Positions 1-64,000 of a DNA stretch of 64,000 bases are shown here, in pieces; positions within the stretch are counted from its first letter, which is position 1, and every line of letters begins with the position of its first letter. Both the position numbers and the translations under genes were made by a program. Source of the DNA: Gillisia mitskevichiae (GTDB taxonomy: Bacteria > Bacteroidota > Bacteroidia > Flavobacteriales > Flavobacteriaceae); assembly GCF_003634585.1 (NCBI RefSeq), contig NZ_RBLG01000002.1:496001-560000 (forward strand). The letters run 5' to 3'. The notes beneath the pieces are model-generated. The model saw only the letters and a list, made by a program, of their open reading frames with translations, had not been told where the DNA came from and ran no database searches.

Positions 1-86
1 ATTTTGAAAGTTGTAAATATAGAAAAATGTGAAAGGAAATTTTAATAATTCCGTAATGAAGTTGGGATTCTATAAAAGTAAAAGAC

Positions 87-111
87 CCTTAAAGTAATTA
101 CACTTTAAAGG
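87..111 (-). terminator. possible terminator after the MBL-rhodanese gene
   Basis: An imperfect hairpin (CCTTAAAGT paired with ACTTTAAAGG, one bulged base) lies 65 bp beyond the stop of the reverse-strand gene that ends at 176. On the reverse strand a T-rich stretch follows it. The stem is AT-rich and the call is weak. Nothing else is visible in bases 1-175. Confidence 0.35.
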
Positions 112-175
112 CCTTAAAACTTTCTAATTGGGGTAGAAAACGTTTAGAAAAGAGAAATCTTTTCTATTTAAATTT

Positions 176-1510
176 TTAGTTGAATTCGTTTATAGCTTCA
201 CTTAGATCATATACTTTAGTATTCTTGAACTTGTTCTCTAGGATACTACTTCCAGCTGCAGAACGATATCCTCCTGCACAATGAACCACAATTGGTTTAT
301 CTGTTGGAATGCCATCTAAGTTATCTCTTAGTTCATTTAAAGGTGAACCAATTGCTTTATCGAAGATCTTACCTTCAGCAATTTCCCCTTCATTTCTAAT
401 ATCTACAATGGTATAATTATCTAGATTGTTTTTGAAATCTTTTAGATCTAACTCATCTGAAGAGTTTGAAACCTCCTTAGATAAAGTCACAAATGCCATC
501 ACTTGCTTTTCATATCCAATTTTAACTACTCTACTTAAAATTTCATCTATATCATCTACACTATCTACTACTATATAAAAGGCTTCATTAGGTTCTATTA
601 TTGCTCCTAACCAAGTCTCGAATTTTTGAGTTGGTGTACTAGCCATGATGTTAATGCTATTAAAAAGGTGTGCTTTTTTGAAGCTTTCCTGCTCTCTAAC
701 ATCTACTTTAATAATGCTGGAATCCAGTTCATTCACATTCAACCTAAGATCTATACCCTTAGACTTATTTACATTGTCTGCACCTTTTTTATTGATGTCT
801 ACATTAAAACCAAAATAAGATGGTATAAATGGTTGATCTTTTAATATTTCAGCTAAAAATTCTTCTTCTGTTTGCTTTTGAAATGCCCAGTTTCCTCTGC
901 GTTCGTTCCCTAAAGTACTAGAAGAATCGCTACTCATATTCTTTCCACATAAAGATCCTGCACCATGGGCTGGATAAACAATCGCATCGTCTGGAAGATC
1001 ATTGAACTTGTTCTGGATAGAATCGTACATATCTTTAGCAAGTTCTACTCTTTTTGCGGTCATGTTTCCAACCGATTCACGTAGATCTGGTCTTCCCACA
1101 TCTCCAATAAATAAAGTGTCTCCCGTAAACAAAACTGTTTCTTTTCCTTCTTCAGCAACTATAGTAATACTATCTGGAGAATGTCCTGGAGTATTAATAG
1201 CTTTAAATGCAACATCTCCCATCTTTAATGAATCTCCATTATCGAAGGACTTATGCTTATAATCTGCGCCCAATAGTTTACTCACATAAATATCGGCTCC
1301 AGTTTCTTCACTAATCTGTAAATGACTACTTACAAAATCTGCATGAGGATGGGTTTCAAAAACCGCAACGATCTCTGCATTTTCTTGTTCAGCATATTTA
1401 TAATAAGGCATTGGATCTCTACTAGGATCTACTAAGGCCATTTTACCGTTACTTACAATTGCGTAGGAATAATGTGCCAATGGGGCATCGTTAAATTGTT
1501 TTACTTTCAT
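176..1510 (-). CDS. CstB-like persulfide dioxygenase / rhodanese fusion (MBL fold)
   Basis: An N-terminal metallo-beta-lactamase domain (about residues 1-240) carries the metal motif THPHAD (H54, H56, D58), GHSPDS, FTGDTLFIGD and a later YPAHG histidine. Two rhodanese-type domains follow. The middle one has no obvious active-site loop cysteine; the C-terminal one has HCAGGYRS with C411. Length (444 aa) and order (dioxygenase, pseudo-rhodanese, active rhodanese) match staphylococcal CstB, which oxidises low-molecular-weight persulfides and releases thiosulfate. The protein is cytoplasmic, with no signal peptide. It lies 18 bp behind the sterol-desaturase-family gene and probably shares its Crp-type promoter. 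The domain call is secure; the exact substrate is inferred from the family and from sulfur-related neighbours. Confidence 0.88.
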   Translation of the reverse strand: MKVKQFNDAPLAHYSYAIVSNGKMALVDPSRDPMPYYKYAEQENAEIVAVFETHPHADFVSSHLQISEETGADIYVSKLLGADYKHKSFDNGDSLKMGDVAFKAINTPGHSPDSITIVAEEGKETVLFTGDTLFIGDVGRPDLRESVGNMTAKRVELAKDMYDSIQNKFNDLPDDAIVYPAHGAGSLCGKNMSSDSSSTLGNERRGNWAFQKQTEEEFLAEILKDQPFIPSYFGFNVDINKKGADNVNKSKGIDLRLNVNELDSSIIKVDVREQESFKKAHLFNSINIMASTPTQKFETWLGAIIEPNEAFYIVVDSVDDIDEILSRVVKIGYEKQVMAFVTLSKEVSNSSDELDLKDFKNNLDNYTIVDIRNEGEIAEGKIFDKAIGSPLNELRDNLDGIPTDKPIVVHCAGGYRSAAGSSILENKFKNTKVYDLSEAINEFN

Positions 1511-1528
1511 CTTCTACGTTTTTTGTTA

Positions 1529-2422
1529 TTATTTTTTTTGAGTTGATTTATTTTTATTTAAAAAGGGAAACATAATTTGGCTCCCAAAATTATCCGGAAA
1601 ATCTTCATCTCCTTCAAATCCTAATTCTATATCTTTTCCATTCTTCGGAACATATGCTGAACCAAATAAATAGTCCCAGATACTTAATGATAACCCGAAG
1701 TTCATACCATAAGGATGCGCTTCTGGCAATTCTTTACTATGGTGCCAAATATGCATTTTTGGGTTGTTTAGTATGTATCCTAAAAAACCATAGTTCCATC
1801 CTACATTGGCATGATTAAGATGTCCTATAAATACCGAGAACATATAGATCACAAAGAATTCTTGGATCCCAAAACCTATCATGGCCAGAGGTATATACTG
1901 TACTGTTTTATAAATTATGGTTTCCATAAAATGAAACCTGAATTGAGCTGCAAATCCCATTTCCTTTACACTATGATGTATCTTATGGAACTCCCATAAT
2001 TGCGGAATTCTATGCAACTGCCTATGTACATTCCACTGAATAAAATCGGCTACCACAAACATTATTAGTAATTGAACACCAACAGACAAATTTTGAACAT
2101 TGATAGCCACCAAATTCTCTACACCAAATAAACCTAAAAAGTCATTGAATAATTCTACTCCTACATTAGATATTGCATTGTATCCAATAAGAGAAAAAAG
2201 AAAGAAATTAAAAATAATATAAAATGAATCTAACCAAAAACCTTTTCTAAAAGCTCCTTGTTCTTTTCTCCAAGGAATAAGAACTTCTAAAGTCCAAACC
2301 AATAATGACAATCCAATTAACCAATAGAAATAATTTGTCCATGAGGGATTGGTTATTTCTTGTACCAGATAATTAAAATATCCTGAGAACGATTCTTGTA
2401 TAATTTTTAAATACTTCTCCAA
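1529..2422 (-). CDS. sterol desaturase / fatty acid hydroxylase family membrane protein
   Basis: A multi-pass membrane protein of 297 aa with the histidine clusters of the family: H133 and H137 (NVHRQLHR), HKIHH (146-150), HLNH (201-204) and HIWHH (224-228). These would hold a di-iron centre for O2-dependent hydroxylation or desaturation of a lipid. Hydrophobic segments lie near residues 31-50, 65-82, 113-128 and 170-200. It is the first gene of a two-gene unit with the CstB-like enzyme. A palindromic operator lies about 50 bp upstream of the start. The substrate cannot be read from the sequence, and its place in a sulfur regulon is unexplained. Confidence 0.85.
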   Translation of the reverse strand: MEKYLKIIQESFSGYFNYLVQEITNPSWTNYFYWLIGLSLLVWTLEVLIPWRKEQGAFRKGFWLDSFYIIFNFFLFSLIGYNAISNVGVELFNDFLGLFGVENLVAINVQNLSVGVQLLIMFVVADFIQWNVHRQLHRIPQLWEFHKIHHSVKEMGFAAQFRFHFMETIIYKTVQYIPLAMIGFGIQEFFVIYMFSVFIGHLNHANVGWNYGFLGYILNNPKMHIWHHSKELPEAHPYGMNFGLSLSIWDYLFGSAYVPKNGKDIELGFEGDEDFPDNFGSQIMFPFLNKNKSTQKK

Positions 2423-2442
2423 CTTATTTCAAGTTTACTTCG

Positions 2443-2486
2443 CAAAAATAAACATTTGCATGCTTTAAGGAAGTAACATATGTTAC
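2443..2486 (-). promoter_or_regulatory. promoter with Crp/Fnr-type operator for the desaturase/CstB-like unit
   Basis: The perfect palindrome GTAACATATGTTAC (2473-2486) lies upstream of a reverse-strand TATTTTTG box (2443-2450) that fits the Bacteroidota -7 consensus TAnnTTTG. The palindrome centre (2479.5) is 36.5 bp from the last base of the box, which puts it near -42, a class II activator position. No -33 TTG is visible, as expected for an activated promoter. The same palindrome and spacing recur upstream of 3337 and of 6537. Binding by the Crp/Fnr protein at 6616-7248 is inferred. Confidence 0.7.
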
Positions 2487-2559
2487 ACATCTCATACTCA
2501 AGCTTAGATTAGGGAAATTAAAGCTCATTGTAGTTCTTTTTAATTAGTTTTAGAAAAGT

Positions 2560-3255
2560 CTATTCGTAAAACTCGGCTACCTCATCAAGCTTTTTTCTTT
2601 GAATATCTGGAACATAAGCCGGCTCTTTAGCATAACCTATGGGTAATAATAAATAAGGTCTCTCATTAGAGGGGCGTTCCAATACTTTAGTGAGAAAATT
2701 CATTGGGCTTGGAGTGTGGGTTAAAGTCACCAAACCAGCATTATGAATGGCACTTATCAACATCCCGCATGCTATTCCCACAGATTCATTAACATAATAA
2801 TTATTATGCTTGGATCCCTTTTCATCTAATTCATATACTTTTTTAAATATAACGATTAACCATGGGGCTTCCTCTAAAAATGGCTTTTCCATAGTGGTTC
2901 CCAAAGGTGCCAGATCTCTAAGCCAACTTTCGCTCATCCGTCCAGAGTAGTTCTCCTCCTCCTCTACCTCCGCAGCTTCTCTAATCTTCGATTTTAATAC
3001 TGAATTTGAGATGGCACAAAAAATCCAGGGCTGTTTGTGTGCTCCAGAAGGAGCAGTAGATGCTGCTTTAATAATGTTTTCTATCACTTCCTTAGGCACT
3101 TCTTTTTCAGAAAAGTCCCTTACAGAGCGTCGTTTATCTAACCATTTCAAAAACTCCTGACTCTTCTCTATCATTTTATCTTTAGAAAGAGATTCTGTTT
3201 TGTGTAAAGTATGTCTGTAACCGCTAATTATTATTTTATTTTCTTCCTTATTCAT
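2560..3255 (-). CDS. iodotyrosine deiodinase-like nitroreductase-fold flavoprotein
   Basis: A 231-aa nitroreductase-fold protein. FMN-binding features are RRSVRDF (42-48) and PSGAHKQPW (69-77). The insertion that closes over the substrate carries E99, Y103 and K124. Their spacing (E+4=Y, Y+21=K) is the same as Glu157/Tyr161/Lys182 of mammalian iodotyrosine deiodinase, whose triad clamps the halotyrosine zwitterion. Reductive dehalogenation of halotyrosines is therefore the best guess, ahead of a generic nitroreductase. There is no membrane anchor, as in bacterial homologs. It sits on the reverse strand, divergent from the gene at 3337. The palindrome at 3284-3297 is between them but is spaced for the forward promoter. 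Confidence 0.8.
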   Translation of the reverse strand: MNKEENKIIISGYRHTLHKTESLSKDKMIEKSQEFLKWLDKRRSVRDFSEKEVPKEVIENIIKAASTAPSGAHKQPWIFCAISNSVLKSKIREAAEVEEEENYSGRMSESWLRDLAPLGTTMEKPFLEEAPWLIVIFKKVYELDEKGSKHNNYYVNESVGIACGMLISAIHNAGLVTLTHTPSPMNFLTKVLERPSNERPYLLLPIGYAKEPAYVPDIQRKKLDEVAEFYE

Positions 3256-3283
3256 TTAAACTGATCGGTTATTTAAGAGTTGT

Positions 3284-3327
3284 GTAACAAAGGTCACATA
3301 TATTTTTGTACTGCTCCCATATATTTG
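3284..3327 (+). promoter_or_regulatory. promoter with Crp/Fnr-type operator for the DoxX/DsrE unit
   Basis: GTAACAAAGGTCAC (3284-3297) is one mismatch from the perfect palindrome. The forward-strand box TATATTTG (3320-3327) ends 36.5 bp from its centre, exactly the spacing at the other two sites. A second forward box, TATTTTTG (3301-3308) with TTG at 3280-3282 and an 18-bp spacer, would be a constitutive-type promoter overlapped by the operator. The operator could thus switch between two start points. A start from the second box would fall only a few bases before the ATG at 3337. Confidence 0.6.
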
Positions 3328-3336
3328 CTGATCTAA

Positions 3337-3687
3337 ATGGGATATACAAATTACATAGGCTGCTTTCTGCTAATAATCTTTATAGCAAAACTAATTTCTG
3401 TAGATGCTAAAATTATAGAATTTACTTTTGAAAATGATTTTATATCTCATGTAAATCCAAATTGTAAGAAATCTCAATTTAACGACTCAAATTCAACTTC
3501 TAATCTTTCTTTAGAAAATCAACAGCCTATTCATCTTTTAAATTATTTATGCTCTGCTCCTTATAACTTAGAGCTATTTACTTGGGAAGATCTAATTATC
3601 TTAGATTATCAGCAAAGTATAAGTTATAGAGTAATATCATTTTCTTCCAATTATCCTAAAAAGCTTTATCCACCACCAAAAGTTTAA
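3337..3687 (+). CDS. small exported or membrane-anchored protein, PPP tail
   Basis: A 116-aa protein with an N-terminal hydrophobic segment (about residues 8-22), then a polar stretch with two cysteines (in NPNCKK and NYLCSAP), ending in LYPPPKV. The plan (short hydrophobic start, Cys, terminal prolines) resembles the small Bacteroidota proteins called HYC_CC_PP, often found beside transport genes. I cannot give it a function. It precedes the DoxX and DsrE genes by 77 bp and is probably the first gene of that unit. No other in-frame ATG lies in its first 100 codons, so the start is taken at 3337 even though the predicted transcript start is only a few bases upstream. Confidence 0.55.
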   Translation: MGYTNYIGCFLLIIFIAKLISVDAKIIEFTFENDFISHVNPNCKKSQFNDSNSTSNLSLENQQPIHLLNYLCSAPYNLELFTWEDLIILDYQQSISYRVISFSSNYPKKLYPPPKV

Positions 3688-3764
3688 TTCATCTTTTTTA
3701 TAACATTTTTTTTACTCATTAGCACCTTTGGTCTTTTGAGGAACTCAATTAATTATAATTAAAT

Positions 3765-4175
3765 ATGAAAACAGAAATTTTGGTTAGCAAAAACTCTTTA
3801 ATTTTATTTAGAGTGATGTTAAGCGGTATTTTTTTGGTAGCAAGTTTTAGCCATTTATTAAACTTACAAAAAACGCTACTACGTATAGAGCAGGCAAGAT
3901 TCAAAGGAATTGCTCATTTTTTTGGAGAACCAAAAATAATGGTCATTGCTTCTGGAATTGTTATGTTGATAGCTGGTTTTAGTCTTCTTATAGGATATAA
4001 AACAAAATGGGCGGCTATTTTACTTTGCGCTGTACTTATCCCTATTACACTTACAATCCAGGTAGGACAAATAACTACTCTTGGACCTTTATTCAAGAAC
4101 ATAGCCATTTTAGGAGGGCTCCTGTTTTTTATTTTAAATGATTTTAACTACAACATTAAAACAAACAATTTATGA
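3765..4175 (+). CDS. DoxX-family integral membrane protein
   Basis: A 136-aa protein with four hydrophobic segments (about residues 12-30, 58-76, 82-98, 108-124), the size and layout of DoxX proteins. Some DoxX proteins are subunits of thiosulfate:quinone oxidoreductase and others are linked to thiol or oxidative stress, so a role in sulfur redox at the membrane fits the context. The stop overlaps the ATG of the DsrE-like gene by 4 bp (ATGA), so the two are translationally coupled. Confidence 0.75.
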   Translation: MKTEILVSKNSLILFRVMLSGIFLVASFSHLLNLQKTLLRIEQARFKGIAHFFGEPKIMVIASGIVMLIAGFSLLIGYKTKWAAILLCAVLIPITLTIQVGQITTLGPLFKNIAILGGLLFFILNDFNYNIKTNNL

Positions 4176-4588
4176 AAACTATAATCTTAAGTATTTTCAC
4201 TGTAATCATTTCATTATTTAGCCTGCAAGCGAATGCACAAGACAGGCTAAGCAAAAACAATTATGTAGTTCTTACCAGTAAGATCCCACAACTAAAACCA
4301 ATTTTATTAACCGCAGATGCTCTTGAGCAGGAAGATGGAAATAACTATGGAGATTTCCAAATCATCATTTGTGGAAAGACTGTAGAAGATCTTAAAAACA
4401 AAGATCTAATGCATGATTTTATACATAAGGCTGAAGCACAAAAAGTAAAAATCGTGGTGTGCGGATTTTCATTGAAGAAATTCAAAATAGATGAAAATGA
4501 AATTCCGGAAGAATTAGAAGTTGTACCAAATGGTATTTTATATGATTTTCAACTTCAGAAAAAAGGATATAGGAGCTTGGCTTTATAA
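4172..4588 (+). CDS. secreted DsrE/DsrF-like protein
   Basis: A 138-aa protein with a signal peptide (about residues 1-22, cleavage after NAQ) and a compact alpha/beta domain like DsrE, with the segment FQIIICGKTVEDL and then KIVVCGFSLKKF. Cysteines in IICGK and VVCGF are candidates for carrying sulfane sulfur. DsrE proteins take part in sulfur transfer, and the periplasmic location pairs with DoxX in the membrane. It is coupled to DoxX by a 4-bp overlap and followed by a strong terminator. Confidence 0.7.
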   Translation: MKTIILSIFTVIISLFSLQANAQDRLSKNNYVVLTSKIPQLKPILLTADALEQEDGNNYGDFQIIICGKTVEDLKNKDLMHDFIHKAEAQKVKIVVCGFSLKKFKIDENEIPEELEVVPNGILYDFQLQKKGYRSLAL

Positions 4589-4601
4589 GGCTTATAAAGT
4601 A

Positions 4602-4635
4602 AAACCCCTCTTTATTTTAGTATAAGGAGGGGTTT
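4602..4635 (+). terminator. intrinsic terminator after the DoxX/DsrE unit
   Basis: A perfect 9-bp stem, AAACCCCTC with GAGGGGTTT, spans a 16-nt AT-rich loop 13 bp after the DsrE stop. It can also serve the reverse-strand methyltransferase gene that ends at 4713. Confidence 0.75.
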
Positions 4636-4712
4636 AATAATTATAATTGGTAAGTCATTTAAGTATAAGATAATATCCAAGTTTCTACAGATATTAGATT
4701 TATTACCTCTAT

Positions 4713-5336
4713 TTATTTTTTCTGAAACTTACAAAAAGTAAAGTTCTGTAAACTTCCTGAAGGAGTTGGGTGATCTATGTTTTTGCCTTCAATAAACGTG
4801 AAAGTATTTGGAATAACTGCCTTAAGTTGTTCTATAGAATACTGCTTAATCTCTATACCGCTACATTTTGTAGGCCCGTTTTCAGAAAAAGTCCCAAGAA
4901 TTAAAAATCCGTTTGGTTTTATTGCTTGTTGCATGGTATCCAAGTATTTACGAATATCCTCTTCTGAAGTCAAAAAATGAAATGCAGCACGATCATGCCA
5001 GAGGTCATAAGAAATAGAGGGCTTAAAAGTTGTAATATCAGACACTATCCAGGTAACATCATCGGCTTTTTGTCCTAATCTCTCTTTAGCTCTATTAATA
5101 GCATTTTCAGAAATATCCAACACATTCACATTGGTATATCCTAGAGAAAGCAAGTTATCTGCCAAGAAACTGTCTCCACCACCTATATCAATAATTTGAG
5201 AATCTTTTGCTAACTGAGTGGCGTTGATCGAATTTAAGGAAGTTACAGGCACGGGCTGATACCAGCTTACTTCCTGTAACTTTTTGGTATTATAAATAGT
5301 TTCCCAGTGCTTCTTTTTAGATTCAACGTGATCCAT
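4713..5336 (-). CDS. class I SAM-dependent methyltransferase
   Basis: A 207-aa Rossmann-fold methyltransferase. The SAM-binding motif IIDIGGGDS is near residues 64-72, followed by NVNVLDIS (motif II) and DLWHDRAAFHFL (motif IV region). Its size resembles small thiol/thiopurine or TehB-type methyltransferases. It is the last gene of the TauE-rhodanese-methyltransferase unit, 9 bp after the rhodanese gene. The acceptor is unknown. A sulfur compound such as sulfide or a thiol is a reasonable inference from context only. Confidence 0.8.
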   Translation of the reverse strand: MDHVESKKKHWETIYNTKKLQEVSWYQPVPVTSLNSINATQLAKDSQIIDIGGGDSFLADNLLSLGYTNVNVLDISENAINRAKERLGQKADDVTWIVSDITTFKPSISYDLWHDRAAFHFLTSEEDIRKYLDTMQQAIKPNGFLILGTFSENGPTKCSGIEIKQYSIEQLKAVIPNTFTFIEGKNIDHPTPSGSLQNFTFCKFQKK

Positions 5337-5345
5337 ATTTATAAT

Positions 5346-5726
5346 TTATTTTGAAGAATTCTTCCAACCTGCATACCCACCTTTTAAGTCGTATATCTTA
5401 GTAAATCCCAGTGCAGCCAATTTTTTTGAAGCTTTCCCACTTCTATTACCACTTTGACAATACACATATATTGGTTGTTCTTTATCATACTCTGTAAAAC
5501 AAGTGATGAACTGAGGATCGAAAAAATCGATATTTACCGAATTCTTAATATTTCCAGCATTATACTCATTTTCTGTTCTAACGTCTACCAAAGCAACTTT
5601 ACCTTCAGAAATTTCTTCTTTAAACTCTGTTGCATCTAAAACCGTGATCTCTTTTATACTTTGAGCTTTCAAACCAAAAATAGAAGCAAATAATCCCATA
5701 ATAATAACTAATTTTAATTTTGACAT
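5346..5726 (-). CDS. secreted single-domain rhodanese
   Basis: A 126-aa protein with a signal peptide (about residues 1-21, ending GLKAQ) and one rhodanese domain. The active-site loop is YCQSGNRSG with C90, and the domain ends with the usual GGYAGW motif. It would move sulfane sulfur in the periplasm. It lies 10 bp after the TauE gene and 9 bp before the methyltransferase, forming a three-gene unit. Confidence 0.88.
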   Translation of the reverse strand: MSKLKLVIIMGLFASIFGLKAQSIKEITVLDATEFKEEISEGKVALVDVRTENEYNAGNIKNSVNIDFFDPQFITCFTEYDKEQPIYVYCQSGNRSGKASKKLAALGFTKIYDLKGGYAGWKNSSK

Positions 5727-5736
5727 ATCTTAAATT

Positions 5737-6537
5737 TTAAGCGCTTATTTCTTTATATATAATATATACACCCATTACTAATACGAACCAGCCAAAAGCT
5801 TTTTTAAGCTTCTTACCATCTATAAATTTATTTAAATACATACCTATAAATATCCCTATAACAGATAAGCCAGTAAAGATAAGTAAGAACACCCAGTCTA
5901 TCTCCATATTCTGTATATCTCCAATAAAACCTATTAAAGACTTAATGGCTATAATTAAAAGGGAAGTTGCTACAGCCCTTTTCATTGGTAATTTAGCCAA
6001 TAATACCAAAGCTGGAATTATTAAAAACCCTCCTCCAGCACCTACAATACCAGTAAGTAAACCAACTCCTACTCCTTCTAAAATTATTAATGGATAATTG
6101 TAAACTGTTTTTTCTTCAACATCACTTTCTACCCTTTTATTTAAGATCATAGAAATTGAAGACACTACCATTATAATGGCAAAAAAGAGCATAATACCTA
6201 TGTTCTTAGTTACTTCAAATCCTGCAACACTAAATAAAACATCTGGGATGGCTGGCACCAAATACATCCTGGTAGCATAGACCGTAATAAAGGCAGGTGC
6301 TGCAAAAACAAAAGCTGTTCTTAAATCTACCTGTTTTCTCCTAATATTCTTGATTGCTCCAACCAAAGAAGTGGCACCAACAACAAATAAGGAATATGCA
6401 GTTGCCGTGACTGGGTTTACTGCCAATAAATAAACTAAAATCGGTACCGTGAGGATAGAACCTCCTCCACCAATTAAACCTAATACAAGTCCTATTACTA
6501 AAGCGCCTAAGTAACCTAAGATTTCGATAATACCCAT
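5737..6537 (-). CDS. TauE/SafE-family sulfite or organosulfur exporter
   Basis: A 266-aa membrane protein with about eight hydrophobic segments in two similar halves. Each half begins with the family's glycine-rich motif (GLIGGGGSILTVPIL near residue 20 and GIVGAGGGFLIIPAL near residue 160). TauE proteins export sulfite, sulfoacetate or related anions. In the staphylococcal cst operon a TauE is encoded with CstA and CstB, which parallels this cluster. It is the first gene of its unit, with the operator-promoter just upstream. Confidence 0.88.
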   Translation of the reverse strand: MGIIEILGYLGALVIGLVLGLIGGGGSILTVPILVYLLAVNPVTATAYSLFVVGATSLVGAIKNIRRKQVDLRTAFVFAAPAFITVYATRMYLVPAIPDVLFSVAGFEVTKNIGIMLFFAIIMVVSSISMILNKRVESDVEEKTVYNYPLIILEGVGVGLLTGIVGAGGGFLIIPALVLLAKLPMKRAVATSLLIIAIKSLIGFIGDIQNMEIDWVFLLIFTGLSVIGIFIGMYLNKFIDGKKLKKAFGWFVLVMGVYIIYKEISA

Positions 6538-6557
6538 TATTATTTTTTAGAATAGTG

Positions 6558-6601
6558 CAAATGTATTGCGTCTACTTTCCTTATACAGTAACATTGGTTA
6601 C
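6558..6601 (-). promoter_or_regulatory. promoter with Crp/Fnr-type operator for the TauE unit
   Basis: The palindrome GTAACATTGGTTAC (6588-6601; perfect GTAAC/GTTAC half-sites) is centred 36.5 bp upstream of the last base of the reverse-strand box TACATTTG (6558-6565). Spacing and half-sites match the site before 2422. It lies 51 bp upstream of the TauE start and just past the 3' end of the Crp/Fnr gene. Confidence 0.75.
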
Positions 6602-6615
6602 ACACCTAATTCATT

Positions 6616-7248
6616 TTAAAGATCTATTACTTTAATGCTGTTCCTGTTAAGTGCAATAGTTCCTTTTAACTCTAATTTTTTTAATAATCTAGAGATCACT
6701 ACCCTAGATGTGTGCAGATCGTAAGCTATTTGTTGGTGTGTTATTTGTACCAACTCATTTTGATTTATCTTAGCTTTATCTCTAAGATATTTCAATAAGC
6801 GCTCATCCATATTCAAAAATGCGATGGTATCTATAGTATCTAGCATTTCAGAAAGTCTTGTGTGATAACTTTCAAACACAAAATTCATCCAACTTTTATA
6901 TTTCGAGGTCCATTCTTCCATCTTCTCAATAGGAATCATGATTAATTTAGTTGGCAACTCTGCCACAGCACGTATTTCACTTTTGGTGTGTCCTAAGCAG
7001 CATGAAAGCGTCATAGCGCAAGTATCTCCTCGCTCTAAAAAATAAAGCAGCAATTCGTCTCCATCTTGATCTTCGCGCAATATTTTAATAGCCCCACTTA
7101 TCAATAAAGGCATAGAAGTAACGTGATCCCCTATTTCTATTATTCTTTCGTTCTCTTTAAACTCTTTAATAATTCCTACTGTGGAAATTTCTTCTAAAAG
7201 CTCCTCTTCAAAAACAAACGAATAAGCATCAAATACTTCTTGTACCAT
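6616..7248 (-). CDS. Crp/Fnr-family transcription regulator with a Cys cluster
   Basis: A 210-aa regulator with an N-terminal cyclic-nucleotide-binding-like beta barrel (about residues 20-115), a long dimer helix and a C-terminal winged helix with HTH (QIAYDLHTSRVVISRLLKKL, about 168-187). It lacks the N-terminal FNR iron-sulfur cysteines. The barrel instead has C77, C83 and C84 in DTCAMTLSCCLG, near the position of the cAMP pocket, which could react with sulfane sulfur or another oxidant. It lies next to the TauE unit. GTAAC-N4-GTTAC-type palindromes before three nearby units are its likely targets. No copy is seen upstream of its own start. Confidence 0.88.
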   Translation of the reverse strand: MVQEVFDAYSFVFEEELLEEISTVGIIKEFKENERIIEIGDHVTSMPLLISGAIKILREDQDGDELLLYFLERGDTCAMTLSCCLGHTKSEIRAVAELPTKLIMIPIEKMEEWTSKYKSWMNFVFESYHTRLSEMLDTIDTIAFLNMDERLLKYLRDKAKINQNELVQITHQQIAYDLHTSRVVISRLLKKLELKGTIALNRNSIKVIDL

Positions 7249-7352
7249 GTAAATTATTTCTAAAGTTTAAAAATAATATTATTTAATTGATAATTTCAGC
7301 ATAACACTAAGTGAGTATTTTAATTTTTAAAGGATATTATATATAAAAAAAG

Positions 7353-7380
7353 AAAAGGTGATGTTTTACCATCACCTTTT
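7353..7380 (-). terminator. intrinsic terminator after the aldehyde dehydrogenase gene
   Basis: A perfect 11-bp stem, AAAAGGTGATG with CATCACCTTTT, with a 6-nt loop. It is followed by a T-run on the reverse strand, 23 bp beyond the stop of the gene ending at 7404. Confidence 0.85.
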
Positions 7381-7403
7381 TAAAAAATAGTATAAAGAAA
7401 AAT

Positions 7404-8795
7404 TTAACTCTTTAAGATCATCACAGATTTTGCGTTTACAAATTCATGTAATCCAAATCCACCATGCTCCCTTCCAAAACCAGAATTTTTAACTCCTCCA
7501 AATGGCATATTAGGTTGTGCTAATCCGAAAGAATTTATAAACACCATTCCTGTATCAAAATATTTGCTAGCTAGTTCTACTGCTTTATCTTCATCTTTAG
7601 AGAAGATACCTCCTCCAAGGCCAAACCTACTATCATTTGCAATTCGCATTGCATCTTCGTCATCTTTAGCATGAATTAATGAAGCAACTGGTCCGAATAA
7701 TTCATCGCTGTAAGCAGGTTGTCCCGGCTTCACATTACCTAGCACGGTTGCTGGATAATAAAAACCATTTCCTTCAGGAATTTTTCCACCGCATAAGATC
7801 TCTGCTCCATTTTTCACACTTTCCTCTACTTGTTCATGCAGTTCGTCTCTTAGATCTTCCCTTGCCATTGGTCCAATATCACTACTTTCTTTTGTAGGAT
7901 CTCCATGTTTAATTGCGCTCATTTTAGATACAAAGGCTTTTTTGAATTCCTCAAAAACTTCGTCTACTACTATAAATCTTTTAGCAGCAACACAGGTTTC
8001 TCCATTATTATATGTTCTACCTTCTACACACTTCTCCACTGCTAAAGAAATATCTGCATCTGCCAAGACCATATAAGCATCATTAGATCCTAATTCCAGA
8101 ACAGATTTCTTTAAATTCTTCCCTGCAAGCTCACCAATATACTTTCCTGCTTTTGGACTCCCAGTTAAGGTCACCCCGCGAACTAAATCATTTTCTATGA
8201 TCTTATCTGAAACTTCATGAGAAATTCTAAGTACTGTAAATAGGTTTTTAGGCAATCCTGCATCCAAGAACATCTTTTCAAGAAGTAAGGCAGAACCAGT
8301 CACATTCTCGGCGTGTTTTAATAGAACACCATTTCCTGCCATTAAATTGGCAATTGCGTATCTAATAACCTGGTAAGTTGGAAAATTCCAAGGTTGAATT
8401 CCATAAATCACACCCATAGGAGAATAAGTTACAAAACCCTTTCCTCCATTAGGAAGTTCTCTTTCGTCTGCTTTTAAACTTGCTGGGGCATTAGCGGCGG
8501 TCCAATCGCAAATACCAATACAAAGATCTATTTCATCTCCCCCTTGACTTTCTAATTTCCCCATTTCTGAGGTCATTAATTTTGCCAATTCATCCTTATA
8601 TTTTCCTAAACTTTTACCTATTGCTTGTATTTGTTTCGCTCTATCTTCTGGCGTAACCAATCTCCAATCTAAAAATGCCTCATGACATTTCTTTACCGCA
8701 TCTTCCGCCTCTTTAGCCGACATCAATTCATAAGTATTCAATTTCTCTCCAGTAGCTGGATTAATTGTTTGTATATTTTCTTTTTCTGAAGACAT
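7404..8795 (-). CDS. NAD(P)-dependent aldehyde dehydrogenase, succinate-semialdehyde type
   Basis: A 463-aa aldehyde dehydrogenase with complete catalytic residues: N137 in QPWNFP, E234 in LELGSND and the nucleophile C268 in NNGETCVA. The closest pattern is the short succinate-semialdehyde dehydrogenase type (GabD/YneI-like), which oxidises succinic semialdehyde and other aliphatic aldehydes. It is monocistronic, with a terminator behind it and a 413-bp gap before it. The ALDH call is certain; the substrate is inferred. Confidence 0.88.
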   Translation of the reverse strand: MSSEKENIQTINPATGEKLNTYELMSAKEAEDAVKKCHEAFLDWRLVTPEDRAKQIQAIGKSLGKYKDELAKLMTSEMGKLESQGGDEIDLCIGICDWTAANAPASLKADERELPNGGKGFVTYSPMGVIYGIQPWNFPTYQVIRYAIANLMAGNGVLLKHAENVTGSALLLEKMFLDAGLPKNLFTVLRISHEVSDKIIENDLVRGVTLTGSPKAGKYIGELAGKNLKKSVLELGSNDAYMVLADADISLAVEKCVEGRTYNNGETCVAAKRFIVVDEVFEEFKKAFVSKMSAIKHGDPTKESSDIGPMAREDLRDELHEQVEESVKNGAEILCGGKIPEGNGFYYPATVLGNVKPGQPAYSDELFGPVASLIHAKDDEDAMRIANDSRFGLGGGIFSKDEDKAVELASKYFDTGMVFINSFGLAQPNMPFGGVKNSGFGREHGGFGLHEFVNAKSVMILKS

Positions 8796-9208
8796 TTCGT
8801 TTTATTTTAATTAAAAATTTGAAGTTTAAAAGTAAAATAATACAAAAGGAAAGGCTCTTAAATGGACGTTAAAGCTTTATAAATCAAGGATTTTTTAATA
8901 GCTATTTAACAACTGATCAAAGTTTGTAGAAGAAAAATTAATATTGAATTTTAAGGATCTTAATAGAAATAGGTTGAAGATCCAATTGATAAAAATCGAC
9001 AGCTACCTACTCTCTAGGTTAAACTGTTCAGTGGAAAAAAACCAAAAACCCAAATTCTATATCTTTATTAAATGCTATATATTCTTAATGCTATTTATAA
9101 TTCAACAATCTATAATTTAAATAAAAGGTCATAATAGTAGCGTAAAATAATGACTCCCACTTAATACCAAATAGCATCATTATTTAAAATTAAAATAATC
9201 TGACAGTT
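8796..9208. other. 413-bp AT-rich intergenic region
   Basis: No credible reading frame, RNA gene, strong hairpin or GTAAC-type palindrome is visible. It should hold the promoter of the reverse-strand aldehyde dehydrogenase and the 3' end of the TVP38 unit, but I cannot place either element. Confidence 0.5.
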
Positions 9209-9919
9209 TTAATTAGAAGTTTTTTTGTTCTTAGATTTATCCCACCAAATATAGCATCCAAATAAAATTAAACTCACCAAAGATCCCCACAACAATCCAG
9301 ATTTTAATTGGTCTGTATCCCTTCCTAAAATAGCAATAAATACAGTTAGCGGTAAAATACCTAACATTGTTGCGCCAATAAATTTCCAATATCCCATTTT
9401 TAAAACACCACCTACAAAGCTTATTGCATCATTGGAGAGGAATGGGTTGAGCCTAGTTACGATCACAGCCCAAAAACCATAACTTTCTATGAAATCTTCT
9501 ATTTTATGTTCGGTTTTTTTTCCAAGTAGTTTAGTTACCAAAGTCTGGCTAAAATATTTTCCTATAACATATCCTACTGACGATGCACAAAACACAGATA
9601 TCAAAATTACGCCACTCCCCCAATAAGGTCCATAGGCAAGAATGGAAACTATCATAAGCGCTATAGAAGGAATCACTAATAGAAACATTTGCAATACCAT
9701 AGCAATAACAATTACCAAGGGTGCGTAATATCCAAATCCTTCTACCCACTGCCTAATACGCTGATTATCATTACTGGTTAATACATTCCAAGCTTCGTTC
9801 AATGATTGTTGAAAACTAGGAATTAAAAAATAGCTAGCTAAAATAGCACCTAATAAGGCAATAGATAGATATAATGGAATTTTACTTTTCTGTGTACTTT
9901 TAGTTTTCTTATTAGCCAT
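9209..9919 (-). CDS. TVP38/TMEM64 (DedA-like) membrane protein
   Basis: A 236-aa polytopic protein: a basic N-terminus, a membrane segment near residues 15-32, then a TVP38-type core (about 65-210) with FVGGVLKMGYWKF, characteristic of the SNARE-associated/DedA fold. These proteins are linked to lipid translocation in the envelope. Its start codon overlaps the stop of the preceding gene by one base, so translation is probably coupled. Confidence 0.8.
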   Translation of the reverse strand: MANKKTKSTQKSKIPLYLSIALLGAILASYFLIPSFQQSLNEAWNVLTSNDNQRIRQWVEGFGYYAPLVIVIAMVLQMFLLVIPSIALMIVSILAYGPYWGSGVILISVFCASSVGYVIGKYFSQTLVTKLLGKKTEHKIEDFIESYGFWAVIVTRLNPFLSNDAISFVGGVLKMGYWKFIGATMLGILPLTVFIAILGRDTDQLKSGLLWGSLVSLILFGCYIWWDKSKNKKTSN

Positions 9920-10767
9920 TATTTTAATTCTATCTCTATTATGTTTGCCTCATTATCTCCAGCTTCATTGGAAATATAAAGTATTCCATTTGGACTAAAT
10001 GTTATTCCTTCCGGTTGAGCAAAATCATTTTTATCTAATTTATAAATCTTTATAATTGTTCCAGCTTTATCTAAAATTACCAATTTAGGGTTTTTACCAT
10101 CTAACACATAGTATTCTCCAGTTTGAGGATGAATTGCCATGTCTGACGGATTAAAGTTTTTATAGGCTTTCTTATTTTCATTATTAAAAACCTTATCATT
10201 CATATCTATTTTAACCATTGGTATAGCTTCCATTTTCTTTGAATTGATAGCGATTCTGTATAAACCTTTAAAATTATCTTTATTATCTCTATCTTTTGGT
10301 GCCACAATAAGATTTTGATGTTCTTTATCTATTTCAAGTGTTTCAATATTATTCTTTGAGGAAAAACCAGTCTTGAAGCTATTGGTCACTTTTCGATTAT
10401 CGAGGTAATTTAAAACTTCAAATAGTGTCCCATCACTCCTTAAAATATAGGCATCATTATTATTAATAGCGATTCCTTCGTAATCTCCACCTTCGGCAAA
10501 ATCAATTTGTTCAGTAATTTTTTCCGTTTCCAGATCATAAATGAAAATAATACCATCCTCATCTTGAACGCTCGCTATTTTACCATCCTCCAGCCAGGCT
10601 ATACCACTTACCTCCCTTAGCTCCTTTGGCAACTCCCAAATTTGTTTTATGGTATAATTTAATTTCACCTCTTTATCGTCTGCTTTACTCAATATCATAA
10701 ATCCGAATATCGCTACTAGTGCGAATACCGCGATAATTATTCCTGATGCATATTTTAGAGTTTTCAT
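9919..10767 (-). CDS. SdiA-regulated-domain (phytase-like propeller) protein
   Basis: A 282-aa protein with an N-terminal membrane anchor or signal (about residues 8-27) and beta-propeller-like repeats. It shows LREVSGIAW near the start of the domain, EGGDYEGIAI, IETLEIDKEH and a final AQPEGITFSPNGILYISNE, the pattern of the SdiA-regulated/esterase-like phytase group. It is likely periplasmic and membrane-attached. Ligand or activity is unknown. It forms a two-gene unit with TVP38. Confidence 0.75.
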   Translation of the reverse strand: MKTLKYASGIIIAVFALVAIFGFMILSKADDKEVKLNYTIKQIWELPKELREVSGIAWLEDGKIASVQDEDGIIFIYDLETEKITEQIDFAEGGDYEGIAINNNDAYILRSDGTLFEVLNYLDNRKVTNSFKTGFSSKNNIETLEIDKEHQNLIVAPKDRDNKDNFKGLYRIAINSKKMEAIPMVKIDMNDKVFNNENKKAYKNFNPSDMAIHPQTGEYYVLDGKNPKLVILDKAGTIIKIYKLDKNDFAQPEGITFSPNGILYISNEAGDNEANIIEIELK

Positions 10768-10980
10768 GATCTATTTTTTTAATTTTAAGACAATATTGCT
10801 CTTCTATCTATAATAATTAATTCCCCTTTATTTAATTTTTCGCTGAAAACATTTCTATCAATATATTCAGCATTTGTGTGTACAATTGATTACTGGAAAA
10901 TTATTTTTGATAAACAAAATTGCATCATGATTCTGTAAAGAAATTGGAAAATATATTAAATAGAAATTTTACGGGGTTTT

Positions 10981-12258
10981 CTAAGTCTTTGGAAATTGCA
11001 ATACAAAAATATGAGCACCTTTAAAATTATAGCTTAAATTTATTGAATACCTATCGGCAATAGCTTTCGCAATTGCCAATCCGAGACCTGTAGATCTTTT
11101 GTTTGAACCTGCCTTTGCGAATCGCTCAAAAAGTGAAGTTTCATCCAAAGACTTAGGATCACCAAGATTACTTATATGCCAACGATCTGGCAGAATATCA
11201 ATTTTAATAAGCTCACCTTTTTTTCCGTGTATCAAAGAATTTTTAATAAGGTTAATAAGTAAAACAATTGCAAGATCTTCATTAATCTGAAATTTCAATT
11301 CCTGATTGGAGGCGATCATAATTTTCATTTCCCTGTGTTCGGCAAGATCTTCGAAATCTGCCACTATATGTTTGGTCAATTCTGCAAAACTCACCACTTC
11401 TTCAAATTCGAATTGTTTATTTTCAATTTTAGACAATAATAAAAGGGATTTATTAAGTCGAGTAAGCCGTTCTAAATTATCTAAAACCGTAGCGATGTCT
11501 TGAGAATGACTTTCAGTAAGATCGTTTTTCTCTAGCAACAACTCCAGCTTATTAATACTTATGGCAAGTGGTGTTTGTAATTCGTGAGAAGCATTTTCTA
11601 TAAACTGCTTCTGTGCGATGTATGTATTTGTAGATTTTTGTGTTAACTTTTCTACTGTAGAATTTAGTAAATTAAACTCTTCAATAGGACTTTCTTGGAT
11701 CACTATAGATTCTCCTTTTTCAATTTTAAATTTTCGAAGCTGTTCGATGAGAAAATAAAAAGGTTTCCATATTCTTTTAAGTAAAAGGTTATTCAAAAAC
11801 AATATACTGGCTAAAAGAATTAGGTATAAACCAATAATATATGCCGCCAGATCATGTACGAGATCATCCTCCTCTACCATAGAGGTAATTATTTTTAATT
11901 TATAATACTCGTCCCCATAGATCGCTGCACTTTCATATACTCGAACTGGCTCAAAATCTTTTTCATTGAGCATATACATTAAAGTGTCCCGATAACTTTC
12001 TTTAAAATTCTGATAGTTTTCCTTAGAAATGGGAGTGAAATTATAGATGTGTTTTTTAAACTCAGGATCATCTTGAGAAAGAATGCTAGGATCTTCTGCA
12101 GCTCGTTCTACCATTAAAAACTTTTGATTTTCCAAGCCATCGTCTAAACTATCATATATCTCCTCGAGCATTGCGTAATAAAACAATATTGCCCACACAG
12201 ATATTAGTAACAATAGTAAGAAAGCTAGATATCTAGAAGTATAATTAAGTAATTTCAT
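10981..12258 (-). CDS. sensor histidine kinase
   Basis: A 425-aa membrane kinase: transmembrane segments near residues 10-30 and 138-158 flank a periplasmic sensor loop of about 105 residues. A HAMP-like linker, a HisKA domain with H225 (NASHELQTPL) and a HATPase domain with N-box (NLIKNSLIHG) and G-box (GLGLAIAKAIA) follow. It overlaps the response regulator by one base and is its cognate partner. Its order, behind the regulator, resembles the PmrAB/QseBC type. The stimulus is unknown. A PepSY-like secreted protein is encoded just upstream of the pair. Confidence 0.92.
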   Translation of the reverse strand: MKLLNYTSRYLAFLLLLLISVWAILFYYAMLEEIYDSLDDGLENQKFLMVERAAEDPSILSQDDPEFKKHIYNFTPISKENYQNFKESYRDTLMYMLNEKDFEPVRVYESAAIYGDEYYKLKIITSMVEEDDLVHDLAAYIIGLYLILLASILFLNNLLLKRIWKPFYFLIEQLRKFKIEKGESIVIQESPIEEFNLLNSTVEKLTQKSTNTYIAQKQFIENASHELQTPLAISINKLELLLEKNDLTESHSQDIATVLDNLERLTRLNKSLLLLSKIENKQFEFEEVVSFAELTKHIVADFEDLAEHREMKIMIASNQELKFQINEDLAIVLLINLIKNSLIHGKKGELIKIDILPDRWHISNLGDPKSLDETSLFERFAKAGSNKRSTGLGLAIAKAIADRYSINLSYNFKGAHIFVLQFPKT

Positions 12259-12929
12259 TAGCTAATTTGCAGTTTATAACCAACCCCATAAACAGCTTCT
12301 ACATTGATAGTTGCATTTTCCAGTTTTTTTCTCAGGTTTTTCATTTGAGAGTAAATAAAATCGAAACTATCTGCTTGGTCTATATGGTCTCCCCATACAT
12401 GTTCTGCAAGAGCTGCTTTGGTTACCAATCTGGTTTTATTGGTTATTAGATACATTAGAATATCATATTCCTTTCGATTAAAAACTATTTCTTCCCCCTC
12501 AATTTGTACAGATCTACTTTCTAGATTGATCAATACATTCCCAATTTCAACGATCTTGTTCCCTTCAAAATTACGACGTCTCATTACTGCCTTTACACGC
12601 GCATGTAGCTCTGCCATATGAAATGGTTTGGGCAAATAATCGTCTGCACCCAAGTCAAGTCCATTTAATCTATCATCCAGAGAATCTTTTGCAGAAACAA
12701 TTATCACCCCTCCAGTTTTATTCATTTTTTTCAATTGTTTCAGCAGCTCTAATCCATTGCCATCTGGCAAACCTATATCGAGCAAAATGCAATCATAATT
12801 GTAAACTCCTATCCTTTCTAATGCCGACTTAAAATTGGAAACAGCTTCCACATTGTAATGCTCTTTTTCAAGACTTTGGCGCATATTTTCAAGCATTTGC
12901 GGTTCATCTTCGACGATTAGAATTTTCAT
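12258..12929 (-). CDS. OmpR/PhoB-family response regulator
   Basis: A 223-aa regulator: receiver domain with acidic residues E7/D8, phospho-acceptor D51 (LLDIGLPDG), a switch serine in VSAKD and a conserved lysine in KPF, then an OmpR-type winged helix (about 130-222) ending VYGVGYKL. It is encoded first in the pair with the kinase. Divergent transcription with the PepSY-like gene at 13156 suggests that gene is a target. Confidence 0.93.
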   Translation of the reverse strand: MKILIVEDEPQMLENMRQSLEKEHYNVEAVSNFKSALERIGVYNYDCILLDIGLPDGNGLELLKQLKKMNKTGGVIIVSAKDSLDDRLNGLDLGADDYLPKPFHMAELHARVKAVMRRRNFEGNKIVEIGNVLINLESRSVQIEGEEIVFNRKEYDILMYLITNKTRLVTKAALAEHVWGDHIDQADSFDFIYSQMKNLRKKLENATINVEAVYGVGYKLQIS

Positions 12930-13155
12930 GTTAACTAATTATTTTTACAATAATATAATAGAAATCTATAAACATTCTGGAATTTGTAATTATTTCAGAA
13001 ATATAAATAGAACGAATGTTTAATAAGATCTGAAATGAAATCTTATTAATTTTTATAAAACTGAAATTGACAATACTTTAACATTGCTCATGCTTACATT
13101 CCCTTTTCTTTCCAGATTTGGTTCATTGCTTTGTATAAATTAAAAAACATACGAA

Positions 13156-13584
13156 ATGAAAAATTTAAAGATCGCCGTATTTGCTTTATTCGCGACGGCA
13201 GCATTAAGCGCACAGGAAATAGCAATTGATAAAGTTCCAGCTAATTTAAACAGCAACTTTCAAAAGGAATATGCCAATGCTACAGATATAGAATGGGAAC
13301 TGGATAAAGGAAATTACAAAGTAGAATTTGATCTTGACAAAATGGAAAAAGAGATCTGGTATTCTAAAAATGGGGAAGTTTTAAAAACCGAAATGGAGGT
13401 TGCTATAGAAGATATACCTACTGCGGTTGCAGCAACTATTAAAAATAATTATCCAAATTATGATATTGACGAAATAGAGCTAACTGAGGAGAATGGTAAA
13501 AAGATTTATGAAGTAGAATTAGAAAAATGGTTTAATGATGATGTGAAAATGCTTATTGCAGCAGATGGCAGCATTATTAAATAA
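13156..13584 (+). CDS. secreted PepSY-like (BLIP-like) protein
   Basis: A 142-aa protein with a signal peptide (residues 1-19, ending LSAQ). The mature part has two related segments, each about 60 residues with a YANATDIEWE / NYPNYDIDEIEL type core. This is the plan of Bacteroidota DUF2874 'PepSY-like' proteins related in fold to beta-lactamase inhibitor protein. It is acidic and likely periplasmic. It lies divergent from a two-component system, as such proteins often do, and could be an accessory or target of the sensor. The function is unproven. Confidence 0.78.
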   Translation: MKNLKIAVFALFATAALSAQEIAIDKVPANLNSNFQKEYANATDIEWELDKGNYKVEFDLDKMEKEIWYSKNGEVLKTEMEVAIEDIPTAVAATIKNNYPNYDIDEIELTEENGKKIYEVELEKWFNDDVKMLIAADGSIIK

Positions 13585-13613
13585 GAATTTTAGTTAGGAT
13601 TGATGATGGTTGA

Positions 13614-13650
13614 AGAGGGCTGGAAAAAATTTCCAGCTCTCTTTTTTTTT
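13614..13650 (+). terminator. intrinsic terminator after the PepSY-like gene
   Basis: A 13-bp stem with one G-T wobble (AGAGGGCTGGAAA with TTTCCAGCTCTCT), a 3-nt loop and a run of nine T. It lies about 30 bp after the stop. The remaining 250 bp up to 13905 are AT-rich and show nothing I can name. Confidence 0.92.
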
Positions 13651-13904
13651 ATAAAAATATAATTATTCAAATACGATAAAGTGCTTATATCTAATTATTT
13701 AAAAACAGGAACCTTAAATAAAATAGTCTTTAACAAGGATAAACGGCTATGATATTTATTAATATAAAGTTTAAAACACATGTTTTACATTAGATAAAAT
13801 TAGAACTCTAGGTTATTCAGCGAAATGAATTATTTAAAATTGAATAAAGTTAATAGCTTTGGAAAGAAATTAGAAAAAGCCAACTCTTTTAAAAAGCATC
13901 AAGT

Positions 13905-15017
13905 ATGAAAGATTTTTTAATAACGTACAAACCAGACATTATATGGATTTTGGGAGTTGCTGCAGTAGTTTCTGTATTGCATTTACTTACAAATTTAGTT
14001 TACAAATGGCTTCTAAGAAAGGAAAAAGAGCAATTCCCAGAAGAACAACCTAATCCAATAATTATTATTAAACGGTTGCTTAACGCTCTGTGGTTAGTTC
14101 TTGGTGTTATAGCAATTAGTGCAGCTTTTGTAGATCAAGATAAGGAAGCAATGGTAAGAGCAAATTTTAGACTGGTACTATACCTTGGCTTTTTAGCTGT
14201 GTTTACAATTGTTGCGGCAACATCCACAAATATGTGGTTCAAAAAAAGTATCCTAAAGAAAATTCAGCATCAATATGATCCTACAAGTTTTAAGTTTTTA
14301 AGATATGTGGCTGTATTTGCAATATATTTTATGGGAGTATTATTTGGGATCATGGCTTTTCCCTCTCTAAGAGGCGTAGCTCAAACAGCTCTTGGAGGTG
14401 CAGGAGTTATTGCCATAGTAATTGGAGTAGCATCTCAAGAGGCATTGGCTAATTTAGTAGGTGGTGTATTTATTATTTCATTTAAACCATTTAGAGTAGG
14501 AGATTTAATTAAGGTGACAGATGCGATGGTAGGAAATGTGACCGATATTACCCTACGACATACTGTTATTAGAAATTTTGAAAATAAGATGATAGTAATT
14601 CCAAATTCTATCATTAATAAAGAAAAGCTTATAAATTATAATCTTGGTGAACTTAAATGTTGCGAACGTATAGAAATTGGGATATCCTACGATAGCGATA
14701 TAGATTTGGCGAAAAAAATAATGCAAGAAGAATGTGAAGCGCATCCTCTTATCTACGATAATAGGTCTCTTTATGAAAAGGAAAGTGACAGCCCAATAGT
14801 TAAAACCGCAGTTGTTTCTTTAAATGATTTCTCTATTACAATTCGCGCCTGGGCTTGGGGAAAAACTTTTAATGATTGCTTTGAACTTAAAATATCTGTG
14901 TTAGAGAGTATCAAGAAAAGATTTGACAAAGAGGATATAGAAATTCCTTATCCATACAGAACTATTGTGATGAAAGAAAAGAAAGTTAACAGGAGTGAGA
15001 AAATTAAAGAGAGTTAG
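13905..15017 (+). CDS. MscS-family mechanosensitive channel
   Basis: A 370-aa protein with hydrophobic segments near residues 12-32, 55-75, 85-105 and 128-148. The MscS pore helix follows (ALGGAGVIAIVIGVASQEALANL region, about 162-186), then the beta domain (FKPFRVGDLIKV, VTDITLRHTVIRNFEN, VIPNS) and a mixed C-terminal domain. It acts as an inner-membrane tension or osmotic release channel. It is 61 bp upstream of a histidine kinase and likely co-transcribed with it. Confidence 0.9.
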   Translation: MKDFLITYKPDIIWILGVAAVVSVLHLLTNLVYKWLLRKEKEQFPEEQPNPIIIIKRLLNALWLVLGVIAISAAFVDQDKEAMVRANFRLVLYLGFLAVFTIVAATSTNMWFKKSILKKIQHQYDPTSFKFLRYVAVFAIYFMGVLFGIMAFPSLRGVAQTALGGAGVIAIVIGVASQEALANLVGGVFIISFKPFRVGDLIKVTDAMVGNVTDITLRHTVIRNFENKMIVIPNSIINKEKLINYNLGELKCCERIEIGISYDSDIDLAKKIMQEECEAHPLIYDNRSLYEKESDSPIVKTAVVSLNDFSITIRAWAWGKTFNDCFELKISVLESIKKRFDKEDIEIPYPYRTIVMKEKKVNRSEKIKES

Positions 15018-15078
15018 TTGGATATCTTAAATATTCAATTTTATAAAATCTTTCAAACCACTAGGAACACAATTGTAA

Positions 15079-16158
15079 ATGAAAAATACTGAAAAAGCAC
15101 TTAAAGAACGTATCAAAGAGCTTACATGTCTTTATGAAGTGTCTTCGATTATAGTGAACGCCGATGTAGATGAGATGCAAGAAACATTAAAGGCTATAGC
15201 TTTCAGTTTAAAGAAAGGATTTCAATATCCTAAGCATACAGAGATCGCTATTAAAACCTCCATAAACTCCATTGAAACTGGGGCTGGCAATGAAACATTA
15301 AATTTATCATCCGAGATCAGGGTTTTCAATAAAACCAATGGAGCTATTGTGGCATCTTTAAAAGACGATAAAAGTTCATTTTTAAAGGAAGAGAAACAAT
15401 TATTAGATAGTGTTGCCTTAAAAATTGGGAATCTTCTTGAACGTTTAGAAATCCAGCAAAATGAAACTTCTTTGAAAAGACAGATGGAACGCACAGATCG
15501 TCTTTCAATATTGGGAGAAATAACCGCTGGAATCTCCCACGAACTCAACACCCCGCTAGCTAATATTCTTGGTTTTGCAGAATTACTTAAAGCAGATCTC
15601 TCTAAAGATAAACGACTTTCAGAAGATTTGGATAAGATCATCCAAAATGCCATTTTCTCTAGAGAAGTGGTAAAAAAACTGATGTTCTTTGCCTGTGAAA
15701 TGCCACAAGAAATGCAACAAGTGAATATCGTACCAAGTATAAAAAATGCTGTTGCGCTATTAGACGCCTCCTTTAAAAAAGCCGAAGTAAAATATATTGT
15801 CAAAATTGAGGAGGAGGAACTTTATTTACGAGCAGATACCATCCAGTTAACTCAAATTATTTTTAATTTAATTATCAACGCGATATACTTTTCACCTAAA
15901 AATGGCTTGATCATAATTGAAGCTTTGCAATCTACAAAGGAGATCATTTTTAAGATCTCAGACGAAGGTACTGGCTTGCCAGAAGGAGCAATGGATAAAA
16001 TTTTTCAACCCTTCTTTACCACTAAGCCCACAGGAGATGGCTCTGGCTTAGGTTTAAGTGTTGTACATGGAATTATTGCAAGTCACGGCGGATCTATAAG
16101 AGCAGAAAATAATCCAAAAAATGGCGCGACGTTTACAGTAAGACTTCCTAAAACTTGA
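15079..16158 (+). CDS. soluble sensor histidine kinase, GAF-like N-terminus
   Basis: A 359-aa kinase with no membrane segment. An N-terminal alpha/beta sensor region (about 1-125) begins with ALKERIKELTCLYEVSSI, typical of GAF-linked kinases. HisKA with H154 (SHELNTPLANILG) and a HATPase domain with NLIINAI, DEGTGLPEG and GDGSGLGLS follow. It is the partner of the sigma-54 activator 15 bp downstream, an NtrBC-like arrangement. The N-terminal region would sense a cytoplasmic signal, possibly relating to nitrogen or stress given the target operon. Confidence 0.92.
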   Translation: MKNTEKALKERIKELTCLYEVSSIIVNADVDEMQETLKAIAFSLKKGFQYPKHTEIAIKTSINSIETGAGNETLNLSSEIRVFNKTNGAIVASLKDDKSSFLKEEKQLLDSVALKIGNLLERLEIQQNETSLKRQMERTDRLSILGEITAGISHELNTPLANILGFAELLKADLSKDKRLSEDLDKIIQNAIFSREVVKKLMFFACEMPQEMQQVNIVPSIKNAVALLDASFKKAEVKYIVKIEEEELYLRADTIQLTQIIFNLIINAIYFSPKNGLIIIEALQSTKEIIFKISDEGTGLPEGAMDKIFQPFFTTKPTGDGSGLGLSVVHGIIASHGGSIRAENNPKNGATFTVRLPKT

Positions 16159-16173
16159 TTAATTTAGTGGGCT

Positions 16174-17502
16174 ATGCAACTTAAAAAAGAAAATATATTA
16201 ATTGTAGATGATGATATCAATATTCGAGAGTTATTGCAACGTCACCTACAGTCCTGGAATTATCATACTTACAAAGCTGTTTCGGTAAAAGAAGCGGTGG
16301 GAATTTTACGCGACACTAAAATAGATTTGCTTATAACAGATTTAAGAATGCCCGAGATTGATGGCTCCGAACTTATAAAATTTGTTTCAGAACATTATCC
16401 AAAATTACCCAAACTTGTAATTACAGGATATCCATCAGTGCAAGATTCACTATCTGCGATTAAATCTGGAGTGGTAGATTATTTGACAAAACCCTTTACT
16501 AAGGCTGAGTTAGAACAAGCCATCAACAAATCTGTAGATGGAAAAACAGATGTTGTTACTTCTCTTTCAAAAGCAGAAAATCTTAAGGACAGCACCTATG
16601 GAGAAATTATTGGGAATTCAGAAAAGATCCATGATGTAATTCAAATTATAGAACGTGTAAAAGATAATAAAGCTACTATTTTTATTAAGGGAGAAAGTGG
16701 AACTGGAAAAGAATTGGTTGCAAGAGCAATACATTATCAAGGCAAATTCTCCAGAGCTCCTTTTATCACAGTAAATTGTGGCGGAATTCCCGAAAATTTA
16801 TTAGAAGCAGAACTGTTTGGTTATACTAAAGGTGCCTTTACGGGAGCCGAAAAAAACAGAGATGGATTTTTTCAGGCAGCAAATGGAGGTACTATATTTT
16901 TAGATGAAATAGGAAATGCATCCACCGCTGTGCAATCACGCTTACTAAGAGTATTACAGGAAAAAGAAGTTGTTAAGGTTGGCGCACAAAAAGCAGAGAA
17001 AATAGATATACGCATTATTGCTGCTACAAACAGCGATCTAAAGGAGATGATAAAGAAAGAAACTTTTAGGGAAGATCTTTATTATCGTCTTACTGTGGTA
17101 GAGATAGATGTAGCACCATTAAGGGAACGAAAAGAAGATATTTTATTATTGGTAGAAAAATTTCTCTTTAAATATGGCGTAGAGTATAAGGATCGTTTTA
17201 TAAAGATAAGTCCAGAAGCTTCGGCTATTTTAGAACGTTATGACTGGCCGGGAAACATTCGTGAATTGGAAAATGTAATTCAGCGTGCTGTAATTATGTG
17301 CGATAAAATAGTGGATGTAGAGAATTTACCAGACTCATTAAAATATAGTATTCAGTTCCCAGATAATGAATTGCTCCCTTTAAAAGACATGGAGAAGTTA
17401 TACATACAAAAAGTACTTAATGCTACGAATAATAATAAAACTAAAGCTGCAGAGATCTTGGGAATTGATCGTAAAACGATAAGAATGAAATTAGAAGATT
17501 AA
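16174..17502 (+). CDS. NtrC-family sigma-54-dependent response regulator
   Basis: A 442-aa activator: receiver domain with phospho-acceptor D56 (LLITDLRMP), an AAA+ domain with Walker A GESGTGKE, the sigma-54 contact loop GAFTGA, Walker B GGTIFLDEIG and the arginine-finger region, then a Fis-type HTH at the very C-terminus (KTKAAEILGIDRKTIRMKL). It would open promoters bound by RpoN holoenzyme. A -24/-12 promoter and an upstream inverted repeat lie 0.5 kb downstream, before a seven-gene operon, its probable target. Its last 4 bases overlap the convergent gene at 17499. Confidence 0.95.
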   Translation: MQLKKENILIVDDDINIRELLQRHLQSWNYHTYKAVSVKEAVGILRDTKIDLLITDLRMPEIDGSELIKFVSEHYPKLPKLVITGYPSVQDSLSAIKSGVVDYLTKPFTKAELEQAINKSVDGKTDVVTSLSKAENLKDSTYGEIIGNSEKIHDVIQIIERVKDNKATIFIKGESGTGKELVARAIHYQGKFSRAPFITVNCGGIPENLLEAELFGYTKGAFTGAEKNRDGFFQAANGGTIFLDEIGNASTAVQSRLLRVLQEKEVVKVGAQKAEKIDIRIIAATNSDLKEMIKKETFREDLYYRLTVVEIDVAPLRERKEDILLLVEKFLFKYGVEYKDRFIKISPEASAILERYDWPGNIRELENVIQRAVIMCDKIVDVENLPDSLKYSIQFPDNELLPLKDMEKLYIQKVLNATNNNKTKAAEILGIDRKTIRMKLED

Positions 17503-17912
17503 TTCTTTTCTTCAGCATATTTCTTAAAGTTATCCAAGATAGCTTGCCATCCTTGTTTTTGCATTTCTATTGAGTTTTGAGTTTCTGCCTCAAAAGTTTC
17601 GGTGATTAAAATCCCCTTTTCATTTTTGCTGAAAGTAATTCCCACCTTTCTCCCATCTGTCATTTTATATGCTATATACTTAAACTCCACCACCTCAGTA
17701 TAGAAACCTTCAAAATCGAAGCCCATACTTCCATCCTTAGCTTCCATCCTAATGTTGAAATTCCCATTTTCTTTTAAATCGTTTTCAACTTTTGGACAGT
17801 GCCAATCTTCGGAAGCATAGTACCAATTTTTAATATGTTCCGGCAATATCCATTTTTCCCAAACAGATTTTATATCCGCATTCACGATTGTGCTAATTTT
17901 AATCTCTTCCAT
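17499..17912 (-). CDS. AHSA1/SRPBCC-family protein
   Basis: A 137-aa START-like (SRPBCC) domain: EIKISTIVNADIKSVWEKW at the start, WHCPKVENDL, a central GFDFEGFYTEV and a terminal amphipathic helix (QGWQAILDNFKKY). This family binds hydrophobic ligands or acts as Hsp90 activator-like proteins; here no partner is visible. It is on the reverse strand between the activator gene and its likely target operon, with its start 80 bp from the inverted repeat. Confidence 0.85.
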   Translation of the reverse strand: MEEIKISTIVNADIKSVWEKWILPEHIKNWYYASEDWHCPKVENDLKENGNFNIRMEAKDGSMGFDFEGFYTEVVEFKYIAYKMTDGRKVGITFSKNEKGILITETFEAETQNSIEMQKQGWQAILDNFKKYAEEKN

Positions 17913-17991
17913 ATTAAAATATTTAAATGTTTAGCTTAAATGAATATCGAAAAAATAAAATAGAACTCAATAATTATTTTAATTTAAAATT

Positions 17992-18025
17992 GATACAAAT
18001 TCTCCCAGCCGGGTAATTTTGTATC
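17992..18025. promoter_or_regulatory. candidate upstream activator site (inverted repeat)
   Basis: GATACAAATT and AATTTTGTATC form an inverted repeat around a 13-nt spacer, about 115 bp upstream of the sigma-54 promoter. This is the usual distance for an NtrC-type enhancer site. Arm symmetry is broken by one A. Binding by the activator at 16174-17502 is inferred. Confidence 0.5.
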
Positions 18026-18125
18026 GTTTTGAATTTTAGGAGCCTTTCTCTTAATTCTTCCTTAAGTCCTACCACGCATCACTTTTCAAACTTTAACCCT
18101 CTCACTTTCCACTATTCCTTTTCGC

Positions 18126-18140
18126 TGGCATGCACATTGC
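18126..18140 (+). promoter_or_regulatory. sigma-54 (RpoN) -24/-12 promoter
   Basis: TGGCATGCACATTGC matches the RpoN consensus TGGCAC-N5-TTGC with one mismatch, and the invariant GG and GC are 10 bases apart as required. Transcription would start near 18152, about 18 bp before the ATG at 18170. A sigma-54-dependent activator is encoded 0.6 kb upstream. Confidence 0.85.
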
Positions 18141-18169
18141 CTTTTTAGACAAAACTATAAGCATGTACT

Positions 18170-18355
18170 ATGAAATCTAATCCATTTAATATTTGTCCCA
18201 CGTGTATGCACAGGGAAACCTGTGTATTAACTCAGCAAAAAAACCAAGTTTGGTCATGTAGTGAATATGACGAAGAAACTTCGGACTTAAAATCTACCGA
18301 TGATTCTCGCGCCACTATTTCTATAGAAGACCAGCCAGAGATGGCAATGGCATAA
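18170..18355 (+). CDS. 61-aa Cys4 mini-protein
   Basis: A 61-aa protein with four cysteines in C-x2-C-x5-C-x11-C (C9, C12, C18, C30; CPTCMHRETC then WSCSEYDE), suited to one zinc ion, and an acidic tail. I recognise no named family. It is the first gene after the sigma-54 promoter, and its product should be made whenever that promoter fires. It could be a small regulator, or an adaptor for an enzyme in the operon such as the glutamate dehydrogenase, but that is speculation. Confidence 0.75.
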   Translation: MKSNPFNICPTCMHRETCVLTQQKNQVWSCSEYDEETSDLKSTDDSRATISIEDQPEMAMA

Positions 18356-18375
18356 AATTAAAATAATTAATACCT

Positions 18376-18522
18376 ATGAATATCAACAACTTAATATCTG
18401 CTTTTAAAAATAGAAGATCAAATAATAAGTCGAACTCTGGAACAATCACCTCAGGGACAAATGAGATTTCTTATAAAAGTAAATATGAGCAAAGGCGTAT
18501 TAGCAACCGTCTATTTAAATAA
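18376..18522 (+). CDS. 48-aa basic peptide
   Basis: A short frame with ATG at 18376 and TAA at 18520-18522, lying 20 bp after the Cys4 gene and 36 bp before the dehydrogenase gene. The product is basic and polar (MNINNLISAFKNRR at the start, YEQRRISNRLFK at the end), with no membrane segment or cysteine. Its position in a tightly packed operon supports it being real. I know no family for it. Confidence 0.5.
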   Translation: MNINNLISAFKNRRSNNKSNSGTITSGTNEISYKSKYEQRRISNRLFK

Positions 18523-18558
18523 ACAAATTTTAAAATACTCTATAAACAGTCTATAATT

Positions 18559-19863
18559 ATGACAACAATAACTGCAAAATTAAATAACGAAGTTAAAAAA
18601 GCTCCTGTAAAAGGTATGATGGAGAATGTTATGCAACAGTTTAACAGTGCTGCAGACCATATTAATCTTCATCCAAATATTCGCAAAATATTAAGTATAA
18701 CAAACAATGAGATCGTAGTACATTTCCCTGTGAAAATGGACAGTGGAGAAGTAGAAATTTTCACTGGGTATAGAGTGCAACATAATAATGCTTTAGGACC
18801 ATATAAAGGTGGATTACGTTATCATCCAACAGTAGATATAGATGCGGCTAGAGCATTAGCAATGTGGATGACATGGAAAACGTCCCTTGCAGGTTTACCT
18901 TATGGTGGAGGAAAAGGAGGTATTCAATTAGATCCTTCCATATATTCTGAAGGAGAACTAGAGCGTATCACTCGTAGATTTACATTTGCTTTAGCAGATA
19001 ATATTGGACCAGAACATGATATTCCAGCCCCAGATGTAAACACGAACAGTCAAACCATGGCTTGGATTGCAGACACTTACATGAGCACACGTCCTCCGGC
19101 AGAACGTACCGCAAACCAGCATGTGGTTACTGGGAAACCTGATGGTAGTGGAGGTTTGGAAGGTCGTGATCGCGCAACAGGTTATGGCGTATTCTTAAAT
19201 ATAAAATTTTGGGCTAAACGCAATAATGAGACTCTTTTAGATAAGAAATTTATTGTGCAAGGTTTTGGTAATGTTGGCTATTGGGCTTCTCATTTCTTAG
19301 AGAAAGAAGGGGCAAAATTAGTAGCAGTACAAGATGCTTTTGGAAGTGTAGAAAATAAAAATGGGATTTCTGTAGAAGACCTTTTTAATTACAGTATCGC
19401 AAATAATGGAAGCATCGTTTCTTTTCCTGAAGCCACCGGAATGAGTAATGAAAATTTCTACGGAACTGAATGTGATATCTGTATTCCTGCAGCCTTAGGA
19501 AACCAGATAACTGAAAGTAATGCACATACAATTAAAGCTAAGTTAATTGCTGAAGGAGCAAATGGACCTACAAGTGTTGAAGGTGAAAAGGTTCTATTAG
19601 AAAGAGGCATCACAATTATCCCTGATATCTTATGTAATTCTGGTGGTGTCGTTGGAAGTTATTTTGAATGGTTACAGAACCGAAATGGAGAGCTTTGGCA
19701 ACTAGATGAAGTAATGGCTAAACTTGATAAAAAGATGTTAGAGTCTTTTAATAAAGTATATGAATATTCCGAAAGAGAAGCAATGGACTTGCGCACAGCA
19801 GCCTTCTGTATTGCGATAAAACGTATAGAGAAAGCATATATACAAAGAGGGATTTTCCCATAA
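18559..19863 (+). CDS. glutamate dehydrogenase (Glu/Leu/Phe/Val dehydrogenase family)
   Basis: A 434-aa hexameric-type dehydrogenase: substrate-binding GPYKGGLRYHP (K83) and TWKTSLAGLP (K107), catalytic K119 in GGGKGG, the PAPDVNT loop and a Rossmann motif GFGNVG in the C-terminal half. It interconverts glutamate and 2-oxoglutarate with ammonia. Length and motifs fit glutamate rather than leucine dehydrogenases. Cofactor choice cannot be settled by eye. Expression from a sigma-54 promoter ties it to nitrogen or starvation control. Confidence 0.9.
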   Translation: MTTITAKLNNEVKKAPVKGMMENVMQQFNSAADHINLHPNIRKILSITNNEIVVHFPVKMDSGEVEIFTGYRVQHNNALGPYKGGLRYHPTVDIDAARALAMWMTWKTSLAGLPYGGGKGGIQLDPSIYSEGELERITRRFTFALADNIGPEHDIPAPDVNTNSQTMAWIADTYMSTRPPAERTANQHVVTGKPDGSGGLEGRDRATGYGVFLNIKFWAKRNNETLLDKKFIVQGFGNVGYWASHFLEKEGAKLVAVQDAFGSVENKNGISVEDLFNYSIANNGSIVSFPEATGMSNENFYGTECDICIPAALGNQITESNAHTIKAKLIAEGANGPTSVEGEKVLLERGITIIPDILCNSGGVVGSYFEWLQNRNGELWQLDEVMAKLDKKMLESFNKVYEYSEREAMDLRTAAFCIAIKRIEKAYIQRGIFP

Positions 19864-19890
19864 TACATAAACGCATTTTAAATAAATGAG

Positions 19891-20310
19891 ATGAAATACG
19901 GTAGTTTAATAATAGATAAAAAAGAGTATGTGTATTTAAAGCGCATACTCAATATCTCGGGCTATGCTGAAGATCTTCAAACGAAGAATTCCATTCAACG
20001 TTTGATGGGTGAGCTTAAGAATGCCCAAATTGTAAATGATAGTGAAATGCCTATAGATGTTATTAGATTTAATAGTAAGATCATGGTGTATTCAGAAAAT
20101 GGCTGGGAAAGGTCTATTCAGCTTGTGATCCCACAAGACAAGGATGCAAAGCAAGACAAAATCTCCATTCTTACTCCAATGGGTGCCGCTCTTTTTGGTT
20201 ATTCTGAAGGAGATACTATAGAATGGGATTTTCCATCTGGGAAACAAGTAATTAAGATCGTGGCGGTTGTTCAGGATGAGAATCAAAACAAAATTAAGAC
20301 ACCTATTTAA
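19891..20310 (+). CDS. Rnk/GreA-GreB C-terminal domain protein
   Basis: A 139-aa protein resembling the C-terminal FKBP-like domain of GreA/GreB, with ILTPMGAALFGYSEGDTIEW and then a KQVIKIVAVV strand, preceded by a short helical N-terminus too small for the Gre coiled coil. This is the Rnk-like plan: it can bind RNA polymerase at the secondary channel without the acidic tip that stimulates cleavage. It lies 27 bp after the dehydrogenase gene in the same operon. Confidence 0.82.
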   Translation: MKYGSLIIDKKEYVYLKRILNISGYAEDLQTKNSIQRLMGELKNAQIVNDSEMPIDVIRFNSKIMVYSENGWERSIQLVIPQDKDAKQDKISILTPMGAALFGYSEGDTIEWDFPSGKQVIKIVAVVQDENQNKIKTPI

Positions 20311-20322
20311 ATAATTATAAAA

Positions 20323-20745
20323 ATGGAAACACTAGAAACAAAAATATATAATCACGATTCTGAAATTGATGTAACGCATAAAATAAACTCGACAGAATTA
20401 GATAATTGGATCAATCATTTAATATATATTAAAAAAGAATTGAGTAATCTAATTGGTCTTTATGGCCAAGATCTAAGTGATAAATTAGAAGATGAAAGTA
20501 TCCTTCAAAAATTTCAGAAGAAAGATTCAGAAAATGATCTATTACTAAAAGCCCTTCACAAATACATGGGTTCTAGAAGTGATATCCGGGAATGTGAAGA
20601 TACCCAATGTGATATGATTTATATAACAGAGCACGAGAGTTATCGTAGAAGTTACTTATATCATCTGGATAAATACAGAAAGTTAAAAGATGAATTTTTC
20701 AGCAAAATTCAGGGCAAATTCACTTGGCTAAATCCTCAGTCTTAA
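20323..20745 (+). CDS. helical protein, tandem paralog A
   Basis: A 140-aa, charged, mostly helical protein with no signal or membrane segment. Shared landmarks with the next gene are a helix starting ELDNWINHL with I-x3-EL, a middle LLLKALHKYM, then EHESYRR and a last helix KLKDEFF. It is therefore a tandem paralog of the product at 20760-21149. It has two cysteines in RECEDTQCD that paralog B lacks. Spacing to its neighbours is 12 and 14 bp. No function is known to me; a cytoplasmic stress-related role is suggested only by the operon. Confidence 0.65.
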   Translation: METLETKIYNHDSEIDVTHKINSTELDNWINHLIYIKKELSNLIGLYGQDLSDKLEDESILQKFQKKDSENDLLLKALHKYMGSRSDIRECEDTQCDMIYITEHESYRRSYLYHLDKYRKLKDEFFSKIQGKFTWLNPQS

Positions 20746-20759
20746 GAAATTAAATAGTA

Positions 20760-21149
20760 TTGGAAACTGCATTATCATATAAAACTGATGTTCATAGAAA
20801 GCTGTGCATAAGAAAGGATCTTATAGAGCTAAGTCAATGGATAGATATCCTTTCTAACATTAATGAAGAAGTAGATTATTTAAAATTAATTGAGAAGCAG
20901 CTTTTAAAGAACAACAGTATTAATGTGAACCTTCAAGGCTTGCGTAGAAAGAATACTTTATTAATGGGAATGCTATGTAAATATGAGCAAGAATTAAATA
21001 CAGAATACGAATACGGGAAAAATGAATATAATTTAATGCGTGCAAAAGAGCATGAGAAAAGACGAGATGTTCATGCCGCTTTCATACAAGAGTTCACTTT
21101 GCTTAAAAGAGAAATATACATTCTGTTAACTCAATATCAACGAAAATAG
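20760..21149 (+). CDS. helical protein, tandem paralog B (TTG start)
   Basis: A 129-aa helical protein with the same plan as the preceding gene: ELSQWIDIL with INEEV, then LLMGMLCKYEQEL, KEHEKRR and a final LLKREIYILL. The likely start is TTG at 20760: an in-frame stop lies 9 bp upstream and no ATG is available before the conserved part. It is 13 bp before the universal stress protein. Function unknown. Confidence 0.62.
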   Translation: METALSYKTDVHRKLCIRKDLIELSQWIDILSNINEEVDYLKLIEKQLLKNNSINVNLQGLRRKNTLLMGMLCKYEQELNTEYEYGKNEYNLMRAKEHEKRRDVHAAFIQEFTLLKREIYILLTQYQRK

Positions 21150-21162
21150 CAACATTGAAAAG

Positions 21163-22005
21163 ATGAAAAACATTTTAATTCCCATCAATTTTAATTACAA
21201 TGATTATGCTGCTATAGACTACGCGATTAAATTTTTCGAAAAAGCGCCCTGTCATTTTTACTTTTTCAACAATTTCGATTTAGAAATACATGGCTTAAAT
21301 GCAATAGAACTACTCCAAGCAGATGAAGATTGGTATGAAAAACCAAAAAAGGATTCTGAAAATAAAACGAGGGCTGTATTACAAAAATACCGCTACAATA
21401 ATAGAGCTAAAGAACATTTTTTTAGTGCAGTTATTGAGGGAACAAGTTTAATAAAGGGTTTAAAGAAAACTATAAAAGAAAAGGGAATTGATATTGTTCT
21501 TCTCGCTGGAAAAAATAATTCAACAAAAAATAATAGCAAATATCATCCTGATACTAAGAGAATTATAGAAAATATTGGGGAATGTCCTGTTATTATTCTA
21601 CCTCCTTCAGTAAAATTTCAGCAATCGCCAGAATTCGTATTCGTGTTAAACTCTCGAAAAGAACCTTCTAAACTTGAAATTCAGAATTGGTGTGAATTAG
21701 TTAAAATTACAAAAGGAACAATTAAAATAGTTAAGCTTACTGCGAATAACAAAAAGTACTCTCCTAAACAATCGAATAATAGTCTGCTTCAATTATCAAT
21801 TAATATGCATTCTGATAATGCGGTTGAAATAGATTATATAGATACTATGAAAGAAATTAAAGAGTTAACGAATGATTGTTCTGGTAAAATTATTTGTTTG
21901 GTAGATAGAAAACCCAGTATTTGGAGAAAGTGCGGATTTACCACCTCTTGGATCTCGAATTTTGGACCATTATGGAATACACCACTTATTACATTGCAGG
22001 GGTAA
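21163..22005 (+). CDS. universal stress protein family, tandem-domain
   Basis: A 280-aa protein. The first domain (about 1-146) starts MKNILIPINF and has DIVLLAGKNNS and CPVIILPPSV, the UspA pattern. The ATP-binding G-x2-G-x9-G(S/T) motif is degenerate. The second half is a diverged copy (from FVFVLNSRKEPS) ending with SNFGPLWNTPLITLQG. It is the last gene of the sigma-54 operon and marks the set as a stress or stationary-phase response. Confidence 0.8.
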   Translation: MKNILIPINFNYNDYAAIDYAIKFFEKAPCHFYFFNNFDLEIHGLNAIELLQADEDWYEKPKKDSENKTRAVLQKYRYNNRAKEHFFSAVIEGTSLIKGLKKTIKEKGIDIVLLAGKNNSTKNNSKYHPDTKRIIENIGECPVIILPPSVKFQQSPEFVFVLNSRKEPSKLEIQNWCELVKITKGTIKIVKLTANNKKYSPKQSNNSLLQLSINMHSDNAVEIDYIDTMKEIKELTNDCSGKIICLVDRKPSIWRKCGFTTSWISNFGPLWNTPLITLQG

Positions 22006-22161
22006 CATTTGGCAGAGCATCCTTAAATATAAGGCGCAAATCTATTTGAGGCTAAACTCTAAAACAAAATTCTACTCTAATAATTTGAAGTAATTCTTAG
22101 TTGTAGTTATAATTAAGCTGATATCGAAAATCAGTGCGAATTTTAATTCGAATAAAACAAG

Positions 22162-23607
22162 CTACTGTTTTTCTTTAGGTAGGGCTTGAAAACCTTTCCT
22201 ATCCATATTTCCCCACCCAGATTTAACTCCAAATATCTTTTTATAATAGCCTTGCACCTGCCCTAAAACGAGAATTGGGTGATATATAAAAGGTTCTAAA
22301 TAAGCAGCGAGTAATAGTTCTACCACCTCTTTTCCTGTACTATAATGTTTGAAATTTTTGACGTATATAAATATTGAAATTGTAGAAAATATACAGCCTA
22401 AGAGGTAAACACTTGTAAAAAGTAGAATTGCTATATTCCAATTAATAAGGCCAAGAATGGTAAATACTATAAGACTTAAAAATCCCACAAATTCCACAAT
22501 GGGGGCGCCTAATTCAAAAAACATCCAATATGGGTAGTAGAATAGCCCCATATCTCTATACTTACGGTTAAAAAAGAGATCTTTGTGAAGTCTCATGGTT
22601 TCCCAAAGTCCACGTGCCCATCTATCCCTTTGTTTTATTAGAACATCTATACTATTTGGCGCTTCCGTCCAACATAATGTTTCTGGAAGATATACCATCT
22701 TATAAGGTACTTTAATCTCTTCCATATGTTTTCTAAGTCGGATTCCAAGTTCGAGGTCTTCCCCTACAGTATGAATATTAAAGCCATTTACCTCAATCAT
22801 TCTGTTTCGCGCATATAGGCCAAAAGCCCCTGAAACCAACATCACCCCGTTAATTTCACTCCAAGCCATTCTACCCAATAAAAATGCTCTAATATACTCT
22901 ACTACCTGTATCATTGGAATTAATCTATCTGGTAAACGTAGTTTTTCCACCACCCCATTTTTCACAATAGAATCGTTTATAATTCCTATTGCTGCTCCAC
23001 AGGCCACAATTTCCTGATCAAATTCTTCTAGATAAGGCCTAACCATTTTAAGAAGCGCATCCTGCTCTATAATACAATCTGCATCTGTACAAAGAACCAG
23101 CTCTGTCGCCGCAAAATTAATTCCAGCATTATTCGCATCAGATTTCCCACCGTTATTCTTATCTATAACAGTAAGTTGTCTGTACTGTAATTTTCTACTT
23201 CGATAGATCTTATTTACCGTAGATGTGGGAATAGGTTGAGTTATAAAGGTGGAATCGAAAGGCTCCAAATCATATTTATCTATTAATAGTTCTAACGTAT
23301 TATCGGTGCTTCCATCATTTACTATGATCAAATCATAGAAAGGATACTGAAGTGATAACAAGGATTTTACATTTTCCACGATCGTTCTTCCCTCATTAAA
23401 TGCCGGTGCTATTAGTGTGATGGAAGGAATATCGGTTGCACTTACAATATCGTTTACTTGTAAGAACCTTGCTTTTCTTTTATTTCTATTTACAGATCGG
23501 TTAGAAAGAAGAATTGCGAAAAAATACAGCGCTATTAAACAGAATCCGTAGAAAAGGAAAAAGTATTTTAGAACCAAATATATGTAGTAATAAAGATCTA
23601 TTTCCAT
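22162..23607 (-). CDS. processive GT2 glycosyltransferase (PgaC/IcaA-like)
   Basis: A 481-aa membrane glycosyltransferase: an N-terminal membrane segment (about 10-33), a GT-A catalytic domain with VNDGSTD (D98), CTDADC (D175, D177), GEDLELG (E283, D284) and QRDRW (326-330), then three or four C-terminal membrane helices. These D,D,D,Q-x2-RW residues define processive synthases of beta-linked polysaccharides such as poly-N-acetylglucosamine. No PilZ domain is present. It is the last gene of a three-gene unit with a receiver and a HEAT protein, beside a YaiO-type porin on the other strand. The sugar made is unknown. Confidence 0.87.
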   Translation of the reverse strand: MEIDLYYYIYLVLKYFFLFYGFCLIALYFFAILLSNRSVNRNKRKARFLQVNDIVSATDIPSITLIAPAFNEGRTIVENVKSLLSLQYPFYDLIIVNDGSTDNTLELLIDKYDLEPFDSTFITQPIPTSTVNKIYRSRKLQYRQLTVIDKNNGGKSDANNAGINFAATELVLCTDADCIIEQDALLKMVRPYLEEFDQEIVACGAAIGIINDSIVKNGVVEKLRLPDRLIPMIQVVEYIRAFLLGRMAWSEINGVMLVSGAFGLYARNRMIEVNGFNIHTVGEDLELGIRLRKHMEEIKVPYKMVYLPETLCWTEAPNSIDVLIKQRDRWARGLWETMRLHKDLFFNRKYRDMGLFYYPYWMFFELGAPIVEFVGFLSLIVFTILGLINWNIAILLFTSVYLLGCIFSTISIFIYVKNFKHYSTGKEVVELLLAAYLEPFIYHPILVLGQVQGYYKKIFGVKSGWGNMDRKGFQALPKEKQ

Positions 23608-23617
23608 TAAAATTTAT

Positions 23618-24679
23618 TTAAACTGAAATAGATTCACTGTCAGCATTTTGTGTATACTGGTGGTAGTAGTAATCCTGAACTTCTTCTTTAAACCCGTTGT
23701 TCCATAAAATATCTGCCGTACTAAGTTTAATAATATCATTACCATTATATAACAGGTCTTTATAAAATGACAGATCTATTTCCGAAGATATTCTCTGAAT
23801 ATATTTAAGTAGCAATAATTGCTGCTCGGTATTATTAATATTTTTAAATTTTTCCTTTATTTCCACTAATTGCTCATCGCTTAATAAAAAAGAAGAGATG
23901 CAATAAATGGCTGCTTCCCTTGTCTCAAATTTTGGATTATCTATAAACTGAATGATATATGCAACATCCTCGGTTAGATGGAATTTTCTAATAATTCTCA
24001 TAATCAATTCATTAGCATAAGGCCTGTCACTATTATAAGCCCTTCTTAAATGCTTAAGATCTGGAACAGGATAAAGGTCATTTAACTTTTCTACAATTTT
24101 AATTTGTTGCCAAAGGGTCATTTGTCGTTTCAAATATGGCAAAAACCTAAGACTCTTCCAACCTAGAAAGATCACAATACCAATTTGAGCTTCCCTTCTT
24201 ACATATATATTCTTATTATTTCTAAGCCTTATTAGTTCACGTGTATATTGACTTTGATCCATTTCATAGATCTCCCGAATCCCTCTTGCTTTTATATACC
24301 ATTTCTTATTGTTCAGCTTACTTGCTGAAGCTCCATAAGGTGGTATTTGTGTGAAAAGTGTTTTAAGTTTTATATAATTCACCCCGAGTATAGATCGTTG
24401 GGTTCTAATCATAAGATCTATCAAATATTGAACGTTCCTAGGTTTAGATGGAACGATGCCTACAGCTTTCAATTCTCTTTGTATCTCAATAAGATTAGGC
24501 TTTTCATTTGGTTTAGGATATAGATACAAGGAGCATATGTTTGCAAAACTGTTCTCTATTAATTTTAAACGCCTAGTTCGCCATTTTCTATATAACATGG
24601 TATAGGCGATAGAACCAAAAGTAATTAGCAAAACTAATAGCAAAAATTTTATAAGTAGCTTTAAAATCTCAGCTTCCAT
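23618..24679 (-). CDS. membrane-anchored HEAT-repeat protein
   Basis: A 353-aa protein with one N-terminal membrane helix (about 8-28) followed by helical repeats (for example FETREAAIYCISSFLL and NIYVRREAQIGIVIFLG) of HEAT type. The rest faces the cytoplasm if the anchor is type N-out. It lies 10 bp upstream of the glycosyltransferase, so it is a likely scaffold or regulator of the synthase. Its start overlaps the receiver's stop by one base (TGATG). Confidence 0.75.
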   Translation of the reverse strand: MEAEILKLLIKFLLLVLLITFGSIAYTMLYRKWRTRRLKLIENSFANICSLYLYPKPNEKPNLIEIQRELKAVGIVPSKPRNVQYLIDLMIRTQRSILGVNYIKLKTLFTQIPPYGASASKLNNKKWYIKARGIREIYEMDQSQYTRELIRLRNNKNIYVRREAQIGIVIFLGWKSLRFLPYLKRQMTLWQQIKIVEKLNDLYPVPDLKHLRRAYNSDRPYANELIMRIIRKFHLTEDVAYIIQFIDNPKFETREAAIYCISSFLLSDEQLVEIKEKFKNINNTEQQLLLLKYIQRISSEIDLSFYKDLLYNGNDIIKLSTADILWNNGFKEEVQDYYYHQYTQNADSESISV

Positions 24680-25026
24680 CAGGCTATTAATTTTTGAATA
24701 TTGTCCATATCTAAGGGAATAGGAAAAAAGCCAATTACATTTTGTGAAGCTAATATCTCTTTCTGGATCTTTTTTTGCCCCATATTGGTTACAATGATCA
24801 AAGATTTATGAAGGATAATTTCCTGAATTTGAAATACAAAATCTAAAGGTGCAATTCCATCAAAAAGAATATCTGAGATTATAACATCGAAATTTTCAGA
24901 TTGATCTTCTATATCCAGATCGTTAATAGATCGAATAGCCTTGCATTCGTAATGGTTTAGTACAACCAAACGCTCTATGATCTTTAGGATAATAATATCC
25001 TCTTGTATTACCAGTGCTTTTCGCAT
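24679..25026 (-). CDS. stand-alone receiver domain, degenerate
   Basis: A 115-aa single receiver domain. The acidic pair E9/D10, phospho-acceptor D52 (VIISDILFDG) and switch threonine (IVTNMG) are present. The conserved lysine before the proline is replaced (FFPIPLD, where KP is usual). Phosphorylation-dependent switching may be altered, so it may act as a docking module. It is the first gene of the unit and coupled to the HEAT protein. Confidence 0.75.
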   Translation of the reverse strand: MRKALVIQEDIIILKIIERLVVLNHYECKAIRSINDLDIEDQSENFDVIISDILFDGIAPLDFVFQIQEIILHKSLIIVTNMGQKKIQKEILASQNVIGFFPIPLDMDNIQKLIA

Positions 25027-25490
25027 TAAGAAGTACGAAAATTCATAACACCGAGATAGGTATAAATATTCATTGGGGATTTTTAAAGTTCAAACAGTAT
25101 TTTTTTATCTATAGGCAAATTTTAAATTAAGTAATTACTAAAACAGAAATATAAAAGTGATGGCGTAATATTATCACTTTTTATTGATATAACACAATAA
25201 AGAAGACTTCTATTAATCTGTCCTTTACTAACAAAAAAACACTTGCGAAGAACCATCAAATTTGGTTTTTTAAATGCATGGATCTACGTTTTGGATTTAA
25301 GTTTTGAAAATAAACTACAGACTTTTAAGATAGAAATGAGACAAATAAAGTGAAAACTTATTTTTGAGAGATTAGAATTTATTTATCTTTATTTTTTTAT
25401 TGGTTTAAACAACCTATAACTAACATTATATTAGTCGATTATTGTTTTTATGTTTATCCAATTATTAAAAAGCACCCTAAAACCCCATTT
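25027..25490. other. 464-bp divergent intergenic region
   Basis: An AT-rich region between two divergent units of the polysaccharide locus. It should hold both promoters. A GG-N10-GC pair at 25264-25277 has sigma-54 spacing but poor flanking bases and lies over 200 bp before the next gene. No hairpin or frame stands out. Confidence 0.4.
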
Positions 25491-26798
25491 GTGATACATC
25501 ACCTACCTAATCTAGCGTGTGGAAAAATCAACTTTTTCTCCGCCTTCAGTTTAATATTGATTTTTCTAGTTTTTTCTTCTTCATTAAATGCTCAAGACAC
25601 GCTATCATCAGACGAGTTATTTATAAACGCAAGAACAGCAGCTTTCGATGAAGATGATTACCCAAAAGCAATAAGAATTACAAAACAAGCTTTAGAAATA
25701 AGTCCAGATTACGCCGATATTAGAATTTTTCTTGGAAGACTCTACACTTGGACCGATGAAGTAGAAATGGCAAGAAAAGAATTCGATAGAGTAATTAAAA
25801 AAAGTCCGGGATATGAAGATGCTCATTTAGCCTACGGTTATTTAGAGTATTGGAATGATAATCCAAAAAAAGCCTTAGAAGTTGTTCAACCGGGAATAGA
25901 TAAAAATCCGGACTCTAAAGGATTAATGATGCTGAAGGCTAAGATTCTAAATAATCTAGAACGATTTACTGAAGCCAATACTACCCTAGATGAATTACTT
26001 GCTTTTCATCCCAATTATTCTGAAGCCAGAGCTTTTAGTCAGACCATCAAGAATCTATCCTCAAAAAACCAAATTGGTGTAGACTATGATTTTGTCTATT
26101 TCGATGAACGTTTTAGTGATCCATGGCATTTGGGAAGTATAAGTTATGGAAGAGCAACAGCATTAGGTTCTGTTACAGGAAGATTTAATTACGCAAATAG
26201 ATTTACTACTAATGGAGTGCAATTTGAAGTAGATGCATATCCTAGAATCTCCGATACATTTTATGCTTATGTGAGCGGTGGTATCTCAGAGAACGGTGGG
26301 ATTTTCCCTAGATATCGTGCTGGATTTTCTTTGTATGCCAATCTTCCCAAATCCTTTGAAGCAGATGCCGGATTTAGGTTTCTAAGTTTCAGCAAATCTA
26401 CATGGATTTATACAGCATCTGTAGGTAAGTATTACAGTAATTATTGGTTTAATTTAAGAACCTATTTAACACCTTCCAATAATTCTCTATCTAAATCTAT
26501 TTCTTTAACTGTGAGATATTATTTAGCTGGTGCAGATGATTTCTTAAGCTTAAGAATTGGAACGGGACTCTCCCCAGATAGACCTGAAAATTATATCTTA
26601 TATAATGATGATAATGATATCATAGGAACAATTAAACAAGAGGATTTAAAATCTAGTAATATTAATTTGGGGTATAGAAAGTCTATAAATAAAACAAATA
26701 TATTTTCCATTGATTTAAGTGCGGAAAATCAAGAATACAAATTAGATCAAAAAGGCTATCAGTTCACTATAGGTGCAGGCTATACCAAAAGGTTTTAA
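25491..26798 (+). CDS. TPR-YaiO-family outer-membrane beta-barrel protein (GTG start)
   Basis: A 435-aa protein: signal peptide (about residues 14-34, ending SLNAQ), three or four TPR-like helical pairs (about 40-180, e.g. ISPDYADIRIFLGRLYTWTD), then a YaiO-type outer-membrane barrel of alternating strands ending IGAGYTKRF. TPR plus barrel is the plan of PgaA-type exopolysaccharide export porins. GTG at 25491 is chosen because the ATG at 25450 is out of frame and stops at once, and a later start would cut the signal peptide. It pairs with the GT2 synthase on the other strand. Confidence 0.82.
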   Translation: MIHHLPNLACGKINFFSAFSLILIFLVFSSSLNAQDTLSSDELFINARTAAFDEDDYPKAIRITKQALEISPDYADIRIFLGRLYTWTDEVEMARKEFDRVIKKSPGYEDAHLAYGYLEYWNDNPKKALEVVQPGIDKNPDSKGLMMLKAKILNNLERFTEANTTLDELLAFHPNYSEARAFSQTIKNLSSKNQIGVDYDFVYFDERFSDPWHLGSISYGRATALGSVTGRFNYANRFTTNGVQFEVDAYPRISDTFYAYVSGGISENGGIFPRYRAGFSLYANLPKSFEADAGFRFLSFSKSTWIYTASVGKYYSNYWFNLRTYLTPSNNSLSKSISLTVRYYLAGADDFLSLRIGTGLSPDRPENYILYNDDNDIIGTIKQEDLKSSNINLGYRKSINKTNIFSIDLSAENQEYKLDQKGYQFTIGAGYTKRF

Positions 26799-26800
26799 TA

Positions 26801-27952
26801 ATGAAAAAGAACATTGTATTTACAATTATTTTATTACTCCTTTTCTTACCATTTTTCATGTGGCTAGCTTGGATCTTTACTCCTAAAACAAAGTTTGTAG
26901 CAGCTATTATAGATAAAACAGTACTTACCACACAAGGGCAAGAACATATATCATTTAACTGGATCCTTAATTATAATAGATATACAAAAACATCCATAGA
27001 TCCTTACGAAATTGATCATGATTATTTTGGATTTTTCCCTTTGGAAGATGAAAAGTATAAGTTAAAAGGTCTTGAAAGATTTACCTCCAAGCAAATAGAC
27101 CAATTAAGTGATGATGCAGATATGGTATATTTTACAGATACCTATGGAATTTATAACAATGAATGGTTTCAGAAAACGAATGTTAACGAACGTTCCGGAA
27201 TGTTATATGGAGGTTTAAGTGATAAAGACCTAGAGTTACTAGCTTTAATGAAGGAGAAAAAAAAGTTAATAATTACCGAATTCAATACTATTGGCTCTCC
27301 CACACAATCTAGAAATAGAGCTCTTTTTGAGGAAATGTTTGCTTTAAAATGGACAGGCTGGACCGCCAGATATTTTGATAATTTAGATCTGGAAGTGAAT
27401 AAAGAATTACCACAGTGGTTAATTAAAAATTACAAAAAATCTCATAATAATCAATGGCCTTTTACAAAATCTGGAATTGCATTTGTGAATGATCAAGACC
27501 AAGTGGTGATCTTAGAAGAGGACACTCATTTAAGCAATGCAATGCCGCATATAATTAGTACAGAATTTGCTCAAGATCATTATGGTCTACCTGAAAAGAT
27601 TAGATACTCATTCTGGTTTGATGTAATGAAACCAGATTTAAAGGTCAATGAAGTAATATCATCGTTTAATATAAGCACCAATAAAGAAGGTATGAAGGAA
27701 CTAAATAAATACGGTATTCCTAACATATTCCCTGCAATTACAATGCATAAAAACAAGGATTATAGTTTCTTTTATCTTTCAGGAGATTTTAGCGATAATC
27801 CTATAAATTATAATTCTTCTTATTTTAAAGGCATAGGATACTTTAAAGGGATGTTTTACGATGAAAATGATATCACAGAAAGAACAAGTTTTTTCTGGAA
27901 ATATTATCGCCCTTTAATAAACACTATTCTTGAGGAATATATTGAAGAATAG
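26801..27952 (+). CDS. membrane-anchored protein of unknown function
   Basis: A 383-aa protein with one N-terminal membrane helix (about 5-27) and a periplasmic domain of about 350 residues without cysteine-rich or repeat features. It contains VYFTDTYGIY, IITEFNTIGSPT and a C-terminal aromatic stretch. I do not recognise the family. It follows the porin gene by 2 bp, so it likely works on the same polysaccharide, perhaps in the slot that PgaB deacetylase fills in other systems. No deacetylase metal motif is visible. Confidence 0.7.
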   Translation: MKKNIVFTIILLLLFLPFFMWLAWIFTPKTKFVAAIIDKTVLTTQGQEHISFNWILNYNRYTKTSIDPYEIDHDYFGFFPLEDEKYKLKGLERFTSKQIDQLSDDADMVYFTDTYGIYNNEWFQKTNVNERSGMLYGGLSDKDLELLALMKEKKKLIITEFNTIGSPTQSRNRALFEEMFALKWTGWTARYFDNLDLEVNKELPQWLIKNYKKSHNNQWPFTKSGIAFVNDQDQVVILEEDTHLSNAMPHIISTEFAQDHYGLPEKIRYSFWFDVMKPDLKVNEVISSFNISTNKEGMKELNKYGIPNIFPAITMHKNKDYSFFYLSGDFSDNPINYNSSYFKGIGYFKGMFYDENDITERTSFFWKYYRPLINTILEEYIEE

Positions 27953-27964
27953 TAATTTCCATTA

Positions 27965-30079
27965 TTAATTAGGCGTGTAATTGGAATAAATGGAATCTGG
28001 TATCATTTGTTTTCCTATAATTATTTCAGAATTACGTTGTTTAAACAATTCAAAAGCTCCCATTAACCTATTCTTTTCAGTTTCGTCATCCACTAGATCT
28101 TCACCCAAATCTTTGTTCATCTTAAAAAGATCTGTCCCATTTAGATGATATTCTCCCATAATAAAATCATCTAAATTAGTTTTTGTTTGCATCAATGGTA
28201 AGTAATGAATATTCTGAAAGCTTCTGGTAGTATCCAAGCCCTGCCCTACCCAACTTGTGTATTTAGGTAATTTAATATTATGATTGCTTTTTAAATAAGA
28301 TAATATACTTGGAGTAATATTGAAATGTGTAGAAACAGATTCAATCTCTGCAGTCCTCTTTAATAAGGGAGAATAAACAATTAACGGCACATGATATCTA
28401 TCTATTTTCGTGCTCATTGGGATTTCCGGAATCCTATGATCTCCAGTTATAAGAAAGATCGTATTATCATAATCTGCTCTCTTTTTGTATTCTTCGAAGA
28501 AATTTTTCAAGGCATCATCTGCGTACAATATAGTTAGATATTGCTTCGCATAATTTCTATGAGATTCCTTCTCAGATTCATTAAATCTGAGATAATCCAT
28601 TCGTTCTTCAAATTTGGTGTTGTATTTATCTACCTCATCAATTAGAAACGGACTATGCGTAGTGACCGTTAAAAGCACACTTAACTGGGGTTTTTCTTCT
28701 ACTTCTTTTCTAGAATTCAGAAAATATCTATATAGCTCTTTATCGTTATATCCCCATGAAAATCCATTATTTGCTGGTAATTTTTTATATCCTGAAGGGA
28801 ATGTTTTTTCATCATTCAATTCATCTATTTTATTGGCATTTAAGTAGAGTGCCATATTATCAAATTGTGCATCACCTCCATAATAGAAAGAGGTGTTATA
28901 ACCATTAAATTTTAGAGTATTCAATAAAGACAATTGCTTAGGCATGTTATTACCCATCCCTAAATATCCGTTTTCTGCAAAAGGTAAAGAGCCAAGTAAA
29001 GATGGTAATACAGCAAAAGTTCTTCCCCCTTGACTTAGGAAGTTTTTCCAATACATTCCGTCTTCTGCAAGATCTGTCAAGAACGGTGTGAAATTCCCTA
29101 AATATGCTCCTTCATTTGTAAACGCCCTTCCTAAGCCTTCAACTAAAATAATAACAATATTTGGAGCTTTCTCTTGTGGAGTGAAAAATGGAGATAATAC
29201 ATCGTTAGTAACTTCCTCATGTAAAAAAGGATAATTCTCTTCATCTATAAAATTAAATGTAATGCCTTCACTAAACTTATTAAAAAAGTCACCAATATAA
29301 TTATCGGCATAGATATCTGTTTCAAAAATCACTGGATTATAATAGGAATATGCGCTGCTATAAAAATGATCAGATTTATTGGTGACCAAACTATTGGCAT
29401 AATCTGAATCTAAATTTACCTTTCCAACTGCTTTATATTCACTAAAGGACATAAATAAAAGCGAAACCAGTGGCAAAATGAGAGCAATATAAAATGTTGG
29501 CTTCACCCTTTTGGTAAATAAATGAGTAGAAAAAATAACAATACTAATAAGAACTATAAAAGTAATAATAGAAACTGCATTTAAGCCACCAGAAGAACCA
29601 ACAGTTTGCTTAATGTCTTCTATACTGTAACCAAAAAGATCGGCTCCCAGCATTACCAATGCAGCATTAAAATAATTTAGCAGTAAAATTTGAATTACAA
29701 AAAACAAGATCATTAAAATCTGGAAACTTAATCTCGCTAATCTGGGAGAAAGCAAATAAATTGGGACATATATAATATAAATTATAAGCACCCATTTTAA
29801 CCAAAATAATAGGTCTAAATATCCACTCCAAAGTAATAGGTTAAAAAATCCACTAGGTAAACCATTAGTAAAAGAATTAAGGCTTAACTCTACTGCACTA
29901 AACACAAACATGAGTAACAACCAAATAAGCGAAAAACTTGCAAAGTATCTTGTAGCGTGAACTAATCTTTCTTTTAATGAAATTCGTTTTGTATCCTTTG
30001 CCATTCTCAAAATGTTAAAATAGGTGATTTGGGGTAAACCGTATTTTTTAAAGTATTCAAAAATAGAATTATTTTTCAA
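27965..30079 (-). CDS. LTA synthase-like / sulfatase-family membrane enzyme
   Basis: A 704-aa enzyme: five N-terminal membrane helices (about 48-66, 95-110, 118-136, 168-187, 198-213), then a periplasmic alkaline-phosphatase-fold domain with metal ligand E314 (LVEGLGR), nucleophile T354 (GGRTFAVLPSL) and ITGDHR. This is the layout of lipoteichoic acid synthases and phosphoethanolamine/phosphoglycerol transferases. In a Gram-negative it probably adds a phosphorylated group to a glycan or lipid. It converges on the porin/383-aa unit with 12 bp between stops. Confidence 0.85.
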   Translation of the reverse strand: MKNNSIFEYFKKYGLPQITYFNILRMAKDTKRISLKERLVHATRYFASFSLIWLLLMFVFSAVELSLNSFTNGLPSGFFNLLLWSGYLDLLFWLKWVLIIYIIYVPIYLLSPRLARLSFQILMILFFVIQILLLNYFNAALVMLGADLFGYSIEDIKQTVGSSGGLNAVSIITFIVLISIVIFSTHLFTKRVKPTFYIALILPLVSLLFMSFSEYKAVGKVNLDSDYANSLVTNKSDHFYSSAYSYYNPVIFETDIYADNYIGDFFNKFSEGITFNFIDEENYPFLHEEVTNDVLSPFFTPQEKAPNIVIILVEGLGRAFTNEGAYLGNFTPFLTDLAEDGMYWKNFLSQGGRTFAVLPSLLGSLPFAENGYLGMGNNMPKQLSLLNTLKFNGYNTSFYYGGDAQFDNMALYLNANKIDELNDEKTFPSGYKKLPANNGFSWGYNDKELYRYFLNSRKEVEEKPQLSVLLTVTTHSPFLIDEVDKYNTKFEERMDYLRFNESEKESHRNYAKQYLTILYADDALKNFFEEYKKRADYDNTIFLITGDHRIPEIPMSTKIDRYHVPLIVYSPLLKRTAEIESVSTHFNITPSILSYLKSNHNIKLPKYTSWVGQGLDTTRSFQNIHYLPLMQTKTNLDDFIMGEYHLNGTDLFKMNKDLGEDLVDDETEKNRLMGAFELFKQRNSEIIIGKQMIPDSIYSNYTPN

Positions 30080-30403
30080 TACTACTTTAGTCTTTTTGGA
30101 TATTCTAAAATTCTGAAATGAAAGCAGATATAGAAGAGGCTTCTATTTACTATATCTTAAGCTCGATCCTAATTTCTAAAATTATTCATTCTGTAAATTT
30201 TAATAAGAATTTATTTGCTTTCTTAGTCCAGCCATATTATCTCAATTTTCTTAAATATTAATATTCACAACGAATTAAAAGAGCCAATTTCTAAGCAACG
30301 ATTTATATTAAAATTAAAAACCTTTAACATTTTTAAAACCTCTCTGTATTTTATCACGTAGATATAGAGGTAATTCATATTTTTATTTAATTCTAAATTA
30401 TAC
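30080..30403. other. 324-bp intergenic region
   Basis: AT-rich sequence between the divergent LTA-synthase-like gene and the His-rich protein gene. It probably holds both promoters. I see no convincing box, palindrome or reading frame. Confidence 0.4.
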
Positions 30404-30919
30404 TTGAGGACCAAACGATCCAGTCATTCTATTTTTGTTCGCAGCCTACTGGTTGTAATATCCTTATTATATGTGATTTCTCCATTACACTCAGAATTTA
30501 ATATACTCCTTCATAAGATTTCTCATAATGTCATAGCTGCACTGCAAGTTCCAGATGATCATCATGCTATAAAACATACTGAAAAACATCATCATCAAAA
30601 TGTGGTTCACGACCATGAATTCTTGGTTTCAAGTCATAATGAATTGAAAATAGACAAGCATTCTAAAGGAAAAATTGAAACTCACAAACACGAGTTAATA
30701 TCCTTTTTCAACTCACTTTTTATTACAGATCATTCACAAAATAATAATGAAAAAGATTTTATCAAAAATAAAATAGATAAACATATACTCTCTTTTAATT
30801 TGGAATTAGCTTACTCCATTAAGGAATATGAAAAGAAGTGTTTATGGTTCTACTATAACTTATTTAAAGGCCTGAATTTGGAAATTGTAATTCCTCCTCC
30901 TCAAAGTACGCTTTCATAA
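30404..30919 (+). CDS. His-rich small exported protein (HYC_CC_PP-like), TTG start
   Basis: A 171-aa protein with an N-terminal hydrophobic segment (about 10-28), then a region full of histidines (DDHHAIKHTEKHHHQ, VVHDHEF) that could bind Zn or Cu, and a C-terminal YNLFKGLN...PPPQ tail like the small Bacteroidota proteins named HYC_CC_PP. The start is taken as TTG at 30404; no ATG lies before the hydrophobic segment. It is 195 bp upstream of a TonB receptor with a His-containing plug, so metal capture or sensing is likely. The role is inferred. Confidence 0.65.
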   Translation: MRTKRSSHSIFVRSLLVVISLLYVISPLHSEFNILLHKISHNVIAALQVPDDHHAIKHTEKHHHQNVVHDHEFLVSSHNELKIDKHSKGKIETHKHELISFFNSLFITDHSQNNNEKDFIKNKIDKHILSFNLELAYSIKEYEKKCLWFYYNLFKGLNLEIVIPPPQSTLS

Positions 30920-31113
30920 AACATATCTTAATTTATTTCAGCAGAAATAGAGAATGAATGGATTTTACATCCATCTAATCTATTATTATCTTTTGCTGAG
31001 TGCTTATCTATTCCTAAAACTTCTAAGGTCTAGATTCTTGTGATATGTATTCTGTTAACATACTTACATAAAGCGATCTTTCATGGATCCTAATAACTCA
31101 ATAAATTTCCAAA

Positions 31114-33342
31114 ATGAAATATATAATTACAATATTTATAATACTCTTTACCCATGTCCTCTTTGCTCAAAAAATTGAAGGCATCGTTGTTAGTTCGAAT
31201 AACCAACCCCTGGAAAATGTGGCGATATTTAATAAAAATACCGGCCAACATAGTCACTCTGATGCCTCAGGTTCATTTAACCTCTCTAAAAGTAATCTAA
31301 AGGACTCCGTATATTTTTCGAACCTCGGCTACAAAACTAAACTTGCGATCATCTCAGCAGAAAATATCGACCAGCCATTCACCCTTGTAATGGAAGAGTC
31401 TAGTATATCTTTAGAACAAGTAGTATTGGTTTCTGAAGTGAATGCACTTAGTAGACTAATGGAGATAGACATTCAGACAAATCCTGTAAAATCATCTCAG
31501 GAAATACTTAGAAAAGTACCAGGTTTAATAATCGGTCAGCATGCAGGCGGTGGAAAAGCAGAACAGATTTTTCTAAGAGGTTTTGATGTGGATCATGGAA
31601 CCGATATAGCAATTAGCGTAGATGGATTGCCAGTAAATATGGTGTCTCACGCTCATGGGCAAGGTTATGCAGATCTACATTTTGTGATTCCCGAAACCAT
31701 CGAGAATTTAAATTTTGGCAAGGGACCATTTTATTCGGATAAGGGCAATTTTAATACTGCAGGCTATATAAACCTTCAATTAAAAAAAGATCTGGATAAA
31801 AATTTAATTTCTTTAGAGGCTGGCCAGTTTAATAGCAAACGTCTAGTAAGCATGTTTAAACTTGTGGAATCTGGAAATAGCAAGGCCTATGTGGCGTCTG
31901 AATTATCACTATCTGACGGCCCCTTTGATTCTCCCCAGAATTTTAACCGAATAAACATAATAGGTAGATATAATTATAATTTAATTGGAGATCAAGAATT
32001 AACAATTACTGCTTCTCATTTCCAAAGTAAGTGGGATGCCTCAGGACAAATACCTCAAAGGGCAATAGACCAAAATTTAATTGGAAGGTTTGGGGCTATA
32101 GACGACACAGAAGGCGGGAATACTAGTAGATCTAACCTACTTATTAATCATTTTAAAAGAATTGATGGTAATAGCGTTATAAAATCGAAAGCATTTATTT
32201 CTCAGTATGATTTTGAGCTCTACTCCAACTTTACCTTTTTTCTTGAAGACCCTGTAAACGGGGATCAAATAAGACAAAAAGAAAATCGTGTACTCATTGG
32301 AGCAGAGAGTGTTTTTGAGAGAAAAAACATAGATCTTGGAAGCAATGGTGAGTTAGAGTATGCTTCGGGAATTGGGTTTCGCTATGATAAGGTAAACGAT
32401 GTGGAACTTTCTAGCACCCTAAACCGGCAAACAACATTAAATCAAATCTCTTATGGAGATATAGATGAGGTAAACACGTATGCTTTTTTGAACACCAAAT
32501 TTAAATTAGGAAAATGGACTCTTAATCCAGCACTTAGATTAGACTATTTTAAATTCGATTATTTAAATAAGATAACTCCCACTTACAATAATCAAAGTGA
32601 AACTAAATTCGCATTTAGCCCAAAACTTAATACGATCTATTCGGTAAATAGAGATTGGCAACTTTTTCTTAAATCTGGAATAGGATTTCACTCTAACGAT
32701 GCCAGAGTAGTGGTTGCCAACGACGGGAGATCTATTTTACCTGCCGCGTATGGATTGGATTTTGGAACGATATTTAAGCCTGTGCAAAAATTAGCTTTAA
32801 ATGCTGCACTTTGGAGTTTGTTCCTAGATCAAGAGTTTGTGTATGTAGGAGACGCAGGTATTGTAGAACCAAGCGGAAAGACTAGACGATTAGGTATAGA
32901 ATTAGGGGCGCGTTACCAAGCCCGGGATTGGTTATATCTTTATACAGATGTTAACTATACCTATGCTAGAAGTACAGAGCAAACAAAAGGGCAAGATTTC
33001 ATTCCATTATCCCCAAGCTTTACTTCATCTGGAGGAATTGGCATTAACGATCTCAATGGTTTTTCGGGAGGTCTAACCTATAGATTTGTAGATAATAGAC
33101 CTGCCAATGAAGATAACTCTATTGTAGCTGAAGGTTATTTTATTACAGATCTTAATGTTAGTTATAATTGGAAAAATTGGTCTTACGGAATTATTGTAGA
33201 GAACATTTTTAATACTGAATGGAACGAGACTCAATTTGCTACAGAAAGCCGATTATTTAATGAATCTGCACCTGTAGAAGAAATACATTTTACTCCTGGA
33301 ACCCCGTTCTTCCTTAGAGGTAAGCTTGCTGTAACTTTCTAA
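31114..33342 (+). CDS. TonB-dependent outer-membrane receptor, probable metal uptake
   Basis: A 742-aa receptor: signal peptide (1-18), an N-terminal carboxypeptidase-like beta-sandwich domain (about 20-95), a plug domain (about 125-230) with ILRKVPGLI and IFLRGFDVDHGTDIAISVDG, then a 22-strand-type barrel ending in an aromatic residue (LAVTF). The plug has VNMVSHAHGQGYADLHF, a histidine-rich segment seen in receptors for zinc or copper. The His-rich gene upstream supports metal as substrate; which metal is not known. A terminator follows directly. Confidence 0.88.
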   Translation: MKYIITIFIILFTHVLFAQKIEGIVVSSNNQPLENVAIFNKNTGQHSHSDASGSFNLSKSNLKDSVYFSNLGYKTKLAIISAENIDQPFTLVMEESSISLEQVVLVSEVNALSRLMEIDIQTNPVKSSQEILRKVPGLIIGQHAGGGKAEQIFLRGFDVDHGTDIAISVDGLPVNMVSHAHGQGYADLHFVIPETIENLNFGKGPFYSDKGNFNTAGYINLQLKKDLDKNLISLEAGQFNSKRLVSMFKLVESGNSKAYVASELSLSDGPFDSPQNFNRINIIGRYNYNLIGDQELTITASHFQSKWDASGQIPQRAIDQNLIGRFGAIDDTEGGNTSRSNLLINHFKRIDGNSVIKSKAFISQYDFELYSNFTFFLEDPVNGDQIRQKENRVLIGAESVFERKNIDLGSNGELEYASGIGFRYDKVNDVELSSTLNRQTTLNQISYGDIDEVNTYAFLNTKFKLGKWTLNPALRLDYFKFDYLNKITPTYNNQSETKFAFSPKLNTIYSVNRDWQLFLKSGIGFHSNDARVVVANDGRSILPAAYGLDFGTIFKPVQKLALNAALWSLFLDQEFVYVGDAGIVEPSGKTRRLGIELGARYQARDWLYLYTDVNYTYARSTEQTKGQDFIPLSPSFTSSGGIGINDLNGFSGGLTYRFVDNRPANEDNSIVAEGYFITDLNVSYNWKNWSYGIIVENIFNTEWNETQFATESRLFNESAPVEEIHFTPGTPFFLRGKLAVTF

Positions 33343-33361
33343 GGAAACAATGAACATAAAC

Positions 33362-33393
33362 AAAAGGCCCTGTAAAAAATTACAGGGCCTTTT
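33362..33393. terminator. bidirectional terminator
   Basis: A perfect 14-bp stem, AAAAGGCCCTGTAA with TTACAGGGCCTTTT, with a 4-nt loop lies between the TonB receptor stop and the racemase stop. A- and T-runs on either side let it act in both directions. Confidence 0.93.
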
Positions 33394-33396
33394 ATT

Positions 33397-34092
33397 TTAG
33401 CTAACAATCGAATCTTCAAGAATAAATTTCACCACCATCTCTGCGTGTAAATCAGTAGTAGCCAATAATGGTAAATTAAAATTATTTTGCTTAAGAAGCA
33501 TTGGAAGTTCTGTACATCCTAAAATGATCCCCTCAGCCCCTTTTGCTTTAAGCAATTCCATCTGGTCTATAAAAAAACTTTTAGCTTCTTCTGTAAATTT
33601 TCCCTGAGTTAATTCATTAGAAATATAATAATGACATTTATCTATATACTCAGGATCGGGAATTATTGTCTCAATACTAAAATTTCCTTTTAAATACTCC
33701 TGCATAAAACCACGTGTCATCGTAGGTTGGTTACCCAATAATCCCAACTTCTTTATTTTATTATTTGTAGCTTCTAACCCAACAGCATCTGCAATATGTA
33801 AGATAGGAATTCCTATTTTAGGCTGAACATAATCAAAAACCATATGAGGGGTATTCGCACAAATTACGAGCGCTTTTGCTCCGATACTTTCCAATTTTTT
33901 TGCAATATCCAGATAGGCCATATTAATTTTTTCCTTATTCTGTTCGCGCATAAGTTCAATATTCAAACTATAAATAATTAATGGCGGGTTGCCCCAAGTA
34001 CCTCTTTTCTCACCAACCATTTCATTGATCATCCTATAATATACAATTGTTGAATGCCAAGAAGTCCCTCCTATTAAACCTATTTTTCTCAT
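33397..34092 (-). CDS. aspartate/glutamate racemase family protein
   Basis: A 231-aa PLP-independent racemase with both catalytic cysteines in context: VICANTPH (about residue 78) and GCTELPML (about residue 193). The start IGLIGGTSWHST is typical of the YgeA-like broad-specificity amino-acid racemases. It is cytoplasmic and monocistronic. It is the last host gene before the island. Confidence 0.88.
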   Translation of the reverse strand: MRKIGLIGGTSWHSTIVYYRMINEMVGEKRGTWGNPPLIIYSLNIELMREQNKEKINMAYLDIAKKLESIGAKALVICANTPHMVFDYVQPKIGIPILHIADAVGLEATNNKIKKLGLLGNQPTMTRGFMQEYLKGNFSIETIIPDPEYIDKCHYYISNELTQGKFTEEAKSFFIDQMELLKAKGAEGIILGCTELPMLLKQNNFNLPLLATTDLHAEMVVKFILEDSIVS

Positions 34093-34200
34093 ATTATTTA
34101 TGGATTATGAATGTCTAGCTCCTATCACAAAATAAATTTACAAAGGCCAGTTGGGTTGGATTATGATCATCGTCATAAAATAGGATAGTCCAAATAATTT

Positions 34201-34232
34201 AAAAAGCCCCGAACTTTCGTTCAAGGCTTCTT
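34201..34232 (-). terminator. terminator-like hairpin, near-copy of 34274-34308
   Basis: AAAAAGCCCCGAA ... TTCAAGGCTTCTT forms an imperfect hairpin almost identical to the one 73 bp downstream. It is followed by GTTCGAGAGAACCTGCG, which has some resemblance to the T-arm of a tRNA. It may be a relic of an older insertion or duplication. Confidence 0.5.
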
Positions 34233-34273
34233 ATAGTTCGAGAGAACCTGCGATATTCGATTTTTTTTGAACT

Positions 34274-34308
34274 AAAAAAGCCCTGAACTTTCATTCAAGG
34301 CTTTTTTT
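34274..34308 (-). terminator. displaced tRNA-Pro terminator
   Basis: AAAAAAGCCCTGAA with TTCAAGGCTTTTTT (one mismatch) and a T-run lies directly beside the 16-bp tRNA-Pro fragment at 34310. Before the island inserted, this hairpin would have followed the 3' end of the reverse-strand tRNA-Pro gene, so it reads as the original terminator left behind at the far junction. Confidence 0.7.
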
Positions 34309-34309
34309 C

Positions 34310-34325
34310 GTCGGGGTGGCAGGAT
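34310..34325. repeat. attachment site, distal junction (16-bp tRNA-Pro 3' fragment)
   Basis: GTCGGGGTGGCAGGAT is identical to 41617-41632, the 3' end of the tRNA-Pro gene. It is in direct orientation and is the only tRNA-like piece at this end. The encoded CCA seen at the intact gene is not preserved here (CGA instead). Confidence 0.85.
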
Positions 34326-34384
34326 AATTTATTCAAGAACAAACTCCCTATCCACAGTGCTTTCACTGAAAATCAAATTGATGT

Positions 34385-34403
34385 TTCACCGAATGATTCA
34401 CCA
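34385..34403 (+). repeat. 19-bp repeat near the distal end of the island
   Basis: TTCACCGAATGATTCACCA occurs here, 59 bp inside the distal attachment site, and in the same orientation at 41498-41516, inside the other end. It contains TTCACC twice (TTCACC-GAATGA-TTCACC). It is a candidate arm-type binding site for the recombinase. Confidence 0.65.
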
Positions 34404-34815
34404 AACTTCATAAAACAAAGAGCTTCATATTATTTAGTCGTCTTTGTGTTGTAAAGATATGATTTTCTTTAAAATAGACTTTCCTAAAAACTAGTTTTCC
34501 ATTTTCCTGCTACTTTTTTTAGTAGATGCAAATGGACAAGATTTAGAAGTTAGCCGGACTGCATAAGCCGGGCTTCATACTTTGCCCTTTTATAAGTCCT
34601 TTCCTAATTCTAAATCTTGAAAGGAACAGCATCAAAAAAAGGTAGTAGCGAAGGCTCTGGAAGAAGTAAATTGATTTAATGGTTTGGGAATATTTATTTT
34701 CAGAAAAATTTAAGGTCAATCAAAAAAGGAAAGTGCTTAGGATAAAAAAAGTAAATTGTATGTAGCACCGTGAGACTATTTTTTCAATTAGTATTCCGTT
34801 TTTATTTTAATTAAA

Positions 34816-34875
34816 AATGAAATTAGGAATAGCAAGAGGGTAACACGCTGCGCGATGTTGCATATTCCTAATTCA
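34816..34875. repeat. strong 60-nt hairpin
   Basis: Outer arms AATGAAATTAGGAATA and TATTCCTAATTCATT pair over 15 bp with one bulged A. An inner GCAA/TTGC pairs as well, leaving a GC-rich loop with TAACACGCTGCGCGATG. There is no T-run on either side, so it is not a typical terminator. It could be a folded recombination site, a structured RNA or a relic of another mobile unit. Confidence 0.6.
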
Positions 34876-35091
34876 TTGACTGTAAGTTATTTATAATATA
34901 TTAGTTTATCTTATTTTACTAAATTTGAGACAAATGCCTTGAAAGCCCCTGAAAACAGGCTCATTTTTGCGACAAAATTATTGAAAACGGCTTTTGGAAG
35001 TAATTTTACCAATTATATTTTTAATATTTATAGCGGTTGGATGTTTAGATTTCAGCCGTTAACTCTAATAATTGATTGACGATTTAAATAA

Positions 35092-35152
35092 GCAAAGCAA
35101 GATGTGTCATTGTCATGACAATCTTGCTTTGCGCCCGGAGGTTGCAAAGGTA
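35092..35152 (-). promoter_or_regulatory. promoter box facing a nested hairpin (possible tiny RNA)
   Basis: On the reverse strand a TACCTTTG box (35145-35152) fits TAnnTTTG. About 12 bases later begins a perfect 12-bp stem, GCAAAGCAAGAT with ATCTTGCTTTGC (35092-35103 and 35121-35132), whose loop holds TTGTCATGACAA (35110-35121), itself a palindrome. A transcript from this box would run straight into the hairpin. It may be a very short RNA, an operator, or a promoter and terminator joined by a deletion. Confidence 0.4.
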
Positions 35153-35534
35153 AAAAGAAAAGTAATTCGTCTGATAAATTTATTTTATATTGTTCTATGG
35201 AATGCTTAAATACAGTAATACAGCACAAACTACATAAATTCAGTGAAAAACTTTTCAACTCTGTAAGAAATTTCTTTAATCGAAAAAATTGATTTTATAA
35301 AATTTTTGTATATTTTTAATTTTTAAGGATTCACACCCTACTTCGAATCAATAACTTTTTATTATAAATACAAAAAACCCCTGATTGGGGAGTTCTTAAT
35401 ATTGCTTAATTATTAATCTCTTAAATAACTTGCCTATGTAACATGCTACTTACCAACCAGAGGAATATGCTGCAAATGTAGCGTTCTTCGCAGACACTAA
35501 AAAATATTTATAATCGTTTTAAAAATTAATTATC

Positions 35535-35741
35535 ATGAAAAAATTAACTTTAACTTTAGTAGGGATTTTTGCTTTTTCTTATGGCTTCTCTAACAATTCT
35601 ATTGAAAATTCTAAATCGATCGAAAATGTAGATTGTGTTAAATTTACTTTATCCTGTGGAATAGGTGGCTTAGCCTGTAACTTAGATACATTTGAGCAGC
35701 TTATGAACGAAATTTACTATTTTGAAGACGAATTATGTTAA
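35535..35741 (+). CDS. 68-aa secreted four-cysteine peptide
   Basis: A precursor of 68 aa: signal peptide (about 1-19, MKKLTLTLVGIFAFSYGFS), a Ser/Asn-rich spacer, then a mature part with C34, C41, C48 and C68. The first three cysteines are 7 residues apart and the last is the C-terminal residue. The segment is acidic at the end (FEDELC), with GIGG in the middle. I know no named family. It is the first gene of the island cargo, 53 bp before a GLPGLI gene. It could be an exported toxin, signal or scaffold peptide whose maturation or release uses the next three genes. Confidence 0.75.
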   Translation: MKKLTLTLVGIFAFSYGFSNNSIENSKSIENVDCVKFTLSCGIGGLACNLDTFEQLMNEIYYFEDELC

Positions 35742-35794
35742 TCATTACATTGTGGGCGTATTATTTACGCCCACATTATTAAAATTATATATCT

Positions 35795-36619
35795 ATGAAA
35801 AATTTACTCATTATTACATGTTTTTTATACACATTAGGCATCTCATCGCAAACGATCTCTAAGGAATTTTCTTTAAAATTTAAAGCCACATATTTATTGA
35901 AATTTAAGACAGACACTACAAACTTATCAGATCAAAAACATGAAGAACTATTACTATTAATAGGAGATAGCCAGTCTAAATTTATAAGTAAAGCAAGAAT
36001 AATAAGAGACTCTATAATGAGAGAAACCATTAAAAATCAAACCAGTTCAGGTTCAATAAACTTAATGGGGCTGGATTTACCAAAAACAAATATTGCAGAG
36101 ACAGTTTATAAAAATAGAGAACAGAACCAAATAATTACTACAGAGAAAAAAGGAAAAGATGATTATTTATATACGGAAGAGTTAAAGCAATTAGATTGGA
36201 GAATTTTGCCAGAAACAAAAGTTGTAGCTGGGTACAAGGTACAGAAGGCAAAGACTTATTTTGCAGGAAGAAATTACATTGCTTGGTTCACTGAGGAACT
36301 TCCTATTAGTGAGGGGCCTTATAAATTTTCAGGTTTACCTGGTTTAATTATTCAAATTCAAGATGCTCAAAATCATTACAATTATCAATTAATAAAATGG
36401 GAAAACATTAATAAAGATGAACTTGTAGAAAATAAAGATTACACTAATAATTATGTGGTCATTGAAAAAGAAGAATTTTTTAAATTTAAAAAAGAATATT
36501 ACGAAAACTTTTTCCAAAGAGCCGAAGCAAGAGGTATTACCCTAATGCTTAGCCCACAAGATAAAAAGCGAATTAAGAACAAATTTAAAAATCAAAATAA
36601 CCCCATAGAATTGGAATAA
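35795..36619 (+). CDS. GLPGLI-family secreted protein 1
   Basis: A 274-aa protein with a signal peptide (1-19) and the family signature: AGRNYIAWFTEELP (157-170), GPYKFSGLPGLI (174-185), then a beta-rich tail. GLPGLI proteins are periplasmic, limited to Bacteroidota, have no established activity, and often accompany TonB receptors. It ends KNQNNPIELE, identical to the end of the next protein. It lies 12 bp before that gene. Confidence 0.88.
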   Translation: MKNLLIITCFLYTLGISSQTISKEFSLKFKATYLLKFKTDTTNLSDQKHEELLLLIGDSQSKFISKARIIRDSIMRETIKNQTSSGSINLMGLDLPKTNIAETVYKNREQNQIITTEKKGKDDYLYTEELKQLDWRILPETKVVAGYKVQKAKTYFAGRNYIAWFTEELPISEGPYKFSGLPGLIIQIQDAQNHYNYQLIKWENINKDELVENKDYTNNYVVIEKEEFFKFKKEYYENFFQRAEARGITLMLSPQDKKRIKNKFKNQNNPIELE

Positions 36620-36631
36620 GGACTCTAATAA

Positions 36632-37417
36632 ATGATATTAAAAAAAGTTTTCTGCCATTTTTTTTACTTTTTCCCAATACTCTTATTTTCTCAACAAAGC
36701 AATAATATGCTGCGGGTAACTTATGAACTGTCATTTCAAATTGATTCTTTAGATCGATTTTCTGTAGATACAGAATATATGTACTTAGATGTAGACGATA
36801 AAGTTTCTGTGTTCAGAAGTCAAACTACGCACCTCAAAGATTCTATATTAAGTTCTAAAAATCCTAGGGCATTATTTGGGATTCAAAAATCGAAATTTAG
36901 ATATAAAATATATAAGGATCAGAAAAATGATAATTTGATCTGCTTATATGATTTTACCACATTTAAATATAAAACGGAGAATAAATTATCTCAATTAGTT
37001 TGGAAAATTGAGAACAGCAAAAAAAATATATTGGGTTATGAAACTACCTTGGCTCGTACACACTTTAAGGGCAGGGATTATGAAGCCTGGTTTGCCTCTA
37101 ACCTTCCGGTTCCTGAAGGCCCTTACAAATTTCACGGGCTGCCCGGAATGATCCTTGAAATTTATGATTCAAAAAGTCACTATCACTTTACAGCCAAAGG
37201 TATAGAGAAAATTAAGGAATCTGTAAATGTTGCTGAAAAAGATTACACCAAAATTTCAGATGCTGATTTGGATTTGTTTCGAAAAAAAATAAAAGAAAAG
37301 CCATCCTTAATATTAAACAATCCCGGAATACATATCCCAAAAGAAGGATTGGATAAATATGATAGAAATCAACGGGCAAGATTGAAAAATCAAAATAATC
37401 CAATCGAACTTGAATAA
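36632..37417 (+). CDS. GLPGLI-family secreted protein 2
   Basis: A 261-aa paralog of the preceding protein: signal peptide (about 1-20), KGRDYEAWFASNLP (146-159), GPYKFHGLPGMI (163-174; L to M in the signature) and the same last ten residues KNQNNPIELE. Outside these blocks the two differ widely, so the duplication is old or they were acquired together. It lies 5 bp before the TonB-receptor-like gene. Confidence 0.88.
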   Translation: MILKKVFCHFFYFFPILLFSQQSNNMLRVTYELSFQIDSLDRFSVDTEYMYLDVDDKVSVFRSQTTHLKDSILSSKNPRALFGIQKSKFRYKIYKDQKNDNLICLYDFTTFKYKTENKLSQLVWKIENSKKNILGYETTLARTHFKGRDYEAWFASNLPVPEGPYKFHGLPGMILEIYDSKSHYHFTAKGIEKIKESVNVAEKDYTKISDADLDLFRKKIKEKPSLILNNPGIHIPKEGLDKYDRNQRARLKNQNNPIELE

Positions 37418-37422
37418 AGTAA

Positions 37423-40068
37423 ATGAAGTTAAAACCCTGCTTTCTCCTTTTGTTGTTATTTTTCTTTTGCAAAGGTTTTTCGCAAACAGTTATTACCGGC
37501 GAAATTACTGATAAAGATAACCAACGTTTGAGCGGGGCAACCATTACTATAACCCAAGATTCAACTGCAAATATAATTGCGTATGGTATTTCAGATAGTT
37601 ATGGCAAATTTCAGATAGATGTAAAGACTGATTCGGAATACTTTTTCGTCAAGGTTGCACACTTGGGCTTTAAAAATTGGAATAATAAATTTCAAAATAA
37701 AACTCAACATATTATAGTGCAACTTACAGAATCATCAGAAGAATTGAAAGAGGTGCATATAGAATCAAAAATAATAGAAAAAAGAGGGGATACCCTTAGT
37801 TATTCCGTTTCAGCTTTTAAAGATCAAAAAGACCGGGTAATAGCCGATGTGCTAAAAAAAATGCCAGGAATAGAAATACGCAGTTCAGGTCAAATTTACT
37901 ATCAAGGGGAACCCATTCAGAAATATTATATAGAAGGCCTTGATCTTTTGGAAGGCAGGTATAACCTCGCCAACAATAACCTTTCGGCAGATGATGTATC
38001 ACAGGTTCAAATACTGGAAAACCACCAACCCATAAAGCTATTGGACAGTCTGGAGTTTTCCGAAAGGGCTTCTTTAAATATAAAACTTAAAAAAAAAGTA
38101 ACCCTCACAGGAAGTGCTGAACTGGGCAGCGGTATTTCACCCATTCTTTGGAAAGCAAATATTACCCCGATGGTTTTTACCAAAAAACAACAAGCAATTT
38201 TTTCTTATCAAGGCAACAATACAGGTAACGATGTATCTCTCGAGATCAGGGACTTTTCCTTTGAAGATTTTGGAAGGCAGGAACTTAATATCAACAAAAG
38301 GGATTGGATTTCAATTCGTAAAATTGCAGCACCATCTTTTTCCCAAGAACGCTGGCTGGACAATAATGTACATTTAGGATCAGCTAACTATTTGTTTCGG
38401 CTTAAAAATGATATTGACCTAAAGATAAATGTATCTTATTTGAACGATAGTCAACAACAAATGGGAAATACCCAAACCCTTTTCTTTACACAGAATGATA
38501 CCATTTCTATTTTGGAAAGAGTGAATAATAATTTTTATAACAAAAATTTACAGTCTAAATTTATTTTGGAAAAGAACACAGATGATAATTACCTGAAAAA
38601 CACATTGGAAATCAATAATTTTTGGGATTCACAGTTTGGTAATATTCGTACCCAAGATGACCAAATCTTACAAGCACTTAACAACCCATTCTCGGCGTTT
38701 AGAAATAAATTAAAACTTCTTAAACCATTCGGAAAACAACTAATTACCTTTGCATCAAATACCGGCTATACAGGATCCTCACAAAATCTAAATGTAAATC
38801 CTGGTCGATACAAAGAATTATTGAATGAAAATCAGCCTTATACAGGTACAAATCAGATTTTAAAATCTTTTACTTTTTTTACCGAAAACTCCGCAGGCTT
38901 TACCAAAGGATTAAAAGATATTACTATTGCACCTGAGATTGGTTTTGCGATACAAAATCAAAAATTGGATAGTCAGTTAATTCTAATTGACAATAATGAA
39001 ACTGAAACCCTTAAGGGAAATTACCGTAATGATCTCAATTTCTTTTCTTCAAATATTTATTTTACAAGCAAGTTTATCTACAAGAAAAATAGCTGGAATA
39101 TACGCCTTCAAACACCTTTCAATTACCGAATTTTTAATATTGAAGATCGTAATTTAGACAAAGTGCAAAACTTAATCCGCTTCACTTTTGAACCTGATTT
39201 ATTTATTAAAAAAGAGTTTTCAGTATTTTGGGAAGCTAGCATATACGCAAATCTTAAGAATAATTTTGGCGATGTTACTAATTTATACTACGGATTTATC
39301 CTTACCGACTACCGGAATTTACAACGGTACAATGCACCAATATCAGAGAATTTTCAACAAAATTATAGCTGGCGAATTTCCTACCGTAATCCTATTAATT
39401 CCATTTTTGCCAGTAGTTCTTATTCATTTTCTCAAACAAAAAACAACCTTTTATATAGCAACCTTATAAATCAAAATGGAGCTACCGTTTTTGAAGCGTT
39501 GGTAAAGGAAAATTATTCTAATTCACATACTTTAAACCTTAGGGGCAGTAAATATTTTAGCAAAATCAATACTACTTTAAGTTTAAGCTCTACTTTTTCA
39601 AGTATTGAACGGGAACAATTGTTAAATGAGCGTTTTGCAGACATACAAAATCAAAATTTGAATTTTAATGCGAAATTGGAATCTGAAATTACAGATTGGT
39701 TAAGCACTACTTATAATGCTGATTTAAGTTATTTATACACTATTATAGAAAGTAGAGAGACTGAACCAATAAGAACTCAATCACATTCCGTAGATTTCTT
39801 CTTTTATTTAAGTGAGCGGCAATATTTAAGTGCAAATTCTGAATATTATTATAATAGTATTTCAAACAGAAATCGTAATAACTATTTCCTGAATTTAAAT
39901 TATCAATACACCTTTAAAAAACCGGCTTTTGATTTAAGAGCTAGTTGGAATAATGTTTTAAATACCAATGAATTTGTGAGAGTATCTAATTCGGAGTTCT
40001 CATATATTCAGAGTACCTATAGACTTAGGCCTACCCAACTTCTGGTAAGTTTAAAAATTTCTTTTTAA
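37423..40068 (+). CDS. TonB-receptor-like outer-membrane protein with carboxypeptidase-like domain
   Basis: An 881-aa protein: signal peptide (1-20), an N-terminal carboxypeptidase-like domain (about 22-105; VITGEITDKDNQRLSGATI), a plug-like domain (about 135-235; ADVLKKMPGIEI and YYIEGLDLLEG) and a long barrel ending LLVSLKISF. The plug is shorter and unlike that of metal or siderophore receptors. This subtype often neighbours GLPGLI genes. It may import or export the island peptide or a related ligand across the outer membrane. It is the last gene of the cargo unit. Confidence 0.85.
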   Translation: MKLKPCFLLLLLFFFCKGFSQTVITGEITDKDNQRLSGATITITQDSTANIIAYGISDSYGKFQIDVKTDSEYFFVKVAHLGFKNWNNKFQNKTQHIIVQLTESSEELKEVHIESKIIEKRGDTLSYSVSAFKDQKDRVIADVLKKMPGIEIRSSGQIYYQGEPIQKYYIEGLDLLEGRYNLANNNLSADDVSQVQILENHQPIKLLDSLEFSERASLNIKLKKKVTLTGSAELGSGISPILWKANITPMVFTKKQQAIFSYQGNNTGNDVSLEIRDFSFEDFGRQELNINKRDWISIRKIAAPSFSQERWLDNNVHLGSANYLFRLKNDIDLKINVSYLNDSQQQMGNTQTLFFTQNDTISILERVNNNFYNKNLQSKFILEKNTDDNYLKNTLEINNFWDSQFGNIRTQDDQILQALNNPFSAFRNKLKLLKPFGKQLITFASNTGYTGSSQNLNVNPGRYKELLNENQPYTGTNQILKSFTFFTENSAGFTKGLKDITIAPEIGFAIQNQKLDSQLILIDNNETETLKGNYRNDLNFFSSNIYFTSKFIYKKNSWNIRLQTPFNYRIFNIEDRNLDKVQNLIRFTFEPDLFIKKEFSVFWEASIYANLKNNFGDVTNLYYGFILTDYRNLQRYNAPISENFQQNYSWRISYRNPINSIFASSSYSFSQTKNNLLYSNLINQNGATVFEALVKENYSNSHTLNLRGSKYFSKINTTLSLSSTFSSIEREQLLNERFADIQNQNLNFNAKLESEITDWLSTTYNADLSYLYTIIESRETEPIRTQSHSVDFFFYLSERQYLSANSEYYYNSISNRNRNNYFLNLNYQYTFKKPAFDLRASWNNVLNTNEFVRVSNSEFSYIQSTYRLRPTQLLVSLKISF

Positions 40069-40187
40069 GCTCAATTTTTCTTTTCAGAGATTCATCTACT
40101 TGCCTCTAAGCCTGAATTTTTTAAACGTGACGTGACCATCGGTAGTATAAAGATATAGGCAATAGGCACACATCTTCGTTATTAAAA

Positions 40188-41402
40188 TCACGATCCTAGT
40201 TTTTCTTTCAGTAGCATCATATCCTCGCTTAATTTATTCTCTAAAACTCGTGCATAAATCTGAGTGGTAGATAATTTGGTATGTCCTAAAAGCTTGGAAA
40301 CAGTTTCTATAGGAACGCCGTTCGATAAGGTAACCGTGGTCGCAAAAGTGTGCCTGGCAGAATGAAAGGTAATTGTTTTTTTTATTTTCAATTGCAGCAT
40401 CACCTCTTTTAGATATTTGTTGACTTTCTGGTTAGAAAATACCGGGAATAAAAATTCGTCTTTTATACTATCGGCATATTGATCTATAATATTTTGGGCC
40501 TGAGGCAAAAGTGGCACCTTTACTGTTTCGTCTGTTTTCTCCCGTTTGGTATAGATCCAATTGTTGCCATCGATTCCTTTAATAATCTGATGAATGGTCA
40601 ATTCTTTTAGATCTATATAAGAAAGCCCTGTATAACAGGAGAAGATGAAAATGTCTTTTACTTTTTGTAAGCTGCTACTGGTAAATGCAGTGCTCTCTAC
40701 TAGTTGAAGTTCTCTTTTGCTTAAATATTGCCGCTCATTTTTCTCGAACCTGAATTTAAAATTGTCAAAAGGGTTTTTAACCAACCATTCCAGCCTAATG
40801 GAAAGATTCAACATCTTTTTAAAACGTTCCAAATGTTTCATCGTGCCATTATTGCCACAAGTCTTGCGAGAAACCTTAACAGAATATAGGCGTAGAAACT
40901 GTTCAAAGTCGGTTACGAACCGATAGTTGATTTGTTTGATGTCGATATCATTGCAGCTCATTTTCTGCTTTAAAAACTCTTTTAAATAGGTTTCGGTGGT
41001 ATGATAATTTTTCATCGTTCCGGGTTTCAACACGTTTTTCATGTGGGAATTGTGATAACTCATTAATTCCAACAAAGTTTTCTGGTGTTCATCATTCCCA
41101 TAGAACCGGGCTTTGATACTCTGGGCGGAAACCACTTTATTCTCTGAGGAAAGTTGTTTATGGCAGTCCAAGAATTTAGTATAGATCTGGTTTAAATACT
41201 GGTTTAAGGTTCTTGCTATTGGAGTAGTTCCCTTGGCACGTCCTTTTGAGGCGTCCCAATGATTCACCGAAATTGATCTTTTTAGGCTGATTTCTGAACG
41301 TTTTCCATCCACGGTAACTCGGGCATAAATAAATAATTTCTTTGTGTCGTTATGGTGTTTACGAACAAAGAATAATACGGAAAAGGTAGTGTAATTAGGC
41401 AT
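40188..41402 (-). CDS. tyrosine recombinase (island integrase)
   Basis: A 404-aa integrase: arm-binding N-terminal domain (about 1-90), SAM-like core-binding domain (about 110-205) and a catalytic domain with HSARHTFA, LLGHTKLSTTQIYARV and the active-site tyrosine. The first catalytic arginine position reads CYTGLSYIDL, with Ser where Arg is usual; Bacteroidota integrases of the conjugative-transposon type often have this change. It reads away from the tRNA-Pro target, with its start 212 bp from the attachment site. It should catalyse integration and excision of the island. Confidence 0.93.
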   Translation of the reverse strand: MPNYTTFSVLFFVRKHHNDTKKLFIYARVTVDGKRSEISLKRSISVNHWDASKGRAKGTTPIARTLNQYLNQIYTKFLDCHKQLSSENKVVSAQSIKARFYGNDEHQKTLLELMSYHNSHMKNVLKPGTMKNYHTTETYLKEFLKQKMSCNDIDIKQINYRFVTDFEQFLRLYSVKVSRKTCGNNGTMKHLERFKKMLNLSIRLEWLVKNPFDNFKFRFEKNERQYLSKRELQLVESTAFTSSSLQKVKDIFIFSCYTGLSYIDLKELTIHQIIKGIDGNNWIYTKREKTDETVKVPLLPQAQNIIDQYADSIKDEFLFPVFSNQKVNKYLKEVMLQLKIKKTITFHSARHTFATTVTLSNGVPIETVSKLLGHTKLSTTQIYARVLENKLSEDMMLLKEKLGS

Positions 41403-41497
41403 TTCAAGCGTCGTTAATGAAACAATCAGTTTGCAAAGACGAAAGTCAAATCAGTTAAATGCTCTATGAAGTTACGTAAATATCTGTAATAAAAGGA

Positions 41498-41516
41498 TTC
41501 ACCGAATGATTCACCA
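41498..41516 (+). repeat. 19-bp repeat near the integrase end of the island
   Basis: An exact copy of TTCACCGAATGATTCACCA at 34385-34403, in the same orientation, 100 bp inside the attachment site and upstream of the integrase start. A palindromic AATGATAT/ATATCATT sits at 41531-41552, between this repeat and the tRNA. Confidence 0.65.
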
Positions 41517-41560
41517 GACTTATGTATTTAAATGATATTATTTGATATCATTAAAAACAA

Positions 41561-41594
41561 AAAACACTGATAATCAAGAGATTAACAGTGTTTT
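41561..41594 (-). terminator. element-borne terminator after tRNA-Pro
   Basis: AAAACACTG with CAGTGTTTT (9 bp) and an inner AATC/GATT pair, followed on the reverse strand by a T-rich run. It lies 20 bp past the tRNA 3' end, inside the island, and probably replaces the displaced native terminator at 34274-34308. Confidence 0.75.
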
Positions 41595-41614
41595 GGTGGG
41601 TTTTAATACCCATT

Positions 41615-41692
41615 TGGTCGGGGTGGCAGGATTCGAACCTGCGGCCTCCTGCTCCCAAAGCAGGCGCGATAACCGGGCTACGCTACACCCCG
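41615..41692 (-). tRNA. tRNA-Pro (anticodon TGG)
   Basis: Reverse-strand cloverleaf: acceptor CGGGGTG pairs with CACCCCG, the anticodon stem CCTGC/GCAGG encloses the loop TTTGGGA with anticodon TGG, and the T-arm reads GCAGGTTCGAATCCTGC. The 3' CCA is encoded (41615-41617). It is intact and still joined to its own upstream promoter region, so the insertion rebuilt its 3' end. Confidence 0.97.
41617..41632. repeat. attachment site, tRNA side
   Basis: GTCGGGGTGGCAGGAT overlaps the 3' acceptor arm and part of the T-arm of tRNA-Pro and equals 34310-34325. Recombination between the two copies would excise a 7.3-kb circle and leave the tRNA whole. Confidence 0.85.
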
Positions 41693-41740
41693 AAGGTTAT
41701 CTAATTAACAAGTAACAAATACTTATTGTCATAGCGGCTG

Positions 41741-41748
41741 CAAATATA
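41741..41748 (-). promoter_or_regulatory. possible promoter box for tRNA-Pro
   Basis: Reverse-strand TATATTTG fits TAnnTTTG and is followed by GCAGCC, 48 bp upstream of the tRNA 5' end. No -33 TTG stands at a good distance, so this is tentative. Confidence 0.4.
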
Positions 41749-41870
41749 AGAATTACTTTCAATCTACCTACGCCCAATTAAATTTAAATGAATTATTTTT
41801 ATCTTATATTAATTTTTGGATTTAACTTAAATTCAAATTCCGATTTTTAACATAAATTAAAACCATACTT

Positions 41871-42995
41871 ATGAAATTTAATCTCCTCATAATTAACGTC
41901 CTACTTCTGTCTTTATCTGCTTGTGCGCAAAAAGACACCACCATAGAAGCCAGCAGCTATACTTACACAGTAGAAACTATTGTCGACGACCTCCAAATTC
42001 CATGGGGAATTGCATTTCTACCAGATGGAAGTATGCTAATTACAGAAAAAAGTGGCGAGTTGATCCATTTCCAAGATGGTAAAAAACAACAAGTACAGGA
42101 AATACCAGAAGTTTATAACAGAGGACAGGGTGGTTTATTAGATATTGTTTTGCATCCAAACTATGAACAGAATGGCTGGATCTATTTCACCTACGCATCT
42201 TCAGAAGGAAATGAAGAAGGAGGAAACACGACTTTATCTAGAGCTAAATTTCAGAACAATCAGTTAACTTCATTGGAAGTTCTTTATAAAGCTACGCCAA
42301 ACACTACCAAGGGTCAACACTTTGGATCAAGGATCGCATTTGATAAAGAGGGTTATTTATACTTTTCAGCTGGGGAGCGAGGAGAAAGAGATGTGAATCC
42401 ACAAGATATTACCAGAGATAATGGAAAGATCTATAGGTTGAATGATGACGGAAGTATTCCAACTGATAATCCATTCGTAAATGATGAAACTGCCAAAAAA
42501 GCTATTTATAGTTACGGTCATAGAAATCCTCAAGGGATGATCCTTCATCCAATTACTGGAGAAATCTGGGCACACGAACACGGACCAATGGGCGGAGATG
42601 AAATTAATATTATTAAAAAAGGTGCTAATTATGGGTGGCCGGTAGTTACATTTGGTCAAAATTATAGCGGGACTTCCATAACCTCAGAAACTTCCAGGCC
42701 AGATATGGAAGATCCTATTTATTATTGGATCCCTTCTATAGCACCAAGTGGAATGGCTTATGTGACTTCAGATAAATATCCGCATTTAAAAGATAATTTA
42801 TTAATTGGCTCTCTTAAATTCCAATATTTGGAACTGGATATTCTCGACGGCGAAAAAGTTGTAAAAAGAGAAAGATTGCTGGAAGGAATTGGGAGAGTAA
42901 GAGACGTAAGACAAGGGCCAGACGGCTATATTTATATAGCTGTAGAAGGGCTTGGAATTGTAAGACTAATTGCTAACGAAACTAAAACAAAATAA
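41871..42995 (+). CDS. PQQ-dependent soluble aldose sugar dehydrogenase, lipoprotein
   Basis: A 374-aa six-bladed propeller of the sGDH/YliI family: IPWGIAFLPDGSMLITEK near the start, HPNYEQNGWIYFTY, GERGERDVNPQ and GHRNPQGMILHP, which supply the catalytic histidine and arginine around PQQ. A lipobox LSAC (about 16-19) makes it a membrane-attached periplasmic protein. It would oxidise an aldose and pass electrons to the cytochrome encoded next. It lies 200 bp outside the island, beside tRNA-Pro. The gap 41403-41870 otherwise holds only the repeat, terminator and tRNA described. Confidence 0.85.
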   Translation: MKFNLLIINVLLLSLSACAQKDTTIEASSYTYTVETIVDDLQIPWGIAFLPDGSMLITEKSGELIHFQDGKKQQVQEIPEVYNRGQGGLLDIVLHPNYEQNGWIYFTYASSEGNEEGGNTTLSRAKFQNNQLTSLEVLYKATPNTTKGQHFGSRIAFDKEGYLYFSAGERGERDVNPQDITRDNGKIYRLNDDGSIPTDNPFVNDETAKKAIYSYGHRNPQGMILHPITGEIWAHEHGPMGGDEINIIKKGANYGWPVVTFGQNYSGTSITSETSRPDMEDPIYYWIPSIAPSGMAYVTSDKYPHLKDNLLIGSLKFQYLELDILDGEKVVKRERLLEGIGRVRDVRQGPDGYIYIAVEGLGIVRLIANETKTK

Positions 42996-43451
42996 ATGAA
43001 ACTACTCCCTATACTATTTACGGCAAGCTTATTTTTGGCTTGTAATTCAGAAAAAAAGAAAGATCAAAATACCTCAAGTTCAGAAGAATTCACTATTTCA
43101 GATAACCTACAGCAGGAAAAAGTTTCAGAAAGTTTTGCAAGAGGTAAAGAAGTCTTTTCAAATTTTTGTGTAACCTGCCACTTACCAAGCGGAAAAGGAA
43201 TTCCAGGTAACTTCCCACCACTAGCTGGCTCTAATTGGCTAGTAGATAAGAGAACGGAGAGTCTTAAAGCTATAAAATATGGTTTATCTGGGCCTATTGA
43301 AGTAAATGGTGAAAGCTATAATAATGTGATGGCCCCACAGGGTTTAAGTGATCAAGAAGTGGCAGATGTTATGAATTATATTTCCAATTCATGGGGTAAT
43401 AGCTCTAAGAAAGAAGTAACTATAGAAGAGGTTAAGGCTATCTCTAAATAA
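42996..43451 (+). CDS. lipoprotein c-type cytochrome
   Basis: A 151-aa protein with a lipobox (LFLACNS, Cys16), a low-complexity linker rich in Ser/Glu and one class I cytochrome c domain with heme motif CVTCH and a distal methionine in NVMAPQGLSDQEV. Its ATG follows the PQQ dehydrogenase stop directly, so it is the probable electron acceptor. Confidence 0.88.
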   Translation: MKLLPILFTASLFLACNSEKKKDQNTSSSEEFTISDNLQQEKVSESFARGKEVFSNFCVTCHLPSGKGIPGNFPPLAGSNWLVDKRTESLKAIKYGLSGPIEVNGESYNNVMAPQGLSDQEVADVMNYISNSWGNSSKKEVTIEEVKAISK

Positions 43452-43542
43452 AGCTTTTCATATACTTTTCTAGATCATATAGATTTGGCAATCTAAAATT
43501 CAATAAAAATGATGGACTACTCCCCTATTTCAAACTTATAAT

Positions 43543-43550
43543 TAACTTTG
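43543..43550 (+). promoter_or_regulatory. possible promoter box for udk
   Basis: TAACTTTG fits TAnnTTTG, 17 bp before the udk ATG. No -33 TTG is seen at 17-19 bp, so this is tentative. Confidence 0.4.
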
Positions 43551-43567
43551 CGCCAAAATATTTATAG

Positions 43568-44176
43568 ATGCTTATTATTGGAATAGCCGGTGGTACCGGT
43601 AGTGGAAAAACCACGGTTGTGAATCAGATCATTAATGAATTAAAAAATGAGGAGGTTGCCGTTATTTCTCAAGATTCTTATTATCAGGATACCAGCCATT
43701 TGTCTTTGGAAGAACGTGTAAAGATAAATTTCGACCATCCTAAATCCATCGATTTTGATCTTCTTGTGTCTCATCTTAAAGAGCTTAAGAGCGGAAATTC
43801 TATAGAAGAGCCTGTGTATTCGTTTAAAGAACACAATAGAACTGGAGAAACTGTAACGATTCTGCCTAAAAAAGTGATCATTGTAGAGGGTATTCTTATT
43901 CTTACTCATGCAGATATTCGGGATATGTTCGATATAAAGATCTACGTTCATGCAGATAGTGATGAGCGTTTAATTAGAAGATTAAAACGCGACATTAATG
44001 ATCGAGGACGGGATCTGGATGAAGTGCTTTGGCGTTATCAAACTACTTTAAAACCTATGCATCAGCAGTTTATTGAGCCTACAAAAGAATTTGCAGATAT
44101 CATTATTCCAACCAATAGATATAACAACGTGGCGGTAGATATTGTTCAAACTATCATCAAAGACAGATTGGCGTAA
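43568..44176 (+). CDS. udk: uridine kinase
   Basis: A 202-aa P-loop kinase with GGTGSGKTT (8-16), ISQDSYYQD, the nucleoside-site motif NFDHPKSIDFDLL and YVHADSDERLIRRLKRDI. It phosphorylates uridine and cytidine in pyrimidine salvage. Length and motifs match Udk. It lies 19 bp before the septum protein gene. Confidence 0.93.
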   Translation: MLIIGIAGGTGSGKTTVVNQIINELKNEEVAVISQDSYYQDTSHLSLEERVKINFDHPKSIDFDLLVSHLKELKSGNSIEEPVYSFKEHNRTGETVTILPKKVIIVEGILILTHADIRDMFDIKIYVHADSDERLIRRLKRDINDRGRDLDEVLWRYQTTLKPMHQQFIEPTKEFADIIIPTNRYNNVAVDIVQTIIKDRLA

Positions 44177-44195
44177 TTTTGTATCTTTAAAACTT

Positions 44196-44510
44196 ATGAA
44201 ACTAAAGGAACTTCGCAATAAAAAATGGTTTAAAATCATCAGTAACAAATACGTGCTGATCTTACTTATTTTTGGCGGATGGATGCTTTTTTTAGATAGT
44301 AACTCTTGGTTAATCCATAGAGAACTAGATGAAGAAGTAAATAAATTACAAGTAAATAAAGAATACTACCAAAAAGAAATCTCTAAGGATAAAGCTATCA
44401 TAGAAAATCTTAACGATTCTTTTGAATTGGAAAGTTATGCCAGACAGCATTATTACATGAAAAGAGCCGATGAAGATATCTATATCATTCATTACGACAC
44501 CATAGATTAA
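44196..44510 (+). CDS. FtsB/DivIC-type septum formation protein
   Basis: A 104-aa bitopic protein: basic cytoplasmic start, one membrane helix (about 17-33; YVLILLIFGGWMLFL), then a short periplasmic coiled coil (VNKLQVNKEYYQKEISK) and a conserved tail LESYARQHYYMKR, as in FtsB/DivIC. The ATG at 44196 is preferred over an in-frame extension from 44142, which would overlap udk and add an unusual N-terminus. It likely forms a complex with FtsL and FtsQ at the division site. Confidence 0.82.
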   Translation: MKLKELRNKKWFKIISNKYVLILLIFGGWMLFLDSNSWLIHRELDEEVNKLQVNKEYYQKEISKDKAIIENLNDSFELESYARQHYYMKRADEDIYIIHYDTID

Positions 44511-44552
44511 GCATACTTTGGTTTTACAAATTTATATTTTAAAACAGCTATT

Positions 44553-45932
44553 ATGAGTCACACCTTATTCAACGAATTCCGTGAAGTTTCTGCCAAAGAA
44601 TGGAAGCAGAAAATTCAATTCGATTTGAAAGGAGCAGATTATAATGAAACCCTTATTTTTCATAGCAAAGATGGGATTTCGGTAAAACCCTTTTATAATG
44701 CTGAAGACCTAAAAGAAAATATCTCTGTTGCAAACCCAACTTCTTGGAATGTTTGTGAGAAGATCTACGTAGCATCGGATATTAAAAGCAACATCAAAGC
44801 TTTGGAAGTTCTTAACAAAGGAGCAGAAAGTTTATGGTTTGTTATTTCTTCGGAAAAAATAGATTTTAAAACCCTATTTAAAAATGTCGAACTAAACGAT
44901 ACTCCTATTTATATTTCTTTTGAATTTCTTTCTGAAGAGACTACTAATAATTTAATTTCATTTTTAGCAGGAAAGGAACATAAGATAAGCTTACAGGTAG
45001 ATATTATTGGGAATTTAGCACGTTCTGGAAACTGGTATCATGACTTAAAAAAGGATCATGAGATCTTGAACAAAATAGTTACTAATACCAAAGGTTTCGA
45101 ATCTGTAATTAGCGTAGATGGTACTTTGTATCAAAATGCCGGGGCAACGATTCCCCAGGAATTGGCCTATATGCTCGCCCATGCAAACGAATATTTGAAT
45201 CATTTTAACAATGAGGAGAATACTAATACTGAAGTTAAGCTTCAATTCTTAACCGCTACCGGTTCCAATTACTTTTTTGAGATCGCAAAACTGAAAGCGT
45301 TTAGATTGTTATTTTCAAGTTTAGCTTCAGAATATAAAGTTTCAGAAAAATGCAGCATTTTAGCTCAACCTTCAAAAAGAGATAAAACCTTATACGATTA
45401 TAATGTCAATCTCCTCCGAACAACCACTCAAAGCATGAGTGCAGTACTTGGTGGTGCAGATGAAGTTTACAATTCTCCTTACGATGCCATTTACCATAAG
45501 AACAATGAATTTGGAGATAGGATTGCCCGCAATCAATTATTAGTATTGAAAAATGAAAGCTATTTCGATAAGGTTTCCAATGCATCAGATGGAGCTTATT
45601 ATATAGAATCACTAACTCTGCAGTTTGCAGAGAAAGCCTTAGAGATCTTTAAGGAGATAGAAAATGCCGGCGGATTTTTAAAGCAGTTAAAGGAAGGAAT
45701 CATTCAACGAAAGATAGCTGAAAGTGCTACCAAAGAACAGGAACTATTCGATGCTGGAAAGATCACTCTTATAGGAACCAATAAATTCCAAAATCCAGAG
45801 GATAGAATGGCAAAAGAATTAGAATTGTATCCCTTCCTGAAAATGAATCCGAGAAAAACCTTACTCCAGCCAATTTTGGAAAGACGCCTTTCAGAAAGAT
45901 CGGAGCAAGAAAGATTAAAAACGGAACAATAG
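44553..45932 (+). CDS. mutA: methylmalonyl-CoA mutase small subunit
   Basis: A 459-aa protein homologous to the catalytic half of the mutase but without the C-terminal B12-binding domain; the barrel-end pattern [18 protein letters not shown] is recognisable. As in other heterodimeric mutases it is structural and pairs with the large subunit encoded 17 bp downstream. The complex converts methylmalonyl-CoA and succinyl-CoA. Confidence 0.9.
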
Positions 45933-45949
45933 CATTAAGTATAAAACAA

Positions 45950-48079
45950 ATGTCTAGAAAAAATCTTCAACATATAAAACTTAAGAAAGAAGCTTCACCT
46001 GCATCTTCGAATAGTAATTTGGATAGCACTTTTATGACAGCAGAAGATATTCCGCTAAAAAAAGTGTATTCTAAAAATGATATTGAAGATGCGGAGCATT
46101 TACATTTTGCTGCGGGAATTGCGCCTTATTTGCGTGGACCTTATAGCACTATGTATGTGAGAAGACCCTGGACAATTCGCCAGTATGCAGGTTTTTCTAC
46201 TGCTGAAGAAAGCAATGCTTTTTATAGAAGAAATTTAGCAGGGGGCCAAAAAGGACTTTCTGTAGCATTCGATCTGCCAACACATAGAGGCTATGATAGT
46301 GATCATGAACGAGTGGTTGGAGATGTTGGAAAAGCAGGGGTTGCTATAGATTCTGTGGAAGATATGAAGATCCTCTTCGATCAAATCCCACTAGATAAAA
46401 TGTCGGTTTCTATGACCATGAATGGGGCAGTACTTCCAATTATGGCATTTTATATAGTTGCAGCAGAAGAGCAAGGTGTAGATCTTTCCTTATTATCTGG
46501 AACTATACAGAATGATATTTTAAAGGAATTCATGGTGCGTAATACGTACATCTACCCTCCTACTCCTTCAATGAGAATAATATCTGACATCTTTGAATAC
46601 ACTTCAGCAAAGATGCCGAAATTCAATAGCATAAGTATTTCAGGATATCATATGCAGGAAGCAGGAGCAACTTGCGATATTGAATTGGCATATACCTTAG
46701 CTGACGGATTGGAATATATAAGAAAAGGACTGGAAGCAGGAATGGATATTGACAGTTTTGCGCCAAGACTTTCCTTTTTCTGGGCTATTGGAATGAACCA
46801 TTTTATGGAGATCGCCAAAATGAGAGCTGCCAGAATGCTGTGGGCAAAATTGGTAAAACAATTTAACCCGAAAAGTGAGAAATCTCTAGCTTTAAGAACT
46901 CATTGCCAAACAAGTGGATGGAGTTTAACAGAGCAAGATCCTTTTAACAATGTTGCCAGAACTTGTATAGAAGCAGCAGCGGCAGCCTTTGGAGGCACCC
47001 AATCTCTGCATACGAATGCTTTAGACGAAGCGATTGCGTTACCTACCGATTTTTCGGCAAGAATTGCCAGAAACACACAATTATATCTGCAGCAAGAAAC
47101 CAATATTACCAAAACGGTAGATCCTTGGGCAGGAAGTTATTATGTAGAAAGCCTAACTCATGAAATCTCGCAAAAAGCCTGGAAGCTAATTGAAGAAGTT
47201 GAAGAATTAGGTGGAATGACCAAGGCTATTGAAGCTGGAATTCCTAAGTTGCGTATAGAGGAAGCTGCAGCCAATAAACAAGCACGAATAGATAGCGAGA
47301 CCGATATTATTGTTGGAAACAACAAATATAGATTAGAAAAGGAAGATCCTCTTGTTACTTTGGAAGTGGATAATCAAACCGTTCGTTTGCAACAACTTGA
47401 AAGGTTAAAGCAAATAAAAGAAAGCAGAGATCAAGAAAAAGTGAATGCTGCCTTAAAAGCTTTAACTAGTGCCGCTAAAAATAAGGACGGTAATTTGTTG
47501 GAATTAGCAGTATCTGCGGCTCGAGAAAGAGCTACCTTGGGTGAGATAAGCGATGCTTTAGAAGAAGTTTACGGAAGATATAAAGCGAAAATTCAAACCT
47601 TTAGTGGCGTATATTCAAAACAGATGAAAGACAATGTTTCCTTTATTAAAGCAAGAGAACTAGCCGATAAATTTGCGGAACAAGATGGAAGACGTCCCCG
47701 TATCATGATCGCTAAAATGGGACAAGATGGACATGACCGTGGCGCAAAGGTAGTAGCTACTGGCTATGCTGATCTTGGTTTTGATGTAGATATTGGACCT
47801 TTATTTCAAACTCCTGCGGAAGCTGCAAAACAAGCTATGGAAAATGATGTTCATATCTTAGGAGTATCCTCATTAGCGGCAGGACATAAAACTTTAGTTC
47901 CGCAAGTAATAGAAGAATTAAAAAAGCATGGCAGAGAAGATATTATGGTAATTGTGGGTGGGGTTATTCCATCTCAGGATTATCAATTCTTATTTGATGC
48001 CGGTGCAGTTGCTGTTTTTGGTCCGGGTACCAAAATAAGTGAAGCTGCCATTCAGCTTTTAGAAATATTAATAGATTAA
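45950..48079 (+). CDS. mutB: methylmalonyl-CoA mutase large subunit
   Basis: A 709-aa adenosylcobalamin enzyme: TIM-barrel substrate domain ([59 protein letters not shown]) and a C-terminal B12 domain with the cobalt-ligand motif DGHDRG. The length is typical. It is the catalytic subunit and needs B12. No MeaB or epimerase gene is in the window. Confidence 0.95.
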
Positions 48080-48108
48080 TTAACCAAAAAGTATGTAGTC
48101 ACAGTAAG

Positions 48109-48134
48109 CCTATTAATCCAGATCTATTAATAGG
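48109..48134. terminator. hairpin after mutB
   Basis: CCTATTAAT and ATTAATAGG pair perfectly around an 8-nt loop, 30 bp past the mutB stop. There is no T-run, so termination is uncertain. Confidence 0.45.
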
Positions 48135-48166
48135 AACTGAAAACTAAATACTGAACACTGAAAAAT

Positions 48167-49048
48167 ATGGATTATACTAAAAAAATGCTTCGTGATGATG
48201 CCTTAAAAGGTAAAACTATTGTTGTTACCGGTGGTGGTAGCGGACTTGGAAAAGCGATGACTAAATATTTCTTGGAATTAGGAGCCAATGTGGCAATTAC
48301 TTCCAGAAATTTGGAGAAGCTAGAAAATACCGCAAAAGAATTGGAAGCTGAAACTGGTGGAACTTGTTTACCATTACAGTGTGATGTTCGTCATTACGAT
48401 CAAGTTGAAGCAATGTTGGAAGCAACTGTAGCTAAATTTGGTAAGGTAGATTCATTATTAAACAACGCAGCTGGAAACTTCATTTCTCCTACCGAGAGAT
48501 TAAGTGCAAATGCCTTTGATACTATTATAGATATTGTTTTAAAAGGAAGTAAGAACTGTACCCTTGCTTTTGGAAAATATTGGATAGATAAAAAGGAAGT
48601 AGATAAAACTATTTTAAACATCGTGACTACCTATGCTTGGACTGGATCTGCATATGTTGTACCTAGTGCTACTGCAAAAGCAGGTGTTTTAGCGATGACG
48701 AGGTCTTTGGCTGTAGAATGGGCGAAATACGGAATTAGATCTAATGCTATTGCACCAGGACCATTTCCTACTAAAGGAGCTTGGGACAGATTATTACCAG
48801 GAGATTTAAAGGAGAAGTTTGATCTTGCAAAAAAAGTTCCTTTAAAAAGAGTTGGGGACCATCAAGAATTGGCAAATCTTGCTGCCTATATGCTATCAGA
48901 TTTTTCTGCTTACGTAAATGGGGAAGTGATCACTATAGATGGTGGAGAATGGCTTAAAGGAGCTGGACAATTCAATTTATTAGAAGCAATTCCAGAGGAA
49001 ATGTGGGATCAGTTGGAAGCTATGATTCGATCTAAGAAGAGCAAATAA
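48167..49048 (+). CDS. 2,4-dienoyl-CoA reductase-like SDR
   Basis: A 293-aa short-chain dehydrogenase with TGGGSGLG (NADP site), NNAAGNF and the segment VVPSATAKAGVLAMTRSLA, where the usual YxxxK is replaced by SATAK. APGPFPTKGAW follows. This pattern is very close to mitochondrial 2,4-dienoyl-CoA reductase (DECR1), which is catalytically active without the standard Tyr at that point. It probably removes double bonds for beta-oxidation of unsaturated acyl-CoAs. It is downstream of mutAB, in keeping with lipid or propionyl-CoA catabolism. Confidence 0.8.
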   Translation: MDYTKKMLRDDALKGKTIVVTGGGSGLGKAMTKYFLELGANVAITSRNLEKLENTAKELEAETGGTCLPLQCDVRHYDQVEAMLEATVAKFGKVDSLLNNAAGNFISPTERLSANAFDTIIDIVLKGSKNCTLAFGKYWIDKKEVDKTILNIVTTYAWTGSAYVVPSATAKAGVLAMTRSLAVEWAKYGIRSNAIAPGPFPTKGAWDRLLPGDLKEKFDLAKKVPLKRVGDHQELANLAAYMLSDFSAYVNGEVITIDGGEWLKGAGQFNLLEAIPEEMWDQLEAMIRSKKSK

Positions 49049-49246
49049 AAATATAGATTTAGAATATCGGGGAAAGAGTCATGCGGTATGAGTATGGAAA
49101 CCCTTTTTAAAAATTCGAGGCAAGACCTAGAAATTAAACCCTCATTGAGGGATTCAATCTTTTTAACATTGTAGAAGCTGTTAACAAAATCATTTTATTA
49201 AGCTATAATAAATTGTATTTTTACCTTCTAAAATAGAATACAATTA

Positions 49247-50011
49247 ATGGGCAAAATCATTGCTATTGCGAACCAAAAAGGTGGAGTTGGTAAAACTACT
49301 ACTTCAGTAAATTTAGCGGCTTCCTTAGGAGTTCTTGAAAAAAAAGTATTACTAATAGATGCAGATCCTCAAGCCAATGCAACATCTGGTTTAGGGATAG
49401 ATGTGGAAGCTGTAGAATTAGGAACTTATCAACTTTTAGAACATTCTTGCAAAGCTGAAGAGGCTATAATAAAGACGAATTCTCCAAATCTGGATATCAT
49501 TCCTTCTCATATCGATCTTGTTGCTATAGAGATAGAATTGGTAGATCAAGATGAACGAGAATACATGCTAAAGAAAGCCATCACCCATTTAAAAGATAGT
49601 TACGATTATATTTTAATAGATTGCGCGCCTTCTTTAGGCTTATTAACCTTGAATGCATTAACTGCTTCAGATTCTGTAATCATTCCGATCCAATGTGAAT
49701 ACTTTGCTTTAGAAGGTCTTGGTAAACTATTGAATACCATTAAAAGTGTACAGAAGATCCATAACGATAAATTAGATATTGAAGGCCTTTTATTAACCAT
49801 GTACGATTCTAGATTAAGACTGTCCAATCAGGTGGTAGAAGAAGTTCAGAAGCATTTTAATGAAATGGTATTTACAACAATCATTCAAAGAAATGTGCGT
49901 TTAAGTGAAGCCCCTAGTTACGGGGAAAGCATTATAAATTATGATGCTGCAAGCAAAGGAGCCAGTAACTATTTAAGTCTGGCACATGAAATAATTAAGA
50001 AAAATAGCTAA
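49247..50011 (+). CDS. parA: chromosome partitioning ATPase ParA
   Basis: A 254-aa ParA/Soj ATPase with the deviant Walker A KGGVGKTT (11-18), IDADPQ and the Walker B ILIDCAPSLG. It is of the short chromosomal type, with no N-terminal HTH. It is the first gene of a run with parB, DUF5683, dapB and lepB. No parS site (TGTTTCACGTGAAACA type) is visible in the window. Confidence 0.95.
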   Translation: MGKIIAIANQKGGVGKTTTSVNLAASLGVLEKKVLLIDADPQANATSGLGIDVEAVELGTYQLLEHSCKAEEAIIKTNSPNLDIIPSHIDLVAIEIELVDQDEREYMLKKAITHLKDSYDYILIDCAPSLGLLTLNALTASDSVIIPIQCEYFALEGLGKLLNTIKSVQKIHNDKLDIEGLLLTMYDSRLRLSNQVVEEVQKHFNEMVFTTIIQRNVRLSEAPSYGESIINYDAASKGASNYLSLAHEIIKKNS

Positions 50012-50014
50012 ACG

Positions 50015-50917
50015 ATGGCGAAAGCTACCAAAAAACAAGCATTAGGCCGCGGGCTTTCAGCGCTACTGAAAGATCCAGAGCAGGATATAAAATCTGCGGA
50101 AGATAAAAATGCCGATAAACTTGTTGGACATATTGTTGAACTGGAACTTACTTCTATAGAAGTAAATCCATTTCAGCCAAGAACAAGTTTCAATGAAGAG
50201 TCCTTACGTGAATTAGCTTCTTCTATAAAGGAATTGGGTGTTATACAGCCAATAACTGTAAGAAAATTAGACTTTAATAAATTCCAGTTAGTTTCTGGAG
50301 AACGAAGATTTAGAGCCTCCAAACTTATTGGTTTAAAAACTGTTCCTGCCTACATTCGTATTGCGAACGATCAGGAATCTTTGGAAATGGCTTTGGTAGA
50401 GAATATTCAGCGCCAAGATCTAGACCCAATTGAGATCTCACTTTCTTACCAAAGATTAATAGATGAAATTAACCTTACTCAAGAACAATTAAGCGATCGT
50501 GTAGGGAAAAATAGATCTACCATTGCGAATTATTTAAGATTGTTGAAATTAGATCCGATCATTCAAACAGGAATGAGAGATGGCTTTTTATCTATGGGTC
50601 ATGGTCGAGCAATAATCAATATTGAAGATCCGCAGCTACAGTTGGATATTTACGAAAAGATCTTAGAACGTTCTTTATCTGTTAGAGATACAGAGAAATT
50701 AGTTCGGGAATTATCTGGCGGAGAAACAAAGAAGACTGTTTCTAAAAGCCCAAGTCTTTCTCAGGAATATAAAAAAGGCATCAAAGAATTCTCTGAATAT
50801 CTTGGCGCTAAAGTGGATATTAAGGTCGCTTCAAAAGGAAAAGGAAAACTTATAATTCCATTTACTTCAGAAGAAGATTTTAATAGAATTAAAAAAATGA
50901 TCCAGGGTGAATCTTAA
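50015..50917 (+). CDS. parB: chromosome partitioning protein ParB
   Basis: A 300-aa ParB: N-terminal arginine-rich CTPase box (SGERRFRASKLIGL), LVENIQRQDLDPIE, an HTH region (LTQEQLSDRVGKNRSTIANYL) and a C-terminal dimer domain. It starts with the usual ALGRGLSALL. It is 3 bp after parA. Confidence 0.95.
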   Translation: MAKATKKQALGRGLSALLKDPEQDIKSAEDKNADKLVGHIVELELTSIEVNPFQPRTSFNEESLRELASSIKELGVIQPITVRKLDFNKFQLVSGERRFRASKLIGLKTVPAYIRIANDQESLEMALVENIQRQDLDPIEISLSYQRLIDEINLTQEQLSDRVGKNRSTIANYLRLLKLDPIIQTGMRDGFLSMGHGRAIINIEDPQLQLDIYEKILERSLSVRDTEKLVRELSGGETKKTVSKSPSLSQEYKKGIKEFSEYLGAKVDIKVASKGKGKLIIPFTSEEDFNRIKKMIQGES

Positions 50918-51497
50918 GTATCTATTTACTGCTTTTGTCTTTTTTATGGTGACTACTTTAGTAGTGGCTCAAAAGGATACTTTGCAGATTAAAACCAATC
51001 AAGAAACACTTGTAGAAACAAAAAAAGATTATAAGGAATACGACCCATTAGCTCCTGCAAAAGCAGCATTTTACTCCGCTGTTTTACCTGGTTTAGGACA
51101 AGCTTATAATGGGAAATATTGGAAGATCCCAATTGCTTATGTCGGTCTTGGTATTGGTATTGGTATTTATCTGGATAACGATAAAAAATATGATAGATAT
51201 CGTGATGCTTACAAAAGTAGATTAGCTGGATTTGAAAACGATGAATTCATTGTAGATGGAGTTGTTCAAGTTAGCACGCCAGGATTAATTAGGGCTCAAA
51301 AAGCTTATCAGCGAAATAAGGAGATCTCGTTATTGGTTACTGCTGGAATTTATATTTTAAATATTATAGATGCCAATGTAGATGCCCATCTTCAGCAATT
51401 CAACGTAAGCGAAGATCTATCCTTTAAACCCGCCGTTAATTTTGATGAATTCTCAGGAAAGACGAGATACGGAATGTCCTTAAATTTCAACTTCTAA
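50907..51497 (+). CDS. DUF5683 membrane protein (GTG start)
   Basis: A 196-aa protein: signal or anchor (about 4-20, ending VVAQ), then the DUF5683 core with AAFYSAVLPGLGQAYNGKYW and AYVGLGIGIGIYL, and a further hydrophobic segment (about 148-160). GTG at 50907, overlapping parB by 11 bp, is chosen because the next ATG would remove most of the signal. A gene of this family commonly follows parB in Flavobacteriaceae; its function is unknown. Confidence 0.82.
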   Translation: MNLKYLFTAFVFFMVTTLVVAQKDTLQIKTNQETLVETKKDYKEYDPLAPAKAAFYSAVLPGLGQAYNGKYWKIPIAYVGLGIGIGIYLDNDKKYDRYRDAYKSRLAGFENDEFIVDGVVQVSTPGLIRAQKAYQRNKEISLLVTAGIYILNIIDANVDAHLQQFNVSEDLSFKPAVNFDEFSGKTRYGMSLNFNF

Positions 51498-51499
51498 AT

Positions 51500-52204
51500 A
51501 TGAAGATAGCACTTTTAGGTTACGGCAGAATGGGAAAAATTATTGAGCGCGTAGCAATAGAACGCGGACATAGCATTTCTCATAAAATTACTGAAAACAT
51601 AGAAAATATAGATCTTTCTGAAGCTGATGTTGCAATAGATTTTAGCATTCCTAAGGCTGCATTTACGAATATTAAAACTTGTATTAAAAGTCAGCTACCT
51701 GTAATATCTGGAACCACGGGCTGGTTAGATAATTATGAGCAAGCTGTAAAACTTTGCGAAGCTGAAAATTCAGCTTTTTTATATGCTTCCAATTTTAGCA
51801 TCGGTGTGAATTTGTTCTTCGATCTAAATGAGAAGTTAGCTAAGATCATGGATCCTTTTCAGAATTATTCAGTAGAGATCGAAGAAATACATCATCTTCA
51901 AAAATTAGATGCTCCAAGTGGCACGGCAATTAGTTTGGCGCAACAAATAATTACCAATTCCAGAAAGGAAGGCTGGCAATTGGATCACGCTGAAGAAAAT
52001 GAAATCCCTATAACAGCAAAACGTGAAGAAAACGTTCCTGGAACACATACTGTTTCTTATACTTCTGAGGTAGATTCCATAGAAATTAAGCATACAGCAC
52101 ATTCTAGAGAAGGCTTTGCTCTGGGCGCTGTAATTGCTGCAGAATGGATTAAAGATAAAAAAGGAGTGTTTTCTATGAAGGACGTCCTACAAAATTTGAC
52201 CTAA
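51500..52204 (+). CDS. dapB: 4-hydroxy-tetrahydrodipicolinate reductase
   Basis: A 234-aa reductase with GYGRMGK for NAD(P)H binding, ISGTTGW, the catalytic HH region EIEEIHHLQKLDAPSGTA and a final domain with HSREGFALGAV. It acts in lysine and diaminopimelate synthesis. It is 2 bp after the DUF5683 gene. Confidence 0.94.
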   Translation: MKIALLGYGRMGKIIERVAIERGHSISHKITENIENIDLSEADVAIDFSIPKAAFTNIKTCIKSQLPVISGTTGWLDNYEQAVKLCEAENSAFLYASNFSIGVNLFFDLNEKLAKIMDPFQNYSVEIEEIHHLQKLDAPSGTAISLAQQIITNSRKEGWQLDHAEENEIPITAKREENVPGTHTVSYTSEVDSIEIKHTAHSREGFALGAVIAAEWIKDKKGVFSMKDVLQNLT

Positions 52205-52257
52205 ATAAATGTAACGGTATCTTTAAATAAGACACCTATACCATAAACATAAAATAT

Positions 52258-53820
52258 ATGACTATTACGCAGTGGTTCTTGTTTTTCCTGATCATTCAGG
52301 TTATCCATTTTTTAGGAACTTGGAAATTATACATAAAAGCAGGAAGACAAGCTTGGGAAGCTGCTATTCCAGTTTATAATGCTGTAGTTTTAATGAAGAT
52401 CATCCACCGACCTTGGTGGTGGACTATTTTATTGTTTATACCAATAGTAAACTTGATCATGTTCCCCGTGATTTGGGTAGAAACTATTCGAAGTTTTGGA
52501 AAACATTCTTTACTGGATACCATTTTAGTGGTGGCTACCTTTGGCCTTTATATCTACTATGTAAACTACATGGCAGATGTAACTTACATCCAAGATAGAA
52601 GTTTACATCCCAGAAGTGCAGCTGGAGAATGGATAAGTTCTATATTATTTGCTGTGATCGCGGCAACTTTAGTACATACATATCTTATTCAGCCATTTAC
52701 CATCCCTACTTCGTCTTTAGAAAAAACATTATTGGTAGGAGATTTTCTGTTTGTGAGTAAATTCCATTATGGTGCGAGAACTCCATTAACGGCAGTTGCT
52801 TTCCCAATGGTTCATGATACTATTCCTGTGTTAGGAGTTAAATCATATTTACCAAAACCTCAAATCCCTTATTTCAGACTCCCGGGATTTGAAAAAATTG
52901 AACGTTCAGATATCGTGGTTTTCAACTGGCCGGTTGATACTATGCGATATATGATGACTACCGATAAATACTATTACAAACCAATAGACAAGAAAACCAA
53001 TTACGTAAAACGTGCTGTTGGGGTTGCAGGAGATTCTTTAAGCATTGTAGATGGTAAAGTTTATATAAATAATGATCCACTTAAATTACCAGGAAGAGCC
53101 AAATTACAATACAATTATATAGGACTTTCCAAAGGAAAAGCATTCGACCCATATTATTTATATGAACGATATGACATTACAGATCCTTACAGCTACGATC
53201 AGAGTTCTAATAGATTTGTTATAAATCTTACGGAGGATTCTTACAATAAGTTCAAGAATCACCCGAATGTTGAAGCTCTTGAACGCATAAATGATTCAGT
53301 TGGAAATAAAGAACAAGGTTTGTTTCCGAAATCTAAAAGCCTATCATGGAATAAGGATAATTTGGGACCTATTTATATTCCGAAGAAAGGAACAACTACT
53401 AAGTTAAACCTTGAAACTTTACCTTTCTACAAGAGATTAATAGAAGTTTATGAAGGATCTGAATTAGGAATCGATAATAAGCTAAGTGTAAATGGCACTC
53501 AAGTACTTCTTAACGGACAGCCTACAGACACTTACACCTTTAAAATGGATTACTACTGGATGATGGGAGATAATCGCCATAATAGCTTAGATAGCCGTTA
53601 TTTCGGATTTGTCCCGGAAAATCACGTAGTAGGAAAACCAGTATTTGTTTGGTTTAGTTGGGATACGAATGGAACAGGGATCATGAATAAAATTCGTTGG
53701 GAGCGTTTATTCACAACCGTTAGTGGAGATGATGAACCTACTTCCTATTTACCATATTTCTTAATTGGGTTATTGGCATTATTCGGTTATAATTTCTTCA
53801 AGAAGAAAAGAGATTCTTAG
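52258..53820 (+). CDS. lepB: signal peptidase I, long flavobacterial form
   Basis: A 520-aa signal peptidase: four N-terminal hydrophobic segments (about 3-20, 55-75, 80-102, 128-148), catalytic Ser in IPTSSLEKTL, catalytic Lys in YVKRAVGVAGD and box E GDNRHNSLDSR, then a C-terminal membrane helix (about 498-514). Between boxes D and E an insertion of about 160 residues makes it much longer than the E. coli enzyme, as is common in Flavobacteriia. It cleaves signal peptides of exported proteins, including those in this window. Confidence 0.9.
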   Translation: MTITQWFLFFLIIQVIHFLGTWKLYIKAGRQAWEAAIPVYNAVVLMKIIHRPWWWTILLFIPIVNLIMFPVIWVETIRSFGKHSLLDTILVVATFGLYIYYVNYMADVTYIQDRSLHPRSAAGEWISSILFAVIAATLVHTYLIQPFTIPTSSLEKTLLVGDFLFVSKFHYGARTPLTAVAFPMVHDTIPVLGVKSYLPKPQIPYFRLPGFEKIERSDIVVFNWPVDTMRYMMTTDKYYYKPIDKKTNYVKRAVGVAGDSLSIVDGKVYINNDPLKLPGRAKLQYNYIGLSKGKAFDPYYLYERYDITDPYSYDQSSNRFVINLTEDSYNKFKNHPNVEALERINDSVGNKEQGLFPKSKSLSWNKDNLGPIYIPKKGTTTKLNLETLPFYKRLIEVYEGSELGIDNKLSVNGTQVLLNGQPTDTYTFKMDYYWMMGDNRHNSLDSRYFGFVPENHVVGKPVFVWFSWDTNGTGIMNKIRWERLFTTVSGDDEPTSYLPYFLIGLLALFGYNFFKKKRDS

Positions 53821-53888
53821 ATAAAATTAAATCTTTGTTCATTTTGGCGACAGTAATCATTTTTACTATCTATATTCAGACTTGTAGC

Positions 53889-53953
53889 CATGCTGATCTT
53901 GTTTCAGCATCTCAGTAATTCTGATGAAGACCCTGAAACAAATTCAAAGTGAC
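53889..53953. repeat. dispersed intergenic hairpin repeat, copy 1
   Basis: An imperfect inverted repeat with GATCTTGTTTCAG on one arm and CTGAAACAAATTC on the other, ending TTCAAAGTGACG. Its tail resembles that of 62781-62846. It looks like a degraded member of the TGACG-ended intergenic repeats common in Bacteroidota genomes. It fills part of the 192-bp gap between lepB and the WbqC gene. Confidence 0.5.
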
Positions 53954-54012
53954 GAGATGGTCAAGTATCTTTCTGAATAAATAAGGATAATCCATAATTA
54001 ATTTTAATTCTC

Positions 54013-54630
54013 ATGAAAGAGATCTTAGTAAGTCTTCCATATTTTGGTCCTATTTCTCAGTTTAAGGAATTAGTGAATGCAGATAAAGTTTGGATAGAAA
54101 AAGAAGATAATTTCCAAAAGCAAACCTATCGCAACCGAATGTATATTTATGGGGCGAATGGAAAGCTCAGTTTGAATATCCCTATAAAACATGTACCTAA
54201 AACCAAGGTTAAGGTTCACCAAAAATATAGTGAGGTTAAAATAGATAATGATGATAAATGGCAAAGTGTTCATTGGAAATCTCTGAAGACTGCATACCAG
54301 ACCTCTCCATTTTTTGAATTCTACGAAGATGAACTTGCTCCTTTGTTCAGCAAAGTATATGAAACCCTCTATGAGTTTAATATGGATTGTTTTGAAACGG
54401 TATTGGAATGCCTTCAATTAGATCTCGAAAAAGCATACACTTTTGAATACAACAAACAGCCGGAAAATATAAGTGATCTTCGGAATTTAATAAATGCTAA
54501 AAGTTTAGTGGAGATCCCTAAATATATGCAAGTCTTTCAAGAAAAATATGGCTTTCTACATAACCTATGTATCTTAGATCTACTTTTTAATGAAGGACCA
54601 AACGCTATAGAATATCTAAAATCTATTTAG
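54013..54630 (+). CDS. WbqC-like family protein
   Basis: A 205-aa protein of the WbqC family with LPYFGPISQF, WIEKEDNFQKQTYRNR and KWQSVHWKSLKTAYQTSPFF. These proteins are often near polysaccharide or core genes and are thought to be transferase-like; no mechanism is established. It is encoded after lepB and converges on an EEP-family gene with 5 bp between stops. Confidence 0.85.
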   Translation: MKEILVSLPYFGPISQFKELVNADKVWIEKEDNFQKQTYRNRMYIYGANGKLSLNIPIKHVPKTKVKVHQKYSEVKIDNDDKWQSVHWKSLKTAYQTSPFFEFYEDELAPLFSKVYETLYEFNMDCFETVLECLQLDLEKAYTFEYNKQPENISDLRNLINAKSLVEIPKYMQVFQEKYGFLHNLCILDLLFNEGPNAIEYLKSI

Positions 54631-54635
54631 AATAC

Positions 54636-55661
54636 TTACCAACTAATAGTAGAAAATATTGGATAATGATCTGATAATTTCACAGGAAACACCTCAAAAG
54701 TTTGAGTTTTTAAGCCTTCATCTATCATCATAAAATCGATTCTGAGCGGGAAATAACTTAGATTGAAGGTTTTTCCAAACCCACTACCCACTTCAAGAAA
54801 AGCATCTTTAAACCTATCTCCCCTTACTAGTTTGTAGATATATGAAAATGCCGTATTATTAAAATCTCCCATGATCAGAGTCTTGTAAGGAGAATTTTTC
54901 ACCTCTGCCATCATCATTTCCGCTTGCTTTTGCTGAAGTTTGAACCCATGACCAATCCTTCCAAAAAGCTTTTTAGAATCTTCCTTTTGCAGATCGTCTA
55001 TTCCTGGCTTTATATTTAAGGATTGAAAATGAACATTGAAAATACGCAATGTATCCTCATTCTTAACAATATCTACAAAGATCGCATTATTGTTTCCACT
55101 TTCAGGAAAATCTACAGAATGACTTTTAATAATAGGATATTTTGAAAAGATCGCTGAGCCAAACTCGGAACCGCCTTCTTTCAACTTTATAAATTTATAA
55201 GGATATCTTTTTGCCATTCCTGAAACACCTACAAAATGCTCTTGAGTGGCTAAAATATCTGGATCCTTTTCAGCAATAAAACTAGAAATCTTTTCAGGAA
55301 TCTTATCATCTTCTGCCCATTTATAAGCATTGTACATCCGCACATTATAACTCATCAAGGAAATACTGTTTTCTCCTATAGAGTCTGGCTCACTGGAAAA
55401 TTGGATCCAGGAAAGCACATAGTTATAACCTAATACTAAAACAATTAATGATAGGAATAACTGTCTTTTAAAACGAATTGCCCAAAAAAGTAAAAAAATG
55501 AAATTACATAGAATTAATAATGGTACTCCTAAACTAAGTACAGAAAGTAGCGGAAAAGTTTTTGGAGGGACATATGGCAATAAGTAAGAAAGTAATAGCG
55601 CGAAGGCCATAAACGAGTTTAAGACAAATATTAGTTTATCCAACAGGCCGAGATTCTTCAT
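54636..55661 (-). CDS. endonuclease/exonuclease/phosphatase (EEP) family membrane protein
   Basis: A 341-aa protein: two or three N-terminal hydrophobic segments (about 12-30, 38-60, 68-85), then an EEP domain with SYNVRMYN, ATQEHF, NVHFQSL, GDFNNTAFSYIY and SDHYPIF, a full set of metal and catalytic residues. It is likely a membrane-tethered phosphodiesterase with its domain outside the cytoplasm. The substrate is unknown. It is the last gene of a seven-gene reverse operon. Confidence 0.85.
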   Translation of the reverse strand: MKNLGLLDKLIFVLNSFMAFALLLSYLLPYVPPKTFPLLSVLSLGVPLLILCNFIFLLFWAIRFKRQLFLSLIVLVLGYNYVLSWIQFSSEPDSIGENSISLMSYNVRMYNAYKWAEDDKIPEKISSFIAEKDPDILATQEHFVGVSGMAKRYPYKFIKLKEGGSEFGSAIFSKYPIIKSHSVDFPESGNNNAIFVDIVKNEDTLRIFNVHFQSLNIKPGIDDLQKEDSKKLFGRIGHGFKLQQKQAEMMMAEVKNSPYKTLIMGDFNNTAFSYIYKLVRGDRFKDAFLEVGSGFGKTFNLSYFPLRIDFMMIDEGLKTQTFEVFPVKLSDHYPIFSTISW

Positions 55662-56570
55662 TTATTTGTCTTTACCTGCTTGAAATAGAAAATCTTTCTC
55701 TTGCTTAGTTAAACTATCATACCCGCTAGTACTAATCTTATCTAGAATAGCATCAATTTTTTGCTGCTTTTCATCTTTATTAATGATGGGAACCTTTGTT
55801 TTGTATGGACTAGCTCTTTTTTTCTTATAAACGGTTTTCATTGTAGCTTTCTGCTTTTTGGAAGAATCAAATAAAGAAATGAACCAATTTATAAACTTCT
55901 CAAAACCACTTGCTATATCATTACCTTGTGCCAGTTGCTTGGTATACATATATCCAAAGAAAGCACCACCCAAGTGTGCGAAATGCCCACCTGCATTACC
56001 AAATGGAATTTGTATAATATCTATTACTACTAAAAAGGCGGCGATATACCAAAACTTTATAGATCCTAAGAACATCAACCTAATTCTCATATTAGGGACC
56101 TTAGTGGCTACACCTACCAAGACCGACATTACACCTGCCGAAGCACCTACCAAATAAGACTTACCAGTGGCCTCAAAAGCAGGGAATAGATTATAACTTA
56201 ACATATAAACTAAGGCGCCTATTATAATTCCAAGGAAATAAAATGTGAGCAGTTTTTTTGAAGAGAAATAATTCAGAAAATAGATCCCTGCATAATAAAG
56301 GATAAGCATGTTGGAAAGTATATGCCAAATCCCTGAATGCAAAAAGGAATAAGTAATTATAGACCAAGGTTTAAAAACAAATTCTCCAATTTCTTTAGGA
56401 AAAACCAACCATTCGGTAATAAAATCTGAAGGCAGCTTGAAGAGAAACGTGATGGTTTTAATCAAGAAAAACAAGATAAATACCAATACATTTATCGCAA
56501 TCAGTTTTTCAACTACTGTTGCTGTTTGCAATTTATATCTGAATTTATCTGCTGGTCCCATCAATCCCAC
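55662..56570 (-). CDS. rhomboid-family intramembrane serine protease, longer paralog
   Basis: A 302-aa rhomboid with about six membrane helices, active-site Ser in VGASAGVM and His in GHFAHLGGAFFGY, then a charged cytoplasmic tail (about 215-302) not present in the paralog next to it. It cuts membrane proteins within the bilayer. It overlaps the other rhomboid gene by 10 bp and abuts the EEP gene. Confidence 0.9.
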   Translation of the reverse strand: MGLMGPADKFRYKLQTATVVEKLIAINVLVFILFFLIKTITFLFKLPSDFITEWLVFPKEIGEFVFKPWSIITYSFLHSGIWHILSNMLILYYAGIYFLNYFSSKKLLTFYFLGIIIGALVYMLSYNLFPAFEATGKSYLVGASAGVMSVLVGVATKVPNMRIRLMFLGSIKFWYIAAFLVVIDIIQIPFGNAGGHFAHLGGAFFGYMYTKQLAQGNDIASGFEKFINWFISLFDSSKKQKATMKTVYKKKRASPYKTKVPIINKDEKQQKIDAILDKISTSGYDSLTKQEKDFLFQAGKDK

Positions 56571-57304
56571 CTATTTTGTTCAAACTGATTCTTTTTCCAG
56601 TACCACATCATTATAAAGCCAAATAGAGCCCCACCAACGTGTGCAAAATGAGCTATTCCTCCACCAAATAATGAATATCCGGTTACGCCAGAGAATAGAT
56701 CTATTGCTATTAAAATAGGGATAAATATCTTCGCCTTAATTGGCACTGGTACGAATAGTAAAAATAATTCAACATTTGGAAATAACATACCAAATGCAAC
56801 TAAAACTCCATAAATTGCTCCAGAAGCACCAACAGCAGGAGTATTATATGCCGTAAACATGCCTTCTAGAGTGTCTTTAGAAACACTACCTAAAATGGAA
56901 GTATTATATTGCCCTGTTTCTAATAATTGCTGAATATCTACAGGATTCATTCCCGCATCTAATAACGCATTGAAACCAGATTGAACGTGAAAATAATTAA
57001 CTAAAGAATGTATAATTGCAGCTCCAATTCCGCAGGAGAAATAAAAGAAAATGAATTTATTCTTCCCAAGCATTTGTTCTATGGGACTACCAAAAGCCCA
57101 TAACGCATACATATTAAAAAGAATATGCATAAAACCTCCATGCATGAACATGTGTGTAACAACTTGCCAAACTCCGAAGTTCTCGTTCTGAAAGAACCAA
57201 AGGGAAAATAATTTATAGGTATAATCCCCAATAAACATAGTACCAATAAAAAAGATGGCATTAATTATAATAAGTACTTTAACAGTATCTGTAATTCTTC
57301 CCAT
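56561..57304 (-). CDS. rhomboid-family intramembrane serine protease, shorter paralog
   Basis: A 247-aa rhomboid: HMFMHGGFMHILFNM in the first half, active-site Ser in GASGAIYG and His in IAHFAHVGGALFGF, with a short C-terminus. It lies directly after mutL (no gap) and overlaps the next rhomboid gene. Two rhomboids in tandem after mutL is a recurrent flavobacterial arrangement. Confidence 0.9.
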   Translation of the reverse strand: MGRITDTVKVLIIINAIFFIGTMFIGDYTYKLFSLWFFQNENFGVWQVVTHMFMHGGFMHILFNMYALWAFGSPIEQMLGKNKFIFFYFSCGIGAAIIHSLVNYFHVQSGFNALLDAGMNPVDIQQLLETGQYNTSILGSVSKDTLEGMFTAYNTPAVGASGAIYGVLVAFGMLFPNVELFLLFVPVPIKAKIFIPILIAIDLFSGVTGYSLFGGGIAHFAHVGGALFGFIMMWYWKKNQFEQNRWD

Positions 57305-59155
57305 TTACATGAATTTTTTTTCCAGTTCTTCCACTGGCAAGGTAATAAAAACAGGTTTGTTAAACGGAGTTAAACTAGGCTCTTTACAAGCAAATAATCC
57401 ATTAACAATATGTTGCTGTTCTGTAGCATTCAACAAATTTCCAGACTTAACAGCCATACTCTTTGCCAAAGATTTAGCAAGTAGATCTGTATGAGAAAAA
57501 TTGTTTTCTGGCACTTCATTTTGAAAATCTACCAATAGTTGCTCTAATAACATTTCTACTTCACTCTCTGAAATAGAGGTTGGAATCCCAATAATTTCTG
57601 CGGAATTAGCAGTGATCTCAGAAAATATGAAACCTGTTTGCTCTAATGAATCTTTGATCCCTTTAAGCAACTCAGTCTCTTGTTGATTAAACTGAAGCAC
57701 TAACGGAAATAACAACTGCTGGCTAACTGCTGCAGAAACCGTAATACTTTTTAAAAGCTCTTCGTATAAAATTCTCGTATGCGCTCTATGTTGGTCTATT
57801 ACTAACATCCCATTTTTAAGAGTGCTAATAATGAATTTTTTATTTAACTGAAAAGTGGAACTTTGGGTCTCTTCTGTATTGCTAGCTCCAAACAAATTCC
57901 CTGTTACTTCTTCACTCTCAAATTCTATCTGGCGAACATCTATATCGTTACCAATAGTTTCAGATTGCAAACCTGTGTAAAGGCTTTCCCAACTCGAGGA
58001 TTCCTTTTTAAAATTACTTTTATAATTTGAAGAAGTTAAAGCTTCATTTTTAAAAGGATTAAAGCTTCTATCTACTTCAACTTGTGGGGTTGAAGCTCGC
58101 TTATTTTCATAATTATAAGGCGTATCCAAATTGGGATCTCTTTCAAAATCCAGAATTGGGGCTACATTAAATTGTCCCAAACTATGTTTTATGGCGCTTC
58201 TTAAAATTGCATATAAAGCATGCTCATCATCAAACTTTATTTCTGTCTTGGTGGGATGGATATTAATATCTATACTCTTAGGATCTACATGCAGATATAA
58301 AAAGTAGCTAGGATAAGCTCTATCCTTTAAAAGTCCTTCGAATGCCGCACTTACTGCATGATTTAAATAAGGGCTTTTTATGAATCTGTCATTCACGAAA
58401 AAGAATTGTTCTCCTCTTGTTCGCTTAGCATATTCTGGCTTTCCAACAAATCCAGAAATTTTCAGGATCTCTGTTTCTTCATTAACTGGAACCAATTTCT
58501 CATTGGATTTTCCACCTAAAATATTGGTGATTCGTTGCCGATAATTAGAAGCGGGAAGATTAAATAATTCTCCTGTATTATGAACTAATGAAAATGAAAT
58601 TCCTGGATGTGCTAAAGCTACCCTCTGAAATTCATCTATGATATGTCGGGTTTCAACCGTATCCGACTTTAAGAAGTTTCTTCTGGCAGGAATATTATAA
58701 AAAAGATTCTTTACACTTATAGAAGTTCCTTTTGCCGTAACACAAACTTCTTGAGAAGTAATCTGGCTGCCCTCAATTTTTATGCAAGTTCCAACTTCAT
58801 CTTCCTCTCTTCTTGTTTTTAATTCAACATGAGCAATTGCGGCTATAGAGGCTAGTGCCTCTCCCCTAAATCCTTTGGTTTGAAGTTGAAAAAGATCTTC
58901 AGCAGCTTTAATTTTAGAGGTAGCGTGACGCTCAAAACTTAGTCTGGAGTCGGTAATGCTCATTCCAGAACCATCATCTATAACACTTATAAGGATCTTG
59001 CCGGCTTCCTTAATATAAACTTGTATAGTTGATGCGTTTGCATCAATAGCATTCTCAAGCAATTCTTTAATTACAGAAGCTGGCCTTTGTACTACCTCTC
59101 CCGCAGCGATTTGGTTAGCCACATGGTCTGGCAGTAGATGAATTACATCGGTCAT
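57305..59155 (-). CDS. mutL: DNA mismatch repair protein MutL
   Basis: A 616-aa MutL: N-terminal GHKL ATPase with ELLENAIDANAS, DDGSGM and GFRGEALASIAA, a linker and a C-terminal dimer domain with ACKEPSLTPFNKP. I do not see a clear DQHAxxERxxYE-type metal endonuclease motif; the matching stretch reads DQHRAHTRILYEEL. It acts with MutS in mismatch repair. No mutS is in the window. Confidence 0.95.
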   Translation of the reverse strand: MTDVIHLLPDHVANQIAAGEVVQRPASVIKELLENAIDANASTIQVYIKEAGKILISVIDDGSGMSITDSRLSFERHATSKIKAAEDLFQLQTKGFRGEALASIAAIAHVELKTRREEDEVGTCIKIEGSQITSQEVCVTAKGTSISVKNLFYNIPARRNFLKSDTVETRHIIDEFQRVALAHPGISFSLVHNTGELFNLPASNYRQRITNILGGKSNEKLVPVNEETEILKISGFVGKPEYAKRTRGEQFFFVNDRFIKSPYLNHAVSAAFEGLLKDRAYPSYFLYLHVDPKSIDINIHPTKTEIKFDDEHALYAILRSAIKHSLGQFNVAPILDFERDPNLDTPYNYENKRASTPQVEVDRSFNPFKNEALTSSNYKSNFKKESSSWESLYTGLQSETIGNDIDVRQIEFESEEVTGNLFGASNTEETQSSTFQLNKKFIISTLKNGMLVIDQHRAHTRILYEELLKSITVSAAVSQQLLFPLVLQFNQQETELLKGIKDSLEQTGFIFSEITANSAEIIGIPTSISESEVEMLLEQLLVDFQNEVPENNFSHTDLLAKSLAKSMAVKSGNLLNATEQQHIVNGLFACKEPSLTPFNKPVFITLPVEELEKKFM

Positions 59156-59167
59156 GGAAAATTAATT

Positions 59168-59449
59168 CTAAAAGATGGATAAATCAAAATCTATGATCCA
59201 CAAGAAAATTATTACCAAGATGATAATAATATAGATCACACGTTTATTGATCTCGCGATTACCTCTAGTCCTACTAGAACTTCTGGCATCTGCCCATTGA
59301 GCACCGAAGTCTATAGAATTTGTGGTGTTTTTATATTTGTTGAATTTAGAATCGAAATCGTAAATATTCCCTGTATCCTTACCCTTATAATAACGTGGAG
59401 TGTAATTATATCGGGTGTTCTTCTTAGATTTATACAGGCTGAATTTCAA
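59168..59449 (-). CDS. small protein with C-terminal membrane anchor
   Basis: A 93-aa protein: basic and tyrosine-rich N-terminus (YKSKKNTRYNYTPRYYKG), a DFDSKF/IDFGAQWADAR middle and one C-terminal hydrophobic helix (about 71-88). It has no enzymatic features. Homologs between ribH and mutL have sometimes been labelled riboflavin synthase beta subunit, which the sequence does not support. Function unknown. Confidence 0.75.
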   Translation of the reverse strand: MKFSLYKSKKNTRYNYTPRYYKGKDTGNIYDFDSKFNKYKNTTNSIDFGAQWADARSSSRTRGNREINKRVIYIIIILVIIFLWIIDFDLSIF

Positions 59450-59559
59450 AATACTTTTTATTTCTTAATAGAACTTCAAATTTACTTAAAAAGCGAGAGA
59501 AAAGAAAGCTTGTTCAAGCAAAAAGAAAAGTACAAGAATAATGCCTAAAGGAATAAGTA

Positions 59560-60057
59560 TTAAAACTTGGCGTCTATTCTTAATTGTGCCATTTTAATAG
59601 CGGTAACAGCAGCTTCAGAACCTTTATTGCCAAATCTTCCTCCAGAACGATCTATAGCTTGTTGCATATTTTGATCTGTTAGGACACAAAAAATTACAGG
59701 AATATCATTTTGAACATTAAGATCTTTAATTCCCTGAGTTACTCCTTGGCATACAAAATCGAAATGTTTGGTCTCCCCTTCCACTACACTTCCAATAGCA
59801 ATAATTGCATCTAGCATATCATAGCTTTGTTGCATTTTTTTACAACCATAAATAAGCTCGAAGCTTCCCGGAACATTCCAACGAACAATATTCTCGTTGA
59901 TCACCCCATTTTCCTTCAAAGTATCAAAAGCACCTTTAAAAAGTCCTTCCGTAATATTTTCATTCCATTCGGCTACAACAAGACCAAACCGGAAGTTTTT
60001 AGCTTCCGGCATTTGGCTTTTATCGTATTCGCTAAGATTTTTTCCTTGAGTTGCCAT
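59560..60057 (-). CDS. ribH: 6,7-dimethyl-8-ribityllumazine synthase
   Basis: A 165-aa lumazine synthase with WNVPGSFELIYGCKKM, AIIAIGSVVEGETKHFDFV and VIFCVLTDQNMQQAIDR, the substrate-binding loops. It makes the riboflavin precursor from a ribityl-uracil and dihydroxybutanone phosphate. It is 9 bp after the TPR gene. Confidence 0.95.
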   Translation of the reverse strand: MATQGKNLSEYDKSQMPEAKNFRFGLVVAEWNENITEGLFKGAFDTLKENGVINENIVRWNVPGSFELIYGCKKMQQSYDMLDAIIAIGSVVEGETKHFDFVCQGVTQGIKDLNVQNDIPVIFCVLTDQNMQQAIDRSGGRFGNKGSEAAVTAIKMAQLRIDAKF

Positions 60058-60066
60058 AGAAAATCT

Positions 60067-60837
60067 TTAGTTCATTGCTTCTGCTTTACCTAAATAGATA
60101 GCAACTTGATTTGCTTCTGGAGTATTAGCAAATTCGTCTTTAATTCTATTTAAATATTCAGTAGCTTTTTCACCTTCTCCTAATTGGATAGCAGTGATAG
60201 CAGCTTTTAATAAAAATCTTGGAGCAGTAAAGTCGTTAGAACGCATAGTTGCTGCCTTCTCGTAATAATTTAATGCTTCTTTAGGCTGATCTAATTGAAG
60301 AAATGCATCTCCCATTCCACCAACAGCTAAAGCAGATAGGATCTCATCGTCACCATCAAAATCTTCTAAATGATCTATCGCTTCCTGATACTTATTGGTA
60401 TTTAAATATGCAAATCCAGCATAGTAATGAGCTAGATTTCCTGCATTTGTGCTTCCGTAGTTATCTATGATATCTAAGAAACCATATTTTCCTTCCCCAC
60501 CATTCAATGCCATAGTATATAAAGAGTCACTCTCTGCGCCGGATCCAGCTAGAGCAGTGTCAAAATATTGTTGCGCTTGAAACATTTCGTTAGAAGCTTC
60601 CAATTCATTAGGCTCTTGGATAAAACGTTGCCATCCTAAATATCCTAAAACAACAACAGCCGCCAGTCCAACAATAATGTAGATCCATTTTTGGTTTTCT
60701 GCAACCCACTCTTCTGTTCTTCCAGCACCTTCATCTAAGGTGTTAAAAACTTCTGCAGTTGTAGATTCTTCCTCTATATGATTCTTTCTTTCTTCTTTAG
60801 TAGAAGGTTTAGAAGCTTTTTTCTTGTACGTAGCCAT
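60067..60837 (-). CDS. YfgM-like TPR protein with one membrane helix
   Basis: A 256-aa protein: charged cytoplasmic start, a membrane helix (about 51-68) and a periplasmic TPR region (about 75-250; YYAGFAYLNTNKYQEAIDHL, DAFLQLDQPKEALNYYEKA). It resembles YfgM, an ancillary factor of the Sec translocon. It is the first gene of the reverse operon with ribH and mutL. Confidence 0.82.
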   Translation of the reverse strand: MATYKKKASKPSTKEERKNHIEEESTTAEVFNTLDEGAGRTEEWVAENQKWIYIIVGLAAVVVLGYLGWQRFIQEPNELEASNEMFQAQQYFDTALAGSGAESDSLYTMALNGGEGKYGFLDIIDNYGSTNAGNLAHYYAGFAYLNTNKYQEAIDHLEDFDGDDEILSALAVGGMGDAFLQLDQPKEALNYYEKAATMRSNDFTAPRFLLKAAITAIQLGEGEKATEYLNRIKDEFANTPEANQVAIYLGKAEAMN

Positions 60838-60857
60838 AAAATTGGTTTAATGAGTCG

Positions 60858-60865
60858 CAAAAATA
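60858..60865 (-). promoter_or_regulatory. promoter box for the TPR-ribH-mutL operon
   Basis: Reverse-strand TATTTTTG fits TAnnTTTG, 20 bp before the TPR gene start. A well-spaced TTG is not seen. Confidence 0.5.
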
Positions 60866-60982
60866 AAATTTTTATTCTTATTTGAAAGAGAAATTATTTC
60901 TTATTTTTTAATACTTTCGGCGCGTTTCTATTACCTTTATTAAATTGAAATTAATAATTATTAAGCTGAATACCAGCATTTT

Positions 60983-62062
60983 ATGTTTTTAAAAACGCTT
61001 TCCTTAGTCAATTATAAAAATTTAGATTCCTCCAGTTTTGATTTCGACTCCAAAATAAATTGTTTTGTGGGTAGAAATGGCGTTGGAAAAACCAATGTTT
61101 TAGATAGTATCTATCATTTATCTTTTGGTAAAAGTTATTTCAACCCAATTACTAGTCAAAACATCAATCACGATGCAGATTTTTTTGTTATTGAAGGCTC
61201 TTTAGATAAAAATGAGCGAGAAGAACACATCCTTGTTAGTGCGAAGCGTGGACAAAAGAAGGTGATTAAAAGAAACAATAAGCCTTACGAGAAATTTAGT
61301 GAACATATTGGGTTTATACCTGCAGTTATGATCTCTCCCGGCGATCGCGACCTTATTATAGAAGGTAGTGATACCAGAAGGAAATTTATGGATGGCGTAA
61401 TTTCACAAAGCGATCAACTTTATCTAAATTCATTGATTTCCTACGGAAAAGTACTAGCGCAGCGAAATGCCTTATTAAAATATTTTGCAGCGAACACAAA
61501 ATTCGATCGTGATACTCTAGAGATCTATAATGCGCAATTATCAGAATTTGGAAATATCATCTTTGAAAAGCGAAAGGATTTCTTAAATGAATTTATTCCG
61601 ATCTTCAACGAACGCTATTCAGAGATCGCAAATAATCAGGAAGAAGTTAGATTAGAATATAAGAGCAAATTATTTGAAAAGTCTATTTCAACTTTATTGG
61701 AGGAGAATCTTCAAAAAGACATGGTCCTTCAATATACTAGCGTAGGACTGCATAAAGATGATCTAAGTTTCGAAATAGATGGGCATCCTATTAAAAAGTT
61801 TGGATCTCAAGGACAACAAAAATCCTTTCTTATTGCATTAAAGCTGGCACAATTCGACTTTATTAAAAGAGTAAGCAAGGTAAATCCAATCTTATTATTA
61901 GATGATATTTTCGATAAGTTAGATGAACAACGTGTAGCACATATTATAGCGCTTGTAGCCACAGACGAACTCGGACAGATCTTTATTAGCGATACACATG
62001 AAGATAGAACTGAAAAGGTGATGAAAGAAAGCAAGCAAACCTTCAAAATATTTAAATTATGA
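60983..62062 (+). CDS. recF: DNA replication and repair protein RecF
   Basis: A 359-aa SMC-like ATPase with Walker A GRNGVGKT (30-37), the family signature [17 protein letters not shown] and Walker [13 protein letters not shown]. It loads RecA at gaps. Here it is not next to dnaA or dnaN. Its stop overlaps the lipoprotein start (ATGA). Confidence 0.94.
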
Positions 62063-62496
62063 TGAGAATTAGCATCCTATTAATCCTAATGATCTCCTTA
62101 AACAGTTGTACAAATAAACCTGAAGAGCAATTAGAACATATTAATGGCTATTGGGGCATTGAAAAAGTTGAATTTACAAAAGATTCCATTAGAGATTTTA
62201 AGATCAATGAAATTGTAGATTACATCGAGATCGTGGATAGTGTTGGCTTTAGAATAAAAGTAAAACCACAGTTTGATGGCACATATAAGCCTGCGGGAGA
62301 GCCAGAAAAAATCCTTGTTAAAATAGAAGATAAAAAAGTGGTTTTACATTATTCTACATCTTTTAATAATTGGAAAGAATTTATTGTAGCTTCCAAAAAA
62401 GAGGAACTTAGTTTAAAAAATGAGCGTGGAATCATTTATCACTATAAACGATACAAACCTCTAAAATTAGATTTAGATGAAAAAGAGAATGAATGA
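62059..62496 (+). CDS. small lipoprotein of unknown function
   Basis: A 145-aa protein with signal and lipobox (SLNSC, Cys16-17) and a beta-rich domain beginning [13 protein letters not shown], which resembles lipocalin-like or DUF fold proteins that start with a G-x-W motif. The C-terminus is charged. It overlaps recF by 4 bp and the next gene by 8 bp. No function is known to me. Confidence 0.75.
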
Positions 62497-62773
62497 GAAT
62501 ATGAAGTTGAGTGAGGCATTAGAAAGTTTTGTGTCCTCAAATAAGCTTCAAAAAGGTTTAGATAAAGTAAACGTTAAGGATGTTTGGAATGACCAAATGG
62601 GACCTGGAATTGTAAAATATACCACGGCTATAAAGCTGGAAGGCAGCACATTGTTTATTCAACTTAGTTCTTCTGTGTTAAGGGAAGAATTGAGTTACGG
62701 GAGAGAGAAGATCATTAAGATTCTAAATGAAGCACTTAAAAAGGATTTGATCACAAAATTAGTCCTTAGGTAA
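62489..62773 (+). CDS. DUF721 (DciA-like) protein
   Basis: About 94 aa from the ATG at 62489, which overlaps the lipoprotein stop; a longer in-frame start at 62477 and a shorter one at 62501 are possible. Features are LSEALESFVSSNKLQKGLDK, VWNDQMGPGIVKYT and SSVLREELSYGREKIIKILN, the DUF721 pattern. DciA-type members load the replicative helicase. It lies behind recF, fitting a replication role. Confidence 0.82.
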   Translation: MNENMKLSEALESFVSSNKLQKGLDKVNVKDVWNDQMGPGIVKYTTAIKLEGSTLFIQLSSSVLREELSYGREKIIKILNEALKKDLITKLVLR

Positions 62774-62780
62774 CATAACA

Positions 62781-62846
62781 CGTCGTCCTGTTCCTATAGT
62801 TATTGGAATTATTTCAGAGGGATTCTGGATCAAGTTCAAAATGACG
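62781..62846. repeat. dispersed intergenic hairpin repeat, copy 2
   Basis: Begins CGTCGTCCTG and ends CAAGTTCAAAATGACG, imperfectly self-complementary at the ends, with ATTTCAGAGG and GATTCTGGAT in the middle. Its tail matches that of copy 1 at 53889-53953 (CAA-R-TTCAAA-R-TGACG, where R is one purine or base difference). It is degraded. Confidence 0.45.
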
Positions 62847-62882
62847 GATTTTATTTTACAATCATAAAATAAATAAAAAACA

Positions 62883-62917
62883 AAAAAAGCCGCTTCCTAT
62901 AAGGAAACGGCTTTTTT
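62883..62917. terminator. bidirectional terminator between DUF721 and ndk
   Basis: AAAAAAGCCG(C)TTCCT with AGGAA(A)CGGCTTTTTT: a 15-bp stem with one mismatch and a 3-4 nt loop, with A- and T-runs on both sides. Confidence 0.92.
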
Positions 62918-62936
62918 AATTCTATCTAAATTACAT

Positions 62937-63356
62937 CTAGAATAATTCTCTTCCTGCAAAATGAAAAGCAGCTTCTATAGCAGCATTCTCATCACTATCA
63001 CTTCCGTGAACAGCATTTTCTCCAATAGAAGCAGCATATTTCTTACGGATAGTTCCTTCTGCAGCTTCAGCTGGGTTTGTAGCACCAATTAATGTTCTAA
63101 AATCTTCAACTGCATTATCTTTTTCTAATACTGCGGCAACAATAGGTCCTCTTGTCATGTATTCTACTAACTCTCCAAAAAACGGACGTTCGTTATGAAC
63201 AGCATAAAAAGTTTCAGCATCTTTACGAGACATCTGAGTTAATTTCATTGCAACGATTCTAAATCCTGAAGTATTAATAAGTTCAAGGATCGCACCGATG
63301 TTCCCGTTTTCAACTGCATCGGGTTTAAGCATTGTAAAAGTTCTATTCTTAGCCAT
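62937..63356 (-). CDS. ndk: nucleoside diphosphate kinase
   Basis: A 139-aa Ndk from [14 protein letters not shown]; the frame extends 17 codons further, but that part overlaps the promoter, so the ATG at 63356 is used. Motifs are [11 protein letters not shown] and the catalytic histidine in [10 protein letters not shown]. It transfers the gamma phosphate from ATP to NDPs. Length is typical. Confidence 0.95.
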
Positions 63357-63377
63357 GATATGGTTTTTAATTTTTTG

Positions 63378-63407
63378 CAAAAGTACGAATTTGAACACTT
63401 TATGCAA
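63378..63407 (-). promoter_or_regulatory. ndk promoter
   Basis: Reverse strand: TTG (63405-63407), 19 bp, TACTTTTG (63378-63385), a good Bacteroidota promoter. The start of transcription falls near 63372, 16 bp before the ATG. It shows that the longer frame to 63407 is not translated. Confidence 0.75.
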
Positions 63408-63748
63408 GATTTTACTTTTTATTTATGATCCTTCTAGTATGTTATTTTTTCTAAAGTTTAGGTATGGTACAAATTCATAAAGTATAACTACTCTTAAAGG
63501 CAACTTTAAAAATGATAATTTATTCTAACTACTGCAGCAATTGCTTTTAACTATCTTATAAATTCCCGATTTATAATAGCGACATTCCATCATTTTATAA
63601 AATATATATTTTGTAATTTCACCCACGAATTTAAAGTTGGATTCAACAGTATTATTAAGAAAACTTCAGAATAAGATTTGAGTTTTTTTTGAAATTGGAA
63701 TAGAATATTTCAACTTTGTTGTAATTCCGCTTTAATTGGCATTAAAAT
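63408..63748. other. 341-bp divergent intergenic region
   Basis: AT-rich region between ndk and the DHH gene. Apart from the ndk -33 element at its edge I see no named element or gene. Confidence 0.45.
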
Positions 63749-64000
63749 ATGATTGAACAAAGCATTTTAGAGATCACCTCAGACCTATCAAGGGCCAACA
63801 ACATTGTAATTGTACCACATAAAGGACCGGATGGCGATGCCATTGGCTCATGCTTGGGACTTTACCATTTTTTAAAAGGTAAAGGGCATCATGTAAATGT
63901 GATCGCTCCTAACGACTATCCAGACTTCTTAAAATGGCTACCAGGGCAGGAAGATATCTTGATTTATGAAAAGGATTATATGGTATGTAAACCTTTGATC
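63749..64000 (+). CDS. DHH-family phosphoesterase, NrnA-like (5' part)
   Basis: The first 84 codons of a gene that runs off the window. ATG at 63749 begins MIEQSILEITSDLSRANN, then VPHKGPDGDAIGSCLGLYHF, the first DHH-type motif (usually HxNPDGDAIGS) with the metal-binding aspartates. This is the start pattern of bifunctional oligoribonuclease/pAp phosphatase proteins. The rest is not visible, so the call rests on the N-terminus. Confidence 0.75.
   Translation, partial: MIEQSILEITSDLSRANNIVIVPHKGPDGDAIGSCLGLYHFLKGKGHHVNVIAPNDYPDFLKWLPGQEDILIYEKDYMVCKPLI

Follow-up and report, generated by a model that had tools for sequence, protein, structure and literature searches.

The cst operon of Staphylococcus aureus comprises CstA, CstB and SQR under the repressor CstR (PMC8148161). 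The same paper names CstR, SqrR/BigR and CsoR as repressors specific to sulfide, which makes repression the commoner scheme, although its Figure 1 legend depicts FisR as activating polymerase (PMC8148161). Flavobacteria are counted among marine thiosulfate-oxidising bacteria (PMC12345210), and no sulfur regulator for them was found in the open literature searched. The 64 kb stretch of Gillisia mitskevichiae DNA analysed here (the window) resembles the cst operon in combining a CstB-like metallo-beta-lactamase–rhodanese enzyme with sulfur-transfer genes and an apparently sulfur-related control. Genome comparison suggests that, in flavobacteria, the presence of one regulator gene is linked to a DNA switch of fixed form upstream of genes that handle sulfide and thiosulfate, and the geometry of this switch fits an activator. 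In all likelihood, the Crp/Fnr-family protein encoded at 6616-7248 (minus strand) drives a sulfane-sulfur regulon by class II control.

Three units are found at the locus. On the minus strand, a gene for a membrane protein of the fatty acid hydroxylase/sterol desaturase family (1529-2422; PF04116, E 3.7e-26) is accompanied by one for the CstB-like protein (176-1510; PF00753, PF00581; PDB 3r2u, E 4.4e-52), in which a metallo-beta-lactamase is fused to rhodanese domains as expected of a cst system; with its HPHAD motif, Cys188 and Cys411 present, it is a probable persulfide dioxygenase/sulfurtransferase. The plus-strand unit encodes a small protein of 116 aa with no family match (3337-3687), a DoxX family membrane protein (3765-4175; PF07681, E 2.2e-8) and a DsrE/DsrF-like protein (4172-4588; PF02635, E 4.6e-6), and the third, again on the minus strand, a predicted TauE/SafE family exporter (5737-6537; PF01925, E 1.8e-46), a single-domain rhodanese (5346-5726; PF00581, E 1.8e-24) and a SAM-dependent methyltransferase (4713-5336; PF13649, E 4.9e-13). 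By eye, the N-termini of the DsrE/DsrF-like protein and the rhodanese are signal-peptide-like. A nitroreductase-family gene between the units (2560-3255, minus strand; PF00881) was excluded from the regulon, and inspection by eye found no in-register box on its side. Among the ten proteins scanned between 176 and 7248, no CsoR-family repressor of the CstR kind was detected.

Each unit is preceded by an operator of the form GTAAC-N4-GTTAC and a -7 box of the form TAnnTTTG. Operator 1 (GTAACATATGTTAC, 2473-2486, minus strand; predicted centre -41.5) would serve the fatty acid hydroxylase/CstB-like unit through the box TATTTTTG (minus strand, plus coordinates 2443-2450, last G at 2443; predicted start near 2438). 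Operator 2 (GTAACAAAGGTCAC, 3284-3297, plus strand) has one mismatch in its proximal half and is followed after a gap of 22 by TATATTTG (3320-3327, plus strand; predicted start near 3332), and operator 3 (GTAACATTGGTTAC, 6588-6601, minus strand) sits between the regulator gene and tauE, with the box TACATTTG (minus strand, plus coordinates 6558-6565, last G at 6558; predicted start near 6553). At all three modules the gap is 22 nt, the palindrome centre lies 36.5 bp from the last G, and the box points toward the unit. Re-measurement thus bore out the preliminary description, which had placed palindromes at 2473, 3284 and 6588, each 36.5 bp from a box, on both strands; the modules that it called identical do share their geometry, while the N4 spacers and boxes differ and the proximal half of site 2 is degenerate. 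The window scan found GTAAC-N4-GTTAC at up to one mismatch only at these three places, and the view that a shared spacing is unlikely by chance agrees with a rough post hoc probability of 8e-8 (for three palindromes with the same spacing out of 31 considered, given a TAnnTTTG frequency of 0.0007 per position). Operator 1 is also kept in the loci L043-L045, operator 2 has its degenerate proximal half in the same place in these loci, and a site orthologous to operator 3 was found in L043-L046 and L061; absence of the motif before the same genes in relatives, which had been named as grounds for rejecting the regulon, is not what is seen.

As evidence, the palindrome alone was rejected, since its frequency is at chance level both in the window (17 found against 17.15 expected, up to two mismatches) and in the genome (116 against 113 for the reversed pattern, up to one mismatch), whereas the palindrome with a box at 22 gave 11 genomic matches against 2 at up to two mismatches. 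Random occurrence of the motif, the other result that would have spoken against the regulon, thus applies to the lone palindrome and not to the palindrome with its box. The proposed scan of the genome and relatives revealed a spacing peak at 22 and many sulfur genes behind the sites. At 80 named regulator loci (L043-L122), the 175 exact palindromes, read in 350 orientations, had TAnnTTTG at 22 in 102 orientations and at every other spacing from 0 to 60 in two at most; the site was present in 76 of these loci and absent from four, and the 102 exact sites near the regulator compare with 0.7 expected, by a rough estimate, from genome density. Among the matches listed, spacing 22 accounted for 118/150 in the flavobacterial family, 25/36 in other families of the order or class and 1/20 in other classes.

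The sites also go with the regulator gene, whose presence was defined as a match at 1e-40. Exact hits were found in 288 of 324 genomes with the regulator (missing in 36) against 9 of 73 without it, and when any spacing from 8 to 38 was allowed, there were 689 hits in the former (control 140) and 14 in the latter (control 13). In 26 mixed genera, hits were more numerous with the regulator in 20 and fewer in two, with four ties (p 1.2e-4); these statistics are post hoc, and the kinship of the genomes is handled by this within-genus test alone. A hand tally in other families found the 22-spaced site in 8/9 genomes with RVV-helix regulators bearing CC, in 1/17 with REV/REA-helix regulators (p 5e-5 against the RVV type) and in 0/4 with ARVVV/GG-type regulators. 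At class level, a 22-spaced site was present in 13 genomes; two of them (G613 and G620) gave no regulator match at 1e-15, and two more (G403 and G490) gave a match of unassigned helix type. REV-helix relatives in other families of the class mostly keep C77 and C83 and nearly always lack 22-spaced GTAAC sites, which suggests that operator and helix changed together in evolution; the search for an alternative REV operator yielded a lone candidate, GTGATATAAGTCAC in L231, and was set aside as too little. The co-occurrence, within genera too, and the helix type that tracks the motif therefore lend comparative support to the preliminary proposal of control by the adjacent Crp/Fnr protein.

Elsewhere in the G. 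mitskevichiae genome, sites that obey the palindrome-box rule stand before genes for YeeE/YedE, a SoxA/TsdA-like cytochrome and cytochrome bd, and one further site precedes a TonB receptor, presumably copper-type, as labelled from a motif. Exact palindromes at C1:586057 (L038) and C2:925901 (L040) were not counted because TAnnTTTG is absent at 22, and look-alikes within ORFs (C1:1273671, C2:110776) or with two mismatches before genes without an evident sulfur role (C1:336569, C4:129733) were taken as chance. Across relatives, sulfur genes by a strict list stand behind 39 of 84 motif-picked sites, in agreement with the sulfur regulon first proposed, and TolC-type genes behind 20 of the 84 (20/64 at family level); peroxiredoxins and thioredoxins also occur. 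The 84 comprise 20 of 25 class-level matches with gap 22 and 64 family-level ones, namely the gap-22 matches from the top of the list to G093, among at least 150 matches in no known sort order, other gaps being deliberately excluded. The downstream gene was chosen by one simple rule, which scores near ORFs on length and distance and gave none for 2/84; panel labels such as "CstB-like" denote the best panel-protein match, not orthology, and TolC and SulP were each assigned through one member with Pfam, which the others match at E <=3e-155 and <=1e-181, respectively. The TolC sites and the TonB receptor site make "sulfur only" too narrow a description. The idea that the TolC sites belong to a separate distant relative (type B, L249-L275) was dropped because G027, G254, G311 and G115 combine TolC sites with a single 1e-40 match, of the window's type. 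Regulon members outside the window, TolC targets and the regulator's cysteine triad had not been seen in the preliminary description.

In FNR proper, a 4Fe-4S cluster is bound by four cysteines, of which three lie in the N-terminal part. The regulator belongs to the Crp/Fnr superfamily (PF00027, E 8.1e-11; PF13545, E 1.1e-8; both above cut-off), has the recognition helix TSRVVISRLLK, and its AF2 model finds CRP/NtcA-type folds as structural matches in Foldseek; it scores below the cut-off of the NCBIfam CRP equivalog (59 bits, cut-off 266) and differs from E. coli FNR in having three cysteines only, Cys77, Cys83 and Cys84, in a sensor loop that we place where CRP has its phosphate-binding cassette. 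The AlphaFold model has a mean pLDDT of 83, falling to about 60 across residues 71-90, and no conclusion was therefore drawn on cysteine geometry. The cysteines are invariant in 81/81 aligned relatives, which suggests that the regulator itself senses reactive sulfur, whereas C83 and/or C84 are missing in 5/27 more distant ones (L249, L251, L266, L271, L275). In L271 and L275, C77 alone is retained beside the same palindromes, so that DNA recognition appears not to require the full triad, and the triad may not be what senses the signal. The signal would probably be reactive sulfur species that modify this loop, and we regard this sensing step, taken alone, as tentative, at slightly below even chances. 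Alternatively, the same protein and sites may answer to redox or disulfide stress, copper, nitric oxide or low oxygen, with the sulfur genes as one output; the TolC-type genes, peroxiredoxins, thioredoxins, cytochrome bd and TonB receptor behind sites would suit such a signal, and the three cysteines could bind metal. This seems rather unlikely, as TauE, CstB-like protein, fatty acid hydroxylase and rhodanese are the most recurrent neighbours of the regulator, and YeeE/YedE and TauE stand beside it in 22/27 and 17/27, respectively, of the L249-L275 loci.

Class II activators of the CRP/FNR kind bind at or near -41.5. We propose that the regulator would bind tGTAAC-N4-GTTACtG palindromes centred at -41.5 and activate Bacteroidota-type sigma-A promoters (TAnnTTTG) through class II contact. 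In a published flavobacterial start-site map, TAnnTTTG occupies -12 to -5 (PMC9723704), and with a gap of 22 the palindrome centre falls at -41.5, the window's starts being predicted by this rule from another genus. This position and the spacing peak agree with the class II geometry originally suggested. A repressor that blocks the -33 element and is relieved by sulfur, as for CstR, SqrR or BigR, could use the same sites, for the palindrome abuts the -33 region (TG at -34/-33); it is nevertheless improbable, because a blocker would allow variation where the rigid spacing across families points to a demand of polymerase contact, at a position typical of activation. Still less probable is that another Crp/Fnr paralogue reads the sites, with no part played by the adjacent gene: the genome has four HTH_Crp_2 matches, and the family also contains more distant relatives, but the paralogue at C2:307581 has a 1e-40 match in only 38 of 397 genomes, against 297 with hits, the other two, judged by eye, resemble receiver-Crp fusions whose helices differ, and the co-occurrence with the gene at 6616-7248 persists within genera. 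That three look-alikes arose by chance in an AT-rich window, as the frequency of the lone palindrome might allow, is practically negligible and is contradicted at family scale by the sharp preference for spacing 22 and by the association with the regulator across hundreds of genomes.

The regulon's predicted job is the handling of sulfide, sulfane sulfur and thiosulfate, by persulfide oxidation (CstB-like), sulfur transfer (rhodanese, DsrE), export (TauE) and sulfur import (YeeE/YedE), together with the SoxA/TsdA-like cytochrome and cytochrome bd oxidase. Motif, spacing, targets, regulator link and cysteine conservation come from sequence comparison; that the protein binds the sites, that it activates and does not repress, and what it senses are inferred. 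The fixed operator-box rule would make the regulon listable from sequence in hundreds of genomes, the regulator may represent a new family of sulfur sensors, and the Val/Glu recognition residue that goes with the operator offers a natural case for study.

Compared with the S. aureus cst operon, the CsoR-like CstR is replaced by a Crp/Fnr protein predicted to act at -41.5 on several scattered promoters, and YeeE/YedE, a SoxA/TsdA-like cytochrome and cytochrome bd are added. SqrR/BigR (ArsR family), whose sensing is cysteine-based, and FisR, of the sigma-54 type, likewise control sulfide and persulfide oxidation genes, though the proteins come from unrelated families and the promoters are of another type. 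E. coli CRP/FNR class II promoters are alike in fold (for CRP), in the palindrome and in the centre at -41.5, and differ from the present ones in half-site (here GTAAC) and in the Bacteroidota sigma-A box; the regulator also has Val where E. coli CRP has Glu181 in CRP numbering. The best PDB sequence match (E 1.5e-17; 28% identity in Foldseek) is 3dv8, the Crp/Fnr protein EUBREC_1222 of Eubacterium rectale, which we take to be of another phylum; its cysteines align with positions 77 and 83, and its entry title states no function. FisR is an activator (PMC8148161), as proposed for the present regulator. The regulator's branch appears not to be described in the papers found in the open literature searched. 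It is conceivable, though a little short of an even bet, that this Crp/Fnr branch directly senses persulfide or polysulfide via a C-x5-C-C switch in what was once the cyclic-nucleotide pocket, and that it acts as an activator whose regulon couples sulfur oxidation to bd oxidase and efflux pumps; it would then fill in Bacteroidota the role that CstR, SqrR and FisR have elsewhere.

Three palindromes, at 2473-2486 (site 1), 3284-3297 (site 2) and 6588-6601 (site 3), each stand 22 bp ahead of a TAnnTTTG box facing its unit, and no other palindrome in the window comes within one mismatch of GTAAC-N4-GTTAC. The equal spacing reported in the preliminary description was confirmed in all three modules, on both strands (36.5 bp from centre to last G of the box); by a rough, post-hoc estimate, the chance of one common spacing among three sites is 8e-8. 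Rarity of the motif in the genome, on which that description made its claim depend, held for the palindrome-box combination and not for the palindrome alone, which is at chance level in the window (17 found vs 17.15 expected, up to two mismatches) and in the genome (116 vs 113 for the reversed pattern, up to one mismatch). The combination is enriched, with 11 genome matches at spacing 22 and up to two mismatches vs 2 with the reversed pattern, and an exact palindrome with an exact box at 8-38 bp occurs only twice in the genome, both times in the window at spacing 22. As the same description required, the sites are kept in relatives: sites 1-3 recur in the Gillisia loci L043-L045, the tauE site is present also in loci L046 and L061, and site 2 retains its place, though its proximal half is degenerate in each of the four copies seen. 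A nitroreductase-family gene at 2560-3255 lies inside the sulfur cluster without its own operator in register, and the sole tRNA gene found in the window is tRNA-Pro (tgg) at 41615-41692 on the minus strand.

Relatives of the Crp/Fnr protein encoded at 6616-7248 on the minus strand (the regulator) led to 281 loci, of which the best 80 (L043-L122) come from Gillisia, Salegentibacter, Christiangramia, Salinimicrobium, Zunongwangia, Aequorivita and other genera. These 80 hold 175 exact palindromes, with a box at spacing 22 for 102 (both orientations) and at any other spacing from 0 to 60 for at most 2; among one-mismatch palindromes, 20 have it at 22 and 2 at 33. A site is present in 76 of the 80 loci, being absent in L052, L058, L066 and L071. 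The pattern at spacing 8-38 occurs in 297 of 397 family genomes, and among 150 family matches listed the spacing is 22 in 118, 21 in 11 and 23 in 5. Among 395 genomes drawn from across the phylum, spacing 22 was found in 25 of 36 rows from other families in the order and class and in just 1 of 20 from other classes, indicating that the device reaches past the family within the class and sinks towards background beyond it.

The textbook class II position for CRP and FNR is -41.5. In the Flavobacterium psychrophilum start-site map, the sigma-A box TAnnTTTG spans -12 to -5 (PMC9723704), which would set the last G at -5 and the palindrome centre at -41.5. Over 181 unique sites the flank consensus is t-GTAACnnnnGTTAC-tG: T precedes the palindrome in 144 and follows it in 118, and the next base is G in 118, so that the right flank has no mirror symmetry to the left; the flanking TG, predicted at -34/-33, would fit an operator running into a partial -33 element.

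A search with the protein from the window gave a regulator match at 1e-40 in 324 of 397 family genomes, which carry 689 pattern matches (spacing 8-38) vs 140 for the reversed control, with at least one in 288, whereas the 73 genomes without a regulator match carry 14 vs 13, with at least one in 9. Across 26 genera with both states, matches are more numerous with the regulator in 20, fewer in 2 and tied in 4 (p 1.2e-4), and 102 exact sites lie in 1.52 Mb near the regulator vs roughly 0.7 expected from genome-wide density. Other families gave a regulator match at 1e-15 in 41 of 57 genomes; in a hand tally of 30 of these, read at their loci, a 22-spaced site occurs in 8 of 9 genomes with the RVV recognition helix and cysteine pair, 1 of 17 with the REV/REA helix and 0 of 4 with ARVVV/GG proteins. 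Thirteen other-family genomes have 22-spaced sites, the four beyond the tally being G403 and G490 (untyped match) and G613 and G620 (no match). At locus L231, close to a REV-helix relative, GTGATATAAGTCAC stands at the class II position and may be an altered operator. The sites might instead be read by another Crp/Fnr paralogue of the same genome, of which there are two receiver-fused ones and one more; this last, the one searched, has a match at 1e-40 in only 38 of 397 genomes and cannot explain them. That the adjacent Crp/Fnr protein activates in the class II manner, as originally proposed, agrees with the predicted centre at -41.5, the peak at spacing 22 and the co-occurrence of regulator and sites, and is the best-supported reading of the regulon.

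The regulator combines a cNMP-binding-type domain with a Crp HTH, and scores far below the CRP equivalog cut-off (59 bits vs 266). Its only cysteines, 77, 83 and 84, are each conserved without exception (81 of 81 aligned sequences), the column of Cys77, and not of 83 or 84, being biased by a peptide spanning Cys77 that was used to find relatives. In 27 family loci around more distant relatives (L249-L275, each 3.6 kb or less), YeeE/YedE lies beside the relative in 22 and TauE in 17; C-x5-CC is kept in 22, Cys77 alone in L249, L266, L271 and L275, and Cys83 is missing in L251. Among solved structures the closest by sequence is 3dv8, in which cysteines align to 77 and 83; the AF2 model has a CRP fold with low confidence in the cysteine loop. 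Their conservation, their place and the regulon suggest that the cysteines may sense sulfane sulfur.

Target genes within the panel were named by their best match there, and those outside it, such as TolC and SulP, were identified separately. At 175 sites in the 80 loci (no more than one mismatch in palindrome and box combined; the count equals that of exact palindromes by coincidence), the first panel gene is TauE in 62, CstB-like in 24, FA hydroxylase in 16, rhodanese in 13, small protein in 5, YeeE in 3, Crp/Fnr in 2 and other in 50; among these others are SQR-like flavoproteins, peroxiredoxin, cytochrome bd and proteins of the cytochrome c type. Because these loci were chosen for the regulator, we also read a set picked by motif only, comprising 84 sites among the matches listed. 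The 64 from the family precede TolC (20), CstB-like (9), TauE (7), SulP (6), thioredoxin (5), small protein and cytochrome c (3 each), rhodanese, peroxiredoxin, FA hydroxylase and DUF983 (2 each) and SQR (1), with none assigned at 2; the 20 from other families precede CstB-like (6), TauE (5), SQR, SulP, rhodanese and cytochrome c (1 each) and others (5). Counting CstB-like, TauE, SulP, SQR and rhodanese alone, sulfur genes come first at 39 of 84. The TolC type is the largest single class of family-level targets so picked (20 of 64, including loci L137, L141 and L147), and by eye apparent HlyD and RND genes follow TolC in three loci read.

Further sites lie on the same contig (C2) outside the window. 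A perfect palindrome at C2:492196, 3.8 kb left of the window, precedes a YeeE/YedE pair, the TTTG of its box, GTTATTTG, being in register, and C2:878757 (box TACTTTCG) precedes a SoxA/TsdA-type cytochrome that carries two CxxCH motifs, together with an OprD-type porin. With one mismatch each, C2:801084 precedes cytochrome bd subunit I (204 bits, below the equivalog cut-off of 968), and C2:923098 (L040:3098), obeying the 22-bp rule, precedes a small Cys-containing protein and a TonB receptor, a pair also found after a perfect site in G651, a distant genome (E 1.8e-14 and 5.6e-273). A GTAAC palindrome at C2:925901 (L040:5901) lies near an RND gene, outside the 22-bp rule; from sequence motifs and by eye, we take this gene to be CusA-like and the TonB receptor to be probably copper-type. 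Two further one-mismatch matches, inside ORFs, and two two-mismatch matches, at genes without evident sulfur role, were taken as chance.

We regard the family-wide regulon as real. No prior account was found in the open-access literature searched, which leaves an earlier description possible in subscription papers. The present regulon resembles the cst, sqr and FisR systems in purpose but belongs to none of them.
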